This document shows positions 1 through 44,865 of a DNA stretch of 44,865 bases, one piece after another. Source of the DNA: Ramlibacter sp. Lineage in GTDB: Bacteria; Pseudomonadota; Gammaproteobacteria; Burkholderiales; Burkholderiaceae_C. Within the stretch, counting starts at the first letter, position 1. Each line of letters starts with the position of its first letter. The notes below the pieces were generated by a model, which worked only from the letters and a program-made list of their open reading frames with translations, ran no database searches and was not told the DNA's origin. Position numbers and translations under genes: made by a program. Location of the stretch: positions 1 through 44,865 of the forward strand of contig JAJTCN010000037.1 in assembly GCA_021323335.1 (NCBI GenBank). Reading direction: 5' to 3'.

Positions 1-774
1 CTGATGCCCGCGCCGATCTACTACGCGCACCGCCTGGTGGAGCGCCAGGCGCAGAAGCGCAAGGACGGCAGCCTGCCCTTCCTGCGGCCGGACGCCAAGA
101 GCCAGGTGACGATGCGCTACGTGGACGGCAAGCCGCACAGCATCGACACCGTGGTGCTCTCCAGCCAGCACAGCCCCGAGCAGAGCGACGGCACCAAGAT
201 GAAGGCGTCGTTCGTCGAGGCCATCGTCGAGGAAATCATCAAGCCGGTGCTGCCCAAGGAATGGCTGAAGGAAACCCGCTACCTGATCAACCCCACCGGC
301 CGCTTCGTCATCGGCGGCCCGCAGGGTGACTGCGGCTTGACCGGCCGCAAGATCATCGTCGACACCTACGGCGGCGCCTGCCCCCACGGCGGCGGCGCGT
401 TCTCCGGCAAGGACCCGTCCAAGGTCGACCGCTCCGCCGCCTACGCGGCGCGCTATGTCGCCAAGAACGTCGTGGCCGCCGGCCTGGCCAAGCAGTGCCA
501 GATCCAGGTGGCGTACGCGATCGGCGTGGCCAAGCCCATGAACGTGACGGTCTACACCGAAGGCACGGGCGTGATCCCCGACGAGAAGATCGCCGCGCTG
601 GTGAACGAGCACTTCGACCTGCGGCCGAAGGGCATCATCCAGATGCTGGACTTGCTGCGCCCGATCTACAGCAAGACCGCGGCCTACGGCCACTTCGGCC
701 GCGAAGAGCCGGAGTTCACCTGGGAACGGACGGACAAAGCTGCCGCGCTGCGTGCAGCGGCCGGCCTCAAGTGA
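1..774 (+). CDS. metK: S-adenosylmethionine synthase, C-terminal part (5' end outside window)
   Basis: Makes S-adenosylmethionine from methionine and ATP in the cytoplasm. The reading frame is open from base 1, so the first third of the protein lies upstream; about 257 of the usual 385-395 residues are visible. Strong family signatures are present: [20 protein letters not shown], the GGGAFSGKD loop that binds the triphosphate, [16 protein letters not shown], and the C-terminal YGHFGRE. The ATG at 4 is internal, because it falls in the conserved LMPAPI stretch. The stop codon lies inside the loop of a perfect hairpin (760-781), and a rho-independent terminator follows at 868. The next gene converges from the other strand, so metK ends its transcript here. 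Confidence 0.97.
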
Positions 775-846
775 GGCCGGCAACCGCGTAGCGGTTCGGC
801 AGCTTTGGTGGACACTCACATCCCGGAGCGATGTGATGTGGCCACA
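760..846 (+). other. tandem hairpins in the metK 3' end
   Basis: A 9-bp perfect stem (760-768 with 773-781, loop AAGT) contains the metK stop codon. It abuts a 6-bp stem with a 3-nt loop (782-796), followed by a 6-bp stem (817-822 with 830-835) and a 10-base palindrome (837-846). No T-tract follows any of them. They may protect the mRNA 3' end or form a small 3'-derived RNA ended by the terminator at 868. No Rfam family was recognised, including the SAH riboswitch. Confidence 0.5.
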
Positions 847-867
847 CAAGGCGCGGGAACGTGACAA

Positions 868-894
868 GGGGCGCCTTGGCGCCCCTTTCTTTCA
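868..894 (+). terminator. rho-independent terminator of metK
   Basis: A 7-bp GC stem (868-874 with 879-885) closes on a CTTG tetraloop and is followed by TTTCTTT. It terminates metK transcription. The T-tract runs up to the stop codon of the converging minus-strand gene; in that direction the hairpin lacks a good T-tract. Confidence 0.85.
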
Positions 895-1740
895 ATTCAC
901 CGACGCCAGTTCCTGCCGCTCGTACTCCTGCCGCTTCATGGCGACGTAGGTCGAGCGGTCCATCTCGCGCAGTTGCTTCGGGTAGCGCTCGGTCGCGCTG
1001 AACCACTGGTTCACCCGCTTTTCCACCCGCTGCCCCTCGGGCAGGTGCACCGTGTCCAGGTATGCATCGATGGCCAGGTAATAGCGCATCGCGTTGCGCT
1101 CCACCGCGCCGCGCACGCCACCGGTCGTGAAGCCGACCTTGCTGGCGCCGGCCGTGGCCATGTAGGCCTGCATGGCGAAGCGGCCCGAGCCGCTGAAGCC
1201 GTACGCATAGCTCATGTGCATGAAGGTCTTGCCGCCTTCCAGCGGCACGGCCTCGGTGACGATGACGTAGTCGCGCGTGCCGAAGGGGCCCTGGCCGGCG
1301 GTGAGGCGGGACTCGAAGTAGTCCGCGGCAACCGATGCGTTCTGGTACGAGAAGTCGATCCGGTAGGCCTGGTCCACCGGCTGGTCCGGCTTGCGGCCGA
1401 TGCGCATCGCCAGCCGCGAGCCGTTGGCGTGGCAGGCCTTGGTGTTGAACGGCAGCAGCATGATCTCGCACCACGCACCCGGGTCACGCAAGGCTTCCTT
1501 CACCTTCTCGAAGGGGTGGTCCAGCACGGCGTAGACGTCGCCTTGCAGCGTGTTCCTGCCCTCCCTGGAATCGATGTGCAGAGGACGGCCGTAGGAGTTG
1601 TTGCGCAACTGCTCCTTCAATTCGGCGTGGCGGCCGCGCAGGTCGCCGGCGTCGGCGTGCGCCGCGAGCGGGGCGAAGGCCAGCAGGCATGCGGCTGCGA
1701 GCCCCTGGAACAAGCGGGCTGGGCGGGACAGAGGGCTCAT
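892..1740 (-). CDS. secreted START-like domain protein, function unknown
   Basis: This 282-residue protein begins with a typical signal peptide (positive start, hydrophobic core about 11-25, AHA before D30), so it should be periplasmic. The mature part contains a stretch of the kind seen in START/polyketide-cyclase-like proteins (VYAVLDHPFEKVKEALRDP, about 90-110), which suggests a helix-grip fold binding a hydrophobic ligand; this assignment is tentative. The last 50 residues are charged and helical (RYPKQLREMDRS onward). Its ATG overlaps the stop of the upstream gene by 4 bases, so the two are translationally coupled and probably work together. No enzymatic residues can be named. Confidence 0.7.
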   Translation of the reverse strand: MSPLSRPARLFQGLAAACLLAFAPLAAHADAGDLRGRHAELKEQLRNNSYGRPLHIDSREGRNTLQGDVYAVLDHPFEKVKEALRDPGAWCEIMLLPFNTKACHANGSRLAMRIGRKPDQPVDQAYRIDFSYQNASVAADYFESRLTAGQGPFGTRDYVIVTEAVPLEGGKTFMHMSYAYGFSGSGRFAMQAYMATAGASKVGFTTGGVRGAVERNAMRYYLAIDAYLDTVHLPEGQRVEKRVNQWFSATERYPKQLREMDRSTYVAMKRQEYERQELASVN

Positions 1741-2219
1741 GGGGCGTGTTTCCTGTCGGGGTCGTCGGCCTCGGCCATCGCCGACGCCTCGGTGGCGGCG
1801 GCACCCGTGTCCGACTCTTCTTCCAGGAACGCCTGGACGTCGAGCTGGATGCCGCCCATGAACAACGAATGCGGCGCCACCTCGTAGAGGTAGCTGCCGC
1901 GGGGGCTCAGCACCAGGCGCATGCGCAAGCGGGGATCGGCCACGCCCTCCCAGGCGCGGATCAGCCGCGTGCGCACCAGGTTGTCGGGGCACTGCAGCGA
2001 CTTGAGCTTGTGGAAGTTGGAGGAGAGCGACACCGCGTCCAGGTACCAGGACGACTGCTTGTTGCGCGCCAGCAGGTTCGCCGACAGGTCGACCTCCAGC
2101 GTGAGCACGCTGCCATCGACCTCGAGGAAGAGATTGCGGCCCAGCAGTCCGCCGTTGGCCTCCCCGTACTTGTACGTGAGTTGCAGATGGGATGGTGTCT
2201 TGCGCAGCGAATATTTCAT
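1737..2219 (-). CDS. conserved hypothetical protein, 160 aa
   Basis: A soluble-looking protein with no signal peptide or membrane segment. The first 130 residues are rich in alternating hydrophobic residues (LFLEVDGSVLTLEVDLSANL, WYLDAVSLSS), suggesting beta structure; the last 25 residues are acidic and Ala-rich and probably disordered. I do not recognise the family. It is the first gene of a two-gene operon with the secreted START-like protein, overlapping it by 4 bases. It is transcribed divergently from the PA2169-like gene, with an inverted CGTCCTACA motif between them. The start at 2219 is the only convincing ATG near the beginning of the dense coding region. Confidence 0.7.
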   Translation of the reverse strand: MKYSLRKTPSHLQLTYKYGEANGGLLGRNLFLEVDGSVLTLEVDLSANLLARNKQSSWYLDAVSLSSNFHKLKSLQCPDNLVRTRLIRAWEGVADPRLRMRLVLSPRGSYLYEVAPHSLFMGGIQLDVQAFLEEESDTGAAATEASAMAEADDPDRKHAP

Positions 2220-2265
2220 GGGTTTCACCCGTGCAGACAGGTTGCTTGACACGCTGCGGCCGGGT

Positions 2266-2342
2266 TGTAGGACGCTGCTGCGTTCCTCTGTGCGCTGCTG
2301 CAGCCACCACCCTTCGCAACTGCCCGCCCGAAACGTCCTACA
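2266..2342. promoter_or_regulatory. inverted TGTAGGACG / CGTCCTACA pair in a divergent intergenic region
   Basis: TGTAGGACG (2266-2274) and its exact reverse complement CGTCCTACA (2334-2342) lie 59 bases apart between two divergent genes. Read outward, each gene has the same 9-mer upstream of its start, 46 bases away on the minus strand and 93 on the plus strand. This could be a shared promoter element used in both directions or two half-sites for one regulator. A TTGACA (2246-2251) with a poor TAGGAC 16 bases later is also present. All of this is inference from sequence. Confidence 0.45.
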
Positions 2343-2435
2343 GGCGCTGTGGGTGAATGGCCCACGTCGAGGCTCGGCCGTCGACCCAAAGATGGGAGAC
2401 AGACCTTTTTTCCACACGCACACAAGGAGCAAGCC

Positions 2436-3431
2436 ATGGCTGCTGAAGAACGAGAAGAACGCGACATGAACCGTGACCCCATCACCGACGAACCGGGCGC
2501 GCACCCGGTCGGCACCGGCATCGGCGCCGCCGGCGGCGCCATGGCTGGCGCAGCCGCCGGCGCGATGGCCGGGCCCGTGGGCGCCGCCATCGGCGGTGTC
2601 GTCGGTGCGGTGGTCGGCGGCCTCGCCGGCAAGGCCGCGGGCGAATCCGTCAACCCCACGGCGGAGGAAGCCTTCTGGAAGGACAACTACAGCAAGGAGC
2701 CGTACTACGAGTCCGGCCGCAGCTTCGACGACTATGGTCCGGCCTACCGCCTCGGCGTGTCGGGCCGCGAGCGCTACCAGGATCCCTGGACCAGCGTCGA
2801 GCCCCGCCTGGCGTCGGAATGGGAGAGCACCCGCGGCAATTCCACGCTGAACTGGGACCGCGCCCGGCACGCGTCGCAGGCCGCCTATACGCGCGCCGAT
2901 TCGCAATACCGCGGCGCGGCCAGCGGCACGGGCGCGGCGGGCGCCGTGGGCGCGATGCAGACCGCCGGCAACAACGACGGCGACCGGGATGATGCGGTCG
3001 ACGTCCTCAAGGACCTGGTGGAGTGCTGCAAGGACGGCGAATACGGCTTCCGCGAGTGCGCCGAGCAGGCCAAGCGCCAGGACCTGAAGTCGATGTTCCT
3101 GCAGCGCGCGGACGACTGCCGCCGCGGCGCGCAGGAGCTGAACGACTGCATCCGCCAGTACGGCGGCAGCCCCGAGGACGGCGGCAGCGCGATGGGCGCC
3201 ATGCACCGCGGCTGGGTCTCCATCAAGTCGAAGCTGACCAGCTACGACGACAAGGCGGTGCTGGAAGAAGCCGAGCGCGGCGAGGACAACGCCAAGGCCC
3301 GCTACGCCAAGGCGCTGCAGAAGAACCTGCCGGCCGACGTGCGCCAAATCGTGGAGCGCCAGTTCCAGGGCGTGCAGCGCAACCACGACCAGGTGAAGAT
3401 GCTGCGCGACCAGTTCCGCGCGGCCTCCTGA
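2436..3431 (+). CDS. PA2169-family four-helix-bundle protein (DUF2383) with glycine zipper
   Basis: 331 residues. The N-terminal part holds a Gly/Ala-rich glycine-zipper segment (about 28-70) that may insert into or contact membranes. The middle (about 75-180) is hydrophilic, with repeated Tyr/Arg. The C-terminal part from about residue 186 matches the DUF2383 four-helix bundle (DAVDVLKDLVECCKDGEYGF, then the KSMFLQRADDCRRGAQEL helix). The family is ferritin-like in fold, but no metal-binding Glu/His set is obvious. The ATG at 2436 is preceded by AAGGAG with a 6-base spacer, one of the best ribosome binding sites in the window, so the longer frame starting at 2349 is rejected. ligD follows 79 bases downstream. 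Such proteins are often stress induced; that is family lore, not shown here. Confidence 0.8.
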   Translation: MAAEEREERDMNRDPITDEPGAHPVGTGIGAAGGAMAGAAAGAMAGPVGAAIGGVVGAVVGGLAGKAAGESVNPTAEEAFWKDNYSKEPYYESGRSFDDYGPAYRLGVSGRERYQDPWTSVEPRLASEWESTRGNSTLNWDRARHASQAAYTRADSQYRGAASGTGAAGAVGAMQTAGNNDGDRDDAVDVLKDLVECCKDGEYGFRECAEQAKRQDLKSMFLQRADDCRRGAQELNDCIRQYGGSPEDGGSAMGAMHRGWVSIKSKLTSYDDKAVLEEAERGEDNAKARYAKALQKNLPADVRQIVERQFQGVQRNHDQVKMLRDQFRAAS

Positions 3432-3433
3432 CG

Positions 3434-3491
3434 CGTCGAGCGTCGGGCGGTCCCCGTCGGGCGTGAATTCGATTTACGCTCGACGCCCGAC
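3434..3491. repeat. overlapping inverted repeats upstream of ligD
   Basis: CGTCGAGCG (3434-3442) can pair with CGCTCGACG (3477-3485), while GTCGGGCGT (3456-3464) can pair with ACGCCCGAC (3483-3491). The right-hand arms overlap by three bases, so the two stems compete. A second GTCGGGCG copy lies at 3442-3449. No T-tract follows. The element sits between the PA2169-like stop and the ligD start. A TACGCT hexamer at 3475-3480 could be a -10 box for ligD. Confidence 0.45.
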
Positions 3492-3510
3492 TCCAACGCT
3501 CAACCCAGAA

Positions 3511-6015
3511 ATGGCCGACAAAAGCGCACTTCAAAAGTATCGGGACAAGCGCAACTTCGACGCCACGCCGGAACCGGCGGACGGCGGCGAGGCGAACGAA
3601 GCCGCGCGCAGCTTCGTCGTCCAGAAGCACTGGGCGACGCGGCTGCACTACGACTTCCGCCTCGAGCTGGAAGGCACGATGAAGAGCTGGGCCGTTCCCA
3701 AGGGCCCGAGCTACGACCCCTCCGACAAGCGCATGGCGATGCCCACCGAGGACCATCCCATCGCGTACAACCAATTCGAAGGCACCATCCCCGCCGGCAA
3801 CTACGGCGCGGGCAAGGTGATCATCTGGGACAAGGGCACCTGGGTCCCGCTGGAAGACCCGGCCAAGGGCCTGCGTGACGGCAAGCTGAAGTTCGAGCTG
3901 CGCGGGCACAAGCTGCACGGCCACTGGACGCTGGTGCGCATGAAGGGCCGCGGCAAGGGCCGCGAGGATCCCTGGCTGCTGATCAAGGAACGCGACGCCT
4001 TCGCCCGGCCGGTGGCGGAGTTCAGCCTGGTCGACGAGATGCCGGACAGCGTGCAGAAGCTCGCGGACCGGCCAGAAGCCGTTGGTGTCCGCGCTGCCGC
4101 ACCGGCGGCGGCCGTGGCCAGTGCCGCATCAGGGCCGCCGGAGGGCGCGCGCAAGGCCGCCCTGCCCGCGACGCTGCAGCCCGAGCTGGCGGTGCTGGTC
4201 GACGAGCCCCCGCAGGATCCGGAGCAGTGGATCTTCGAGATCAAGTTCGACGGCTACCGCATGCTGGCGCGCGTCGAAGGCGGCGAGATCCAGCTGGTCA
4301 CGCGCAACGGCAACGACTGGACCTCGCGCCTGTCCGGGCTGGTGGCGGCGCTGCGCGGCATGGAGCTGCCGGACGGCTGGTACGACGGCGAGATCATCAT
4401 GCCGGGCGAGGACGTGCCGGCGGACTTCCAGGCGCTGCAGGGCGCCTTCGACAGCAAGCGCACCGGGCAGATCGTCTACTACCTGTTCGACCTGCCGTAC
4501 TGCGCCGGCCACGACCTGCGCGACGTGCCGCTGCTGCAGCGGCGCGAGGTGCTGCAGCGCATCGTCGAGCGCAAGCCGCATGCGAACGTGCGCTTCAGCG
4601 AGGTGTTCGACGTGCCGCCGCGGCAGATGCTGGACTCGGCCTGCCGCCTCGGGCTGGAGGGCGTCATCGCCAAGCGCCGGGACTCGGCCTACGTGTGCCG
4701 CCGTTCCAGCGACTGGATCAAGCTCAAGTGCAAGCGGCGGCAGGAGTTCGTCATCGGCGGCTGGACCGACCCCAGGGGCTCGCGCGCCGGCATCGGCTCG
4801 CTGCTGCTGGGCGTGCACGACGACGACGGCAAGCTGCGCTACGCGGGCAACGTCGGCACCGGCTTCAACGACAGGACGCTGGCGGAAGTGCGCCGCCGGC
4901 TCGACGCGCTGGAGGCCGACCGCAGCCCGTTCGAGGCGGGCAGCGGCATGCCGCGCGGCAGCCATTGGGTGCGGCCGGAACTGGTGTGCGAGGTGTCGTT
5001 CGGCGAGTGGACGCGCGACGGCAAGGTCCGCCACTCGGTCTTCCACGGCCTGCGCAGCGACAAGCCGGCCGACGCGATCACCAAGGAGCCGGTGGTGCAG
5101 CAAGCGCCGGCGGATGCCGTCGCCACCCTGCCGCCAACGCTGCGCATCAGCAACCCGGACCGCGTGATCGACCCGCAAAGCGGTGCCACCAAGATCGACC
5201 TGGTGCGCTACTACGCGCTGGTCGCGCCGCTGATGATGGAGCACCTCAAGGGACGGCCGATCGCGATGGTGCGCGCGCCCGACGGCGTCGAAGGCCAGCT
5301 GTTCTTCCAGAAGCACCTGGACCGCTACAAGATGGAAGGGGTGGCGCAGCTCGACCCCGCGATCAACCCCGGCCACCCGCCGATGCTGGAGATCGCCAGC
5401 GAGCGCGGGCTGCTGTCCGCCGCGCAGATGAACGTCATCGAGTTCCACACCTGGAACGGCGTGAAGGGCGCCATCGGCAAGCCCGATCGCATGACCTTCG
5501 ACATCGACCCCGGCGAAGGCGTGGGCTGGCCGCAGATCCAGGAGGCGGCGACGCTGGTGCGCACGATGCTGCAGGAGCTGGGGCTGCCGTGCTTCCTGAA
5601 GACCAGCGGCGGCAAGGGACTGCACCTGGTCGTGCCGCTGAAGAAGCAGCTGGACTGGGACACGGTGAAATCGTTCTCGCAAGCCATCGTGCAGCACCTG
5701 GCGCGCACGCTGCCCGATCGGTTCGTGGCCAAGAGCGGCGCCAGCAACCGCGTCGGCCGCATCTTCATCGACTACCTGCGCAACGGCTACGGCGCCACGA
5801 CCGCGTGCGCGTGGTCGGCGCGGGCCCGGCCCGGCCTGGGCATTTCGGTGCCGGTGCGCTGGGACGAGCTGGGGGCGCTCAAGAGCGGCGCCCACTGGAC
5901 CGTGGGCACGGTGCACAGCCGGCTGGACCAGGGGAATGCGCCGTGGGCCGACTACGAGAAGAGCCGGGTCGCGCTGGGGGCGGCGATGAAGAAGCTCGGC
6001 TTCCAGGCCGGCTGA
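3511..6015 (+). CDS. ligD: multifunctional DNA ligase D (non-homologous end joining)
   Basis: 834 residues. It repairs double-strand breaks together with Ku. Domains run in the Pseudomonas order. A 3'-phosphoesterase comes first (about 35-165, with QKHWATRLHYDFRLE carrying the catalytic His residues). An ATP-dependent ligase follows (about 220-530, with adenylated Lys245 in EIKFDGYR). A primase-polymerase comes last (about 544-834, with the FDIDPGEG metal-binding aspartates near 664-666 and TSGGKGLHLVVPL). An Ala-rich linker (about 190-220) separates the first two. The start MADKSALQKY is chosen because it matches family N-termini; an in-frame start at 3463 would add 16 unlikely residues. No ku gene lies in the window, so it must be elsewhere. 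The gene ends 4 bases before a converging gene. Confidence 0.95.
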   Translation: MADKSALQKYRDKRNFDATPEPADGGEANEAARSFVVQKHWATRLHYDFRLELEGTMKSWAVPKGPSYDPSDKRMAMPTEDHPIAYNQFEGTIPAGNYGAGKVIIWDKGTWVPLEDPAKGLRDGKLKFELRGHKLHGHWTLVRMKGRGKGREDPWLLIKERDAFARPVAEFSLVDEMPDSVQKLADRPEAVGVRAAAPAAAVASAASGPPEGARKAALPATLQPELAVLVDEPPQDPEQWIFEIKFDGYRMLARVEGGEIQLVTRNGNDWTSRLSGLVAALRGMELPDGWYDGEIIMPGEDVPADFQALQGAFDSKRTGQIVYYLFDLPYCAGHDLRDVPLLQRREVLQRIVERKPHANVRFSEVFDVPPRQMLDSACRLGLEGVIAKRRDSAYVCRRSSDWIKLKCKRRQEFVIGGWTDPRGSRAGIGSLLLGVHDDDGKLRYAGNVGTGFNDRTLAEVRRRLDALEADRSPFEAGSGMPRGSHWVRPELVCEVSFGEWTRDGKVRHSVFHGLRSDKPADAITKEPVVQQAPADAVATLPPTLRISNPDRVIDPQSGATKIDLVRYYALVAPLMMEHLKGRPIAMVRAPDGVEGQLFFQKHLDRYKMEGVAQLDPAINPGHPPMLEIASERGLLSAAQMNVIEFHTWNGVKGAIGKPDRMTFDIDPGEGVGWPQIQEAATLVRTMLQELGLPCFLKTSGGKGLHLVVPLKKQLDWDTVKSFSQAIVQHLARTLPDRFVAKSGASNRVGRIFIDYLRNGYGATTACAWSARARPGLGISVPVRWDELGALKSGAHWTVGTVHSRLDQGNAPWADYEKSRVALGAAMKKLGFQAG

Positions 6016-6019
6016 AACA

Positions 6020-6697
6020 TCAAGCCCACGGCAAACGCAGGCGCACCGCCTGCGTGCCATTGGTCTCCACGCCGATGCCGTCGGCCAGCGCCAGGGCGTG
6101 CAGGTCCACCCATGCCAGCTTGCGGTAGTTGGGCTCGCTGCTGAAGGGATGCTCGCCCTCGGTGGGCCGCACTTCGATCGTCAGCTGCCCGCCACTGTCG
6201 CCGGCGTCGCCGGTGATCACCAGGTCGGCGGGCGCCGGCAAGTGGTCGGTGCAGTGGATCAGCGTGGCGGTCAGCAGCGTGCGGGCGCCCGAGCGGCGGA
6301 TGGCCCCGGGCAGCGCGGACACCTGGTTGCGCAGCGCGTAGCCGCGAAAACTCAGGCTGGTGGCCAGCAGTGCGGCGCACTCGCGCACCACTTCCTCCAG
6401 GGTCGTGGTGGCGGTGTCGTCCGGCGCCAGCCAGCCGATCACGTCCAGGCTCGAGGCCAGCGCGGCCTTGGCGAAGCCGTTGATCTTGCCCGCGCTGTCC
6501 TGCACATGGGCCAGGTCGGGCGTGGGGGCGCGCAGGCGCCGCTCCATCACCTCGTAGATCATGCCGATCGGCTGCAGGTTGACGACGAGGTGGTGGCGCA
6601 TCGATGGCGCCAGGCGCCGGATGAGCGCGTAGCGGGCAGCCTCGGCCTGGAGCGAAGGCACGGCAGGGCTGCCGGGTGCGACGGAGGGTGAAGGCAT
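6020..6697 (-). CDS. degenerate histidine-kinase-like protein, possible phosphotransferase
   Basis: 225 residues, soluble. The N-terminal half has a segment like a dimerisation/phosphoacceptor helix (RRLAPSMRHHLVVNLQPIGM, about 28-47) with two adjacent His residues. The C-terminal half resembles the end of a GHKL ATPase domain (LVITGDAGDSGGQLTIEVRP, then VDLHALALADGIGVETNG and VRLRLPWA), but the N box and the DxGxG and GxG motifs needed to bind ATP are absent. It has no sensor or receiver domain. By analogy with ChpT it could be a phosphotransferase or a kinase-like regulator; this is inference. The ATG at 6697 has TACGCT exactly 6 bases upstream. The TTG at 6733 gives a longer but less likely product. 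Confidence 0.6.
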   Translation of the reverse strand: MPSPSVAPGSPAVPSLQAEAARYALIRRLAPSMRHHLVVNLQPIGMIYEVMERRLRAPTPDLAHVQDSAGKINGFAKAALASSLDVIGWLAPDDTATTTLEEVVRECAALLATSLSFRGYALRNQVSALPGAIRRSGARTLLTATLIHCTDHLPAPADLVITGDAGDSGGQLTIEVRPTEGEHPFSSEPNYRKLAWVDLHALALADGIGVETNGTQAVRLRLPWA

Positions 6698-6703
6698 GCT
6701 CCG

Positions 6704-6709
6704 AGCGTA
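6704..6709 (-). promoter_or_regulatory. putative leaderless -10 box (TACGCT)
   Basis: TACGCT on the minus strand ends 6 bases before the ATG at 6697, matching the TANNNT-N6-start pattern seen at a dozen other genes here. It supports that start choice. No clear -35 box was seen. Confidence 0.4.
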
Positions 6710-6740
6710 GGGGAAGCCGGAGGAAGCTGTCAAACGCGGC

Positions 6741-8585
6741 TCATTCCACCGTCACGCTCTTCGCCAGGTTCCTGGGCTTGTCCACGTCCGTTCCACGCGC
6801 GATGGCCGTGTGGTACGCCAGCAGCTGCAGCGGCACCACGTGCAGCAGCGGGCTGAGCGCGCCATAGTGTTCCGGCATCCGGATCACGTGCACGCCTTCG
6901 CTGCTCTCGATGCGGCTGTCGGCGTCGGCCAGCACGTAGAGCACGCCGCCGCGCGCGCGCACTTCCTGCATGTTGCTCTTCAGCTTCTCCAGCAGGGCGT
7001 CGTTGGGCGCCACCGTCACCACCGGCATCTCGCTGGTCACCAGCGCCAGCGGGCCGTGCTTCAGCTCGCCGGCGGCATAGGCCTCGGCGTGGATGTAGGT
7101 GATCTCCTTGAGCTTGAGCGCGCCTTCCAGGGCGATCGGGTAGTGCAGGCCCCGGCCCAGGAACAGCGCATGCTCCTTGTCCGCGAAGTCCTCGGCCCAG
7201 CTGATGACCTGCGGCTCCAGCGCCAGCACCGCGGACAGCGCGGCCGGCAGGTGGCGCATCGCCTTCATGTGCGCCGCCTCTTCCTCGTCCGTCAGGTGGC
7301 CGCGCAACTGCGCGAGCGTCAGCGTCAGCAGGAACAGGCCGGCCAGCTGCGTGGTGAAGGCCTTGGTGGACGCGACGCCGATCTCGACGCCGGCGCGGGT
7401 GATGTAGGCCAGCTTGCATTCGCGCACCATCGCCGAAGTGGACACGTTGCAGATGGTCAGGGTGTGCTCCATGCCCAGCCCGCGCGCATGCTTGAGCGCC
7501 GCCAGCGTGTCGGCGGTTTCGCCGGATTGGCTGATGGTGACGATCAGCGTGCGCGGGTTGGGCACGCTTTCGCGGTAGCGGTACTCGCTGGCGATCTCCA
7601 CCTGGGTCGGGATCTTCGCGATGGACTCCAGCCAGTACTTGGCCGTGCAGCCGCTGTAATAGCTGGTGCCGCAGGCCAGGATCAGCACGTTGTCGACCTG
7701 CTTGAACACCGACAGCGCGTTGTCGCCGAACAGCTCCGGCATGATGTTCAGCACGCCCTCGAGCGTGTCGCCGATGGCGCGCGGCTGCTCGAAGATCTCC
7801 TTCTGCATGTAGTGCCGGTACGGGCCCAGTTCGGCCGCGCCGCTGTGCGCCTGCACCGTCTTCACCGGCCGCGTCGCGGGCTTGTGGTTGCGGTCCACGA
7901 TCCAGTAGCGCCCCAGTTGCAGGTCGACGACGTCGCCCTCCTCCAGGTACACGATCTGGTCCGTCACGCCGGCCAGCGCCATGGCGTCGCTGGCCAGGAA
8001 GTTCTCGTCCTTGCCGACGCCCAGCACCAGCGGCGAGCCGGCGCGCGCGCCGATGACGCGGTGCGGTTCGTCCTTGCAGAACACGGCGATGGCATAGGCC
8101 CCGTGCAACTGGCCGAGCGCGGCCTTCACGGCCTCGAACAGGTCGCCCTCGTACAGGCTGTCCACCAGGTGCGCGATCACCTCGGTGTCGGTCTGGCTGT
8201 TGAACTTGTAGCCCCGCGCCTGCAGCGCGGCGCGCAGCTCGTCGTGGTTTTCGATGATGCCGTTGTGCACCAGGGCGATCCGGCCCGGCGCCGCCGACGC
8301 CGCTTCGCCCGGGCCGTGGCTGAAGTGCGGGTGGGCGTTGTGGACGGCCGGCGCGCCGTGCGTGGCCCAGCGCGTGTGGGCGATGCCGGTGCCGCCGGCG
8401 ATGTGTTCGGTGGCCACCTGGTCGGCCAGTTCCGCCACGCGCGCGGTGCTGCGTGCCCGCTTCAGGCCGTCCGCGTACACGGCCACGCCGCAGGAGTCGT
8501 AGCCACGGTACTCCAGGCGCTGCAGGCCCTGGACCAGGATGGGGACGATATCGCGGGTGGAAACCGCGCCGACGATGCCGCACAT
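6741..8585 (-). CDS. glmS: glutamine--fructose-6-phosphate aminotransferase (isomerizing)
   Basis: 614 residues, the normal length. It makes glucosamine-6-phosphate from fructose-6-phosphate and glutamine, the first step toward UDP-GlcNAc for peptidoglycan and lipopolysaccharide. The N-terminal class II amidotransferase domain starts MCGIVGA, with Cys2 as nucleophile after Met removal. Two SIS sugar-binding domains follow (one includes ACGTSYYSG and [12 protein letters not shown]). The C-terminus [12 protein letters not shown] is conserved and closes the active site. An AAAGGG motif lies 7 bases upstream of the ATG. The gene diverges from an Lrp regulator and is close to glmU, the last enzyme of the same pathway. 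No glmS ribozyme is present in the 124-base upstream gap. Confidence 0.97.
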
Positions 8586-8697
8586 GGGTGTGCCCTTTCA
8601 AGCTCAGATGCGGGGACTTTAGGCGTCCATCGTCGCAATATGGATGCTAAATGACGCTCCATTTGAAATTTTCGTGCATCACGCATTGCCGTCGGAA

Positions 8698-8703
8698 TAA
8701 AAT
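8698..8703 (+). promoter_or_regulatory. putative leaderless -10 box of the Lrp gene (TAAAAT)
   Basis: TAAAAT ends 6 bases before the ATG at 8710, and no Shine-Dalgarno sequence is present. The surrounding 8620-8700 region is AT-rich for this genome and carries three related GCGTCCAT/ATGGATGC-like words (8622, 8640, 8654) that could be sites for the Lrp protein itself. Confidence 0.45.
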
Positions 8704-8709
8704 TGCGAA

Positions 8710-9216
8710 ATGCGAGATCCAGAGAAATCTTCGGACATCGACCAAGCCGACTTGGCGATCCTCGCGCAGCTCCAGGAAGACAGCTCGCTGAGCAACCTGG
8801 AACTGGCGAAGAAGGTGCACATCTCGCCGGCCACCTGCCTGCGGCGGGTCAAGCGGCTGTGGGACGCGGGCCTGATCGAGGGCGAGGTGGCGCTGCTCAG
8901 TCGCGAGCGGCTGGCCGCGACGCTGGGCCACGGCCTCGAAGCGGTGGTGGAGGTGTCGCTGGACCGCCAGGGCAGCGAGGAGCAGGAAGCCTTCGAAGCC
9001 CGGGTGATCGCGGACGACGCCGTGCAGCAGTGCTATCGCGTCTCGCCCGGGCCGGACTTCATCCTCATCGTCTATGCGCGCGACATGCCGGACTACCTGG
9101 CGCTGGCGCAGCGGCTGTTCACGAGCGACGCCAACGTGCGCAACGTCAAGGCCTTCTTCTCGGTGCGGCGCGCGAAGTTCAGGCCGCGCATCGCGCTGCC
9201 GCGCACGCCGCGCTGA
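8710..9216 (+). CDS. Lrp/AsnC family transcriptional regulator
   Basis: 168 residues. The N-terminal winged helix-turn-helix spans about 8-65 (DQADLAILAQLQEDSSLSN, then KKVHISPATCLRRVKRL as recognition helix). The C-terminal RAM/AsnC ligand-binding domain spans about 80-160 (VVEVSLDRQ, VSPGPDFILIVYARDM). Such proteins form octamers and sense amino acids or related metabolites. It is divergent from glmS and shares a 124-base region with it, so it may regulate itself and perhaps glmS; the target is inferred from position only. It ends 6 bases before the converging glmU stop. Confidence 0.9.
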   Translation: MRDPEKSSDIDQADLAILAQLQEDSSLSNLELAKKVHISPATCLRRVKRLWDAGLIEGEVALLSRERLAATLGHGLEAVVEVSLDRQGSEEQEAFEARVIADDAVQQCYRVSPGPDFILIVYARDMPDYLALAQRLFTSDANVRNVKAFFSVRRAKFRPRIALPRTPR

Positions 9217-9222
9217 CTCTGA

Positions 9223-10626
9223 CTATTTCTTCGCCGGCTTCTTCGGCCGCTCCCAGCCTTCCAGGCTGACCTGCCGCGCCCGCGCCACGGTCAGCTTGCC
9301 GGGCTCGGTGTTGCGGTTGATCACCGAGCCCGCGCCGATGGTGCCGCCCTGCCGCACCGTCACCGGCGCCACCAGCACGCAGTTGCTGCCGACGTGCACG
9401 TCGGCCTCGATGATGGTGCGGTTCTTGTTGGCGCCGTCGTAGTTGGCCGTGATGCTGCCGGCGCCGTAGTTGACGCGCTCGCCCACGGTGGAGTCGCCGA
9501 GGTAGGCCAGGTGGTTGGCCTTGGCGCCGCGCGCCATCGTCGAATTCTTCACTTCGACGAAGTTGCCGATGTGCACCTCCGGGCCCAGCTGCGCCCCTGG
9601 GCGCAGCCGCGCGAACGGCCCGACCAGCGCGCCCTCGCCGACTTCCACGCCGGCCTTCTCGCCGTCGATGTGGGTGAAGGCGTGGATCACCGCGCCGGCC
9701 GCGATGCGCGCGTTGGCGATGACGCAGTTCGGCCCGATGCGCACGTTGTCACCCAGGCTCACCTGCCCCTCGAACACGCAGTTGACGTCGATCTCGACGT
9801 CCTGCCCGCAGGCGAGCGTGCCGCGCAGGTCGAAGCGGGCGGGGTCCGCCAAGCGCACGCCCTGCTCCATCAGCGCATTGGCCTGCCGGCGCTGGAACGC
9901 GCGCTCCAGTTCCGCCAGTTGCACCGGGCTGTTGACGCCGTCCACCTCCACCTGCTCGGAGGCGGGCGCGGCGACGACCTCCACGCCATCCGCCGCCGCC
10001 AGCTTGACGATGTCGGTCAGGTAGTACTCGCCCTGGGCGTTGTCGTTGGTCAGGCGTGCGAGCCACCGCTTGAGTTGCGCGGAAGGCACGGCCATGAAGC
10101 CGGTGTAGACCTCGCGGATCGCGCGCTGCGCCGCGGTCGCATCCTTGTGCTCGACGATCGCCTGCACGGCGTCGCCGGACCGCACGATCCGGCCGTAGCC
10201 CGTGGGGTCGGCCATCTCCACCGTCAGCAAGGCGAGCCGGCTGCCGCCGCAGCGGTCCACCAGGGCCTGCAGGGTTGCGGGGCGAATGAGGGGCACGTCG
10301 CCGTTCAGGATCAGGGCGATGCCGTCGTCCGGCAGCACCGGCACGACCTGCTGCACCGCGTGCCCGGTGCCCAGCTGCGGCTCCTGCCGCACGAAGTCCG
10401 GCACCCGCTGGCCCGCCGCGGAGGCCGCGTCGGCCACCCAGCTTTCGACATCTGCGGCACCATGGCCGGTAATGACGATGGTTCGCCGCGCTTTCAGGGC
10501 TTGCGCCGTGTCGATCACGTGCTGGATCAGGGGCCGCCCGCCCAGCCGATGCAGCACCTTCGGCGTGCGGCTCTTCATCCGCGTTCCCTTGCCGGCCGCC
10601 ATCACGACCACGTCCACTGCGTTCAT
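9223..10626 (-). CDS. glmU: bifunctional N-acetylglucosamine-1-phosphate uridyltransferase / glucosamine-1-phosphate acetyltransferase
   Basis: 467 residues. It acetylates glucosamine-1-phosphate and couples it to UTP, giving UDP-GlcNAc. The N-terminal pyrophosphorylase domain (1 to about 230) begins with the nucleotide-binding motif MAAGKGTRMKSRTPK. The C-terminal left-handed beta-helix of hexapeptide repeats (about 255-450) carries the acetyltransferase site (conserved KNSTMARGAKANHLAYLGDS region). The C-terminal tail is basic (KKPAKK). GAAGGG lies 7 bases before the ATG. It lies in the same orientation as glmS, separated by the oppositely oriented Lrp gene. Confidence 0.96.
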   Translation of the reverse strand: MNAVDVVVMAAGKGTRMKSRTPKVLHRLGGRPLIQHVIDTAQALKARRTIVITGHGAADVESWVADAASAAGQRVPDFVRQEPQLGTGHAVQQVVPVLPDDGIALILNGDVPLIRPATLQALVDRCGGSRLALLTVEMADPTGYGRIVRSGDAVQAIVEHKDATAAQRAIREVYTGFMAVPSAQLKRWLARLTNDNAQGEYYLTDIVKLAAADGVEVVAAPASEQVEVDGVNSPVQLAELERAFQRRQANALMEQGVRLADPARFDLRGTLACGQDVEIDVNCVFEGQVSLGDNVRIGPNCVIANARIAAGAVIHAFTHIDGEKAGVEVGEGALVGPFARLRPGAQLGPEVHIGNFVEVKNSTMARGAKANHLAYLGDSTVGERVNYGAGSITANYDGANKNRTIIEADVHVGSNCVLVAPVTVRQGGTIGAGSVINRNTEPGKLTVARARQVSLEGWERPKKPAKK

Positions 10627-10644
10627 TCGCTACCCTTCCAGCCC

Positions 10645-11520
10645 ATGAAGTCGTTGCCTCGAATCGCAGCCATTATCCTTGCGCTCGCCCTTTCGCTGGG
10701 GCTGTCGGCGTGCAGCGCCATCAAGCTGGGCTACAGCACGCTGCCCGAGGTGGCCTTCTGGTGGCTCGACGGCTATGTCGATTTCCAGGAGGAGCAGGAG
10801 CCCGACGCCAGGCGCGAACTGGCGCGCCTGCACGACTGGCACCGGCGCGAGGAATTGCCGAAGCTGGTCGAGATCCTCGCCCGCATGGAGGGCCTGGCCG
10901 GCGCGGAGGTGACGCCGCAGCAGGCCTGCGAGGTGGTCGCGCAGGTGCAGGTGCGGATCGCGGCGGTGGCCGGGCAGGCTGCGGTGGGCGCGGGCGCGAT
11001 CGCGCCGACGATGACGGCCGGGCAGTTGCGCCACCTGGAGCGCAGGTACCGCAGCCGCAACGAGGATTTCTTCAAGGACTGGGTCAGCCGCCCGGTCCCC
11101 GAGCAGCACGAGAAGCGCTACGCGCTGATGCTGGATCGACTGGAAAGCATCTACGGCCGGCTCGAGGCCCCGCAGCGGACGGTGCTGCGGCAAGCCATGG
11201 AACGCTCGATGTACAACCCGGGCCGCATCCTGTCGGAGCGGCAGCGCTGGCAACAGGACTTGCTGCAGGCGTTGCGCCAGGCGTCGGCGCCGGACACCCC
11301 GCCGGCGACGGCCGCTGCCCTCGTGGCTGGCGCCTTGCAGCGCATGCAGCAGCCACCCGATGCGGAATACCGCGCGTGGCGCGACGCACTGATCCAGGAA
11401 AGCTGCCGCACGTTTTCAGCGGTGCACCAAGTCACCACGCCGGGCCAGCGCGAGCAGGCCGCGCGGCGGCTGCGGGCCTACCAGCGCGACCTGCGCGACC
11501 TCTACGCCGGCGCGCGCTGA
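10645..11520 (+). CDS. DUF6279 family lipoprotein
   Basis: 291 residues. A signal peptide with a lipobox (LSAC, Cys23 lipidated) predicts an envelope lipoprotein. The mature protein starts with the family-like segment IKLGYSTLPEVAFWWLDGYV and is then mainly helical and charged, with Arg/Glu-rich stretches (RHLERRYRSRNEDFFKDW). Function is unknown in the family. The start at 10645 lies only 18 bases from the divergent glmU start, so its promoter must overlap glmU. An open frame extends upstream to 9394, but that part is a shadow of glmU. Confidence 0.8.
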   Translation: MKSLPRIAAIILALALSLGLSACSAIKLGYSTLPEVAFWWLDGYVDFQEEQEPDARRELARLHDWHRREELPKLVEILARMEGLAGAEVTPQQACEVVAQVQVRIAAVAGQAAVGAGAIAPTMTAGQLRHLERRYRSRNEDFFKDWVSRPVPEQHEKRYALMLDRLESIYGRLEAPQRTVLRQAMERSMYNPGRILSERQRWQQDLLQALRQASAPDTPPATAAALVAGALQRMQQPPDAEYRAWRDALIQESCRTFSAVHQVTTPGQREQAARRLRAYQRDLRDLYAGAR

Positions 11521-11542
11521 GCGCGGGCGCGGCGGGGGTGCG

Positions 11543-11857
11543 TCAGCGCTCGCCGCGCGAGTGCGACTTGCCTTCGCGCTCGGCCGCCTCGAGGTCGCGC
11601 GCTTCCGAGTCGGAGCGCGGCTTGGCGGCCTTGGCGTCGGCGTCGACGTCGGCCTTGTCCAGGTAGTCCTTGATGTTCTTCTGGTAGTCGCGGGTGGCGC
11701 TGTAGCTGCCCTCGCCTTCCACCTTGCCGTCCGCCTGGCCTTGTTGCGCCTGGCCGCGCGACTGGAAGTCGGTGCGGCCGGATTGCTGCTGTTGCGGGTC
11801 GCTTTCGCGTTGCGGTTGCTGCTGCAGGATGCGCGGCGTGGACTTGTCTTCAGGCAT
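11543..11857 (-). CDS. small hydrophilic Gln-rich protein
   Basis: 104 residues, with no hydrophobic segment and almost no aromatic residues. The N-terminal half is rich in Gln (LQQQPQRESDPQQQQSG); the C-terminal half is highly charged (ATRDYQKNIKDYLDKADVD, then Asp/Glu/Arg/Lys). It is predicted to be disordered with a short helix. AGGAG sits 6 bases before the ATG, so the start is well supported despite the small size. I do not recognise a function; composition resembles stress-related hydrophilins, which is only a comparison. It is downstream of the palindrome at 11971-12088 and converges with the lipoprotein gene. Confidence 0.65.
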   Translation of the reverse strand: MPEDKSTPRILQQQPQRESDPQQQQSGRTDFQSRGQAQQGQADGKVEGEGSYSATRDYQKNIKDYLDKADVDADAKAAKPRSDSEARDLEAAEREGKSHSRGER

Positions 11858-11970
11858 GGTTGCTCCTCTGGATTGCGGCGCGATCGCGCCATCTGTCCAG
11901 CTTAGGAACGGGGCCTTGCGCCCGGTGTCGTCCGGTGGGATTGGGCGGTGTCGGTGCGCGCCTACGCAGC

Positions 11971-12088
11971 GCTGGGGTTCGGCTGCGCGCTCACCGCCAG
12001 CCTACGGGGGACACGCCTGCGTCCATCAACCTACCGGGGGGACGCGCGTTCTCGTAGGCTGGCGGTGAGCGCGCAGCCGAACCCCAGC
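11971..12088. repeat. long perfect palindromic repeat (36-bp arms), copy 1 of a REP-like family
   Basis: Left arm 11971-12006 and right arm 12053-12088 are exact reverse complements over 36 bases, with a 46-base loop (12007-12052) that itself holds imperfect repeats. The right arm reads GTAGG, then a short variable part, then GGTGAGCGCGCAGCCGAACC, a core shared with the palindrome at 41305-41381. It lies in the 240-base gap 11858-12097, ending 9 bases before the stop codon of the metallo-hydrolase gene. No gene is present in this gap. Confidence 0.9.
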
Positions 12089-12097
12089 AACAGCGAA

Positions 12098-13087
12098 TCA
12101 CCCCTGCAACGAAGCCCACATCTCCTTGTCCCGCTCCGCCGTCCAGATGCGCGGGTTCTTCAGGCCCTTCGCCTCGTCGTAGGCACGGGTCACGTCGAAG
12201 GGCAGGCAATGCTCGTAGATGAACACGTTGCCGAACACCGGGTCCATCGCCTTGCGGGTGTGCGCCATGGCGGCGCGCAGGTCCATGTTGGCGGCGGCGG
12301 CCTCCTTGGCGCACTGGAACAGCGTCTCGACCCAGCGCTTGGTGTAGTCGAGCGCCAGGTTCACGTTGGCATTGCCCTTCATCGCCTCGCCGCGGCCCGG
12401 CACCAGCGCCTCGGCGCGCAGCGCGCGCAACGCCTCCAGCGTGGCCGGCCATTCCTCCAGCTGCGCGTCGCCGGTGTAGACGCCGGCGTTGTATTCCACC
12501 AGGTCGCCGGAGAACAGCACCTTCTCCTCTTCCACCCAGGCGATGGTGTCGCCGCGCGTGTGGCCGGGGCCGGGCGACCAGATCTGCACCCGCACGCCGC
12601 CCAGGTCCACCGACAGCTTGCCCGGCACTTCGCCGCGCACCGGGTCGCCGCCGCCGATCACCATCGTCGGCCAGGTCAGGCCCGGCACGGTCTCGGCGTT
12701 GCGGAACAGGCGCGGGAAGCGGTCCATCTCGGACTGCATGTCCTCCTTGCCGCGCTCGACGATCAGCTCGTAGGTGCCCTGGCTCGCGATGATTTCCGTG
12801 GCGCCCTCGGCCGCATAGGCGCTGGCGCCCAGCACGCGCACGGCGTGGTAGTGCGTGAGCAGCACGTACTTGATCGGCTTGTCGCTGACGGTGCGGATGC
12901 GCGCGATCAGGTCGCGCGCCATCGCCGGCGTCGCCGTGGCGTCGCTGACCATGATGAACTTGTCGCCGATGATCACGCCCGAATTGGGGTCTCCTTCGGC
13001 GGTGTACGCCCAGCAATGCGGCGACAGCTGCTCGAAGGTGATTTTCTTGTCGGCCAGGTCGGACTGGCTCGCGAATGCTTTGGTCAT
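12098..13087 (-). CDS. metallo-beta-lactamase-fold hydrolase with altered second metal site
   Basis: 329 residues, cytoplasmic. The MBL fold is clear: LTHYHAVR (79-84), GPGHTRGD (H176), and LFSGD (D195). The canonical HxHxDH is here H79-Y-H81-A-V83-R84, and the last His of the fold is replaced by R232 (PGRGEAM). The first zinc site (H79, H81, H176) is therefore intact, while three of the four ligands of the second site are lost. The substrate is unknown. The C-terminal helical part (about 240-329) is extra. Its ATG overlaps the stop of gluconokinase by 4 bases, so the two are coupled. Confidence 0.85.
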   Translation of the reverse strand: MTKAFASQSDLADKKITFEQLSPHCWAYTAEGDPNSGVIIGDKFIMVSDATATPAMARDLIARIRTVSDKPIKYVLLTHYHAVRVLGASAYAAEGATEIIASQGTYELIVERGKEDMQSEMDRFPRLFRNAETVPGLTWPTMVIGGGDPVRGEVPGKLSVDLGGVRVQIWSPGPGHTRGDTIAWVEEEKVLFSGDLVEYNAGVYTGDAQLEEWPATLEALRALRAEALVPGRGEAMKGNANVNLALDYTKRWVETLFQCAKEAAAANMDLRAAMAHTRKAMDPVFGNVFIYEHCLPFDVTRAYDEAKGLKNPRIWTAERDKEMWASLQG

Positions 13088-13632
13088 GGTGTTCCTGCGG
13101 AAGGGGCGGCAGCCCCGATTTTGAACCAACGCTCGGCATCGTCGACGATGCGGTCGATGTGCTGGGTGGCGTCCGTGACGTGCACGCCTGCTTCGCCGGC
13201 CGGGTCTTCCAGCGCCTCGAACTGGCTGGCCACCAGGCTGGGCGGATAGAAGTGGTCTGTGCGGGCGGCCACGCGCTCCATGGCCTGGTGCTGCGACAGG
13301 GCCAGGTGCAGGAAGCACAGGTCGGGCACCGCGGCACGCAGCATGTCGCGGTAGGAACGCTTCAAGGCCGAGCAGGTGAGCACCGCGCCGCGCGGCTGCG
13401 CCTGCAGCTCCTGCCCCAGCCGCCGCAACCAGTCGGCGCGGTCGTCGTCGGTGAGCGGCACGCCCTCGCGCATCTTCCGGATGTTGCGCTCCGGGTGGAA
13501 ATCGTCGCCCTCCACGAGGCCGATGCCCATGCGCTGCGCCAGCAGCGCGCCGACCAGCGACTTGCCGCAGCCGGCAACGCCCATCACGACGACATGGAGC
13601 GGACGGGAAACGGGCGCGGGAGTGGCAGGCAT
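13084..13632 (-). CDS. gntK: gluconokinase
   Basis: 182 residues. It phosphorylates D-gluconate to 6-phosphogluconate with ATP, feeding the pentose phosphate or Entner-Doudoroff pathways. The P-loop is GVAGCGKS (about 18-25), followed by the family motif EGDDFHPERNIRKMREGVPLTDDDR, CSALKRSYRD, and a lid region ending RTDHFYPPSLVASQFEALE. The ATG at 13632 is preferred because it gives the usual length and a CATAAT box ends 7 bases upstream; an in-frame ATG at 13656 would add 8 residues. It overlaps the downstream hydrolase by 4 bases. Confidence 0.9.
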   Translation of the reverse strand: MPATPAPVSRPLHVVVMGVAGCGKSLVGALLAQRMGIGLVEGDDFHPERNIRKMREGVPLTDDDRADWLRRLGQELQAQPRGAVLTCSALKRSYRDMLRAAVPDLCFLHLALSQHQAMERVAARTDHFYPPSLVASQFEALEDPAGEAGVHVTDATQHIDRIVDDAERWFKIGAAAPSAGTP

Positions 13633-13639
13633 GGCGGCG

Positions 13640-13645
13640 ATTATG
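13640..13645 (-). promoter_or_regulatory. putative leaderless -10 box of gluconokinase (CATAAT)
   Basis: CATAAT on the minus strand ends 7 bases before the ATG at 13632. No ribosome binding site is visible. It would produce a nearly leaderless mRNA for the two-gene unit. Confidence 0.4.
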
Positions 13646-13669
13646 GTCGCCGCCATGCGCCACCCCGGC

Positions 13670-14176
13670 TCAACCGGGCGCGCCGTGCGGGCGCCTGCCG
13701 GGCAGGCCGCGGCTGCCGCCGCGCACCAGGTCCCAGGCCAGGTGCGCCACGCCGCCGGCCAGCTGGCCGAGCGCGCGCAACCCCAGGCCCACGGCGGCCC
13801 GCAGGTCGGCCAGCGGCTGCAGCACGATGGCGGGGTTCAGGCGCGGCCGCGCGGCTGGCTGCGGCGCGGGGGCGAACACCGGGTCCCAGGCGAAGTACGA
13901 GGCGGTCTCGCGCGACCAGGTCTCGATCACCACGCGCTGGCCGGCCCGCACGTACATCGCACGGCCGACCTCCAGCACGTGGTCCCCGGAGTCGGAGGGG
14001 CCGACGCCGTGGGGTCCGTCGATGGTCGCCCACACCCGGCCATGGGCGATGCGCAGGATGCCGTCGGTCGTCGGACGCAGCGTCACCGCGCGGCCGCGCG
14101 CCAGTTTCCAGGTGCCCGGCAGCGGCGTGGCGGGGGCGGACTGGAGCGAGTGGGCGGTGGTGGAAGCAGCGGTCAT
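13670..14176 (-). CDS. DUF2917 domain protein
   Basis: 168 residues, with no signal peptide. The DUF2917 domain covers about 22-90 (GTWKLARGRAVTLRP, ILRIAHGRVWATIDGP, DHVLEVGRAMYVRAGQRVVIE), a small cupin-like beta domain of unknown role. A Pro/Ala-rich linker follows, then a hydrophobic helical tail (AAVGLGLRALGQLAGGVAHL) that could touch the membrane. CGGAGAA 6 bases before the ATG at 14176 supports this start over the ATG at 14197. It is divergent from a LysR regulator, an arrangement I recall in other Burkholderiales, so the regulator may control it. Confidence 0.8.
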   Translation of the reverse strand: MTAASTTAHSLQSAPATPLPGTWKLARGRAVTLRPTTDGILRIAHGRVWATIDGPHGVGPSDSGDHVLEVGRAMYVRAGQRVVIETWSRETASYFAWDPVFAPAPQPAARPRLNPAIVLQPLADLRAAVGLGLRALGQLAGGVAHLAWDLVRGGSRGLPGRRPHGAPG

Positions 14177-14291
14177 GGCGTTCTCCGGCGATGGCATTTC
14201 GGAATGAGATGATCGTCCACGCCCGCTTGGCGGTCCAATGAAATCCAGCTACGCTATTGATTCCGGATCCGCATCAATCCCCGAGCCGCCC

Positions 14292-15275
14292 ATGCAGCAT
14301 TCGCAGACCCATTTGCGCACCCGCCCGATCTCCGCCGGCCACTTGCGGGCCTTCGAGGCCGTCGCGCGCCACCTGAATTTCCGCGCCGCCGCGGAGGAGA
14401 TGGCGCTCACGCAGTCGGCCGTCAGCCGGCAGATCCAGTCGCTGGAAGAGGAGGTCGGCGTGTCGCTGTTCCTGCGGCACACGCGGGCCGTGGAACTCAC
14501 CGGCGCGGGAGCGCAGCTGCTGATGGCCGTGTCGCAGTCGCTGCCGCGCATCGACAACACCGTGCGGCAGATCCGCCAGAGCGCGGGCCGCCGGTCGGTG
14601 GCGCTCACCACCTTCGCTTCCTTCGCCTCGATGTGGCTGATCCCGCGGCTGGAGCAGTTCCAGCGCGACAACCCGGACATCGACATCCGCATCGACGCCA
14701 GCGACTCCATGCTGGACCTGGAGGTGGCCGACGTCGACATGGCGCTGCGCTACGGACCCATGGGGTCGATGCCGCCGCAGGCGATCCGCCTGTTCGGCGA
14801 ACAGCTCACGCCAGTGGTCAGCCCGTGGCTGCTCAAGGGCGGGGCGGTGCTGGCGAAGCCGGCCGATGTCGCGCAGTTCACCCTGATCGAAGCCGGCGAT
14901 GCGCACCAGACGCACCTGGAGTGGCTGACGTGGCGGCGCTGGTTCGACGAGCATGGTCTGTCGAAGCTGCAGCCCAAGCGCTGGCTCTATTTCAACTACG
15001 CCTACCAGATGGTCCAGGCCGCGCTCACCGGCCAGGGCGTGGTGCTCGCCCGCCTGCCCCTGGTGGCCGAGAGCCTGGCCAACGGCGACCTGCTGGAGCC
15101 CCTGCCCCAGCTGCGGATGGATTCGCCGATGGCCTATTGGCTGATCATCGGCCCGCGCACCCCGCAGCGGCCGGAGGTGCGGGCCTTCTGCGACTGGCTC
15201 ATGACCCAGAGCCGCATCACCCGCCAGGTGATCGGCGAGGTGCCGGACCCGGATACCGTGGACGACATGGATTGA
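14292..15275 (+). CDS. LysR family transcriptional regulator (GcvA-like)
   Basis: 327 residues. The winged helix-turn-helix lies at about 14-72 (LRAFEAVARHLNFRAAAEEMALTQSAVSRQIQSLEEEVG). A periplasmic-binding-protein-like effector domain follows (about 95-300), with the GcvA-type FASFASMWLIPRL at its start. The effector is unknown. It is divergent from DUF2917, which is its likely target together with itself. The start at 14292 is chosen because MQHSQTHLRTRP leads directly into the DNA-binding domain; an ATG at 14238 would add 18 residues and cannot be excluded. Confidence 0.9.
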   Translation: MQHSQTHLRTRPISAGHLRAFEAVARHLNFRAAAEEMALTQSAVSRQIQSLEEEVGVSLFLRHTRAVELTGAGAQLLMAVSQSLPRIDNTVRQIRQSAGRRSVALTTFASFASMWLIPRLEQFQRDNPDIDIRIDASDSMLDLEVADVDMALRYGPMGSMPPQAIRLFGEQLTPVVSPWLLKGGAVLAKPADVAQFTLIEAGDAHQTHLEWLTWRRWFDEHGLSKLQPKRWLYFNYAYQMVQAALTGQGVVLARLPLVAESLANGDLLEPLPQLRMDSPMAYWLIIGPRTPQRPEVRAFCDWLMTQSRITRQVIGEVPDPDTVDDMD

Positions 15276-15285
15276 GGGCCGGGGA

Positions 15286-15885
15286 CTAATCCTCGTCCAG
15301 CTCCATCGGCCACACCGCCCCCATCTCGTTGAGGATCGCGTCCAGCGCCACGTCGTGCGGCTCCGGCTGCAGGTTGGGCAGGAAGCCGGCCGCGAAGCCC
15401 AGCCCGACGGTGTACGGCTTCGGCCGCAGCTGGGCCAGGGTGCGGTCGTAGAAGCCGCCGCCATACCCCAGGCGGTAGCCGCCCACGCCGTAGCCGACGC
15501 ACGGCACGAACAGCAAGGTTGGCACCACGACCTCCGTGTCCTTCGGTTTTGGGATACCGTAGGCGTCTTCCTCCATCGGGCAACCCGGGAACCATGCGTG
15601 GAACTTCAGGGTCCGATGGAGCTTGTCCACCACCGGCAGGCCGATGCGACGCAGCTGCGGCTGGTCGAGCAGCTCGCCGTCTTCCTTCCACCGATGCAGC
15701 GCCGGCAGCGGGTCGAATTCGCCCTTGATCGGCCAGTAGGCGCCGATCACGGTGTCGGGGCGGCCCACCAGCCAGATCCGCATCACCCGCTGGAGTTGCT
15801 CGGCGCGGTGGTGACGGTCCGGCATGGCCAGCCGCTGCTCGATCAGCTTTTTGCGCACCAGCTTTTTTTGATCCGAACTGTCCAT
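15286..15885 (-). CDS. 5-formyltetrahydrofolate cyclo-ligase
   Basis: 199 residues, the usual size. It converts 5-formyl-THF to 5,10-methenyl-THF with ATP in folate metabolism. Family marks are the Lys/Arg-rich N-terminus (LVRKKLIEQR), a substrate loop (IGAYWPIKGEFDP), LLFVPCVGYG, and the phosphate-binding GGYRLGYGGGFYDRTLA. The start codon lies only 9 bases from the divergent slt start, and the first three bases of a CATAAT box for slt are the start codon of this gene. No good ribosome binding site is visible. Confidence 0.93.
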   Translation of the reverse strand: MDSSDQKKLVRKKLIEQRLAMPDRHHRAEQLQRVMRIWLVGRPDTVIGAYWPIKGEFDPLPALHRWKEDGELLDQPQLRRIGLPVVDKLHRTLKFHAWFPGCPMEEDAYGIPKPKDTEVVVPTLLFVPCVGYGVGGYRLGYGGGFYDRTLAQLRPKPYTVGLGFAAGFLPNLQPEPHDVALDAILNEMGAVWPMELDED

Positions 15886-15888
15886 AAT
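15883..15888 (+). promoter_or_regulatory. putative leaderless -10 box of slt (CATAAT)
   Basis: CATAAT ends 6 bases before the slt ATG and overlaps the start codon of the divergent folate gene. No Shine-Dalgarno sequence precedes slt. Confidence 0.4.
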
Positions 15889-15894
15889 TTCCCG

Positions 15895-17886
15895 ATGAAG
15901 TTGAGAACGATTCTGGCATCCCTTGCCATCGCCTTCGCAGGTTGCGTGCAAGCCCAGCCGCGGGACGACGTGCTGCTCGAGATGGCGCAGGCCTTCCGCC
16001 AGGGCAACCAGGCCCGCCTGGCCCAGTTGCTGCCGCAGGCGCAGGGCCATCCGCTGGAGGCCTGGGCCGCCTATTGGGAGCTGAGCCTGCGCCTGGAGAC
16101 CGCCCCTCCCGAGGAGGTGCGCCAGTTCTTCGCGCGCTTCCCCGGGACCTACCAGGAAGACCGGTTGCGCAACGACTGGCTGCTCGTCCTCGGCAAGCAG
16201 CGCAACTGGGACCTGTTCGCCCAGGAATATCCCAGGTTCCGGATGAACGACGACCGCGAGGTCCGCTGCTACGCCCTGCTGGCGAAGTTCCTGCAGGAAG
16301 GCCCGGCCGCCGGTTCGGCGATCGCCGACGAAGTGCGCCGCAACTGGCTGGGCCAACGCGACGCCGACGAGGGCTGCACCGCCGCCGCCGCCGCGCTGAT
16401 CGCCAACCCCGTCGGCCCCCGGCGGATGACGCAGGCGGACGCCTGGCGCAAGGCGCGCCAGTCGATCGAAGCCAACCGCCCCAAGGCCGCCGCCGCCGCA
16501 CTGGAAATCGTCCATCCCGAAGCCCTGCCCATGCTGGCCGAGCTGAACGCGAGCCCCATCCGGTTCCTCACCAGCCGCGTGTTCGCTGCTTCGCGCGTGC
16601 GCCGCGAGATGGTGGGCCTGGCGCTGATCAAGCTGGCGACAGCGGACGCCGGGAACGCCGCGCTGCAGCTGGAAAGCAAGTGGGGACCGCAGGTGCACCC
16701 GGAAGAGCGCGACTGGATCTGGGGCGTGATCGGCCGGCGCGCCGCGCAGCGGCTGGACCCGGAGGCGAATGCGTACTTCTCCAAGGTGCAGCGCGACAAG
16801 TTCCTGAGCGACGAACTCCTGGCCTGGAAGGTGCGCGCGGCGCTGCGCGCGCCGCAGGGCATCGACTGGCGCAACATCCTCGAAGCCATCAACGCGATGA
16901 GCGACGAGGCGCAGGCCGAGAGCGGCTGGGTCTACTGGAAGGCCAGGGCGCTGCTGGTCGGCGGCCCCTCCGAGGCGCACCGCGCCGAAGCGCAGAAGCT
17001 GCTGGAGTCCATCGCGTCGCCACGCGGGTTCTACGAACAGCTGGCGCTGGAGGAGCTGGGCCAAAAGGTCACCGTGCCGGTCCGGCCGGCGCCGCTGACG
17101 GAGGAAGAGAAGAAGGCGGCGCGGCAGGACCCCGGGCTGAACCGCGCGATCTTCGCCATCGCCATCGGGCTGCGGCCCGAGGGCGTGCGCGAGTGGAACT
17201 ACACCACCAACCTGCACCGGCCCGGCGGCATGACGGAGCGCGAGCTGCTGGCCGCGGCGCAGTTCGCCTGCGACCGCGAGGTGTGGGACCGCTGCATCAA
17301 CACCAGCGAGCGCACGAAAACCAGCTTCGACGTCGAGCAGCGCTTTCCCACGCCGTTCCGCGAATCGGTGCTGCGCCGCAGCGCGGAGATCGGCCTGGAC
17401 CCGGGCTACGTCTACGGCCTGATCCGGCAGGAAAGCCGCTTCATCATGGACGCGCGCTCCAGCGTCGGCGCCTCCGGCCTGATGCAGGTGATGCCCGCCA
17501 CCGCCCGCTGGACGGCCAACAAGATCGGCTTGCGTGGCTTCCGGGCGGACCAGCTGACCGACCGCGACACCAACATCGCCATCGGCACCGGCTACCTGAA
17601 GCTGGTGCTGGACGACTTCGGCGGCTCCATGCCCCTGGCCGCGGCCGCCTACAACGCCGGCCCCAGCCGCCCGCGCGCCTGGCGCAACGGCTCCGTGGTG
17701 GAAGGCGCCGCCTGGGCCGAGACCATCCCGTTCACCGAAACCCGCGACTACGTGAAGAAGGTGGTGTCCAACGCCACCCTCTACGCCGCGATGTTCACCG
17801 GCCAGCCGCAGTCCCTGAAGGCGCGGCTGGGCGTGATCGGGCCACGCGATTCGTCCCAACCCGGCCCCAACGGCGAATTACCCTGA
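15895..17886 (+). CDS. slt: soluble lytic murein transglycosylase
   Basis: 663 residues. It cleaves peptidoglycan glycan strands to 1,6-anhydromuropeptides in the periplasm. The signal peptide has AFAGC at 13-17, which may be a weak lipobox, or it is cut after VQA at residue 20. A long alpha-superhelical part (about 25-470) precedes the C-terminal SLT domain (about 490-630), with catalytic Glu513 in LIRQESRF, then GASGLMQVMPATA, IAIGTGYL and AAAYNAGPSR. This is the Slt70 layout. An MgtC-like gene follows 12 bases later. Confidence 0.94.
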   Translation: MKLRTILASLAIAFAGCVQAQPRDDVLLEMAQAFRQGNQARLAQLLPQAQGHPLEAWAAYWELSLRLETAPPEEVRQFFARFPGTYQEDRLRNDWLLVLGKQRNWDLFAQEYPRFRMNDDREVRCYALLAKFLQEGPAAGSAIADEVRRNWLGQRDADEGCTAAAAALIANPVGPRRMTQADAWRKARQSIEANRPKAAAAALEIVHPEALPMLAELNASPIRFLTSRVFAASRVRREMVGLALIKLATADAGNAALQLESKWGPQVHPEERDWIWGVIGRRAAQRLDPEANAYFSKVQRDKFLSDELLAWKVRAALRAPQGIDWRNILEAINAMSDEAQAESGWVYWKARALLVGGPSEAHRAEAQKLLESIASPRGFYEQLALEELGQKVTVPVRPAPLTEEEKKAARQDPGLNRAIFAIAIGLRPEGVREWNYTTNLHRPGGMTERELLAAAQFACDREVWDRCINTSERTKTSFDVEQRFPTPFRESVLRRSAEIGLDPGYVYGLIRQESRFIMDARSSVGASGLMQVMPATARWTANKIGLRGFRADQLTDRDTNIAIGTGYLKLVLDDFGGSMPLAAAAYNAGPSRPRAWRNGSVVEGAAWAETIPFTETRDYVKKVVSNATLYAAMFTGQPQSLKARLGVIGPRDSSQPGPNGELP

Positions 17887-17892
17887 TAGATT
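17887..17892 (+). promoter_or_regulatory. putative leaderless -10 box of the MgtC-like gene (TAGATT)
   Basis: TAGATT starts directly after the slt stop codon and ends 6 bases before the ATG at 17899. The gene may therefore have its own start in addition to read-through from slt. Confidence 0.35.
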
Positions 17893-17898
17893 TTGCGG

Positions 17899-18405
17899 AT
17901 GGGCACCTGGGACACCATCCGCAACACCGTCACCGCGGAATTCGCCGACATCCACGACGTGGAGCACCTCACGCGCCTGGTGGTGCGCCTCGGCCTGGCC
18001 GCGCTCCTGGGCGGCCTCCTCGGACTGCAGCGCGAGCGCGCCGGCAAGGAGGCCGGCATCCGTACCCACATGCTGGTGGCCGCCGGCTCGGCGCTGGTGG
18101 TGTTCGTGCCGATGCACAGCGGCATGGGGCCCGAGGCACTGAGCCGCGTGCTGCAGGGGCTGCTGGCCGGCGTCGGCTTCCTGTGCGCCGGCAGCATCCT
18201 GAAGCTGCCCACCGAGGAACACGTGCGCGGCCTCACCACCGCCGCGGGCATCTGGATGACGTCCGCCATCGGCATGGCCGCGGGGCTGGGCCGCGAAGTC
18301 ACGGCCATCGTCAGCACCCTGCTGGTGCTCGGCATCCTCAGCCTGATCGGCCCCTTCCGCCGCCTCGGCCTGCGCAAGGACGATCCCCCGTCGAAGGACG
18401 ACTGA
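17899..18405 (+). CDS. MgtC/SapB family inner-membrane protein
   Basis: 168 residues with four or five predicted membrane helices. The MgtC signature is clear: LAALLGGLLGLQRERAGKEAGIRTHMLVAAGSAL, then GVGFLCAGSILKL and VRGLTTAAGIWMTSAIGMAAG. It lacks the C-terminal cytoplasmic ACT-like domain of Salmonella MgtC, so it is a short member. Family members affect magnesium starvation survival and ATP synthase or phosphate control; the role here is unknown. The C-terminus is charged (LRKDDPPSKDD). Confidence 0.9.
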   Translation: MGTWDTIRNTVTAEFADIHDVEHLTRLVVRLGLAALLGGLLGLQRERAGKEAGIRTHMLVAAGSALVVFVPMHSGMGPEALSRVLQGLLAGVGFLCAGSILKLPTEEHVRGLTTAAGIWMTSAIGMAAGLGREVTAIVSTLLVLGILSLIGPFRRLGLRKDDPPSKDD

Positions 18406-18485
18406 ACATCAATCCGGGGCGGTTTTTGCATCAATGCCCGCCGCGGTGCCGCTAGCATCCGGCCATTCCAACCGCGGAGGACGCG

Positions 18486-19169
18486 ATGCTCGCCCTGTAC
18501 ATCGGCAACAAGAACTATTCGTCGTGGTCCATGCGGCCGTGGGTGCTGCTCAAGCAGGCCGGCATCCCGTTCGAGGAGCGCATGGTGCGCTTCGACTCCT
18601 TCGAGGGCGACTCGCATTTCAAGAACGAGGTGCTGAAGGTCAATCCGGCGGGCCGCGTGCCGGTGCTGGTGGACGAAGGCCTGGCCATCTGGGACAGCCT
18701 GGCGATCGCCGAATACGTGGCGGAGAAATTTCCCGACCGCCAGCTCTGGCCGCGCGATGCAAAGGTGCGGGCCCGTGCCCGCAGCGTGGTGGCGGAGATG
18801 CATTCGGGCTTCGGCGCCCTGCGCAGCCACTGCCCGATGAACATCGAAGCCTCGCTGCCGCAGGTGGGCGCCGTCGTCTGGCGCGACCAGGCCGGCGTGC
18901 GCAGCGACGTGCAGCGCATCGGCGAGATGTGGACCGGCCTGCTGCAGCAGCACGGCGGGCCGATGCTGTTCGGCGACTTCACGATCGCCGACGCCTTCTA
19001 TGCGCCGGTGTGCATGCGCATCCGCAACTACGGCCTGCCGGTGCCGGGCGCCGTCACCGACTACATCCGCCGCGTGTGCGCCCTGCCCGGCGTGAAGGCC
19101 TGGATGGACGAGGCGCTGGCGGAGCATGACTTCGTCGCGATGGACGAACCGTACCGCGCCGCGAGGTAG
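18486..19169 (+). CDS. glutathione S-transferase family protein
   Basis: 227 residues, cytoplasmic. The N-terminal thioredoxin-like domain (1 to about 80) has YIGNKNYSSWSMRPWVLLK, where Ser residues near position 12-15 are the likely glutathione-activating residues, and the cis-Pro motif AGRVPVLVDEG. The C-terminal helical domain includes FGDFTIADAFYAPVCMRI. The substrate is unknown. A CGGAGG ribosome binding site 5 bases before the ATG fixes the start. It stands between the MgtC-like gene and cca on the same strand. Confidence 0.9.
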   Translation: MLALYIGNKNYSSWSMRPWVLLKQAGIPFEERMVRFDSFEGDSHFKNEVLKVNPAGRVPVLVDEGLAIWDSLAIAEYVAEKFPDRQLWPRDAKVRARARSVVAEMHSGFGALRSHCPMNIEASLPQVGAVVWRDQAGVRSDVQRIGEMWTGLLQQHGGPMLFGDFTIADAFYAPVCMRIRNYGLPVPGAVTDYIRRVCALPGVKAWMDEALAEHDFVAMDEPYRAAR

Positions 19170-19184
19170 AGCCGGACTCCTCGC

Positions 19185-19190
19185 TACACT
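19185..19190 (+). promoter_or_regulatory. putative leaderless -10 box of cca (TACACT)
   Basis: TACACT ends 6 bases before the ATG at 19197, with no Shine-Dalgarno sequence and no clear -35 box. Confidence 0.4.
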
Positions 19191-19196
19191 GCGCCC

Positions 19197-20444
19197 ATGC
19201 GAACTTTCCGCGTGGGCGGGGCGGTGCGGGACGCCTTGCTGGGCCTGCCGGTCCAGGACCAGGACTGGGTGGTCGTCGGCGCGACGCCCGAACAGATGAT
19301 CGAGGCCGGCTTCCTGCCGGTCGGCAAGGACTTCCCCGTCTTCCTGCATCCGGAAACGCGCGAGGAATACGCGCTCGCGCGCACCGAGCGCAAGACCGGC
19401 CGCGGCTACCAGGGCTTCACCGTCCACGCCGCGCCCGACGTCACGCTGGAGCAGGACCTGGGCCGGCGCGACCTCACCATCAACGCCATTGCACAGGCCG
19501 GCGACGGCGCGCTGATCGACCCGCACGGCGGCCAGCGCGACCTGCGGGCCCGCGTGCTGCGGCATGTCACCGACGCGTTCCGCGAAGACCCGGTGCGCAT
19601 CCTGCGCGTGGCCCGCTTCGCCGCGCGCTTCAGCGACTTCACGGTCGCGCCGGAAACGCTGGAGCTGATGCGCGCGATGGTGGAGGACGGCGAGGCCGAC
19701 CACCTGGTGCCCGAGCGCGTCTGGCAGGAGCTCGCCCGCGGCCTGATGGAAGCCAGCCCGTCCCGCATGTTCGACGTGCTGCGCGCCTGCGGTGCGCTGG
19801 CGCGCGTGCTGCCCGAGGTGGACCGCCTGTGGGGCGTGCCGCAGCGCGCCGACTACCACCCCGAGGTGGACACCGGCGTGCACAACATGATGGTGCTGGA
19901 CATGGGCGCGCGGCTCGATGCGCCGCTGCCGGTGCGCTTTGCCTGCCTGACGCACGACCTCGGCAAGGGCACCACGCCCGCGGAGATGCTGCCCAAGCAC
20001 ATCGGCCATGAGCAACGCAGCGCGAAACTGCTGCAGACCCTGTGCAACCGGCTGCGCGTGCCCAACGACTGCCGCGAACTGGCCGACGTGGTGGCGCGCG
20101 AGCACGGCAACATCCATCGCAGCGGCGAGTTCGGCGCCGCCGCCATCGTGCGGCTGCTGGAACGCTGCGACGCCTTTCGCAAGCCGCAGCGCTTCGACTT
20201 GATCCTGCTGGCTTGCGAGTGCGATGCACGCGGCCGCCTGGGGCTGGAGGAGCGGCCCTATCCGCAGCGGCAGCGCCTGCTCGGCGCGCTGCGGGCGGCG
20301 CAGGGCGTGTCGACGGCGGAGATCGCCGAGGCGGCGCGGGACCAGGGCCTGGAAGGCCCCAGGATCGGCGAGCGCATCCAGCAGGCCCGCACCGAGGCGG
20401 TGGCGGCGGTACTTGATCAGCCCAGCAGCGCGAGCGCGGCGTAG
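19197..20444 (+). CDS. cca: multifunctional CCA tRNA nucleotidyltransferase
   Basis: 415 residues, close to the E. coli enzyme (412). It adds or repairs the 3' CCA of tRNAs. The class II nucleotidyltransferase head starts [11 protein letters not shown] with catalytic Asp21 and Asp23 (QDQDW), then [11 protein letters not shown] and the [11 protein letters not shown] motif. The HD domain (about 225-330, with [10 protein letters not shown] and [12 protein letters not shown]) supplies phosphohydrolase activity in gammaproteobacterial and betaproteobacterial enzymes. The last 28 bases overlap the 3' end of the converging ROK kinase gene. Confidence 0.96.
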
Positions 20445-21340
20445 TCGCCCACGCGTTCGGCCAGCCCCGCGGGCACCAGTTCGAAGCCACCCGTCAGGGC
20501 GGGCAATTTGCCCTGCACCTGCGCCTGCAGTCGCGGCAGCAGGTAGCCGGCGTTGTTGGTGAACACGCTGCCGCCCAGGCTGATGCGCTGCAGGTCCAGC
20601 ACCACGACCACGTTGTAGAGCGCGCGGCCCATCACGCGGCACAGTTCATCGACCGTGCGGATGGCGGCCGCGTCGCCGCCGCGCGCCTGCTGCAGCAGCG
20701 TCGCCGCATCGGCGCCGAAGCGGCGCGCCACCGCGTTGCCGGCCACCAGCGCCTCCACGTCGCCGACGTTGCCGCAGCCGCACAGCGCGTCGTCGTTGTC
20801 GCTGACAAACATGTGGCCGCCATGGCCGGCGTTGCCGTTCTTGCCCCGCAGCACGCGGCCGTCGACGCAGAAGCCCATGCCGACGCCCGTGCTCCAGGTC
20901 ACGTAGCCGCAATGTTCGTAGCCCTGCAGCGCGCCCCAGCGGCGCTCGGCCTCCAGCGCGCCGATGCAGTCGTTCTCGACGCGCACTTCGCCGAAGCGGC
21001 GGCGCAGCGGCGCCTCGAGCGTCGCCGTCATCCAGTCGTTCGGCAGGCCGCGCGCCGGCCCGGCGAGGCCGCCGCAGATGTTGGGGCTGGCCAGCTCCAC
21101 CATCCCCGCGCGCAGCACGAACGGCCCGGCGGAGGAGACGCCGGCGCGCTGCACGCGCGACGGGTCCACGCCCAGTTCCGCGCACGCTTCGTCCACCATG
21201 CGGATCACCTGCACGGCGAGCGCGTCGTTGGCGCCGGTCTTGGCCGTGGGTTCGCTGCGGCGGGCCAGCAGGTCGAGCCCGGCGCCGGTGTTCAGGCTGA
21301 CGGCGACCTTGGTGCCGCCGATGTCGATGCAGGCTTTCAT
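20417..21340 (-). CDS. ROK family sugar kinase
   Basis: 307 residues, cytoplasmic. The ATP-binding motif DIGGTK is at 6-11. The catalytic Asp lies in [16 protein letters not shown]. The zinc-binding region is [24 protein letters not shown], in which the usual third Cys (CxCGxxGC) is Asp, so zinc binding may differ. Substrate could be glucose, fructose or N-acetylmannosamine; sequence does not decide. It is the last gene of a minus-strand unit behind the MidA-like methyltransferase and DUF2905, and its 3' end overlaps cca by 28 bases. Confidence 0.88.
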
Positions 21341-21344
21341 CGGT

Positions 21345-21539
21345 TCAGAGGAATTTGGCGATGCCCGCCGCCAGCAGGCTGAGCAGGATGGTGGAAGTGA
21401 ACGGCAGGAACATCTCCCGGCCGAACAGCTTGAAGCGCAGGTCGCCGGGCAGCCGGCCGAAGCCGAGTTTCTGCAGCGCGGGCGCGAACCAGCTGATCAG
21501 CACCAGCGCGAGAAAGACGACGATCATCCAGCGGATCAT
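21345..21539 (-). CDS. DUF2905 small membrane protein
   Basis: 64 residues with two membrane helices (about 3-20 and 46-62) around the family motif LGFGRLPGDLRFKLFGREMFLPFTS (about 25-50). Function is unknown. It lies 22 bases behind the methyltransferase gene and 4 bases before the ROK kinase, so all three are probably co-transcribed. Confidence 0.85.
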   Translation of the reverse strand: MIRWMIVVFLALVLISWFAPALQKLGFGRLPGDLRFKLFGREMFLPFTSTILLSLLAAGIAKFL

Positions 21540-21561
21540 GATGGGAAGTGTGCCCGCAATT

Positions 21562-22656
21562 TCAAAGCGTATGCGTGCGGTCGCCCGTCCGGAACCCGAT
21601 CGCGTCCCAGAACGCGCCGCGTTGGAATCCGATCACCTTGAACAGCTCGCCCATCTCGTGGTCCGCGACCAGGCGCTGGGCCGCGACCTGGTCCTGCACG
21701 GGAAGGGCCGCCATCGCCTCGCCGATGCCGCAGTTCACCAGGAAGCGGCCCTGCGACGCATAGCCCAGGGTGGGCAGCCCCGCCTCCTGCGCCGCCACCG
21801 CGATGCCGGTGAAATTGACGTGCGCGGTGATGTCCTTTTCGCCGGGAGCGTCCAGCGGATCCGCATCCGCCAGGTGGCCGCGATGGCACATCACCGTGCC
21901 CATGCTGCGCTGCGGGTGGTAGTACTCCGCTTCCGGGAAGCCGTAGTCGATGAAGAAGGCCGCACCGGCCACCAGCCGCTCCGCCAGCGTGCGCATGAAC
22001 GCCTCGGCCTGGTGATGCACTTCCGTCACGTAGTCGCCGGTGCCGGCCGGGACGACCGGCGGCACCAGGTGCGTCGGCACCTCCGACCAGGCGAGCCTGC
22101 CGCCCTGCAGCGCGACGCCGCGTTCGTGCCAGGCGCCGTTGCGGCGTGCCAGCAGCTTGACCGGCATCGCATCCAGCACCTCGTTGCCGACCACCACGCC
22201 CTCGATCGTCTCGGGCAGCTGGTCGGCCCAGGTGACCCGCGGGCCGAAGGCAGCCAGGGCCTGCTGCTGGCGCGCCCGCAGGCTGGCCGAGAGCTCGACG
22301 ATGGTGTAGCGGCGCACGCGCTCGCCCAGCGTCTCGAGCAACTCCACGGCCAGGGCGCCGGAACCGGCGCCGAACTCCCACACCTCGTGCGTTCCGGTCT
22401 GCTCCAGCGCCTCCCTCACCTGCACCGCCAGCATGCGGCCGAACAGCGGGCTCATCTCGGGCGCGGTGACGAAATCGCTGCCGGAGCCCGGCATGGTGCC
22501 GAACTTGCGCGAGGCATTGGCGTAATAGCCCAGGCCGGGCGCATAGAGCGCCAGCGCCATGTAGCGGTCGAACGGCAGCCAGCCGCCGCTGCGCGCCACC
22601 TGCTCCCCGATGAGTTTGCGCACCGCGCTCGTTACACTGGATGCATCTTGGTCCAC
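21562..22656 (-). CDS. MidA/NDUFAF7-family class I SAM-dependent protein methyltransferase
   Basis: 364 residues. The family member in mitochondria methylates an arginine of a complex I subunit; bacterial substrates are less clear. Typical motifs are FDRYMALALYAPGLGYYA, SDFVTAPEMSPLFG, the SAM-binding EFGAGSGALAVELL, VVGNEVLDAMPV, and FIDYGFPEAEYYHPQRSMGT. The predicted start is GTG at 22656, with GACAAT ending exactly 6 bases upstream and no Shine-Dalgarno. The start lies 17 bases from the divergent reductase gene, and the two -10-like boxes overlap. Confidence 0.92.
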   Translation of the reverse strand: MDQDASSVTSAVRKLIGEQVARSGGWLPFDRYMALALYAPGLGYYANASRKFGTMPGSGSDFVTAPEMSPLFGRMLAVQVREALEQTGTHEVWEFGAGSGALAVELLETLGERVRRYTIVELSASLRARQQQALAAFGPRVTWADQLPETIEGVVVGNEVLDAMPVKLLARRNGAWHERGVALQGGRLAWSEVPTHLVPPVVPAGTGDYVTEVHHQAEAFMRTLAERLVAGAAFFIDYGFPEAEYYHPQRSMGTVMCHRGHLADADPLDAPGEKDITAHVNFTGIAVAAQEAGLPTLGYASQGRFLVNCGIGEAMAALPVQDQVAAQRLVADHEMGELFKVIGFQRGAFWDAIGFRTGDRTHTL

Positions 22657-22661
22657 CGCCC

Positions 22662-22667
22662 GATTGT
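22662..22667 (+). promoter_or_regulatory. putative leaderless -10 box of the reductase gene (GATTGT)
   Basis: GATTGT ends 6 bases before the ATG at 22674. A second candidate, TACACT at 22633-22638, would give a 30-base leader instead. The GATTGT box overlaps the divergent GACAAT box. Confidence 0.35.
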
Positions 22668-22668
22668 C
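22663..22668 (-). promoter_or_regulatory. putative leaderless -10 box of the MidA-like gene (GACAAT)
   Basis: GACAAT on the minus strand ends 6 bases before the GTG start at 22656. It overlaps by five bases the plus-strand GATTGT box, so the two divergent promoters would occupy the same DNA. Confidence 0.4.
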
Positions 22669-22673
22669 CGCGA

Positions 22674-23435
22674 ATGAGCCTCGCTCCCGTGCGCACCGTC
22701 CTCGTCACCGGCGCCGCCCGCCGGCTGGGCCGCGCCATCGCGCTGGACCTGGCGCGCGCCGGCTGGCAGGTGGCCGTGCACTTTCGCGGCTCGGACGCTG
22801 AGGCGCGGCAGACGGCGTCGGAGTGCGGCCAGCATGCGGCGGCCGAGGTCTTCCAGGCCGAACTGGGCGACGAGGCGCAGGTCCGCGCGCTGATGCAGCA
22901 GGTGCTGGACCGCTTCGGCGGGCTGGACGCCGTGGTCAACAACGCCTCGCGCTTCGAGCACGACAGCGCGCAGAGTTTCAGTTTCGCATCGATGGCGGCG
23001 CACCTGGCCAGCAACACAGCGGCGCCGGTGTTGCTGGCGCAATTGCTGGCCGCGCACCTGAAGCAGCGCGGCGCGCAGGGCGCGGTGGTGAACCTGCTGG
23101 ACCAGAAACTGTGGAACCCGAATCCCGACTTCTTCAGCTACACGCTGTCGAAAGCCGCGCTGGAAGCCGCGACCACGCTGCTGGCCCAGGCACTGGCGCC
23201 GGAATTGCGCGTGGTCGGCGTCGCGCCCGGCCTCACGCTCACCAGCCACCTGCTGTCGCAGGAGCGCTTCGAACAGCTGCACAAGCTGTCGCCGCTGGGC
23301 CACTCGTCCACGCCGGAAGACGTGGCATCCGCGGTGCGGTTCGCGCTGGAGAACGCCTCGATCACCGGCACCACGCTGCTGGTCGACGGCGGCCAGCACC
23401 TCATGAAGTTCGACCGCGATTTTTCCCTCATGTAG
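22674..23435 (+). CDS. short-chain dehydrogenase, probable pteridine (dihydropteridine) reductase
   Basis: 253 residues, NAD(P)H-dependent. The cofactor motif TGAARRLG fits the TGxxxRxG signature of pteridine reductases (PTR1, FolM) rather than the usual TGxxxGxG. NNAS, LLDQ and the catalytic Tyr and Lys in SYTLSK follow, and the end HLMKFDRDF also resembles pteridine reductases. The next gene is folB, so a role in reducing dihydropterin or dihydrofolate is likely; this combines family knowledge and context. The ATG at 22674 matches family N-termini; the frame extends to an ATG at 22641 with unlikely residues. Confidence 0.85.
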   Translation: MSLAPVRTVLVTGAARRLGRAIALDLARAGWQVAVHFRGSDAEARQTASECGQHAAAEVFQAELGDEAQVRALMQQVLDRFGGLDAVVNNASRFEHDSAQSFSFASMAAHLASNTAAPVLLAQLLAAHLKQRGAQGAVVNLLDQKLWNPNPDFFSYTLSKAALEAATTLLAQALAPELRVVGVAPGLTLTSHLLSQERFEQLHKLSPLGHSSTPEDVASAVRFALENASITGTTLLVDGGQHLMKFDRDFSLM

Positions 23436-23441
23436 ATTTGC

Positions 23442-23481
23442 GGGTCAGATCACGATTTGCGAAGCAAATGTGCTCTGACCC
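23442..23481. repeat. imperfect hairpin of GGGTCAGA...TCTGACCC type
   Basis: GGGTCAGATCACGATTTGC pairs with GCAAATGTGCTCTGACCC across a GAA loop. The stem has 17 base pairs with one mismatch and one bulged G. It fills most of the 61-base gap between the reductase and folB. It looks like a REP-type element; similar hairpins are, from memory, common near REP-associated (Y1) transposases in betaproteobacteria. It could also modulate folB expression. No transposase is nearby. Confidence 0.75.
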
Positions 23482-23496
23482 CAACTGATCAAAAAA

Positions 23497-23865
23497 ATGA
23501 GCAAAGCCGGCACGCAGATTCTCACGCTGGAAGGCCTCCGCTTCGACGCCAGCCTCGGCATCCTCGACCACGAGAAGAGCGCGCCCCAGCCGATCCGCGT
23601 GGATGCGGAACTCAACCTCGGCACGCAGCCCCTGCTGCCCAGCGACGACGACATCACCCACGTCCTCGACTACCGCAAGGTGCGGCGCATCGTCATCGAG
23701 GAATGCACCGCGGTGCACGTGAACCTGCTGGAGACGCTGATCGGCAAGCTGGCGCACCGGCTGATGCAGCTGCCCGGCGTGCTGGGCGTGCGCGTTCGCA
23801 TCGTCAAGCTGGAGATCTTCGAGGACTGCGAGGTGGCGATCCGGGTCGAGACCGGGCAGTGGTAG
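23497..23865 (+). CDS. folB: dihydroneopterin aldolase
   Basis: 122 residues. It converts 7,8-dihydroneopterin to 6-hydroxymethyl-dihydropterin and glycolaldehyde in folate synthesis. Visible family features are the N-terminal strand LTLEGLRFDASLGILDHEK with the active-site Glu-like position, HVLDYRKVRRIVIE, LLETLIGKLAHRLM, and the C-terminal lysine region VRIVKLEIFEDCEVAIRVE. It follows a pteridine-reductase-like gene with a hairpin in between. The A-run (AAAAAAATG) directly before the start contains no Shine-Dalgarno. Confidence 0.92.
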   Translation: MSKAGTQILTLEGLRFDASLGILDHEKSAPQPIRVDAELNLGTQPLLPSDDDITHVLDYRKVRRIVIEECTAVHVNLLETLIGKLAHRLMQLPGVLGVRVRIVKLEIFEDCEVAIRVETGQW

Positions 23866-23881
23866 CGGCGCCCGGCGCCCT

Positions 23882-24226
23882 TCAGCTGCGGTCCAGGTCC
23901 TCCGGCGGCTCCGCCCGCGAAGGCAGGCGCAGGTGCAGCGCCGCCTGCGCCATCAGGTTGGCCGAAATGGGCGCGGTGACGAACAGGAACAGCGTGATCA
24001 GCAATTCGCGCAGGGCCCAGGCGCCGCCGCCCCAGTGCCAGAGCATGCTGGCCAGCAGCACGCCCCCCACTCCGAGGGTGCTGGCCTTGGTCGGCGCGTG
24101 CAGCCGCATGTAGAAGTCGGCAAAGCGCGCCAGCCCGATCGCGCCGACCAGGCTGAACGTGCCGCCGACGACCAGCAACAGCGCGATGGCCGCCTCGATG
24201 AGGGGATGCAGCGCCAGTGTTTCCAT
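23882..24226 (-). CDS. mnhG: monovalent cation/H+ antiporter subunit G
   Basis: 114 residues with three membrane helices. The MnhG/PhaG signature is GTFSLVGAIGLARFADFYMRLHAPTKASTLGVGGVL (split across about 20-55). It is the last gene of the Mrp-type operon, whose subunits together exchange Na+ or K+ for protons across the inner membrane. The ATG lies 2 bases behind the subunit F stop. The hydrophilic end contains SRAEPPEDLDRS. It converges with folB 16 bases away; a GGCGCCC repeat lies in the gap. Confidence 0.93.
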   Translation of the reverse strand: METLALHPLIEAAIALLLVVGGTFSLVGAIGLARFADFYMRLHAPTKASTLGVGGVLLASMLWHWGGGAWALRELLITLFLFVTAPISANLMAQAALHLRLPSRAEPPEDLDRS

Positions 24227-24228
24227 GC

Positions 24229-24498
24229 TCACTCCATGACGTCGCCGCGGGCGACGAAGCGTGCCAGCGCCACGGTGGAGACGAACCCCAGCAGCGCGAT
24301 CAGCAATGCGGCCTCGAACAGCAGGTCGGACGACAGCCGCAGGCCCAGCAGGATGACCAGGGCCACCGTATTGATGTACAGCGTGTCGATCGCCAGCACC
24401 CGGTCCACCGACGAGGGGCCGGCCACCAGCCGCCACGCGGTGAGCGCCATGCCGATCGCGATGGCGACGATGGCGTAGTCGACGGCCCAGCCGATCAT
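24229..24498 (-). CDS. mnhF: monovalent cation/H+ antiporter subunit F
   Basis: 89 residues with three membrane helices (about 4-24, 35-54, 58-80). The family segment GPSSVDRVLAIDTLYINTVALVILLG includes the conserved Asp residues thought to matter for ion transport. It overlaps subunit E by 4 bases and is followed by subunit G after 2 bases, typical of this operon. Confidence 0.93.
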   Translation of the reverse strand: MIGWAVDYAIVAIAIGMALTAWRLVAGPSSVDRVLAIDTLYINTVALVILLGLRLSSDLLFEAALLIALLGFVSTVALARFVARGDVME

Positions 24499-25001
24499 CG
24501 GAAGATCTCCCGCAGCGGCGCCGCGTAGCGCTGCACGATGTCCGCCGCGACCGCATCCGCGTCGGGGGCATCCAGCGCATGCACCAGGATCTCCCCGCGC
24601 TCTTCCTCGATCACGCACGACACCGTGCCGGGCGTGGTGGTGATGATCGTGGCCAGCAGCACGACGGCGCGCGGATCGTCGAGCCCGTGGCGCACCCGCA
24701 GCCAGGCCGGGCGCGGCTGGCGGGTCGGGTCGAGCACGAGCCGCGCGACCGCGACGTTGGCGACGACGATGTCCCAGGACACCGTCAAGACCAGCCGGAG
24801 CATGCCCCACGACGGCCGCACGCGGCGCGCCGGCCCGATGAAGTCGTGCGCCGCCCACGGCAGCACCAGCCCGAACACGACGGCCCAGATCCAGTGCACC
24901 GGCGCGAGCGATCCCTGCAGCAGCAGCCAGCCCGCGGCGATGAACAGCGACAGCCAGGGGTGGGCCAGCCAGCGGCGGACGGCGGGCGGTTGCGGATTCA
25001 T
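24495..25001 (-). CDS. mnhE: monovalent cation/H+ antiporter subunit E
   Basis: 168 residues. Two or three N-terminal membrane helices (about 15-60) precede a cytoplasmic domain with the MnhE motif VLDPTRQPRPAWLRV, then LATIITTTPGTVSCVIEEE, and the C-terminal GEILVHALDAPDADA. It overlaps subunit D (upstream) and subunit F (downstream) by 4 bases each, so translation is coupled through the operon. Because translation of the broken subunit D ends early, expression of this gene could be affected. Confidence 0.92.
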   Translation of the reverse strand: MNPQPPAVRRWLAHPWLSLFIAAGWLLLQGSLAPVHWIWAVVFGLVLPWAAHDFIGPARRVRPSWGMLRLVLTVSWDIVVANVAVARLVLDPTRQPRPAWLRVRHGLDDPRAVVLLATIITTTPGTVSCVIEEERGEILVHALDAPDADAVAADIVQRYAAPLREIFR

Positions 25002-26528
25002 CGACGGGTTCCTTCCTTCTGCAAGGCGTCCTCGGGCCGGTAGCGCCGCACCGCGCCCTCGCCCAGTTGCGGCCCGAGCACCGCGCGGGCCGCCCCGGTG
25101 ACATCGGCCAGCTGGCGCGCGGCGGCGTCGGTATAGCGCTGCAGCGGACTGGCCGCCGCGCTCATCACCAGCATCGCACCCACCAGCCACAGGGTGGCCG
25201 CCAGCAGGCGCGGGCTGGCGCCCGACGCACCGCCGCCCCGCCCCGGCTCCACGGCCCAGAACAGCACGCTGCCGGCCCGCGCCAGCCCCAGCAGCGACAG
25301 GAAGCCCACCAGCAGCACCACGGTCCACAGCCAGGGCGCCGCGGCACCGTCGGCCGCCTGCAGGATCATGAGCTTGCCCAGGAAGCCGGGCAGCGGCGGC
25401 AGCCCGATGACGGAGGCCGCCAGCAGCAGCAGCATGGTCCCCAGCAGGTCCGGCTGCGCCACCGGTCCGGCCGGCTCCAGCCGTTCGCCGACCTCGCCGC
25501 GCTGCGCGCCCACCAGTTCCGACAACAGGAACAGCGCCGCGATCACGAGCGTGCTGTTGGCCAGGTAGAACATGGCCGCCGACCAGGCGGCAGTGGTGAA
25601 CAGCCCCACCGCCGCGAGGATGGTGCCGACCGAGGCGATCGTCAGCCACGCGACGAGGCGGGGCATGGTGTTGGCGGCGATGGCGCCGAGCACCGCGACG
25701 ACGCTGCTGGCCAGCGCGAGCGGCAGCAGCCAGGGTTCGGCCAGCAGCGCGGACTCGCCCGCCTGCGCGCCGAACACCACGCCGTGCACCCGCAGGATCG
25801 CGTACACGCCCACCTTCGTCATCAGGGCGAACAGCGCCGCCACGGGCGCCGAGGCCGCTGCATACGTGTGGGGCAACCACAGGTGCAACGGCAACAGCGC
25901 CGCCTTGAAGCCGAACACCACCAGCAGCAGCATGCCGCCGGCCTGCAGCAGCCCCGCTTCGGTGCCGCGCACCTGCGCCACCCGCAGCGCGAGGTCGGCC
26001 AGGTTCAGCGTGCCGGTCACCGCGTAGATGAGGGCGACGCCCACCAGGAACAGGGACGAGGCCACGAGGTTGAGCACCACGTAGGGCACGCCGAAGCGGA
26101 AGCGCTCGCGTCCCTGGCCGTGCACCAGCAGCACGTACGACGCGATCAGCAGCACCTCGAAGAACACGAACAGGTTGAACAGGTCGCCGGTGACGAAGGC
26201 GCCGTTCAGCGATCACCGGCGCGGCCAGCAGCTGGGTCAGCAGCACCATCAGCGCGGAGAGGCGGTCCACCACCAGCACGATGCCGAACGGCGCCGGCCA
26301 GTCGCCCATGCGGTAGACGCTCCATTCGCCGCCGTGGGCCTGCAGCACCAGCGCGGCCGCGAGCAGCAGCCCGAGCAGGGCCGAGGCCATGGACACGATG
26401 CGGGCGCGATGCAGCGCGCGCGAACCATGCGCCCCGGCGCCGTCGCCGATCGCCAGCAGCAGCGCCGCCGTGAACAGCGGCAGCAGCACGGGCAGCACCG
26501 GCAGGTGGGCCAGCAGCAGTTCCTTCAT
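24998..26528 (-). pseudogene. mnhD: monovalent cation/H+ antiporter subunit D, broken by a frameshift with internal deletion
   Basis: The gene starts MKELLLAHLPVLPVLLPLF at 26528 and reads normally to DRLSALMVLLTQLLAAP (end near 26217). The frame then shifts. The correct continuation LNGAFVTGDLFNLFVFFEVL appears in another frame from 26209, preceded by an in-frame TGA at 26213-26215, and runs intact to the stop at 24998. From memory of MrpD proteins, about 28 residues between these blocks (the segment with ARW...FHxLFQFQLMG) are missing, so about 80-85 bases were lost together with the frame. The remainder has the normal antiporter helices, for example FKAALLPLHLWLPHTYAAA with the conserved Lys. 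Either the antiporter is inactivated or the sequence is wrong here. Confidence 0.85.
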
Positions 26529-26884
26529 GGCCGCGGCTCCGCGTCGGCACCGGGCTCCGCGCCGTCGACATGGTCGCTGCCCGCCTCGTGCCGGCTGCGC
26601 AGCGCCATCTCGATCACCAGCCCCGTCGTGGCGAAGCCGATCACGATGGCGGTCAGCACCAGCGCCTGCGGCAACGGGTCGGCGGCCGGCCGCGTGCCAT
26701 CGAGGATGGGCGGCATGCCGACCCACAGCCGTCCCATCGCGAAGATGAAGACGTTCACGGCGTAGCCGAGGAGCGTCAGCCCCAGGACCACCGGGAAGGT
26801 GCGCCCGCGCAGCATCAGGTAGATGGCGCAGGCCGTCGTCCAGCCGATGCCGCTCGCCAGCAGGAACTCCAGGGACAGGATCAT
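26525..26884 (-). CDS. mnhC: monovalent cation/H+ antiporter subunit C
   Basis: 119 residues with three membrane helices, homologous to NuoK. The family pattern is LASGIGWTTACAIYLMLRGRTFPVVLGLTLLGYAVNVFIF (about 8-48), then LPQALVLTAIVIGFATTGLVIEMALR. The C-terminal tail is acidic. It overlaps both subunit AB upstream and subunit D downstream by 4 bases. Confidence 0.94.
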   Translation of the reverse strand: MILSLEFLLASGIGWTTACAIYLMLRGRTFPVVLGLTLLGYAVNVFIFAMGRLWVGMPPILDGTRPAADPLPQALVLTAIVIGFATTGLVIEMALRSRHEAGSDHVDGAEPGADAEPRP

Positions 26885-29703
26885 TTCTTGAAGCCTTCCT
26901 TGCTGGCGGCGCCGAGGGTGGAGACCAGCAGCAAGGTCGCGCCCACCACCGTGCAGTAGACGCCCAGGTCGAACAGCGCCGCGGTGGCGAGGCCGACCTC
27001 GCCGAGGATCGGCAGCACCGGGTGCGCATACGCGCTGGTGAGGAAGGGCCGGCCGAAGGCGAACGCGCCGATGCCCGTCAGGCCCGCGATCGCCAGCCCC
27101 GAAGCGATCCAGCGGGTGAAGCGCACGCTGGTGTCGCCGCCCAGCCGCGCCTCCGCCTGCGACTGGCCGGACGCCATGTACTGCAGCACCAGCGCGGCCG
27201 CGGTGACCAGGCCCGCGATGAAGCCGCCGCCCGGCAGGTTGTGGCCGCGCCAGAAGATGTACGCCGACACCGCCAGGGCGAGCGGCAGCACGAAGCCCGC
27301 GCCGACGCGCAGCATCAGCGAGGGGCGGCCGAACGACCACGGCAAGCCACCCACGTCGGTGCGTTCGCGGCGCGCCCGCCAGCCATCGAGCATCGCCAGC
27401 ACGCCGACCGCGGCGATGCCCAGCACGGTGATCTCGCCGAAGGTGTCGTAGCCGCGGAAGTCGACCAGGATGACGTTCACGGCGTTGGCGCCGCCGCCTT
27501 CGGGCACGGACTTGTCCAGGAAGTACCAGGAGAGGGAATCGTGGTCGCGCGTGAGCGCCAGCCAGGCGAGCCAGCCCACACCGGCGCCGCCGAAGCCGGC
27601 CAGGACGGCATCGCGCGTGCGGCGCAGCGCGCCCGATTCGCGCGGTGTCGTGCGCGGCAGCAGCGCCAGGCCCATCAGCAGCAGCGCGGTGGACACGACT
27701 TCCACCGCCAGTTGCGTCAGCGCCAGGTCGGGCGCGGACAGCGCCTCGAAGGTGATGGCGGTCACCAGGCCCACCACCCCGGCGAACACCACCGCGCGCA
27801 GCCTCTCGCGGTGGCCCAGCACCAGCGCGGCGCCGGCGGCCAGCAGGATGCCCCACAACACGATCGCCAGCGGCGAGGCGGGCAGCAAGGCACGGGTGCC
27901 GGCCGCGACACCCGCCCCCTGGCGCAGCACGGCCCAGGCCGCCACCGCGATGCCGCTCGCCAGCAGCACCGCCACGTAGCGTTGCAGCGAGCCGTTCTCG
28001 GAGAGCCGCGTCACCCGCCGCGCCGCGGCGTCCAGCGCTCCCAGGGACTTCATGAACAGCAGCCGGCCGGAGAGGCGCGGCGGGCGGTGCCGGTGCAGCC
28101 GGAAGCGGCGCTGCAGCACGGCGTACATGAGCGCGCCGCCCACCAGCGCGATGCCGCTCATGGCCAGCGGCAGGTTGAAGCCGTGCCACAGGGCCAGGTG
28201 GTAGTCGGGCAGCGGCCCGTGCACCACGGCCGTCGCCGCCGCCCGCACCAGCGGCCCCAGCGTCTGCGCCGGGAACACGCCGACCAGCAGGCACACCGCG
28301 ACGAGCACGATCACCGGCAGCTTCATGAACAGCGGCGGCTCGTGCGGATGCGGCTTGGGCAGGTCGCGCGGTTCGCCGTTGAAGAAGACGTCGTGGATGA
28401 AGCGCAGCGAGTAGGCGACCGAACAGATGCCGAAGAAGACGGCCACCGCGGCCACCAGCCAGCCCCAGGGGCCGCCCGACGCATGCAGGGCCGCATCGAA
28501 GAACATTTCCTTGGACAGGAAGCCGTTGGCCAGCGGCACGCCGGCCATGGCCGCCGCGGCCACCATCGCCAGCGTGGCCGTCCACGGCATGAAGCGCAGC
28601 AGGCCGGCGAGCTTGCGCATGTCGCGCGTCCCCGTCTCGTGGTCGATGATGCCGGCGGTCATGAACAGCGAGGCCTTGAAGGTGGCGTGGTTCAGGATGT
28701 GGAACACCGCCGCCACCTTGGCCAGCGGCGAGTTCAGCCCGATGAGGAAGACGATCAGCCCCAGGTGGCTGATGGTCGAATAGGCCAGCAGCCCCTTGAG
28801 GTCGTGCTTGAACACGGCCGCGTACGCCGCATAGGCCAGCGTCACCAGTCCAGCGCCGGCCACCCAGAACTGGAACATCTCGGTGCCGCCGAGGATGGGG
28901 TACAGCCGGGCGAGCAGGAACACGCCGGCCTTCACCATCGTCGCCGAGTGCAGGTAGGCCGATACGGGCGTGGGCGCTGCCATCGCTTCGGGCAGCCAGA
29001 AATGGAAGGGGACCTGCGCGCTCTTGGTGAAGCAGCCGACCAGCACCAGCGCCAGGATCACCGGGTACAGCGGATGCGCCCGCACCACGTCGCCCCGCTC
29101 CAGCAGCACCGACAGCTCGTAGCTGCCGCCCACCTGGCCCAGCAGGATGATGCCGGCCAGCATCGCCAGGCCGCCCCCGCCGGTGACGGCCAGCGCCATG
29201 CGCGCGCCGGCCCGGGCGTCCGCGCGGTGGCCCCAGTAGCCCACCAGCAGGAAGGACGACACGCTGGTGAGCTCCCAGAACACCACCAGCATCAGCAGGT
29301 TGTCCGAGAGCACCACGCCGAGCATGGCGGCCATGAAAAGCATCAGCAGCGCGTAGAGCTTGCCGGCGGGGTCGTCGGGGGCGAGGTACCAGGCCGCATA
29401 CAGCACGATCAGCACGCCGATGGCCGTGATCAGGATGCCGAACAGCAGCGACAACCCGTCGAGGCGGAACCCGAGGTTCAGGCCCGCCTGCGGGAGCCAG
29501 TCGAGGTGCAGCAGCAGCGTCTGCCCGGCGAACACGGCGGGCGCCATCTGCAGCAGCAGCAACAGCGCCAGCCCCGCCACGACACCGGCCACCCAGGCGG
29601 AGAGGCGCCGGCGGGCCGGTTGCATCGAGCGTCCCGTGACATACGTCAGCACCACCCCGGGCACGAGCGGCAGGAGGACGACGAACGCAAGCAGCAGGGG
29701 CAT
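26881..29703 (-). CDS. mnhA: monovalent cation/H+ antiporter subunit A with fused subunit B
   Basis: 940 residues, the largest subunit. The first about 770 residues form the NuoL-like MrpA part, with [53 protein letters not shown] and the key helix [20 protein letters not shown], followed by the MrpA C-terminal extension. The rest is MrpB-like ([40 protein letters not shown]). A fused A-B subunit is the PhaAB arrangement of many proteobacteria. MPLLLAFVV at 29703 is chosen as start because the upstream 26 residues are Arg/Ser-rich and unlike the family. It is the first gene of the operon; 131 bases without a gene precede it. Confidence 0.93.
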
Positions 29704-29834
29704 CGGGCGCGGGGACAGGCGTGCGGAGGCCGCGCGGCGGCCCGACCTGCGCGAAAACCTGTCCTCCCGGCGGAAGGACACCCTGCGCGGAGTCTAACTG
29801 CAGTCCTGCGGCGAGCCGGGCGCCTCGCAGGCGT

Positions 29835-30353
29835 TCACGGCTCCTTCAGCTTCTGGTCCTCGCGCTTGACTTCCTGCATCGCCTCCGGCTCCACGTCCTC
29901 GGCATACCGGTTGAACCGGATGAACACACCCCAGGCCGCCACCAGTGCCGCGGTGCCGAGCAGCAGCGCCGCCACGTAGAGCAGCAGCGAGAGGTCCTCG
30001 TGCACCGCCTTGAAGGTCGCCACCAGGCCTTCGATGGCCAGGGCCACCGTCACCACCACGAAGAAGCGCGAGAGGAAACGCCGCACCCGGGTGGGGGCGC
30101 TGATGTGCGCGCCGCGCAGGACCTCCTCCTCCACCATGGTCTGGGCGATCTGCAGGGCCACCACCGCGGCGGCCAGCAGGCCGACCGCTTCGATGATTTC
30201 CTGGGCGGCGCCGCGGCCGAAGCCCTGCATCAGTCCCTGCCAGCCGACGTAGGTGCCCAGGGCGATCAGCACCAGGGCGGCCAGCGAGAACAGCAACGCC
30301 AGGCACCCGTGGATGAAGGCGAAGGCGTTCAGCAGGAGCTTCATGCCGGCCAT
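29835..30353 (-). CDS. four-helix inner-membrane protein, function unknown
   Basis: 172 residues with four predicted membrane helices (about 8-38, 52-72, 94-114, 119-142) and a charged cytoplasmic tail ([19 protein letters not shown]). The loop between helices 2 and 3 is basic ([11 protein letters not shown]). I recognise no named family. Two starts are close together: MAGMKLLL at 30353 and MKLLL at 30344. It lies upstream of the Mrp operon on the same strand, 131 bases from mnhA, and diverges from ttcA. Confidence 0.7.
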
Positions 30354-30433
30354 GGTCGCACAGGTCAGCAGTGGCCGGGGCCCCGCCGGACAGACGCCGG
30401 CGCATCGATTGGGCGGGATCCGCGTCCGGATGA

Positions 30434-30439
30434 GAAAAT
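30434..30439 (+). promoter_or_regulatory. putative leaderless -10 box of ttcA (GAAAAT)
   Basis: GAAAAT ends 7 bases before the ATG at 30447. No Shine-Dalgarno sequence is visible. An ATG at 30438 overlaps the box and is in frame but would be an odd start. Confidence 0.35.
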
Positions 30440-30446
30440 GCCCGCC

Positions 30447-31367
30447 ATGAGCGCCGTCTGGATCGAAACCGAACCCGCCCCCCACGAGGCGGACCGCCGC
30501 ATCGAGCGGGAGAACCACAAGCTCGAAAAGCGGCTGTGCCGGCTGGTCGGCCAGGCCATCGGCGACTACAACATGGTCGAAGAGGGCGACAAGGTCATGG
30601 TCTGCCTGTCGGGCGGCAAGGACAGCTACGCCCTGCTCGACATCCTGCTGAAGATGCAGCAGCGCGCGCCCGTGCACTTCGACATCGTGGCGGTGAACCT
30701 GGACCAGAAGCAGCCCGGCTTTCCCGCCCACGTGCTGCCGGCCTACCTGCGGGCGCTCGGCGTGCCCTTCCACATCGAGGAGCAGGACACCTATTCCATC
30801 GTCAAGGACAAGATCCCCGTGGGCAAGACGATGTGCAGCCTGTGCAGCCGCCTGCGCCGCGGCATCCTGTACCGCGTGGCCGATGAGCTGGGCGCCACCA
30901 AGATCGCGCTGGGCCACCACCGCGACGACATGCTGCAGACGCTGTTCCTCAACATGTTCTTCGGCGGCAAGCTCAAGGGCATGCCGCCCAAGCTGGTCAG
31001 CGACGATGGCCGGCACATGGTGATCCGCCCGCTGGCCTACGTGAACGAGAAGGACCTGGTGCGCTGGGCCGAGGTGCGCGCCTTTCCGATCATCCCGTGC
31101 ACGCTGTGCGGCAGCCAGGAGAACCTGCAGCGCAAGCAGGTCGGCGCCATGCTCAAGGACTGGGACAAGCGCTTCCCCGGCCGGCTGGACAACATGCTGC
31201 ACGCGCTGCAGAACGTGGTTCCCTCCCACCTGGCGGACGCATCGCTGCACGATTTCCGCAATCTTGCCGTCACCGGCGTGGCCAGCGCGGAGGGCGACCG
31301 GGCCTTCGACCACGAGGATTTCCCGCAGCCGGCCGGCCTGCCGAGCCTGCAGGTCATCAAGCTTTGA
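30447..31367 (+). CDS. ttcA: tRNA 2-thiocytidine(32) synthetase TtcA
   Basis: 306 residues, cytoplasmic. It thiolates cytidine 32 in tRNAs using ATP and an iron-sulfur cluster. The PP-loop SGGKDS is at 55-60. The cluster-binding cysteines are in CSLC (130 and 133) and CTLCGSQ (218 and 221), of which three normally hold the cluster. [19 protein letters not shown] is the family's active-site segment. It diverges from a membrane protein and is followed by a histidine phosphatase gene 70 bases downstream. Confidence 0.95.
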
Positions 31368-31425
31368 GCCCCGCCGCCCGTCACGGACTGCAAAAAATTC
31401 GTAGCGCCGCTTGTAAAGCCCTCCC

Positions 31426-31431
31426 TACAAT
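31426..31431 (+). promoter_or_regulatory. putative leaderless -10 box of the histidine phosphatase gene (TACAAT)
   Basis: TACAAT, a near-consensus -10 box, ends 6 bases before the ATG at 31438. The upstream gap (31368-31425) is AT-rich for this genome, and no ribosome binding site is visible. Confidence 0.5.
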
Positions 31432-31437
31432 GGGCTG

Positions 31438-32082
31438 ATGGAAGCCACGCGCATCATCGCCGTCCGGCATGGCGAGACGCCCTGGAACGTGGATGCGCGC
31501 ATCCAGGGGCAGCTCGACATCCAGCTGAACGACACCGGCCGCTGGCAGGCCCGACGGGTGGGCCACGCGCTCACTTCCGAACAGCTTGCCGCCATCTACT
31601 CCAGCGACCTCGGCCGTGCGCACGAAACCGCCCGCGCCATCGGAGACGTGCAGCGCATCCCCGTCGTGGCCCATCCCGGGCTGCGCGAGCGGCGCTTCGG
31701 CCTCTTCGAGGGCAAGACTTTCGACGAAATCCACCAGACCTGGCCCGAGCACGCGCAGAACTGGAAGCGGCGCATCCCCGAGTGGGAGCCGCCCGAAGGC
31801 GGCGAGTCGCTGCTGCAACTGCGCGAGCGCGTCACCCGCACCATGAGCGACCTGGCGTCGCGCCACCGCGGCGAGCAGATCGCCGTGGTCGCGCACGGCG
31901 GGGTGCTCGATACGCTCTATCGCATCGCCACGGGCCAGGAGGTCAACTCCCCGCGCACGTGGCAACTGCCGAATGGCGCCATCAACAGGCTGCTGTGGAC
32001 GCCCGAGGGCTTCACCCTCGTGGGCTGGTCGGACACCCAGCACCTGGACCATGCATCCTTCGACGAAAACACCTCTTTCTGA
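31438..32082 (+). CDS. histidine phosphatase family protein (phosphoglycerate-mutase-like)
   Basis: 214 residues. The phosphohistidine motif VRHGETPWN places the catalytic His at residue 11; the second site is VVAHGGVLDTLYR, and the acidic loop is ERRFGLFEGKTFDEI. The length and motifs resemble GpmB/CobC-type broad phosphatases. The substrate is not decided by sequence. Its last 32 bases overlap the start of the next gene, so the two are likely translated from one mRNA. Confidence 0.9.
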   Translation: MEATRIIAVRHGETPWNVDARIQGQLDIQLNDTGRWQARRVGHALTSEQLAAIYSSDLGRAHETARAIGDVQRIPVVAHPGLRERRFGLFEGKTFDEIHQTWPEHAQNWKRRIPEWEPPEGGESLLQLRERVTRTMSDLASRHRGEQIAVVAHGGVLDTLYRIATGQEVNSPRTWQLPNGAINRLLWTPEGFTLVGWSDTQHLDHASFDENTSF

Positions 32083-33244
32083 CGAACTGCGCCGCCTGAT
32101 CGGCCAGCCCGTCGCCGCGATCGACACCCCCGCCCTCGTGGTCGACCTCGACGTCATGCAGCGCAACCTGGCGCGCATGGCCGACTTCGCCCGCAAGCAC
32201 GACGTGCGCTGGCGGCCCCACGCCAAGATGCACAAGAGCTCGGCCATCGCCCGGCTGCAGATGCAGGCGGGCGCCGTCGGCGTCTGCGTGCAGAAGACGA
32301 GCGAAGCCGAGGCCATGGTGGCCGGCGGAGTGAACAACGTCTACATCAGCAACGAGGTGGTGGCGCCGTCGAAGCTGGCGCGGGTGGCGGACCTGGCGCA
32401 TCGCGTCGCCGCCGAACAGGGCCAGCTCGCCATCGCGGTCGACAGCGTGGAAGGCGTGCACCGCCTGGCCAATGCCATGGCGGACCGCCGCCGCACCGGG
32501 GACGCCGCCGTCATCGACGTGTTCATCGAGATCGACGTCGGCCAGGGCCGCTGCGGCGTGCGCCCCGGCCGGGCCGGACTGGAGCTGGCGCTCGCCATCC
32601 GGAAGCATCCCGCGCTGCGTTTCGCCGGGCTGCAGGCCTATCACGGGCGGGCCCAGCACCTGCGCACGCCGCAGGCGCGCCGCGAGGCGATCGGCCAGGC
32701 GGTGCAGGACGTGCTGTTCACCCGCAAGACGATCGAAGCCGAGGGCATCCCGGTCGACCTGGTCACCGGGGCCGGCACCGGCAGCATGGTGTGCGAAGCC
32801 GCCAGCGGCGTGTACGGCGAGCTGCAGGCCGGCTCGTTCATGTTCATGGACGCCGACTACGCCGCCAATGCGCACGACCCGGCGCAGCCGCAGTTCGAGC
32901 ATGCGCTGTTCGTCAAGTCGCAGGTCATGAGCTCCGGCCTGCTGCACGCCGTCTGCGACGCCGGCCACAAGGCGCACGCCATCGATTCCGGACTGCCGTT
33001 CGTGCTGACGCGCGAGCCGACCGGCGAGCTGGAATACGCCAACGGCGGCGACGAGCACGGCCTGCTGCGGCCCAAGGGCGGCAACCAGCGCATCCCGAGG
33101 CTGGACGAGACGATCTGGCTGATCCCCGGGCACTGCGATCCGACGGTCAACCTGCACAATTTCCTGGTAGGCGTGACCGGCGGCCTGGAAAACGGCCGGG
33201 TGGACAAGATCATCCGGGTTGACGCGAGAGGCGCGCTGACCTGA
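32051..33244 (+). CDS. DSD1/D-threonine aldolase-like PLP enzyme
   Basis: 397 residues. Fold type III (alanine-racemase-like barrel) enzyme. The PLP lysine is Lys59 in RPHAKMHKS, the same position as in characterised D-threonine aldolases. The metal-binding His and Asp are in GHCDPTVNLH near the C-terminus. LVTGAGTGSM binds the cofactor phosphate. It could cleave D-threonine or D-3-hydroxyaspartate type substrates; the exact one is open. It starts inside the end of the histidine phosphatase gene (32-base overlap) without its own good ribosome binding site. Confidence 0.88.
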   Translation: MHPSTKTPLSDELRRLIGQPVAAIDTPALVVDLDVMQRNLARMADFARKHDVRWRPHAKMHKSSAIARLQMQAGAVGVCVQKTSEAEAMVAGGVNNVYISNEVVAPSKLARVADLAHRVAAEQGQLAIAVDSVEGVHRLANAMADRRRTGDAAVIDVFIEIDVGQGRCGVRPGRAGLELALAIRKHPALRFAGLQAYHGRAQHLRTPQARREAIGQAVQDVLFTRKTIEAEGIPVDLVTGAGTGSMVCEAASGVYGELQAGSFMFMDADYAANAHDPAQPQFEHALFVKSQVMSSGLLHAVCDAGHKAHAIDSGLPFVLTREPTGELEYANGGDEHGLLRPKGGNQRIPRLDETIWLIPGHCDPTVNLHNFLVGVTGGLENGRVDKIIRVDARGALT

Positions 33245-33251
33245 GCAGCGC

Positions 33252-33257
33252 GACAAT
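33252..33257 (+). promoter_or_regulatory. putative leaderless -10 box of the fusion gene (GACAAT)
   Basis: GACAAT ends 6 bases before the ATG at 33264, with no Shine-Dalgarno sequence. A TTGACG at 33219-33224 is too far (27 bases) to be its -35 box. Confidence 0.4.
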
Positions 33258-33263
33258 GGGGCC

Positions 33264-35033
33264 ATGAAATTGTCCCCCAGCCAGGTCATCGTGCTGGCCA
33301 CACCCGTGTTCCTGCTGCTGATCGCGGTGGAGATCGCCTGGGGCGCCTGGCGCGGCCGCAACACCTACCGCCTGAACGACGCGATCAACAGCATCTCGCT
33401 CGGCATGCTGAGCCAGATCACGGCGGTGCTGACGCGCCTGTTCCGCATCGGCATCTACACGGCGGTGTTCTCCTGGGTGTCGCTCTGGCACGCCGACGAC
33501 TTCTGGATGTCGCCGGTCGGCTGGCTGCTGGCGCTGGTGTTCTACGACTTCTGCTACTACTGGCTGCACCGCGCCGGGCACGAGGTGGCCATCTTCTGGG
33601 CCGCGCACGTCGTGCATCACCAGAGCCAGGACTACAACCTCTCCACCGCCTTGCGCCAGACCAGTTCCGGCGCGCTGCTCGGCTGGATCTTCTACCTGCC
33701 GATGGCGCTGGCGGGCGTGCCGCCGCTGGTGTTCGGCGTCGTGGCGCTGGTCGACCTGCTGTACCAGTACTGGGTGCACACCGAGCACGTCGGCAAGCTG
33801 GGCTGGTTCGACCGCTGGTTCTGTTCGCCCTCCAACCATCGCGTGCACCACGCGGTCAACGACAGCTACCTCGATCGCAACTACGGCGGCATCCTCGTCA
33901 TCTGGGACCGCCTGTTCGGCAGCTTCCGCGAAGAGGACGAGAAGTGCGTGTACGGCACGCGCGCGCCCCTGCAAAGCTGGGACCCGCTGTGGTCGAACTT
34001 CGAGGTGTACTGGGCGCTCGCCAAGGACAGCTGGCACGCCCGCTCCTGGGCCGACAAACTGCGGGTGTGGATCAAGCCGCCGGGCTGGCGGCCGGCCGAC
34101 GTGGCGGCGCGCTTCCCCAGGCCGGCGTTCAGCATGGAGGGCGTCACGCGCTACCACCCGCCGATGACGCCGTCCATGGCCTGGTTCGCGGGGCTGCAGT
34201 TCACGGTGATCCTCGGCGGCGTCGCGCTGTTCCTGTGGCATGCCGACCAGATGCCGCTGCGCCAGTCCGTGGTGTGGCTGGCCGTGCTGGCCGCGTCGCT
34301 GTGGGCGATCGGGGCCGCGATGCAGGGCCGCATCGGGATGCTGGAGGTGCTGCTGATCGAAGCCGGGGCGCTGGCCACGGCGTCGGCGGCGCAGGGCTGG
34401 ATCGACCTGCACCGCGTCTTCAAGCCGCTCGCCATGGTGCTGGCCATCGTGTTCGTGCTGCAGCGCTCGGGGTGGCTGCGGGCTGCGGGCCGCTTCGAGT
34501 TCAAGCTGCTGGCGGCGCTGGCGCTGTGCCTGGCGGGCGACGTGCTGCTGATGCTGGAAGGCCTGTTCATCCCCGGGCTGGTGAGCTTCCTGGCCGCGCA
34601 CCTTTGCTACCTGGCCTTGTTCAAGCAAGGCCAGCGGTGGTTTCCCAGCGGGCGTGCGCTCGCTGCCACGCTCGCCGCGGCAGTCGCGATGGTTGCCTTC
34701 CTGTTCCCGCACCTCGGACCGGTGCTGAAGGTGGCAGTGGCGGCGTATGCCGTCGTCATCGCGCTGATGGCCGCGCAGGCGATCGGGCGTGCGGTGGTGC
34801 TGCGCGATGCGGCGTCCGTCGCGGTGGCGGCCGGGTCGGTGGTCTTCATGCTCAGCGACACGCTGCTGGCGATCAACAAGTTCGCGCAGCCGCTGCCGAT
34901 GGCGCAGTTCTGGGTGCTGGCGACCTATTACGCGGCGCAGGTGCTGATCGTGCGCAATGCGCGTCCGACGGCGGCCGCCGCGACGGCCCCGGCCGGCTGG
35001 GAGCCGGTGCGCGCGCCCCGGTCCGTCAGCTGA
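33264..35033 (+). CDS. alkylglycerol-monooxygenase-like / lysoplasmalogenase (YhhN) fusion protein
   Basis: 589 residues, integral membrane. Residues 1 to about 300 are a fatty acid hydroxylase/sterol desaturase domain with the di-iron His clusters HRAGH (102-106), HVVHH (115-119), HTEH (172-175) and HRVHH (192-196). The stretches SQDYNLSTALRQTS and NYGGILVIWDRLFGSF closely resemble animal alkylglycerol monooxygenase (TMEM195). Residues about 335-565 form a YhhN/TMEM86 domain, with KPLAM (387-391), CLAGDVLLM (Asp426), AHLCYL (His446) and FMLSDTLLA (Asp532). The first type of enzyme cleaves alkyl ether lipids and the second the vinyl ether of lysoplasmalogens, so a joint role in ether-lipid turnover is inferred. 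It overlaps the converging ABC gene by 8 bases. Confidence 0.88.
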   Translation: MKLSPSQVIVLATPVFLLLIAVEIAWGAWRGRNTYRLNDAINSISLGMLSQITAVLTRLFRIGIYTAVFSWVSLWHADDFWMSPVGWLLALVFYDFCYYWLHRAGHEVAIFWAAHVVHHQSQDYNLSTALRQTSSGALLGWIFYLPMALAGVPPLVFGVVALVDLLYQYWVHTEHVGKLGWFDRWFCSPSNHRVHHAVNDSYLDRNYGGILVIWDRLFGSFREEDEKCVYGTRAPLQSWDPLWSNFEVYWALAKDSWHARSWADKLRVWIKPPGWRPADVAARFPRPAFSMEGVTRYHPPMTPSMAWFAGLQFTVILGGVALFLWHADQMPLRQSVVWLAVLAASLWAIGAAMQGRIGMLEVLLIEAGALATASAAQGWIDLHRVFKPLAMVLAIVFVLQRSGWLRAAGRFEFKLLAALALCLAGDVLLMLEGLFIPGLVSFLAAHLCYLALFKQGQRWFPSGRALAATLAAAVAMVAFLFPHLGPVLKVAVAAYAVVIALMAAQAIGRAVVLRDAASVAVAAGSVVFMLSDTLLAINKFAQPLPMAQFWVLATYYAAQVLIVRNARPTAAAATAPAGWEPVRAPRSVS

Positions 35034-35724
35034 CCGGCTCGTCGCGCGATATCTTTCCGTCGACCAGTTCCACCAGCCGGTCGCACCGCAGCCCCAGCCG
35101 CGGATCGTGCGTGACGATCACGAACGAAGTGCCGCGCTCACGGTGGATGCTCCGCAGGTGCGAGAAGACTTCGTCGGAGGACGCGCTGTCGAGGTTGCCC
35201 GTGGGTTCGTCGGCCAGCACGAGCGCGGGCTGGAGGACGAGGGACCGGGCGATGGCCACCCGCTGCTGCATGCCGCCGGACAGCTCCGAGGGTTTCTTGT
35301 GCATGGCCGCCGCGAGCCCCACCGCGGCCAGCAGCTCGCGCGCGCGTTCGCGCTGGGCGCTTCCCACGCGGCCATCGCTCATCAGGACCGGCAGGGTCAC
35401 GTTCTCCAGCGCGCTGAAGGCCGGCAGCAGGTGGTGGAACTGGAACACGAACCCCAGCGTGCGCCGGCGGCGCAGCGTGAGCTGCGCGTCGTCCAGCGCG
35501 TCCACCTCCTCGCCCAGCAAGCGGTAGCTGCCCGACGTCATGGGTTCCAGCAGCCCGAGGATGTTCAACAGCGTGCTCTTGCCGGAGCCGGACGGCCCCA
35601 TCAGCGCGGCGAACTCGCCGCTGGTGATGCGCAGCTCCAGCCCGTGCAGCACCTCGGTTTCGTTCGGCCGGCCCAGGTTGTAGCTCTTGCGAACACCGGA
35701 CAAGGCGACCAGCTCGGACTTCAT
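35026..35724 (-). CDS. ABC transporter ATP-binding protein (MacB/LolD type)
   Basis: 232 residues. Walker A is GPSGSGKST (43-51), the Q-loop is VFQFHHLLP, the signature is LSGGMQQR, and Walker B is LVLADEPTGNLD. The sequence is of the LolD/MacB class that drives envelope exporters. Its start overlaps the stop of the permease gene by 4 bases. It is the last gene of the adaptor-permease-ATPase unit and overlaps the converging fusion gene by 8 bases. Confidence 0.93.
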   Translation of the reverse strand: MKSELVALSGVRKSYNLGRPNETEVLHGLELRITSGEFAALMGPSGSGKSTLLNILGLLEPMTSGSYRLLGEEVDALDDAQLTLRRRRTLGFVFQFHHLLPAFSALENVTLPVLMSDGRVGSAQRERARELLAAVGLAAAMHKKPSELSGGMQQRVAIARSLVLQPALVLADEPTGNLDSASSDEVFSHLRSIHRERGTSFVIVTHDPRLGLRCDRLVELVDGKISRDEPVS

Positions 35725-36944
35725 ATCCGGATCGCCTGCGCCGGGTCCATCGCCGCGGCGCGGCGCGCCGGCATGATCGCGGCAAGCACGCCGCAGGCGA
35801 CCGCCAGCAGGCCGAGCTGGAACGCCAGCCCCCAGGGCAGGTCGATCACGAACAGCGGCTGGCCGTCGCTGCCGCGCACGAACTGCGTGAACAGGAAGAT
35901 CATGCCGGTGGCCAGCAGCAGGCCCAGCACGGCACCGAAGGCCCCGACCACCGCGCCCTGCAGCAGGAACAGCCGCATCACCTGCCCGCGCGTGGCGCCC
36001 ATCGCCCGCAGGATGCCGATCTCCCGCCGCTTCTGCACCACCGACACGACCAGCACGCTGGCGATGCCCAGCACCACCACGACCACCACCACCACGCGGA
36101 TGATCATGGTGCTGATGGACTGCGCATTGAGCGCCGTGACCAGCTGCACGTTGCTCTCCTGCCAGCTCTCCACCTTGTAGGGCAGTTGCCGCCGCAATTC
36201 ATCCGCCAGCGCCTGCGCGGTCCAGACGTCGCGCAGCGCGAGGTCGATGCTGGTCGCGCCGCCGGGCAGGCCCAGCATGTTCTGAGCGGTCCGCAGCGGC
36301 ACGATCACGGTGCGGCGATTGAGGTCCTTCACCCCCAGGTCCACCACCGCGGTCACCCGCATCGGCTCGTCCACGCCGCCGGCCTGGACGCTCACCCGGT
36401 CTCCGGGCCGCACGCCCAGGTCGTGCGCGAGCTCGCTGCCGATGATCGCCTCGCCGGGGCCCAGCCGCGGCACGCCGGCCACCACCTTGCTGCGCAGGCC
36501 GACGATGCGGTCGTAGCGGTCCAGCTCCACGCCCATCAAGGCGATGGCCTGCGTCGCCTCGCCCCGGACGGCGAGACCGGCGCCCGACACGATCGGCGAC
36601 ACGGCGGCGATGGCGGGATGGGCCTCGAGCAAGGGCACCAGCGCCTGCCAGTTGGCCACCGAACGCAGCCGCTGCGCGCGGGGCTGGGTGTCGGTGACCG
36701 AGCCCCGGCTGGCGGGAAGGTCCATCGCGGGCGCCACCACGTCGTCGGGTGCGTCGATGCTGACATGGGCCTGGGCGCCGAGCGTCTTGGCCAGCGTGTT
36801 GCCCTGCAGGCCGGTGATGAGCGCGGAGATGTAGGCGATCACGGCCACGCCGGCGGCGACGCCGACGATGATCAGCAACGTCTGTTGCCGGCCTTCGCGC
36901 AGGAACCGCAACGCCACCTGCCATTCGAAGCCCAGCCCGTTCAT
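35721..36944 (-). CDS. ABC transporter permease (MacB/FtsX type)
   Basis: 407 residues. One N-terminal membrane helix (about 22-45) is followed by a large periplasmic domain (about 50-270) and three C-terminal helices (about 282-305, 325-355, 370-395). The FtsX-type block KRREIGILRAMGATRGQVMRLFLLQG is clear, and the end PARRAAAMDPAQAIRI is typical. This is the four-helix MacB topology with the ATPase on a separate polypeptide. Together with the adaptor it should form a mechanotransmission exporter that works with an outer-membrane channel encoded elsewhere. It starts 6 bases after the adaptor stop. Confidence 0.92.
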   Translation of the reverse strand: MNGLGFEWQVALRFLREGRQQTLLIIVGVAAGVAVIAYISALITGLQGNTLAKTLGAQAHVSIDAPDDVVAPAMDLPASRGSVTDTQPRAQRLRSVANWQALVPLLEAHPAIAAVSPIVSGAGLAVRGEATQAIALMGVELDRYDRIVGLRSKVVAGVPRLGPGEAIIGSELAHDLGVRPGDRVSVQAGGVDEPMRVTAVVDLGVKDLNRRTVIVPLRTAQNMLGLPGGATSIDLALRDVWTAQALADELRRQLPYKVESWQESNVQLVTALNAQSISTMIIRVVVVVVVVLGIASVLVVSVVQKRREIGILRAMGATRGQVMRLFLLQGAVVGAFGAVLGLLLATGMIFLFTQFVRGSDGQPLFVIDLPWGLAFQLGLLAVACGVLAAIMPARRAAAMDPAQAIRI

Positions 36945-36950
36945 GGCGCG

Positions 36951-38243
36951 CTAGCGGCCCATGGCCTCGGTGATGCCGGAGCTGGTGGCGCCGCCGCTGG
37001 CGGCCCGGGCCTGCGGCGAGCGCGCAGGCTGCCACTCGGCCGGCTGCACCCGCACGCGCGCGCCCGGCTTCAGCGTCGCCGCGAGCAGCACGCTTTCGCC
37101 TTCCTTCACGCCGTCGAGGATCTCCACGGCGTCCAGGGTCCGCAGGCCGGTGCGCACCGGACGCTCCACCGCGCGGCGGCCCTCGGCGACCAGCATCACC
37201 TCCCCGGCGGCGCCCGTGCGCAGCGCGCGCGCCGGCAACACCAGCGCGCGATCGCGCCGCGCGGTTTCGACCTCGGCGGACAGCGTCATGTCCTCGCGCA
37301 GGAAGGCGGGCGCCGGCTGGTCGAGGGAGAACTTGACTTCCACCGAGCCACGCTGCGCGTCGATCTCCGGCGCGATGCTCAGGATGGTCGCGGCCATGCG
37401 CTGGCCCGGGAAGGCATCGGCCACCACCACCGCCTTCTGGCCGATGCGCAGCTGCTCCAGGAAACGCTCGTCGACCTGCGCGACGATCTGCGTGGGGCCG
37501 CTCAGCGCCAGCCCCAGCAGCGCCTTGCCGGGCTGCACGATCTGGCCCGGCTCCACCTGGCGCGACAGGACGCGGCCCGCGGCCGGCGCCGTGAGGACGG
37601 CCTGCGTCTTGCGCGCCCGCGCCGCACTGGTCCCCGCGCGCGCGGCCTGCAGCTGCGCCTGCGCCTGGGCGATATCGGTGCCGCGGTCGGCATTGGCCTG
37701 GCTCTGCGCCTGGGCCGCGTCGCGCTGGGCGTCGGCGACTTCGACGGCGCGCTTCGCATCGTCGAGGCGCGAGGCGCTGAGGAAGCCCTGCGCCACCAGC
37801 GCCTGCACCCGCGCGAACTCCGCCCTCGCCGCATTGAGCGTGGCCTCGGCCTGTTCCAGTTGCGCGCGCGTGGTGCTGCGTCCGGTGCTGCGCAGGCCGG
37901 ACAGCCGCGCCTCGGCCTGCTTCTCGGTGGCGATGGCCTGCGCCAGCGCCGCATCGAACTCCTCCGTCTCCAGCCTGACCAGGGGCTGGTGGGCGCGCAC
38001 CTGGTCGCCTTCGCGCACCAGCACCTTGTCCACTCGCGCCGTCACCGTGCTGCCGATCTCCACGCGGGACAAGGTGGCGACGCGGGCCGAGAACTGCAGC
38101 GTGCGCACCAGCGGCGCGTAGCGGGCCGCGACGGCTTCGGAGGGCGTGCCCCGCAGCAGGAACCAGCCGATGGCCGCGGCTGCAACGATGACCCCCAGCA
38201 GCAGCGGCAGGAGCCGGCGGAGGGAAGGCAGTCGCAGTTGCAT
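36951..38243 (-). CDS. periplasmic adaptor (membrane fusion protein) of an ABC exporter
   Basis: 430 residues. An N-terminal membrane anchor (about 11-29) is followed by a split lipoyl domain (VEIGSTVTARVDKVLVREGD and LTAPAAGRVLSRQVEPGQIV). Between these lies a long Ala/Gln/Arg-rich coiled-coil hairpin (about 100-205), and after them beta-barrel parts. The C-terminal 35 residues are low complexity. This is MacA/HlyD-like. It lies 6 bases behind ruvB, so it may be transcribed from the ruvAB promoter. Confidence 0.92.
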   Translation of the reverse strand: MQLRLPSLRRLLPLLLGVIVAAAAIGWFLLRGTPSEAVAARYAPLVRTLQFSARVATLSRVEIGSTVTARVDKVLVREGDQVRAHQPLVRLETEEFDAALAQAIATEKQAEARLSGLRSTGRSTTRAQLEQAEATLNAARAEFARVQALVAQGFLSASRLDDAKRAVEVADAQRDAAQAQSQANADRGTDIAQAQAQLQAARAGTSAARARKTQAVLTAPAAGRVLSRQVEPGQIVQPGKALLGLALSGPTQIVAQVDERFLEQLRIGQKAVVVADAFPGQRMAATILSIAPEIDAQRGSVEVKFSLDQPAPAFLREDMTLSAEVETARRDRALVLPARALRTGAAGEVMLVAEGRRAVERPVRTGLRTLDAVEILDGVKEGESVLLAATLKPGARVRVQPAEWQPARSPQARAASGGATSSGITEAMGR

Positions 38244-38249
38244 GGGAGG

Positions 38250-39311
38250 TCAGGCGGGGTCGAACAACCCGCCCTCGGTTCGCGGCGGCGTGACGCCGAG
38301 GTGGCGGTATGCCGCCAGCGTCGCGATGCGCCCGCGCGGCGTGCGCTGCAAATAGCCCTGCTGGATCAGGTACGGCTCGATCACGTCCTCGATGGTGTCG
38401 CGCTCTTCGCCGATCGACGCCGCCACGTTGTCCAGCCCCACCGGGCCGCCGTCGAAGCGGTGGATCACCGCCTCCAGCAGCTTGCGGTCCATGACGTCGA
38501 AGCCCAGCGGGTCGACGTCCAGCATCGCCAGCGCCTTCTGCGCGATGGCGTCGTCGATCCTGCCGGTGCCCTTGACGTCCGCATAGTCCCGCACGCGCCG
38601 CAGCAGGCGGTTGGCGATACGGGGCGTGCCGCGCGAGCGGCGGGCGATTTCCGACGCGCCCTCGGTGTCGATCGGCGCCTTCAACAGGCCGGCGCTGCGG
38701 TGCACGATGCGCGTCAGCTCCTCCGGCGTGTAGAACTCCAGCCGCGCGACGATGCCGAAGCGGTCCCGCAGCGGATTGGTCAGCATGCCCGCCCGCGTGG
38801 TGGCGCCCACCAGCGTGAAGGGCTGCAGGTCCAGCTTGATCGAGCGCGCGGCCGGGCCCTCGCCGATCATGATGTCGATCTGGTAGTCCTCCAGCGCCGG
38901 ATAGAGGATCTCCTCCACCACCGGCGAGAGGCGGTGGATCTCGTCGATGAAGAGGACGTCGTTGCGTTCCAGGTTGGTCAGCAGCGCCGCCAGGTCCTTG
39001 GGTTTCTCCAGCACCGGCCCGGACGTCTGGCGCAGGTTCACCCCCAGTTCGTGGGCGATGATGTGCGACAGCGTCGTCTTGCCCAGGCCGGGGGGCCCGA
39101 ACAGCAGCACGTGGTCGAGCGCCTCGCCGCGCTTGCGGGCGGCGCCGATGAAGATTTCCAGCTGTTCGCGCGTCTTGGCCTGCCCGACGTATTCAGCCAG
39201 GCCCTTCGGGCGCAGCGCCCGCTCCAGCGCTTCCTCGGCCGGCGAAGCCGGCGCGGCGGACACCACGCGCTTGGACGGCGGCGGCGCGAAATCGTCGGTC
39301 TGGATGCTCAT
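38250..39311 (-). CDS. ruvB: Holliday junction branch migration DNA helicase RuvB
   Basis: 353 residues. The hexameric AAA+ motor drives branch migration with Ruv[13 protein letters not shown], Walker [10 protein letters not shown], Walker B LFIDEIHR, sensor 1 [19 protein letters not shown] and the arginine finger region [19 protein letters not shown] are all intact, as is the C-terminal winged helix ([20 protein letters not shown]). It overlaps ruvA by 4 bases and is followed after 6 bases by the adaptor gene. No ruvC is in the window. Confidence 0.97.
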
Positions 39312-39886
39312 CGCGCCAGCGCCTTCAAGGCCTGCTTGATGCCGTCGCTCACGCTGGCGTCCTTCGGCAGCGACTTCACGGCGGCCTGCGCCTCCTTGTC
39401 GCTGTAGCCGAGCGCGACCAGCGCCTGCAGGATGTCGCCCTGCGCATCGCTGCCGGCCGCCGCGCCACCGAGCGCGCCGAGGTCGGCGCCGATCTTGCCT
39501 TTCAGCTCCAGCAGCAGGCGCTCCGCCGTCTTCTTGCCGATGCCCGGCACCTTGACGAAGCGGCTGGCGTCCTGGGCCGTCACCGCCTGCGCGATGTCGG
39601 ACACGCTCATTCCGCTCAGCACGGACAAGGCCGTGCGCGGGCCCACGCCGGAAATCTTGATGAGTTGGCGAAAGGCTTCGCGCTCGCCGGCCGTGCCGAA
39701 GCCGAACAGGATCTGCGCGTCTTCGCGCACGACGAAGTGCGTCAGCAGCGACACCTTGTCGCCCAGGCCCGGCAGGTTGAAGAAGGTGCTCATGGGCACG
39801 TCGACCTCGTAGCCGACGCCCTGGCAATCCACCAGCACCTGCGGCGGATTCTTTTCGCTCAACGTCCCCGTCAATCTGCCTATCAT
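39308..39886 (-). CDS. ruvA: Holliday junction branch migration protein RuvA
   Basis: 192 residues. It binds four-way DNA junctions as a tetramer and recruits RuvB. The N-terminal OB domain starts [20 protein letters not shown]. Two helix-hairpin-helix motifs follow ([15 protein letters not shown] and [16 protein letters not shown]), and the C-terminal RuvB-binding domain is at about 145-192 ([19 protein letters not shown]). An AGAGG ribosome binding site is 7 bases upstream of the ATG. It is divergent from phoH across 26 bases. Confidence 0.96.
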
Positions 39887-39912
39887 TGCGTCCCTCTGAC
39901 CGGATTATCAGC

Positions 39913-40857
39913 TTGATTCTTCGCCACGCCTTCACCCCCCTGAACAACACCCGCCTGTCGCACCTGGGCGGGCCGATGGACGAACACCTCCGCACCATCG
40001 AGACGGCGCTGCAGGTGCGCATCTCCCATCGCGGCGAGCACTTCCGCGTCGAGGGACCCAAGGCCAAGGCCGAAAGGGCGCTGGAGGTGCTGCAGGCCCT
40101 GTACGAGATGGCCGGCCGCACGATCGCCAGGGAGAAGGTGCAGCTGATGGTGGCCGGGGACGGCGCGCCGCTGCTGGAGGACGACGACGGCTCGCTGGTG
40201 CTGCACACCCGCCGCACCGACCTGCGGGCGCGCACGCCCAACCAGGGGGTGTACCTCGAGAACATCGCCACCCACGACATCACGTTCGGCATCGGCCCGG
40301 CGGGCACGGGCAAGACCTACCTGGCCGTGGCCTGCGCGGTGGATGCGCTGGAGCGCAGCGCCGTGCAGCGCATCGTCCTCACCCGCCCGGCCGTGGAAGC
40401 GGGCGAGAAGCTCGGCTTCCTGCCCGGCGACCTGACGCAGAAGGTGGACCCGTACCTGCGCCCCTTGTACGACGCCCTGTACGAGCTGATGGGTCTCGAG
40501 CGCGTCACCAAGGCCTTCGAGCGCCAGGCGCTGGAGATCGCGCCGCTGGCCTTCATGCGCGGACGCACGCTGAACAACGCCTTCGTCATCCTGGACGAAG
40601 CGCAGAACACCACGCCCGAGCAGATGAAGATGTTCCTCACCCGCATCGGCTTCGGCAGCAAGTGCGTCGTGACGGGGGACGTCAGCCAGATCGACCTGCC
40701 CAAGGGCATGCCTTCGGGGCTGATCGAGGCGGAGCACATCCTCAGGCGCGTCAAGGGCATCGCCCACACCCGCTTCACCAGCGCGGACGTGGTGCGGCAC
40801 CCGCTGGTGGCGCGCATCGTCGACGCCTACGACGCCGCCCGAAAATCCGACAAATGA
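39913..40857 (+). CDS. PhoH family ATPase
   Basis: 314 residues. P-loop ATPase with [13 protein letters not shown] as Walker A and FVILDEAQN as Walker B, plus the PhoH-specific [19 protein letters not shown] and GDVSQIDLP. An N-terminal KH-like part precedes it. The start is taken as TTG at 39913 (MILRHAFTP), which matches the N-terminus I recall in related species; ATG at 39976 would drop 21 residues. The stop overlaps ybeY by 4 bases. PhoH and YbeY are regularly linked, and both are tied to RNA metabolism. Confidence 0.9.
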
Positions 40858-41303
40858 CGCCGGCGCTGGACCTGTCGCTGCAGTTCGGCGCCTTTCCCGG
40901 CGCGGCGGCGCACCGGCAGGTGCTGCGCGCCGCGCGCGTGCGCCGCTGGATGGCCATGGCGCTGCTGCGGCCGGCGGAGGTCGCGGTGCGCATCGTCGGC
41001 AGCGAGGAAGGGCAGACCCTCAACCGCCAGTACCGCGGCAAGGACTACGCCACCAACGTGCTCACCTTCGACTACACGCGCGAGCCCGTCGTGTCCGCCG
41101 ACCTGGTGCTGTGCGGGCCGGTGGTGGAACGCGAGGCGCGGGAGCAGGGCAAGACGCTGGAGGCGCATTACGCGCATTTGCTGGTGCATGGGACGCTGCA
41201 TGCGCAGGGGTACGACCATGAGCATGACGAGCGAGAGGCAGCAATCATGGAATCGCTGGAGGTGCTGATGCTGGGCGCATTGGGCTATCCCAACCCTTAT
41301 TGA
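40854..41303 (+). CDS. ybeY: rRNA maturation RNase YbeY
   Basis: 149 residues. A zinc endoribonuclease that processes 16S rRNA ends and takes part in ribosome quality control. The zinc motif HGTLHAQGYDH gives ligands His112, His116 and His122, and the conserved Arg/Thr segment YRGKDYATNVLTFDY is present. Its ATG overlaps the phoH stop. A palindromic repeat fills the whole space to the converging dtd gene. Confidence 0.95.
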   Translation: MTPALDLSLQFGAFPGAAAHRQVLRAARVRRWMAMALLRPAEVAVRIVGSEEGQTLNRQYRGKDYATNVLTFDYTREPVVSADLVLCGPVVEREAREQGKTLEAHYAHLLVHGTLHAQGYDHEHDEREAAIMESLEVLMLGALGYPNPY

Positions 41304-41304
41304 T

Positions 41305-41381
41305 GTGCCGCGGTTCGGCCTGCGGCGCTCACCACGACCTACGAGGTAGGTCGTGGTGAGCGCGGAGCCGAACCGCGACAC
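41305..41381. repeat. palindromic repeat, copy 2 of a REP-like family, between converging genes
   Basis: An inner perfect 18-bp stem (41325-41342 with 41346-41363, loop GAG) and an outer perfect 11-bp stem (41309-41319 with 41367-41377) are separated by a small internal loop. Its right half carries GTAGG, a variable part, and GGTGAGCGCGGAGCCGAACC, matching the palindrome at 11971-12088 in 19 of 20 core bases. It lies exactly between the ybeY and dtd stop codons and may act as a bidirectional terminator despite lacking a T-tract. Confidence 0.88.
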
Positions 41382-41822
41382 CTAACGCACCGTGATCGGA
41401 ATCGTCACCGGCCCGTCGTTGACCAATTCCACCCGCATGTCCGCCGCGAACTCGCCGGTCTGGACGACCGGATGCGCTGCCCGCGCCTGCGCGACGACAT
41501 ACTCATACAACCGCCTCCCCTCCTCCGGCGGCGCCGCATTGGTGAAACTCGGCCGGTTGCCGCCACTCGTGTCCGCCGCCAGGGTGAACTGGCTCACCAG
41601 CAACAGGCCGCCCTGCACGTCCTGGACGCTGCGGTTCATCTTGCCGGCCTCGTCGCCGAAGATGCGCAGCTTCAGCAATTTCGCCAGCAGCTTGTCGGCC
41701 TGCGCTTGCCCGTCCCCACGCTCGGCGCACACCAGCACCAGCAAGCCCCGGCCGATCTCGCCGATGGTGCGTCCCGCCACCACCACGCGCGCCTCGCTCA
41801 CCCTCTGCACCACCGCCAGCAT
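41382..41822 (-). CDS. dtd: D-aminoacyl-tRNA deacylase
   Basis: 146 residues. It hydrolyses D-amino acids and glycine mischarged on tRNAs. The two signature motifs are present: [17 protein letters not shown] and the Gly-cisPro motif NDGPVTIPI near the C-terminus. [15 protein letters not shown] is the typical N-terminus. Its ATG shares one base with the stop of the CDF transporter gene (TGATG), so the two are coupled. Confidence 0.95.
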
Positions 41823-42739
41823 CAGATCAGGTCCTTCTCGTCGTCGAAGTGCGCTTCCACGTCGGTCGGCAGCAGCTGGATCGTGGCGCGCAAGCCCGGC
41901 ACGGCACTCATGAGCGCCTGTTCCACGGAGCCGCGCACCGCCGCGGCCCGGCCCAGCGTCCAGTTGGCGGGCATGTGCATGTGCAGGTCGACGAAGCGGC
42001 GCTTGCCGGAGCGGCGGGTGGAGACGTGGTCGAAGCGGATGGTGTGGTGCTCGAACTGCGCCAGCGTCTTCTCGATCTCGGCGATCACCTCGACCTCCAG
42101 CGCACGGTCCATCAGGCCCTCGCTGGAGCGCCAGACCAGGTGCACGCCCTCGCGCAGGATGTTCAGCGCCACCAGGATGCCGACCACCGGGTCCAGCCAC
42201 AGCCAGTCCGTCGCCATCACCAGGCCGATGCCCACGACCACGCCCACCGACGTCCACACGTCCGTCATCAGGTGGCGGGCGTCGCCTTCGAGCGCCATCG
42301 AGCGGTGGGCCCGGCCCGACTGGAACATCAGCCAGGCCAGGCCGCCGTTCAACGCGGAACTCACCACCGACAGCGCGAGGCCCGTGCCCACCTGCTGCAG
42401 GGGCTGCGGGTCCTGCAGGCGCAGCAGCGCGGCCCACAGGATGCCGGCCGCGGCCACCATGATCAGCAGGCCTTCGAATCCGGCCGAAAAGTATTCCGCC
42501 TTGTGGTGCCCGTAAGGGTGGTCGTCGTCGGCCGGGCGCAGCGCGATCTTCACCATCAGCAGGGCGAACAGCGCGCCGGCCAGGTTGACGAAGGACTCCA
42601 TGGCGTCGGAGAGCAGGCCCACGGAGCCGGTGAGCCACCAGGCCAGGCCCTTGAGGATGATGGTCGCGACGGCCACGGCGACGGACCAGCGCAGCAACGC
42701 CTGCGGCGGGATGCGGCTGGCGGTGGCGGCAAGGGACAT
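41822..42739 (-). CDS. cation diffusion facilitator transporter
   Basis: 305 residues. Six membrane helices and a C-terminal cytoplasmic domain (about 215-305). Alignment by eye to E. coli FieF ([19 protein letters not shown] matches closely) puts the transport site at Glu48, Asn52, His156 and Asp160, where FieF has Asp, Asp, His and Asp. The metal is therefore uncertain (zinc or iron in FieF). A CACAAT box ends 6 bases before the ATG. It is followed by dtd with a 1-base overlap and diverges from the sensor kinase gene across 39 bases. Confidence 0.9.
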
Positions 42740-42745
42740 GCGGCG

Positions 42746-42751
42746 ATTGTG
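42746..42751 (-). promoter_or_regulatory. putative leaderless -10 box of the CDF gene (CACAAT)
   Basis: CACAAT on the minus strand ends 6 bases before the ATG at 42739. No ribosome binding site is visible. Confidence 0.4.
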
Positions 42752-42766
42752 CTGCAGGCCGCGTGC

Positions 42767-42772
42767 AAGAAT
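42767..42772 (+). promoter_or_regulatory. putative leaderless -10 box of the sensor kinase gene (AAGAAT)
   Basis: AAGAAT ends 6 bases before the ATG at 42779, in the 39-base gap shared with the divergent CDF gene. It is a weak match, listed because of the exact spacing. Confidence 0.25.
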
Positions 42773-42778
42773 CGCCGG

Positions 42779-44233
42779 ATGCGATTGCCCGGCCGCCATC
42801 GTGGCTTCCTCCTGCTGTGGCTTGCCCTCACGGCCGCCGGCTGCGTGGGACTGGCGCGCATGGAACTGGCGCGCCTGCGGGACGCGTTCGAGACCGATGC
42901 GCGCATCGCCCACCGCCTGCTCAGCCAGCGGGTGGTGCAGCACGACGCGGTCCTGGCCACCCTCGCCTTGCTGCAGCCGGCGGGCGGCGCCGGCAGCGCG
43001 GAGCAGCGCTTGCCGGCGCTGTATCCGCAGATCCTCTCGGTGCAGCGGCGGGAAGCGGAAGGCGCCTGGAGCGATGCCGCGCTGGCGGCCGCGGAGGCGC
43101 GGTCCCTCGGCGCGCGCCGGCCGGCGCTGGCGGACGTGGACTTCGCCGCCGGCCGCTAACGCCTCGTCCTGGCGGCGGCGCCCGCCAGCTATGCCGCGAC
43201 GTTCGACCTGCGCCAGGTGGTGCCCTGGACCGAGTGGCCCATGGATCCCCAGGCGAGTCCGGTCCGCGTCGCGCTCGAACACGCCGGGCAAAGCTTCGTG
43301 TTGCAGCAAGGGCGTGCCGGCGGCCCGTGGTCCTTCGCGTTCCACAAGCACCTTGCCGCCGACAGCCAGCCTTTCGATGTCGTGGCGCGCCGCACCGTCG
43401 GCTGGCCCGAGCTGCCGTGGCCGTGGATGCTCGCGTGGGCGGTGCTGATGGCGGCGCTGGTGGCCGCGTGGGCGTGGCTGCGCCAGCAGCAGGCGGAGCG
43501 GCAGCGCGCCGAGGAGCTGCTGCGCCTCGGCCAGGTGGCGCGCCTGAACACGCTGGGCGAATTGGCCGCGGGCATGGCGCACGAGGTGAACCAGCCGCTG
43601 GCGGCGGTGCTGGCCAGCGCGCAGGCCGCGCGGCGGCTGCTGGACGACGAACCGCCCGACCTGGACACCGCGCGCGGCGCCATGCGCCAGGCGGAGGAAC
43701 AGGCGCGGCGGGCGGCCGACGTGGTGGCGCGGCTGCGCCGCGGCGTCGAGCGGCCCGGGCTGGCGGCGACGCTGCAACCCGTGGTGCTGTCGCAAGCGGT
43801 GCGCAACGCCTTCTACCTGCTGGAGCCGGAATTCGCGCGCCGCCAGGTCGCGCCCCGGATCGACGCCGGCCCGGGCGAAGTGGCGGTGCAGGCCGAGCCC
43901 GTGGCGTTGGAGCAGATCATCCACAACCTGCTCACCAATGCGCTGCAGGCGCTGGACCAGGTGCCGCCGCGCGAGCGCAGCCTTTCGGTGCGCGTGCGAC
44001 AGGACGGGCCGCACGGCGCGTTGACGGTGGACGACAGCGGGCCGGGCATTGCGTCCGAGGTGCTGCCGCGGATCTTCGAGCCCTTCTTCACCACGCGTGA
44101 ACACGGGCTCGGCCTGGGCCTGAGCCTGTGCGAAAGCCTCGCGTCGGGCATGGGGGGCCACCTGGGCGTGCAGCCCCGCTCGCCGCGCGGAGCGGCCTTC
44201 ACGTTGCGCTTGCCGCTGGCGGCTGCCCCATGA
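42779..44233 (+). pseudogene. sensor histidine kinase split by one in-frame stop codon
   Basis: The frame runs from [14 protein letters not shown] to a TAA at 43157-43159 (codon 127) and continues in the same frame, without other stops, to 44233. The product would have 484 residues. It would have a membrane helix (about 9-27), a periplasmic sensor domain, a second helix (about 217-237), and a cytoplasmic kinase with His268 in GMAHEVNQPLAAVL, an N box NLLTNALQAL, DDSGPGI and GLGLGLSLC. The residues around the stop (FAAGR, then RLVLAAAPASY) suggest an original Tyr codon (TAC). The kinase part could be made by re-initiation (GTG at 43217 or ATG at 43241), but without most of its sensor. The stop codon overlaps the response regulator start. 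Confidence 0.85.
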
Positions 44234-44856
44234 ACGCTCCGCTCTCCCCCCTCATCCACCTGATCGACGACGACGATGCGGTGCGAAACAGCCTCGCGCT
44301 GCTCATTTCGACGGTCGGCTTGCGCGTGCAGGGTTGGTCGGACCCGCAGCAGTTCCTGCGCGAGTTCCCGCGCAACGACATCGGCGCCATCGTGCTGGAC
44401 GTCCGCATGCCCGGCATCAGCGGCCTGGCGCTGCTGGACACCCTGGTGGCGCAGGGCGTGGACCAGCCGGTGATCATGCTCACCGGCCACGGCACGGTGG
44501 AGATGTGCCGCCGCGCCTTCAAGTCGGGCGCGGCGGAATTCCTGGAGAAGCCGGTCGACGACGAGGCGCTGCTGGAGGCCCTGCAGAACGCGGTGCGCCA
44601 GCACGTGAAGTCGCGCGAGCGGCTGGGCGCCGACCGTGCCGCCCGCGAGCGTTATGCGCAGTTGTCGGAGCGCGAGCGCGAGGTGGCCGGGCTGATCGTC
44701 GAAGGCCTCACCAACAAGGAGATCGGCCGCGCGCTCTCACTGTCGCCGCGCACCGTGGAGACGCATCGCGCGAACCTGTTCGCCAAGCTGCAGGCGGAAT
44801 CGCTCGCCCAGTTGATCCGGCGGTATGCGTCGCTCATCGACGAGGGAAGTGCTTGA
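44230..44856 (+). CDS. FixJ/NarL-type response regulator
   Basis: 208 residues. The receiver domain (about 8-120) has the acidic pocket DDDD (13-16), phosphoacceptor Asp57 in VLDVRMPG, the switch Thr in MLTGHGTVEM and Lys107 in EKPVDD. A LuxR-type helix-turn-helix covers about 143-205 (LSEREREVAGLIVEGLTNKEIGRALSLSPRTVETHRANLF). It overlaps the kinase gene by 4 bases and is its cognate partner. The kinase resembles the TtrS/DctS/FixL group, but the signal and targets are unknown. A TTGACA-like word follows the stop at the window end. Confidence 0.94.
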   Translation: MNAPLSPLIHLIDDDDAVRNSLALLISTVGLRVQGWSDPQQFLREFPRNDIGAIVLDVRMPGISGLALLDTLVAQGVDQPVIMLTGHGTVEMCRRAFKSGAAEFLEKPVDDEALLEALQNAVRQHVKSRERLGADRAARERYAQLSEREREVAGLIVEGLTNKEIGRALSLSPRTVETHRANLFAKLQAESLAQLIRRYASLIDEGSA

Positions 44857-44865
44857 CACCGGGGT

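What the first reader, a model, noticed from the sequence alone, without database searches (positions are those of the whole stretch)
33264..35033. Fusion of an alkylglycerol-monooxygenase-like domain to a lysoplasmalogenase domain
One reading frame joins a di-iron membrane hydroxylase very like TMEM195 (all His clusters present) to a YhhN/TMEM86 lysoplasmalogenase. Both characterised families break ether or vinyl-ether bonds of glycerolipids. The fusion suggests a single membrane enzyme for ether-lipid breakdown in a bacterium not expected to make plasmalogens, perhaps for scavenging or detoxifying eukaryotic ether lipids. Which lipid is used is inference.
Basis: partly seen in the sequence, partly recalled or inferred. 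Interest (0 to 1): 0.7.

Follow-up and report, generated by a model that had tools for sequence, protein, structure and literature searches.

The report
Fused two-headed ether-lipid-cleaving membrane enzyme
A Ramlibacter-like bacterium carries one protein that joins a relative of the animal enzyme that cuts alkyl ether lipids to a relative of the enzyme that cuts vinyl ether lipids, and it would likely let a cell that is not known to make such lipids break down both kinds taken from its surroundings.

Summary
One intact 589-residue frame (33264-35033, +) carries PF04116 (87-220) and YhhN PF07947 (383-564), both far above cut-off. All 16 residues reported as functional in human AGMO, including the tetrahydrobiopterin glutamate, and the 8 reported for TMEM86A are present, invariant in 81 of 81 fused frames. 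That glutamate is Arg in 17 of 21 distant hydroxylases.

The fusion arose about once, in and near Comamonadaceae; databases already list the domain pair.

New here: the pairing goes beyond the fusion. Separate hydroxylase and YhhN genes abut in three other families, in both orders, though only one of those hydroxylases has the glutamate. Outside the home family, 11 of 12 YhhN-bearing genomes of the class sample hold a hydroxylase, against 6 of 257 without YhhN.

Best reading: a bifunctional lyso-ether-lipid cleaver, both halves releasing fatty aldehyde. The substrate is inference. The one bacterial AGMO-like enzyme found characterised in print makes cycloprodigiosin, so another substrate is the main rival. 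Within-genus contrasts do not confirm the association.

The parts
33264..35033 (+). Fused AGMO-like hydroxylase + YhhN lysoplasmalogenase-like protein, 589 aa
33522..33923 (+). FA_hydroxylase domain PF04116 (residues 87-220) with nine conserved His (102,106,115,118,119,172,192,195,196), Q132, D204, N206, Y207, W214, D215
33582..33584 (+). Codon of E107, counterpart of human AGMO E137 (tetrahydrobiopterin glutamate)
   Evidence: role from PMC3617469 (passages)
34170..34394 (+). Predicted C-terminal membrane helices of the hydroxylase half (residues 303-377); the tail of 2 of 12 unfused hydroxylases scanned singly weakly matches AGMP_C PF24858
34410..34955 (+). YhhN domain PF07947 (residues 383-564) with K387, G425, D426, H446, G524, S531, D532, Y555
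31973..33244 (+). Upstream open frame, Ala_racemase_N + D-ser_dehydrat (D-threonine-aldolase-like, name recalled), ends 19 bases before the fusion; neighbour only, no functional link claimed

Best explanation
The protein is predicted to be a bifunctional inner-membrane enzyme that would strip the sn-1 chain from lyso-ether lipids: its AGMO-like di-iron half likely oxidises saturated alkyl ethers and its YhhN half likely hydrolyses vinyl ethers. Shown here: both domains, every residue that the papers seen report as functional in the two animal enzymes, a fusion that the trees trace to about one origin, and pairing of the two genes outside the fusion. From the literature: AGMO uses O2 and tetrahydrobiopterin to turn the sn-1 alkyl ether into a hemiacetal that falls apart to a fatty aldehyde and a glycerol derivative; [quoted passage not shown] both need a free sn-2 hydroxyl. 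Inferred: the halves act in parallel on the two versions of one lyso-lipid skeleton, the aldehyde is oxidised and used as carbon, and the lipids come from protists, animals, myxobacteria or anaerobes in soil and water.
For: Both Pfam domains far above cut-off. 16 of 16 AGMO functional residues (15 essential plus E137) and 8 of 8 TMEM86A residues present; invariant in 81 of 81 fused frames (relative to the published positions there is a one-residue shift between Q162 and H201 and a two-residue shift at H104). Glu at the tetrahydrobiopterin position in 98 of 101 fused and 25 of 36 close unfused hydroxylases, against 3 of 21 distant ones, which have mostly Arg; PMC3617469 (passages) says no other family member then known had a Glu there. 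The tail of 2 of 12 unfused hydroxylases scanned singly matches AGMP_C PF24858 at 27.2 and 25.5 bits, cut-off 28.3. Gene pairing outside the fusion: three abutting pairs in families f10, f14, f42, gap 1-2 bases or ATGA overlap, both orders. Co-occurrence (both / YhhN only / hydroxylase only / neither): class sample outside the home family 11/1/6/251, 8 of 9 YhhN-bearing families; order sample outside it 8/1/32/250; unfused genomes of the home family 31/15/10/108. Control: YhhN against phenylalanine hydroxylase PF00351 in the same family sample, odds ratio 0.42.
Against: No assay of any fused protein. Prodigiosin cyclase PRUB680 shows that a bacterial AGMO-like enzyme need not cut ethers (passages of PMC6667630, PMC7484904, PMC7911779). 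3 of 101 fused and 11 of 36 close unfused proteins lack the Glu; of the three abutting pairs only L108 has it, L113 has Thr and L107 Lys, and L107's hydroxylase lies in the distant clade. The co-occurrence counts do not ask for the Glu. They are not corrected for ancestry or genome size: within genera the two genes change together in 3, in opposite directions in 2 and singly in 10 of 58. None of 13 class places has the genes side by side; 55 of the 58 unfused places looked at in family and order do not either. Tetrahydrobiopterin supply untested: pterin dehydratase is present but is near universal in the family, 181 of 200. PF24858 matches neither the fused protein nor any of the 50 members of A1. 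No PDB sequence relative, and the model's catalytic loop is of low confidence (residues 187-208 below 50).
Confidence: 0.55

Rival explanations
1. The hydroxylase half oxidises some other lipid or small molecule (as PRUB680 cyclises prodigiosin, or OlsE hydroxylates ornithine lipid), and YhhN acts on a lysolipid of the same membrane pathway.
For: Bacterial AGMO-like PRUB680 acts on prodigiosin (passages). The only NCBIfam match is OlsE, though far below its cut-off (54.8 against 475 bits). Two of the three abutting pairs use a hydroxylase without the pterin Glu.
Against: In the fused proteins all AGMO functional residues are kept in 81 of 81, the pterin Glu in 98 of a wider 101; the partner in fusion, abutting pairs and co-occurrence is the lysoplasmalogenase family.
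Confidence: 0.25
2. Sequential reaction: the di-iron half desaturates an alkyl ether to a vinyl ether, which YhhN then hydrolyses, so that neither half alone clears alkyl lipids.
For: Substrate and product would fit the two halves; di-iron His-box enzymes include desaturases (family knowledge). Fusion and abutting genes.
Against: AGMO chemistry already ends in aldehyde (PMC7911779 passages); the known ether desaturase CarF/PEDS1 is a different Pfam family, PF10520 (recalled). Each half occurs without the other in some genomes.
Confidence: 0.08
3. The fusion is a neutral accident: two unrelated membrane proteins that happened to be joined once and are inherited by descent.
For: About one origin of the fusion; halves later lost in some genomes, e.g. 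6 of 15 YhhN-only genomes have YhhN from the fused clade. Weak within-genus contrasts.
Against: Full conservation of both residue sets over 81 proteins; abutting unfused pairs in three other families; co-occurrence across 8 families of the class sample.
Confidence: 0.1

Closest known systems
Alkylglycerol monooxygenase (AGMO/TMEM195), EC 1.14.16.5
   Same: FA_hydroxylase domain, nine His, six further essential residues and the tetrahydrobiopterin Glu, at matching spacing but for a one-residue shift
   Different: Bacterial; C-terminally fused to YhhN; no activity shown; PF24858 C-terminal domain not detected in the fused protein
Lysoplasmalogenase (YhhN/TMEM86A/B; Legionella and Mycobacterium members characterised, PMC9052158 passages), EC 3.3.2.2
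   Same: PF07947 over 383-564 and all eight conserved residues
   Different: The characterised members are single-domain (recalled); this one is the C-terminal half of a fusion
PRUB680, AGMO-like prodigiosin cyclase of Pseudoalteromonas rubra
   Same: Bacterial AGMO-like oxidase (passages)
Ornithine lipid hydroxylase OlsE (NF052566)
   Same: Weak match over residues 37-226
   Different: 54.8 bits against a cut-off of 475

Membership tests
FA_hydroxylase superfamily (PF04116) | Profile match over cut-off and eight-histidine motif | tested here: met
   105.2 bits, cut-off 31; all nine His in 158 of 158 hydroxylase domains compared
AGMO | Residues essential in human AGMO (nine His, Q162, D233, N235, Y236, W243, D244) | tested here: met
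   positions from passages of PMC3617469 and PMC7911779; matched by spacing, not by alignment to the human sequence
AGMO | Glutamate E137 for tetrahydrobiopterin | tested here: met
   E107; 98 of 101 fused, 25 of 36 close unfused, 3 of 21 distant
AGMO | AGMO C-terminal domain PF24858 | tested here: inconclusive
   no match in P0001 or the other 49 members of A1, nor in the cut-out tail; 2 of 12 unfused hydroxylases scanned singly reach 27.2 and 25.5 bits, below cut-off 28.3
AGMO | Pterin-dependent cleavage of alkylglycerols | not testable with these tools
   needs an assay
YhhN / lysoplasmalogenase | PF07947 over cut-off | tested here: met
   154.9 bits, cut-off 25.6
YhhN / lysoplasmalogenase | Eight conserved residues K43 G81 D82 H104 G182 S189 D190 Y213 (TMEM86A) | tested here: met
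   list from PMC11994398 (passages); 81 of 81
YhhN / lysoplasmalogenase | Vinyl-ether hydrolysis of lysoplasmalogens | not testable with these tools
   needs an assay
OlsE ornithine lipid hydroxylase | NF052566 curated cut-off | tested here: not met
   54.8 against 475 bits

The most novel reading that the evidence does not exclude
AGMO-like oxidase plus YhhN is a general bacterial module for taking apart ether lipids, kept as two loci, as an abutting gene pair or as this fusion, and it explains why aerobic bacteria that make no plasmalogens carry YhhN: they eat the ether lipids of others, alkyl and vinyl alike.
Probability: 0.42. Interest if true: 0.75.

Novelty: new variant of a known kind. 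Interest (0 to 1): 0.58.

Why it matters
PMC9052158 (passages) states the open question: many microorganisms encode YhhN but not the machinery for plasmalogens, which raised the doubt what YhhN acts on there. A fusion with, and genomic pairing to, a relative of AGMO, which PMC7911779 (passages) calls the only known enzyme that cleaves alkylglycerols, gives that question a direct test. If active, it would be, to my knowledge, the first bacterial AGMO-type ether-cleaving enzyme and a self-contained one for both sn-1 ether types. AGMO is told to be very labile in purification (PMC7911779 passages), so a bacterial form could also be a useful handle.

Tried and rejected
Pterin recycling as a discriminating test: pterin-4a-carbinolamine dehydratase is in this genome while phenylalanine hydroxylase was not found, which looked promising, but the dehydratase is in 181 of 200 family genomes, so it does not discriminate.

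Plasmalogen synthesis (PF10520) in the own genome: no match, control silent, so uninformative.

Promoter/terminator scan: nothing beyond chance.

Co-occurrence within genera: not confirmed (3 together, 2 opposite, 10 single, 43 no change, of 58 genera; for the own genus two of its three genomes compared).

Adjacent genes in the class sample: none of 13 places.

Corrections made on checking: G458, first counted as an unfused pair and as an unfused row inside the fused clade, has its hydroxylase cut by a contig end, so it says nothing about fission; counts are given with it set apart. G325, counted as fused, has a short 407-aa frame that lacks the front of the hydroxylase. G398 and G405, whose YhhN lies in frames of about 600 aa, have no hydroxylase in those frames.

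The first spacing script used rigid offsets and missed several residues by one or two places; the positions given were read with the shift and checked in the alignment.

Literature: YhhN with fatty acid hydroxylase and fusion, lysoplasmalogenase with sterol desaturase, alkylglycerol monooxygenase with bacteria and fatty acid hydroxylase superfamily each found 0 papers. Lysoplasmalogenase with alkylglycerol monooxygenase found 6: listing only for five, passages of PMC9131029. YhhN alone found 22: listing, and passages of PMC11994398 and PMC9052158; listings, and passages of PMC3617469, PMC7911779, PMC6667630, PMC7484904. Nothing seen describes the fusion; the library holds only open-licence papers.

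Full report
What is there. The + strand frame 33264-35033 encodes 589 residues without an internal stop, starting at ATG 19 bases after the stop of an upstream frame. Pfam finds FA_hydroxylase at 87-220 (105.2 bits) and YhhN at 383-564 (154.9 bits), both well above cut-off. The window lies in a 4.49 Mb, 165-contig genome, 89.7% complete; the nearest named relatives are Ramlibacter. The genome's only YhhN match is this one, and it has a single hydroxylase match of this kind at E <= 1e-40.

Residues. Positions reported as functional were taken from passages of papers: nine His, Q162, D233, N235, Y236, W243, D244 and the pterin glutamate E137 of human AGMO (PMC3617469, PMC7911779) and K43, G81, D82, H104, G182, S189, D190, Y213 of TMEM86A (PMC11994398). 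Not all of the last eight are essential: that paper excepts H104 and G182 of TMEM86A, and H108 and S182 of TMEM86B, from the drop below 10% activity. Counterparts: H102, H106, E107, H115, H118, H119, Q132, H172, H192, H195, H196, D204, N206, Y207, W214, D215 and K387, G425, D426, H446, G524, S531, D532, Y555. They are invariant in 81 of 81 fused frames, the window's and L001-L080 (those 80 are the best of 293 relatives). Counterparts were placed by spacing from published positions, with a shift of one residue between Q162 and H201 and of two at H104, not by alignment to the human sequences, which I did not have. In a wider set of 158 distinct hydroxylase domains, which includes those loci, the pterin glutamate is Glu in 98 of 101 fused, 25 of 36 close unfused, and 3 of 21 distant proteins (17 Arg, 1 Lys); the nine His are kept in all 158.

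Where the hydroxylase half ends. The model puts helices at 303-327, 332-353 and 359-377 before the YhhN helices begin at 380. Close unfused relatives mostly lie in open frames of about 370-450 aa. Of 12 unfused hydroxylases scanned singly, two match Pfam's AGMO C-terminal domain in this tail, at 27.2 and 25.5 bits, cut-off 28.3. The fused protein and the other 49 members of alignment A1 do not match it.

Distribution and origin. In 200 genomes of the home family, 82 hold YhhN and 77 a close hydroxylase (E <= 1e-75; a gap separates it from matches at 3e-57 and worse); 35 have both in line, 34 of them in one frame of 577 aa or more and one, G325, in a 407-aa frame lacking the front of the hydroxylase. 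In the order sample YhhN is in 15 of 300 (one below cut-off), in the class sample in 15 of 272 (one below cut-off). The hydroxylase tree (97 rows) puts the 40 fused rows together with two unfused rows (SH-aLRT 89); one of the two, G458, is only cut by a contig end, the other, G362, is a real unfused gene. The YhhN tree puts 34 fused rows with six unfused ones (SH-aLRT 96). Those six genomes are among the 15 YhhN-only ones of the family sample, which reads as loss of the hydroxylase half. One origin with later losses is the simplest reading; both are short searches with many weak branches.

Pairing without fusion. Of 68 YhhN places in the family and order samples that were fetched with their surroundings, 10 are fused and 58 are not; three of the 58 have a hydroxylase next door: L113, YhhN 4888-5559 then hydroxylase 5561-6778; L107, YhhN 5694-5014 then hydroxylase 5011-4163 on the minus strand; L108, hydroxylase ending at 5061, with the YhhN frame overlapping it at ATGA. 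They belong to families f14, f42 and f10; in the order sample outside the home family that is 3 of 9 YhhN genomes over cut-off. At the pterin position L108 has Glu, L113 Thr, L107 Lys; L107's hydroxylase lies in the distant clade, the other two in the AGMO-like one. No adjacency in 13 class places.

Co-occurrence (both / YhhN only / hydroxylase only / neither). Class sample outside the home family, 269 genomes: 11/1/6/251, Fisher p 1.3e-14; with the sub-cut-off YhhN 11/2/6/250; 8 of 9 YhhN-bearing families. By best match, 9 of those 17 hydroxylase genomes have the Glu, and 6 of the 9 hold YhhN. Order sample outside it, 291 genomes: 8/1/32/250 at E <= 1e-40, 8/2/32/249 with the sub-cut-off YhhN, 5/4/14/268 at E <= 1e-75. 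Home family, genomes without the fusion: 32/15/10/108 at E <= 1e-75, or 31/15/10/108 with G458 set apart; 34/13/26/92 at 1e-40, or 33/13/26/92. Phenylalanine hydroxylase as a control partner of YhhN gives the opposite sign, odds ratio 0.42. These counts ignore ancestry and genome size; among the 58 genera sampled more than once the two genes changed together in 3, oppositely in 2, singly in 10. So the breadth over families and the abutting genes, not the p values, carry the argument.

How it would work. AGMO needs O2 and tetrahydrobiopterin, makes a hemiacetal that yields a fatty aldehyde and a glycerol derivative, and works on alkylglycerols or lyso-alkyl-phospholipids, not vinyl ethers (PMC7911779 and PMC9131029 passages). 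YhhN enzymes of man, Legionella and Mycobacterium hydrolyse lysoplasmalogens to aldehyde and glycerophospho-base; the Mycobacterium one had no activity on intact plasmalogens (PMC9052158 passages). Both thus want the same lyso skeleton and give the same kind of products, differing in the sn-1 bond: a good reason to be kept together. That the halves work in parallel, that the lipids are external, and that the aldehyde is eaten is inference.

Against. A bacterial AGMO-like enzyme, PRUB680, cyclises prodigiosin (passages), so homology does not fix the substrate. Pterin supply is untested; dehydratase presence is uninformative. Plasmalogen synthesis was not excluded. The pairing includes hydroxylases without the pterin Glu, so it may be wider than ether cleavage.

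Novelty. The domain pair is in databases, under names such as lysoplasmalogenase family protein or alkylglycerol monooxygenase. No paper describing the fusion or the pairing was seen in searches of an open-licence library. Both halves are known kinds; the wider pairing is, as far as these searches go, new.

Noticed in passing
L269 and L268 (genomes G522, 0.9 Mb, and G666, 1.2 Mb): Very small genomes of the class keep an AGMO-like gene with all 16 functional residues, pterin Glu included, without a YhhN match; unexpected if the enzyme only serves scavenging.
   Followed up: partly
G303, G313, G359, G389, G413, G433 (L115, L126, L121, L151, L127, L159): YhhN-only genes nested in the fused YhhN clade, one (L151) still aligning from residue 306 of the fusion: the hydroxylase half seems lost.
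   Followed up: partly
L107:4163-5694: YhhN and a hydroxylase of the distant clade (Lys at the pterin position) two bases apart: a separate pairing with another hydroxylase subfamily.
   Followed up: partly
window 31438-33244: Histidine phosphatase and D-threonine-aldolase-like genes lie upstream; each found in 57 of 80 fused loci, the second most often 23 bases (match end to match start) before the fusion. Meaning unknown.
   Followed up: partly
L180, L189, L194: Three fused proteins have Gly, Val or Arg at the pterin glutamate position.
   Followed up: no
P0124: An 877-aa database version of the fusion, about 290 residues longer; real extension or gene-calling artefact not checked.
   Followed up: no
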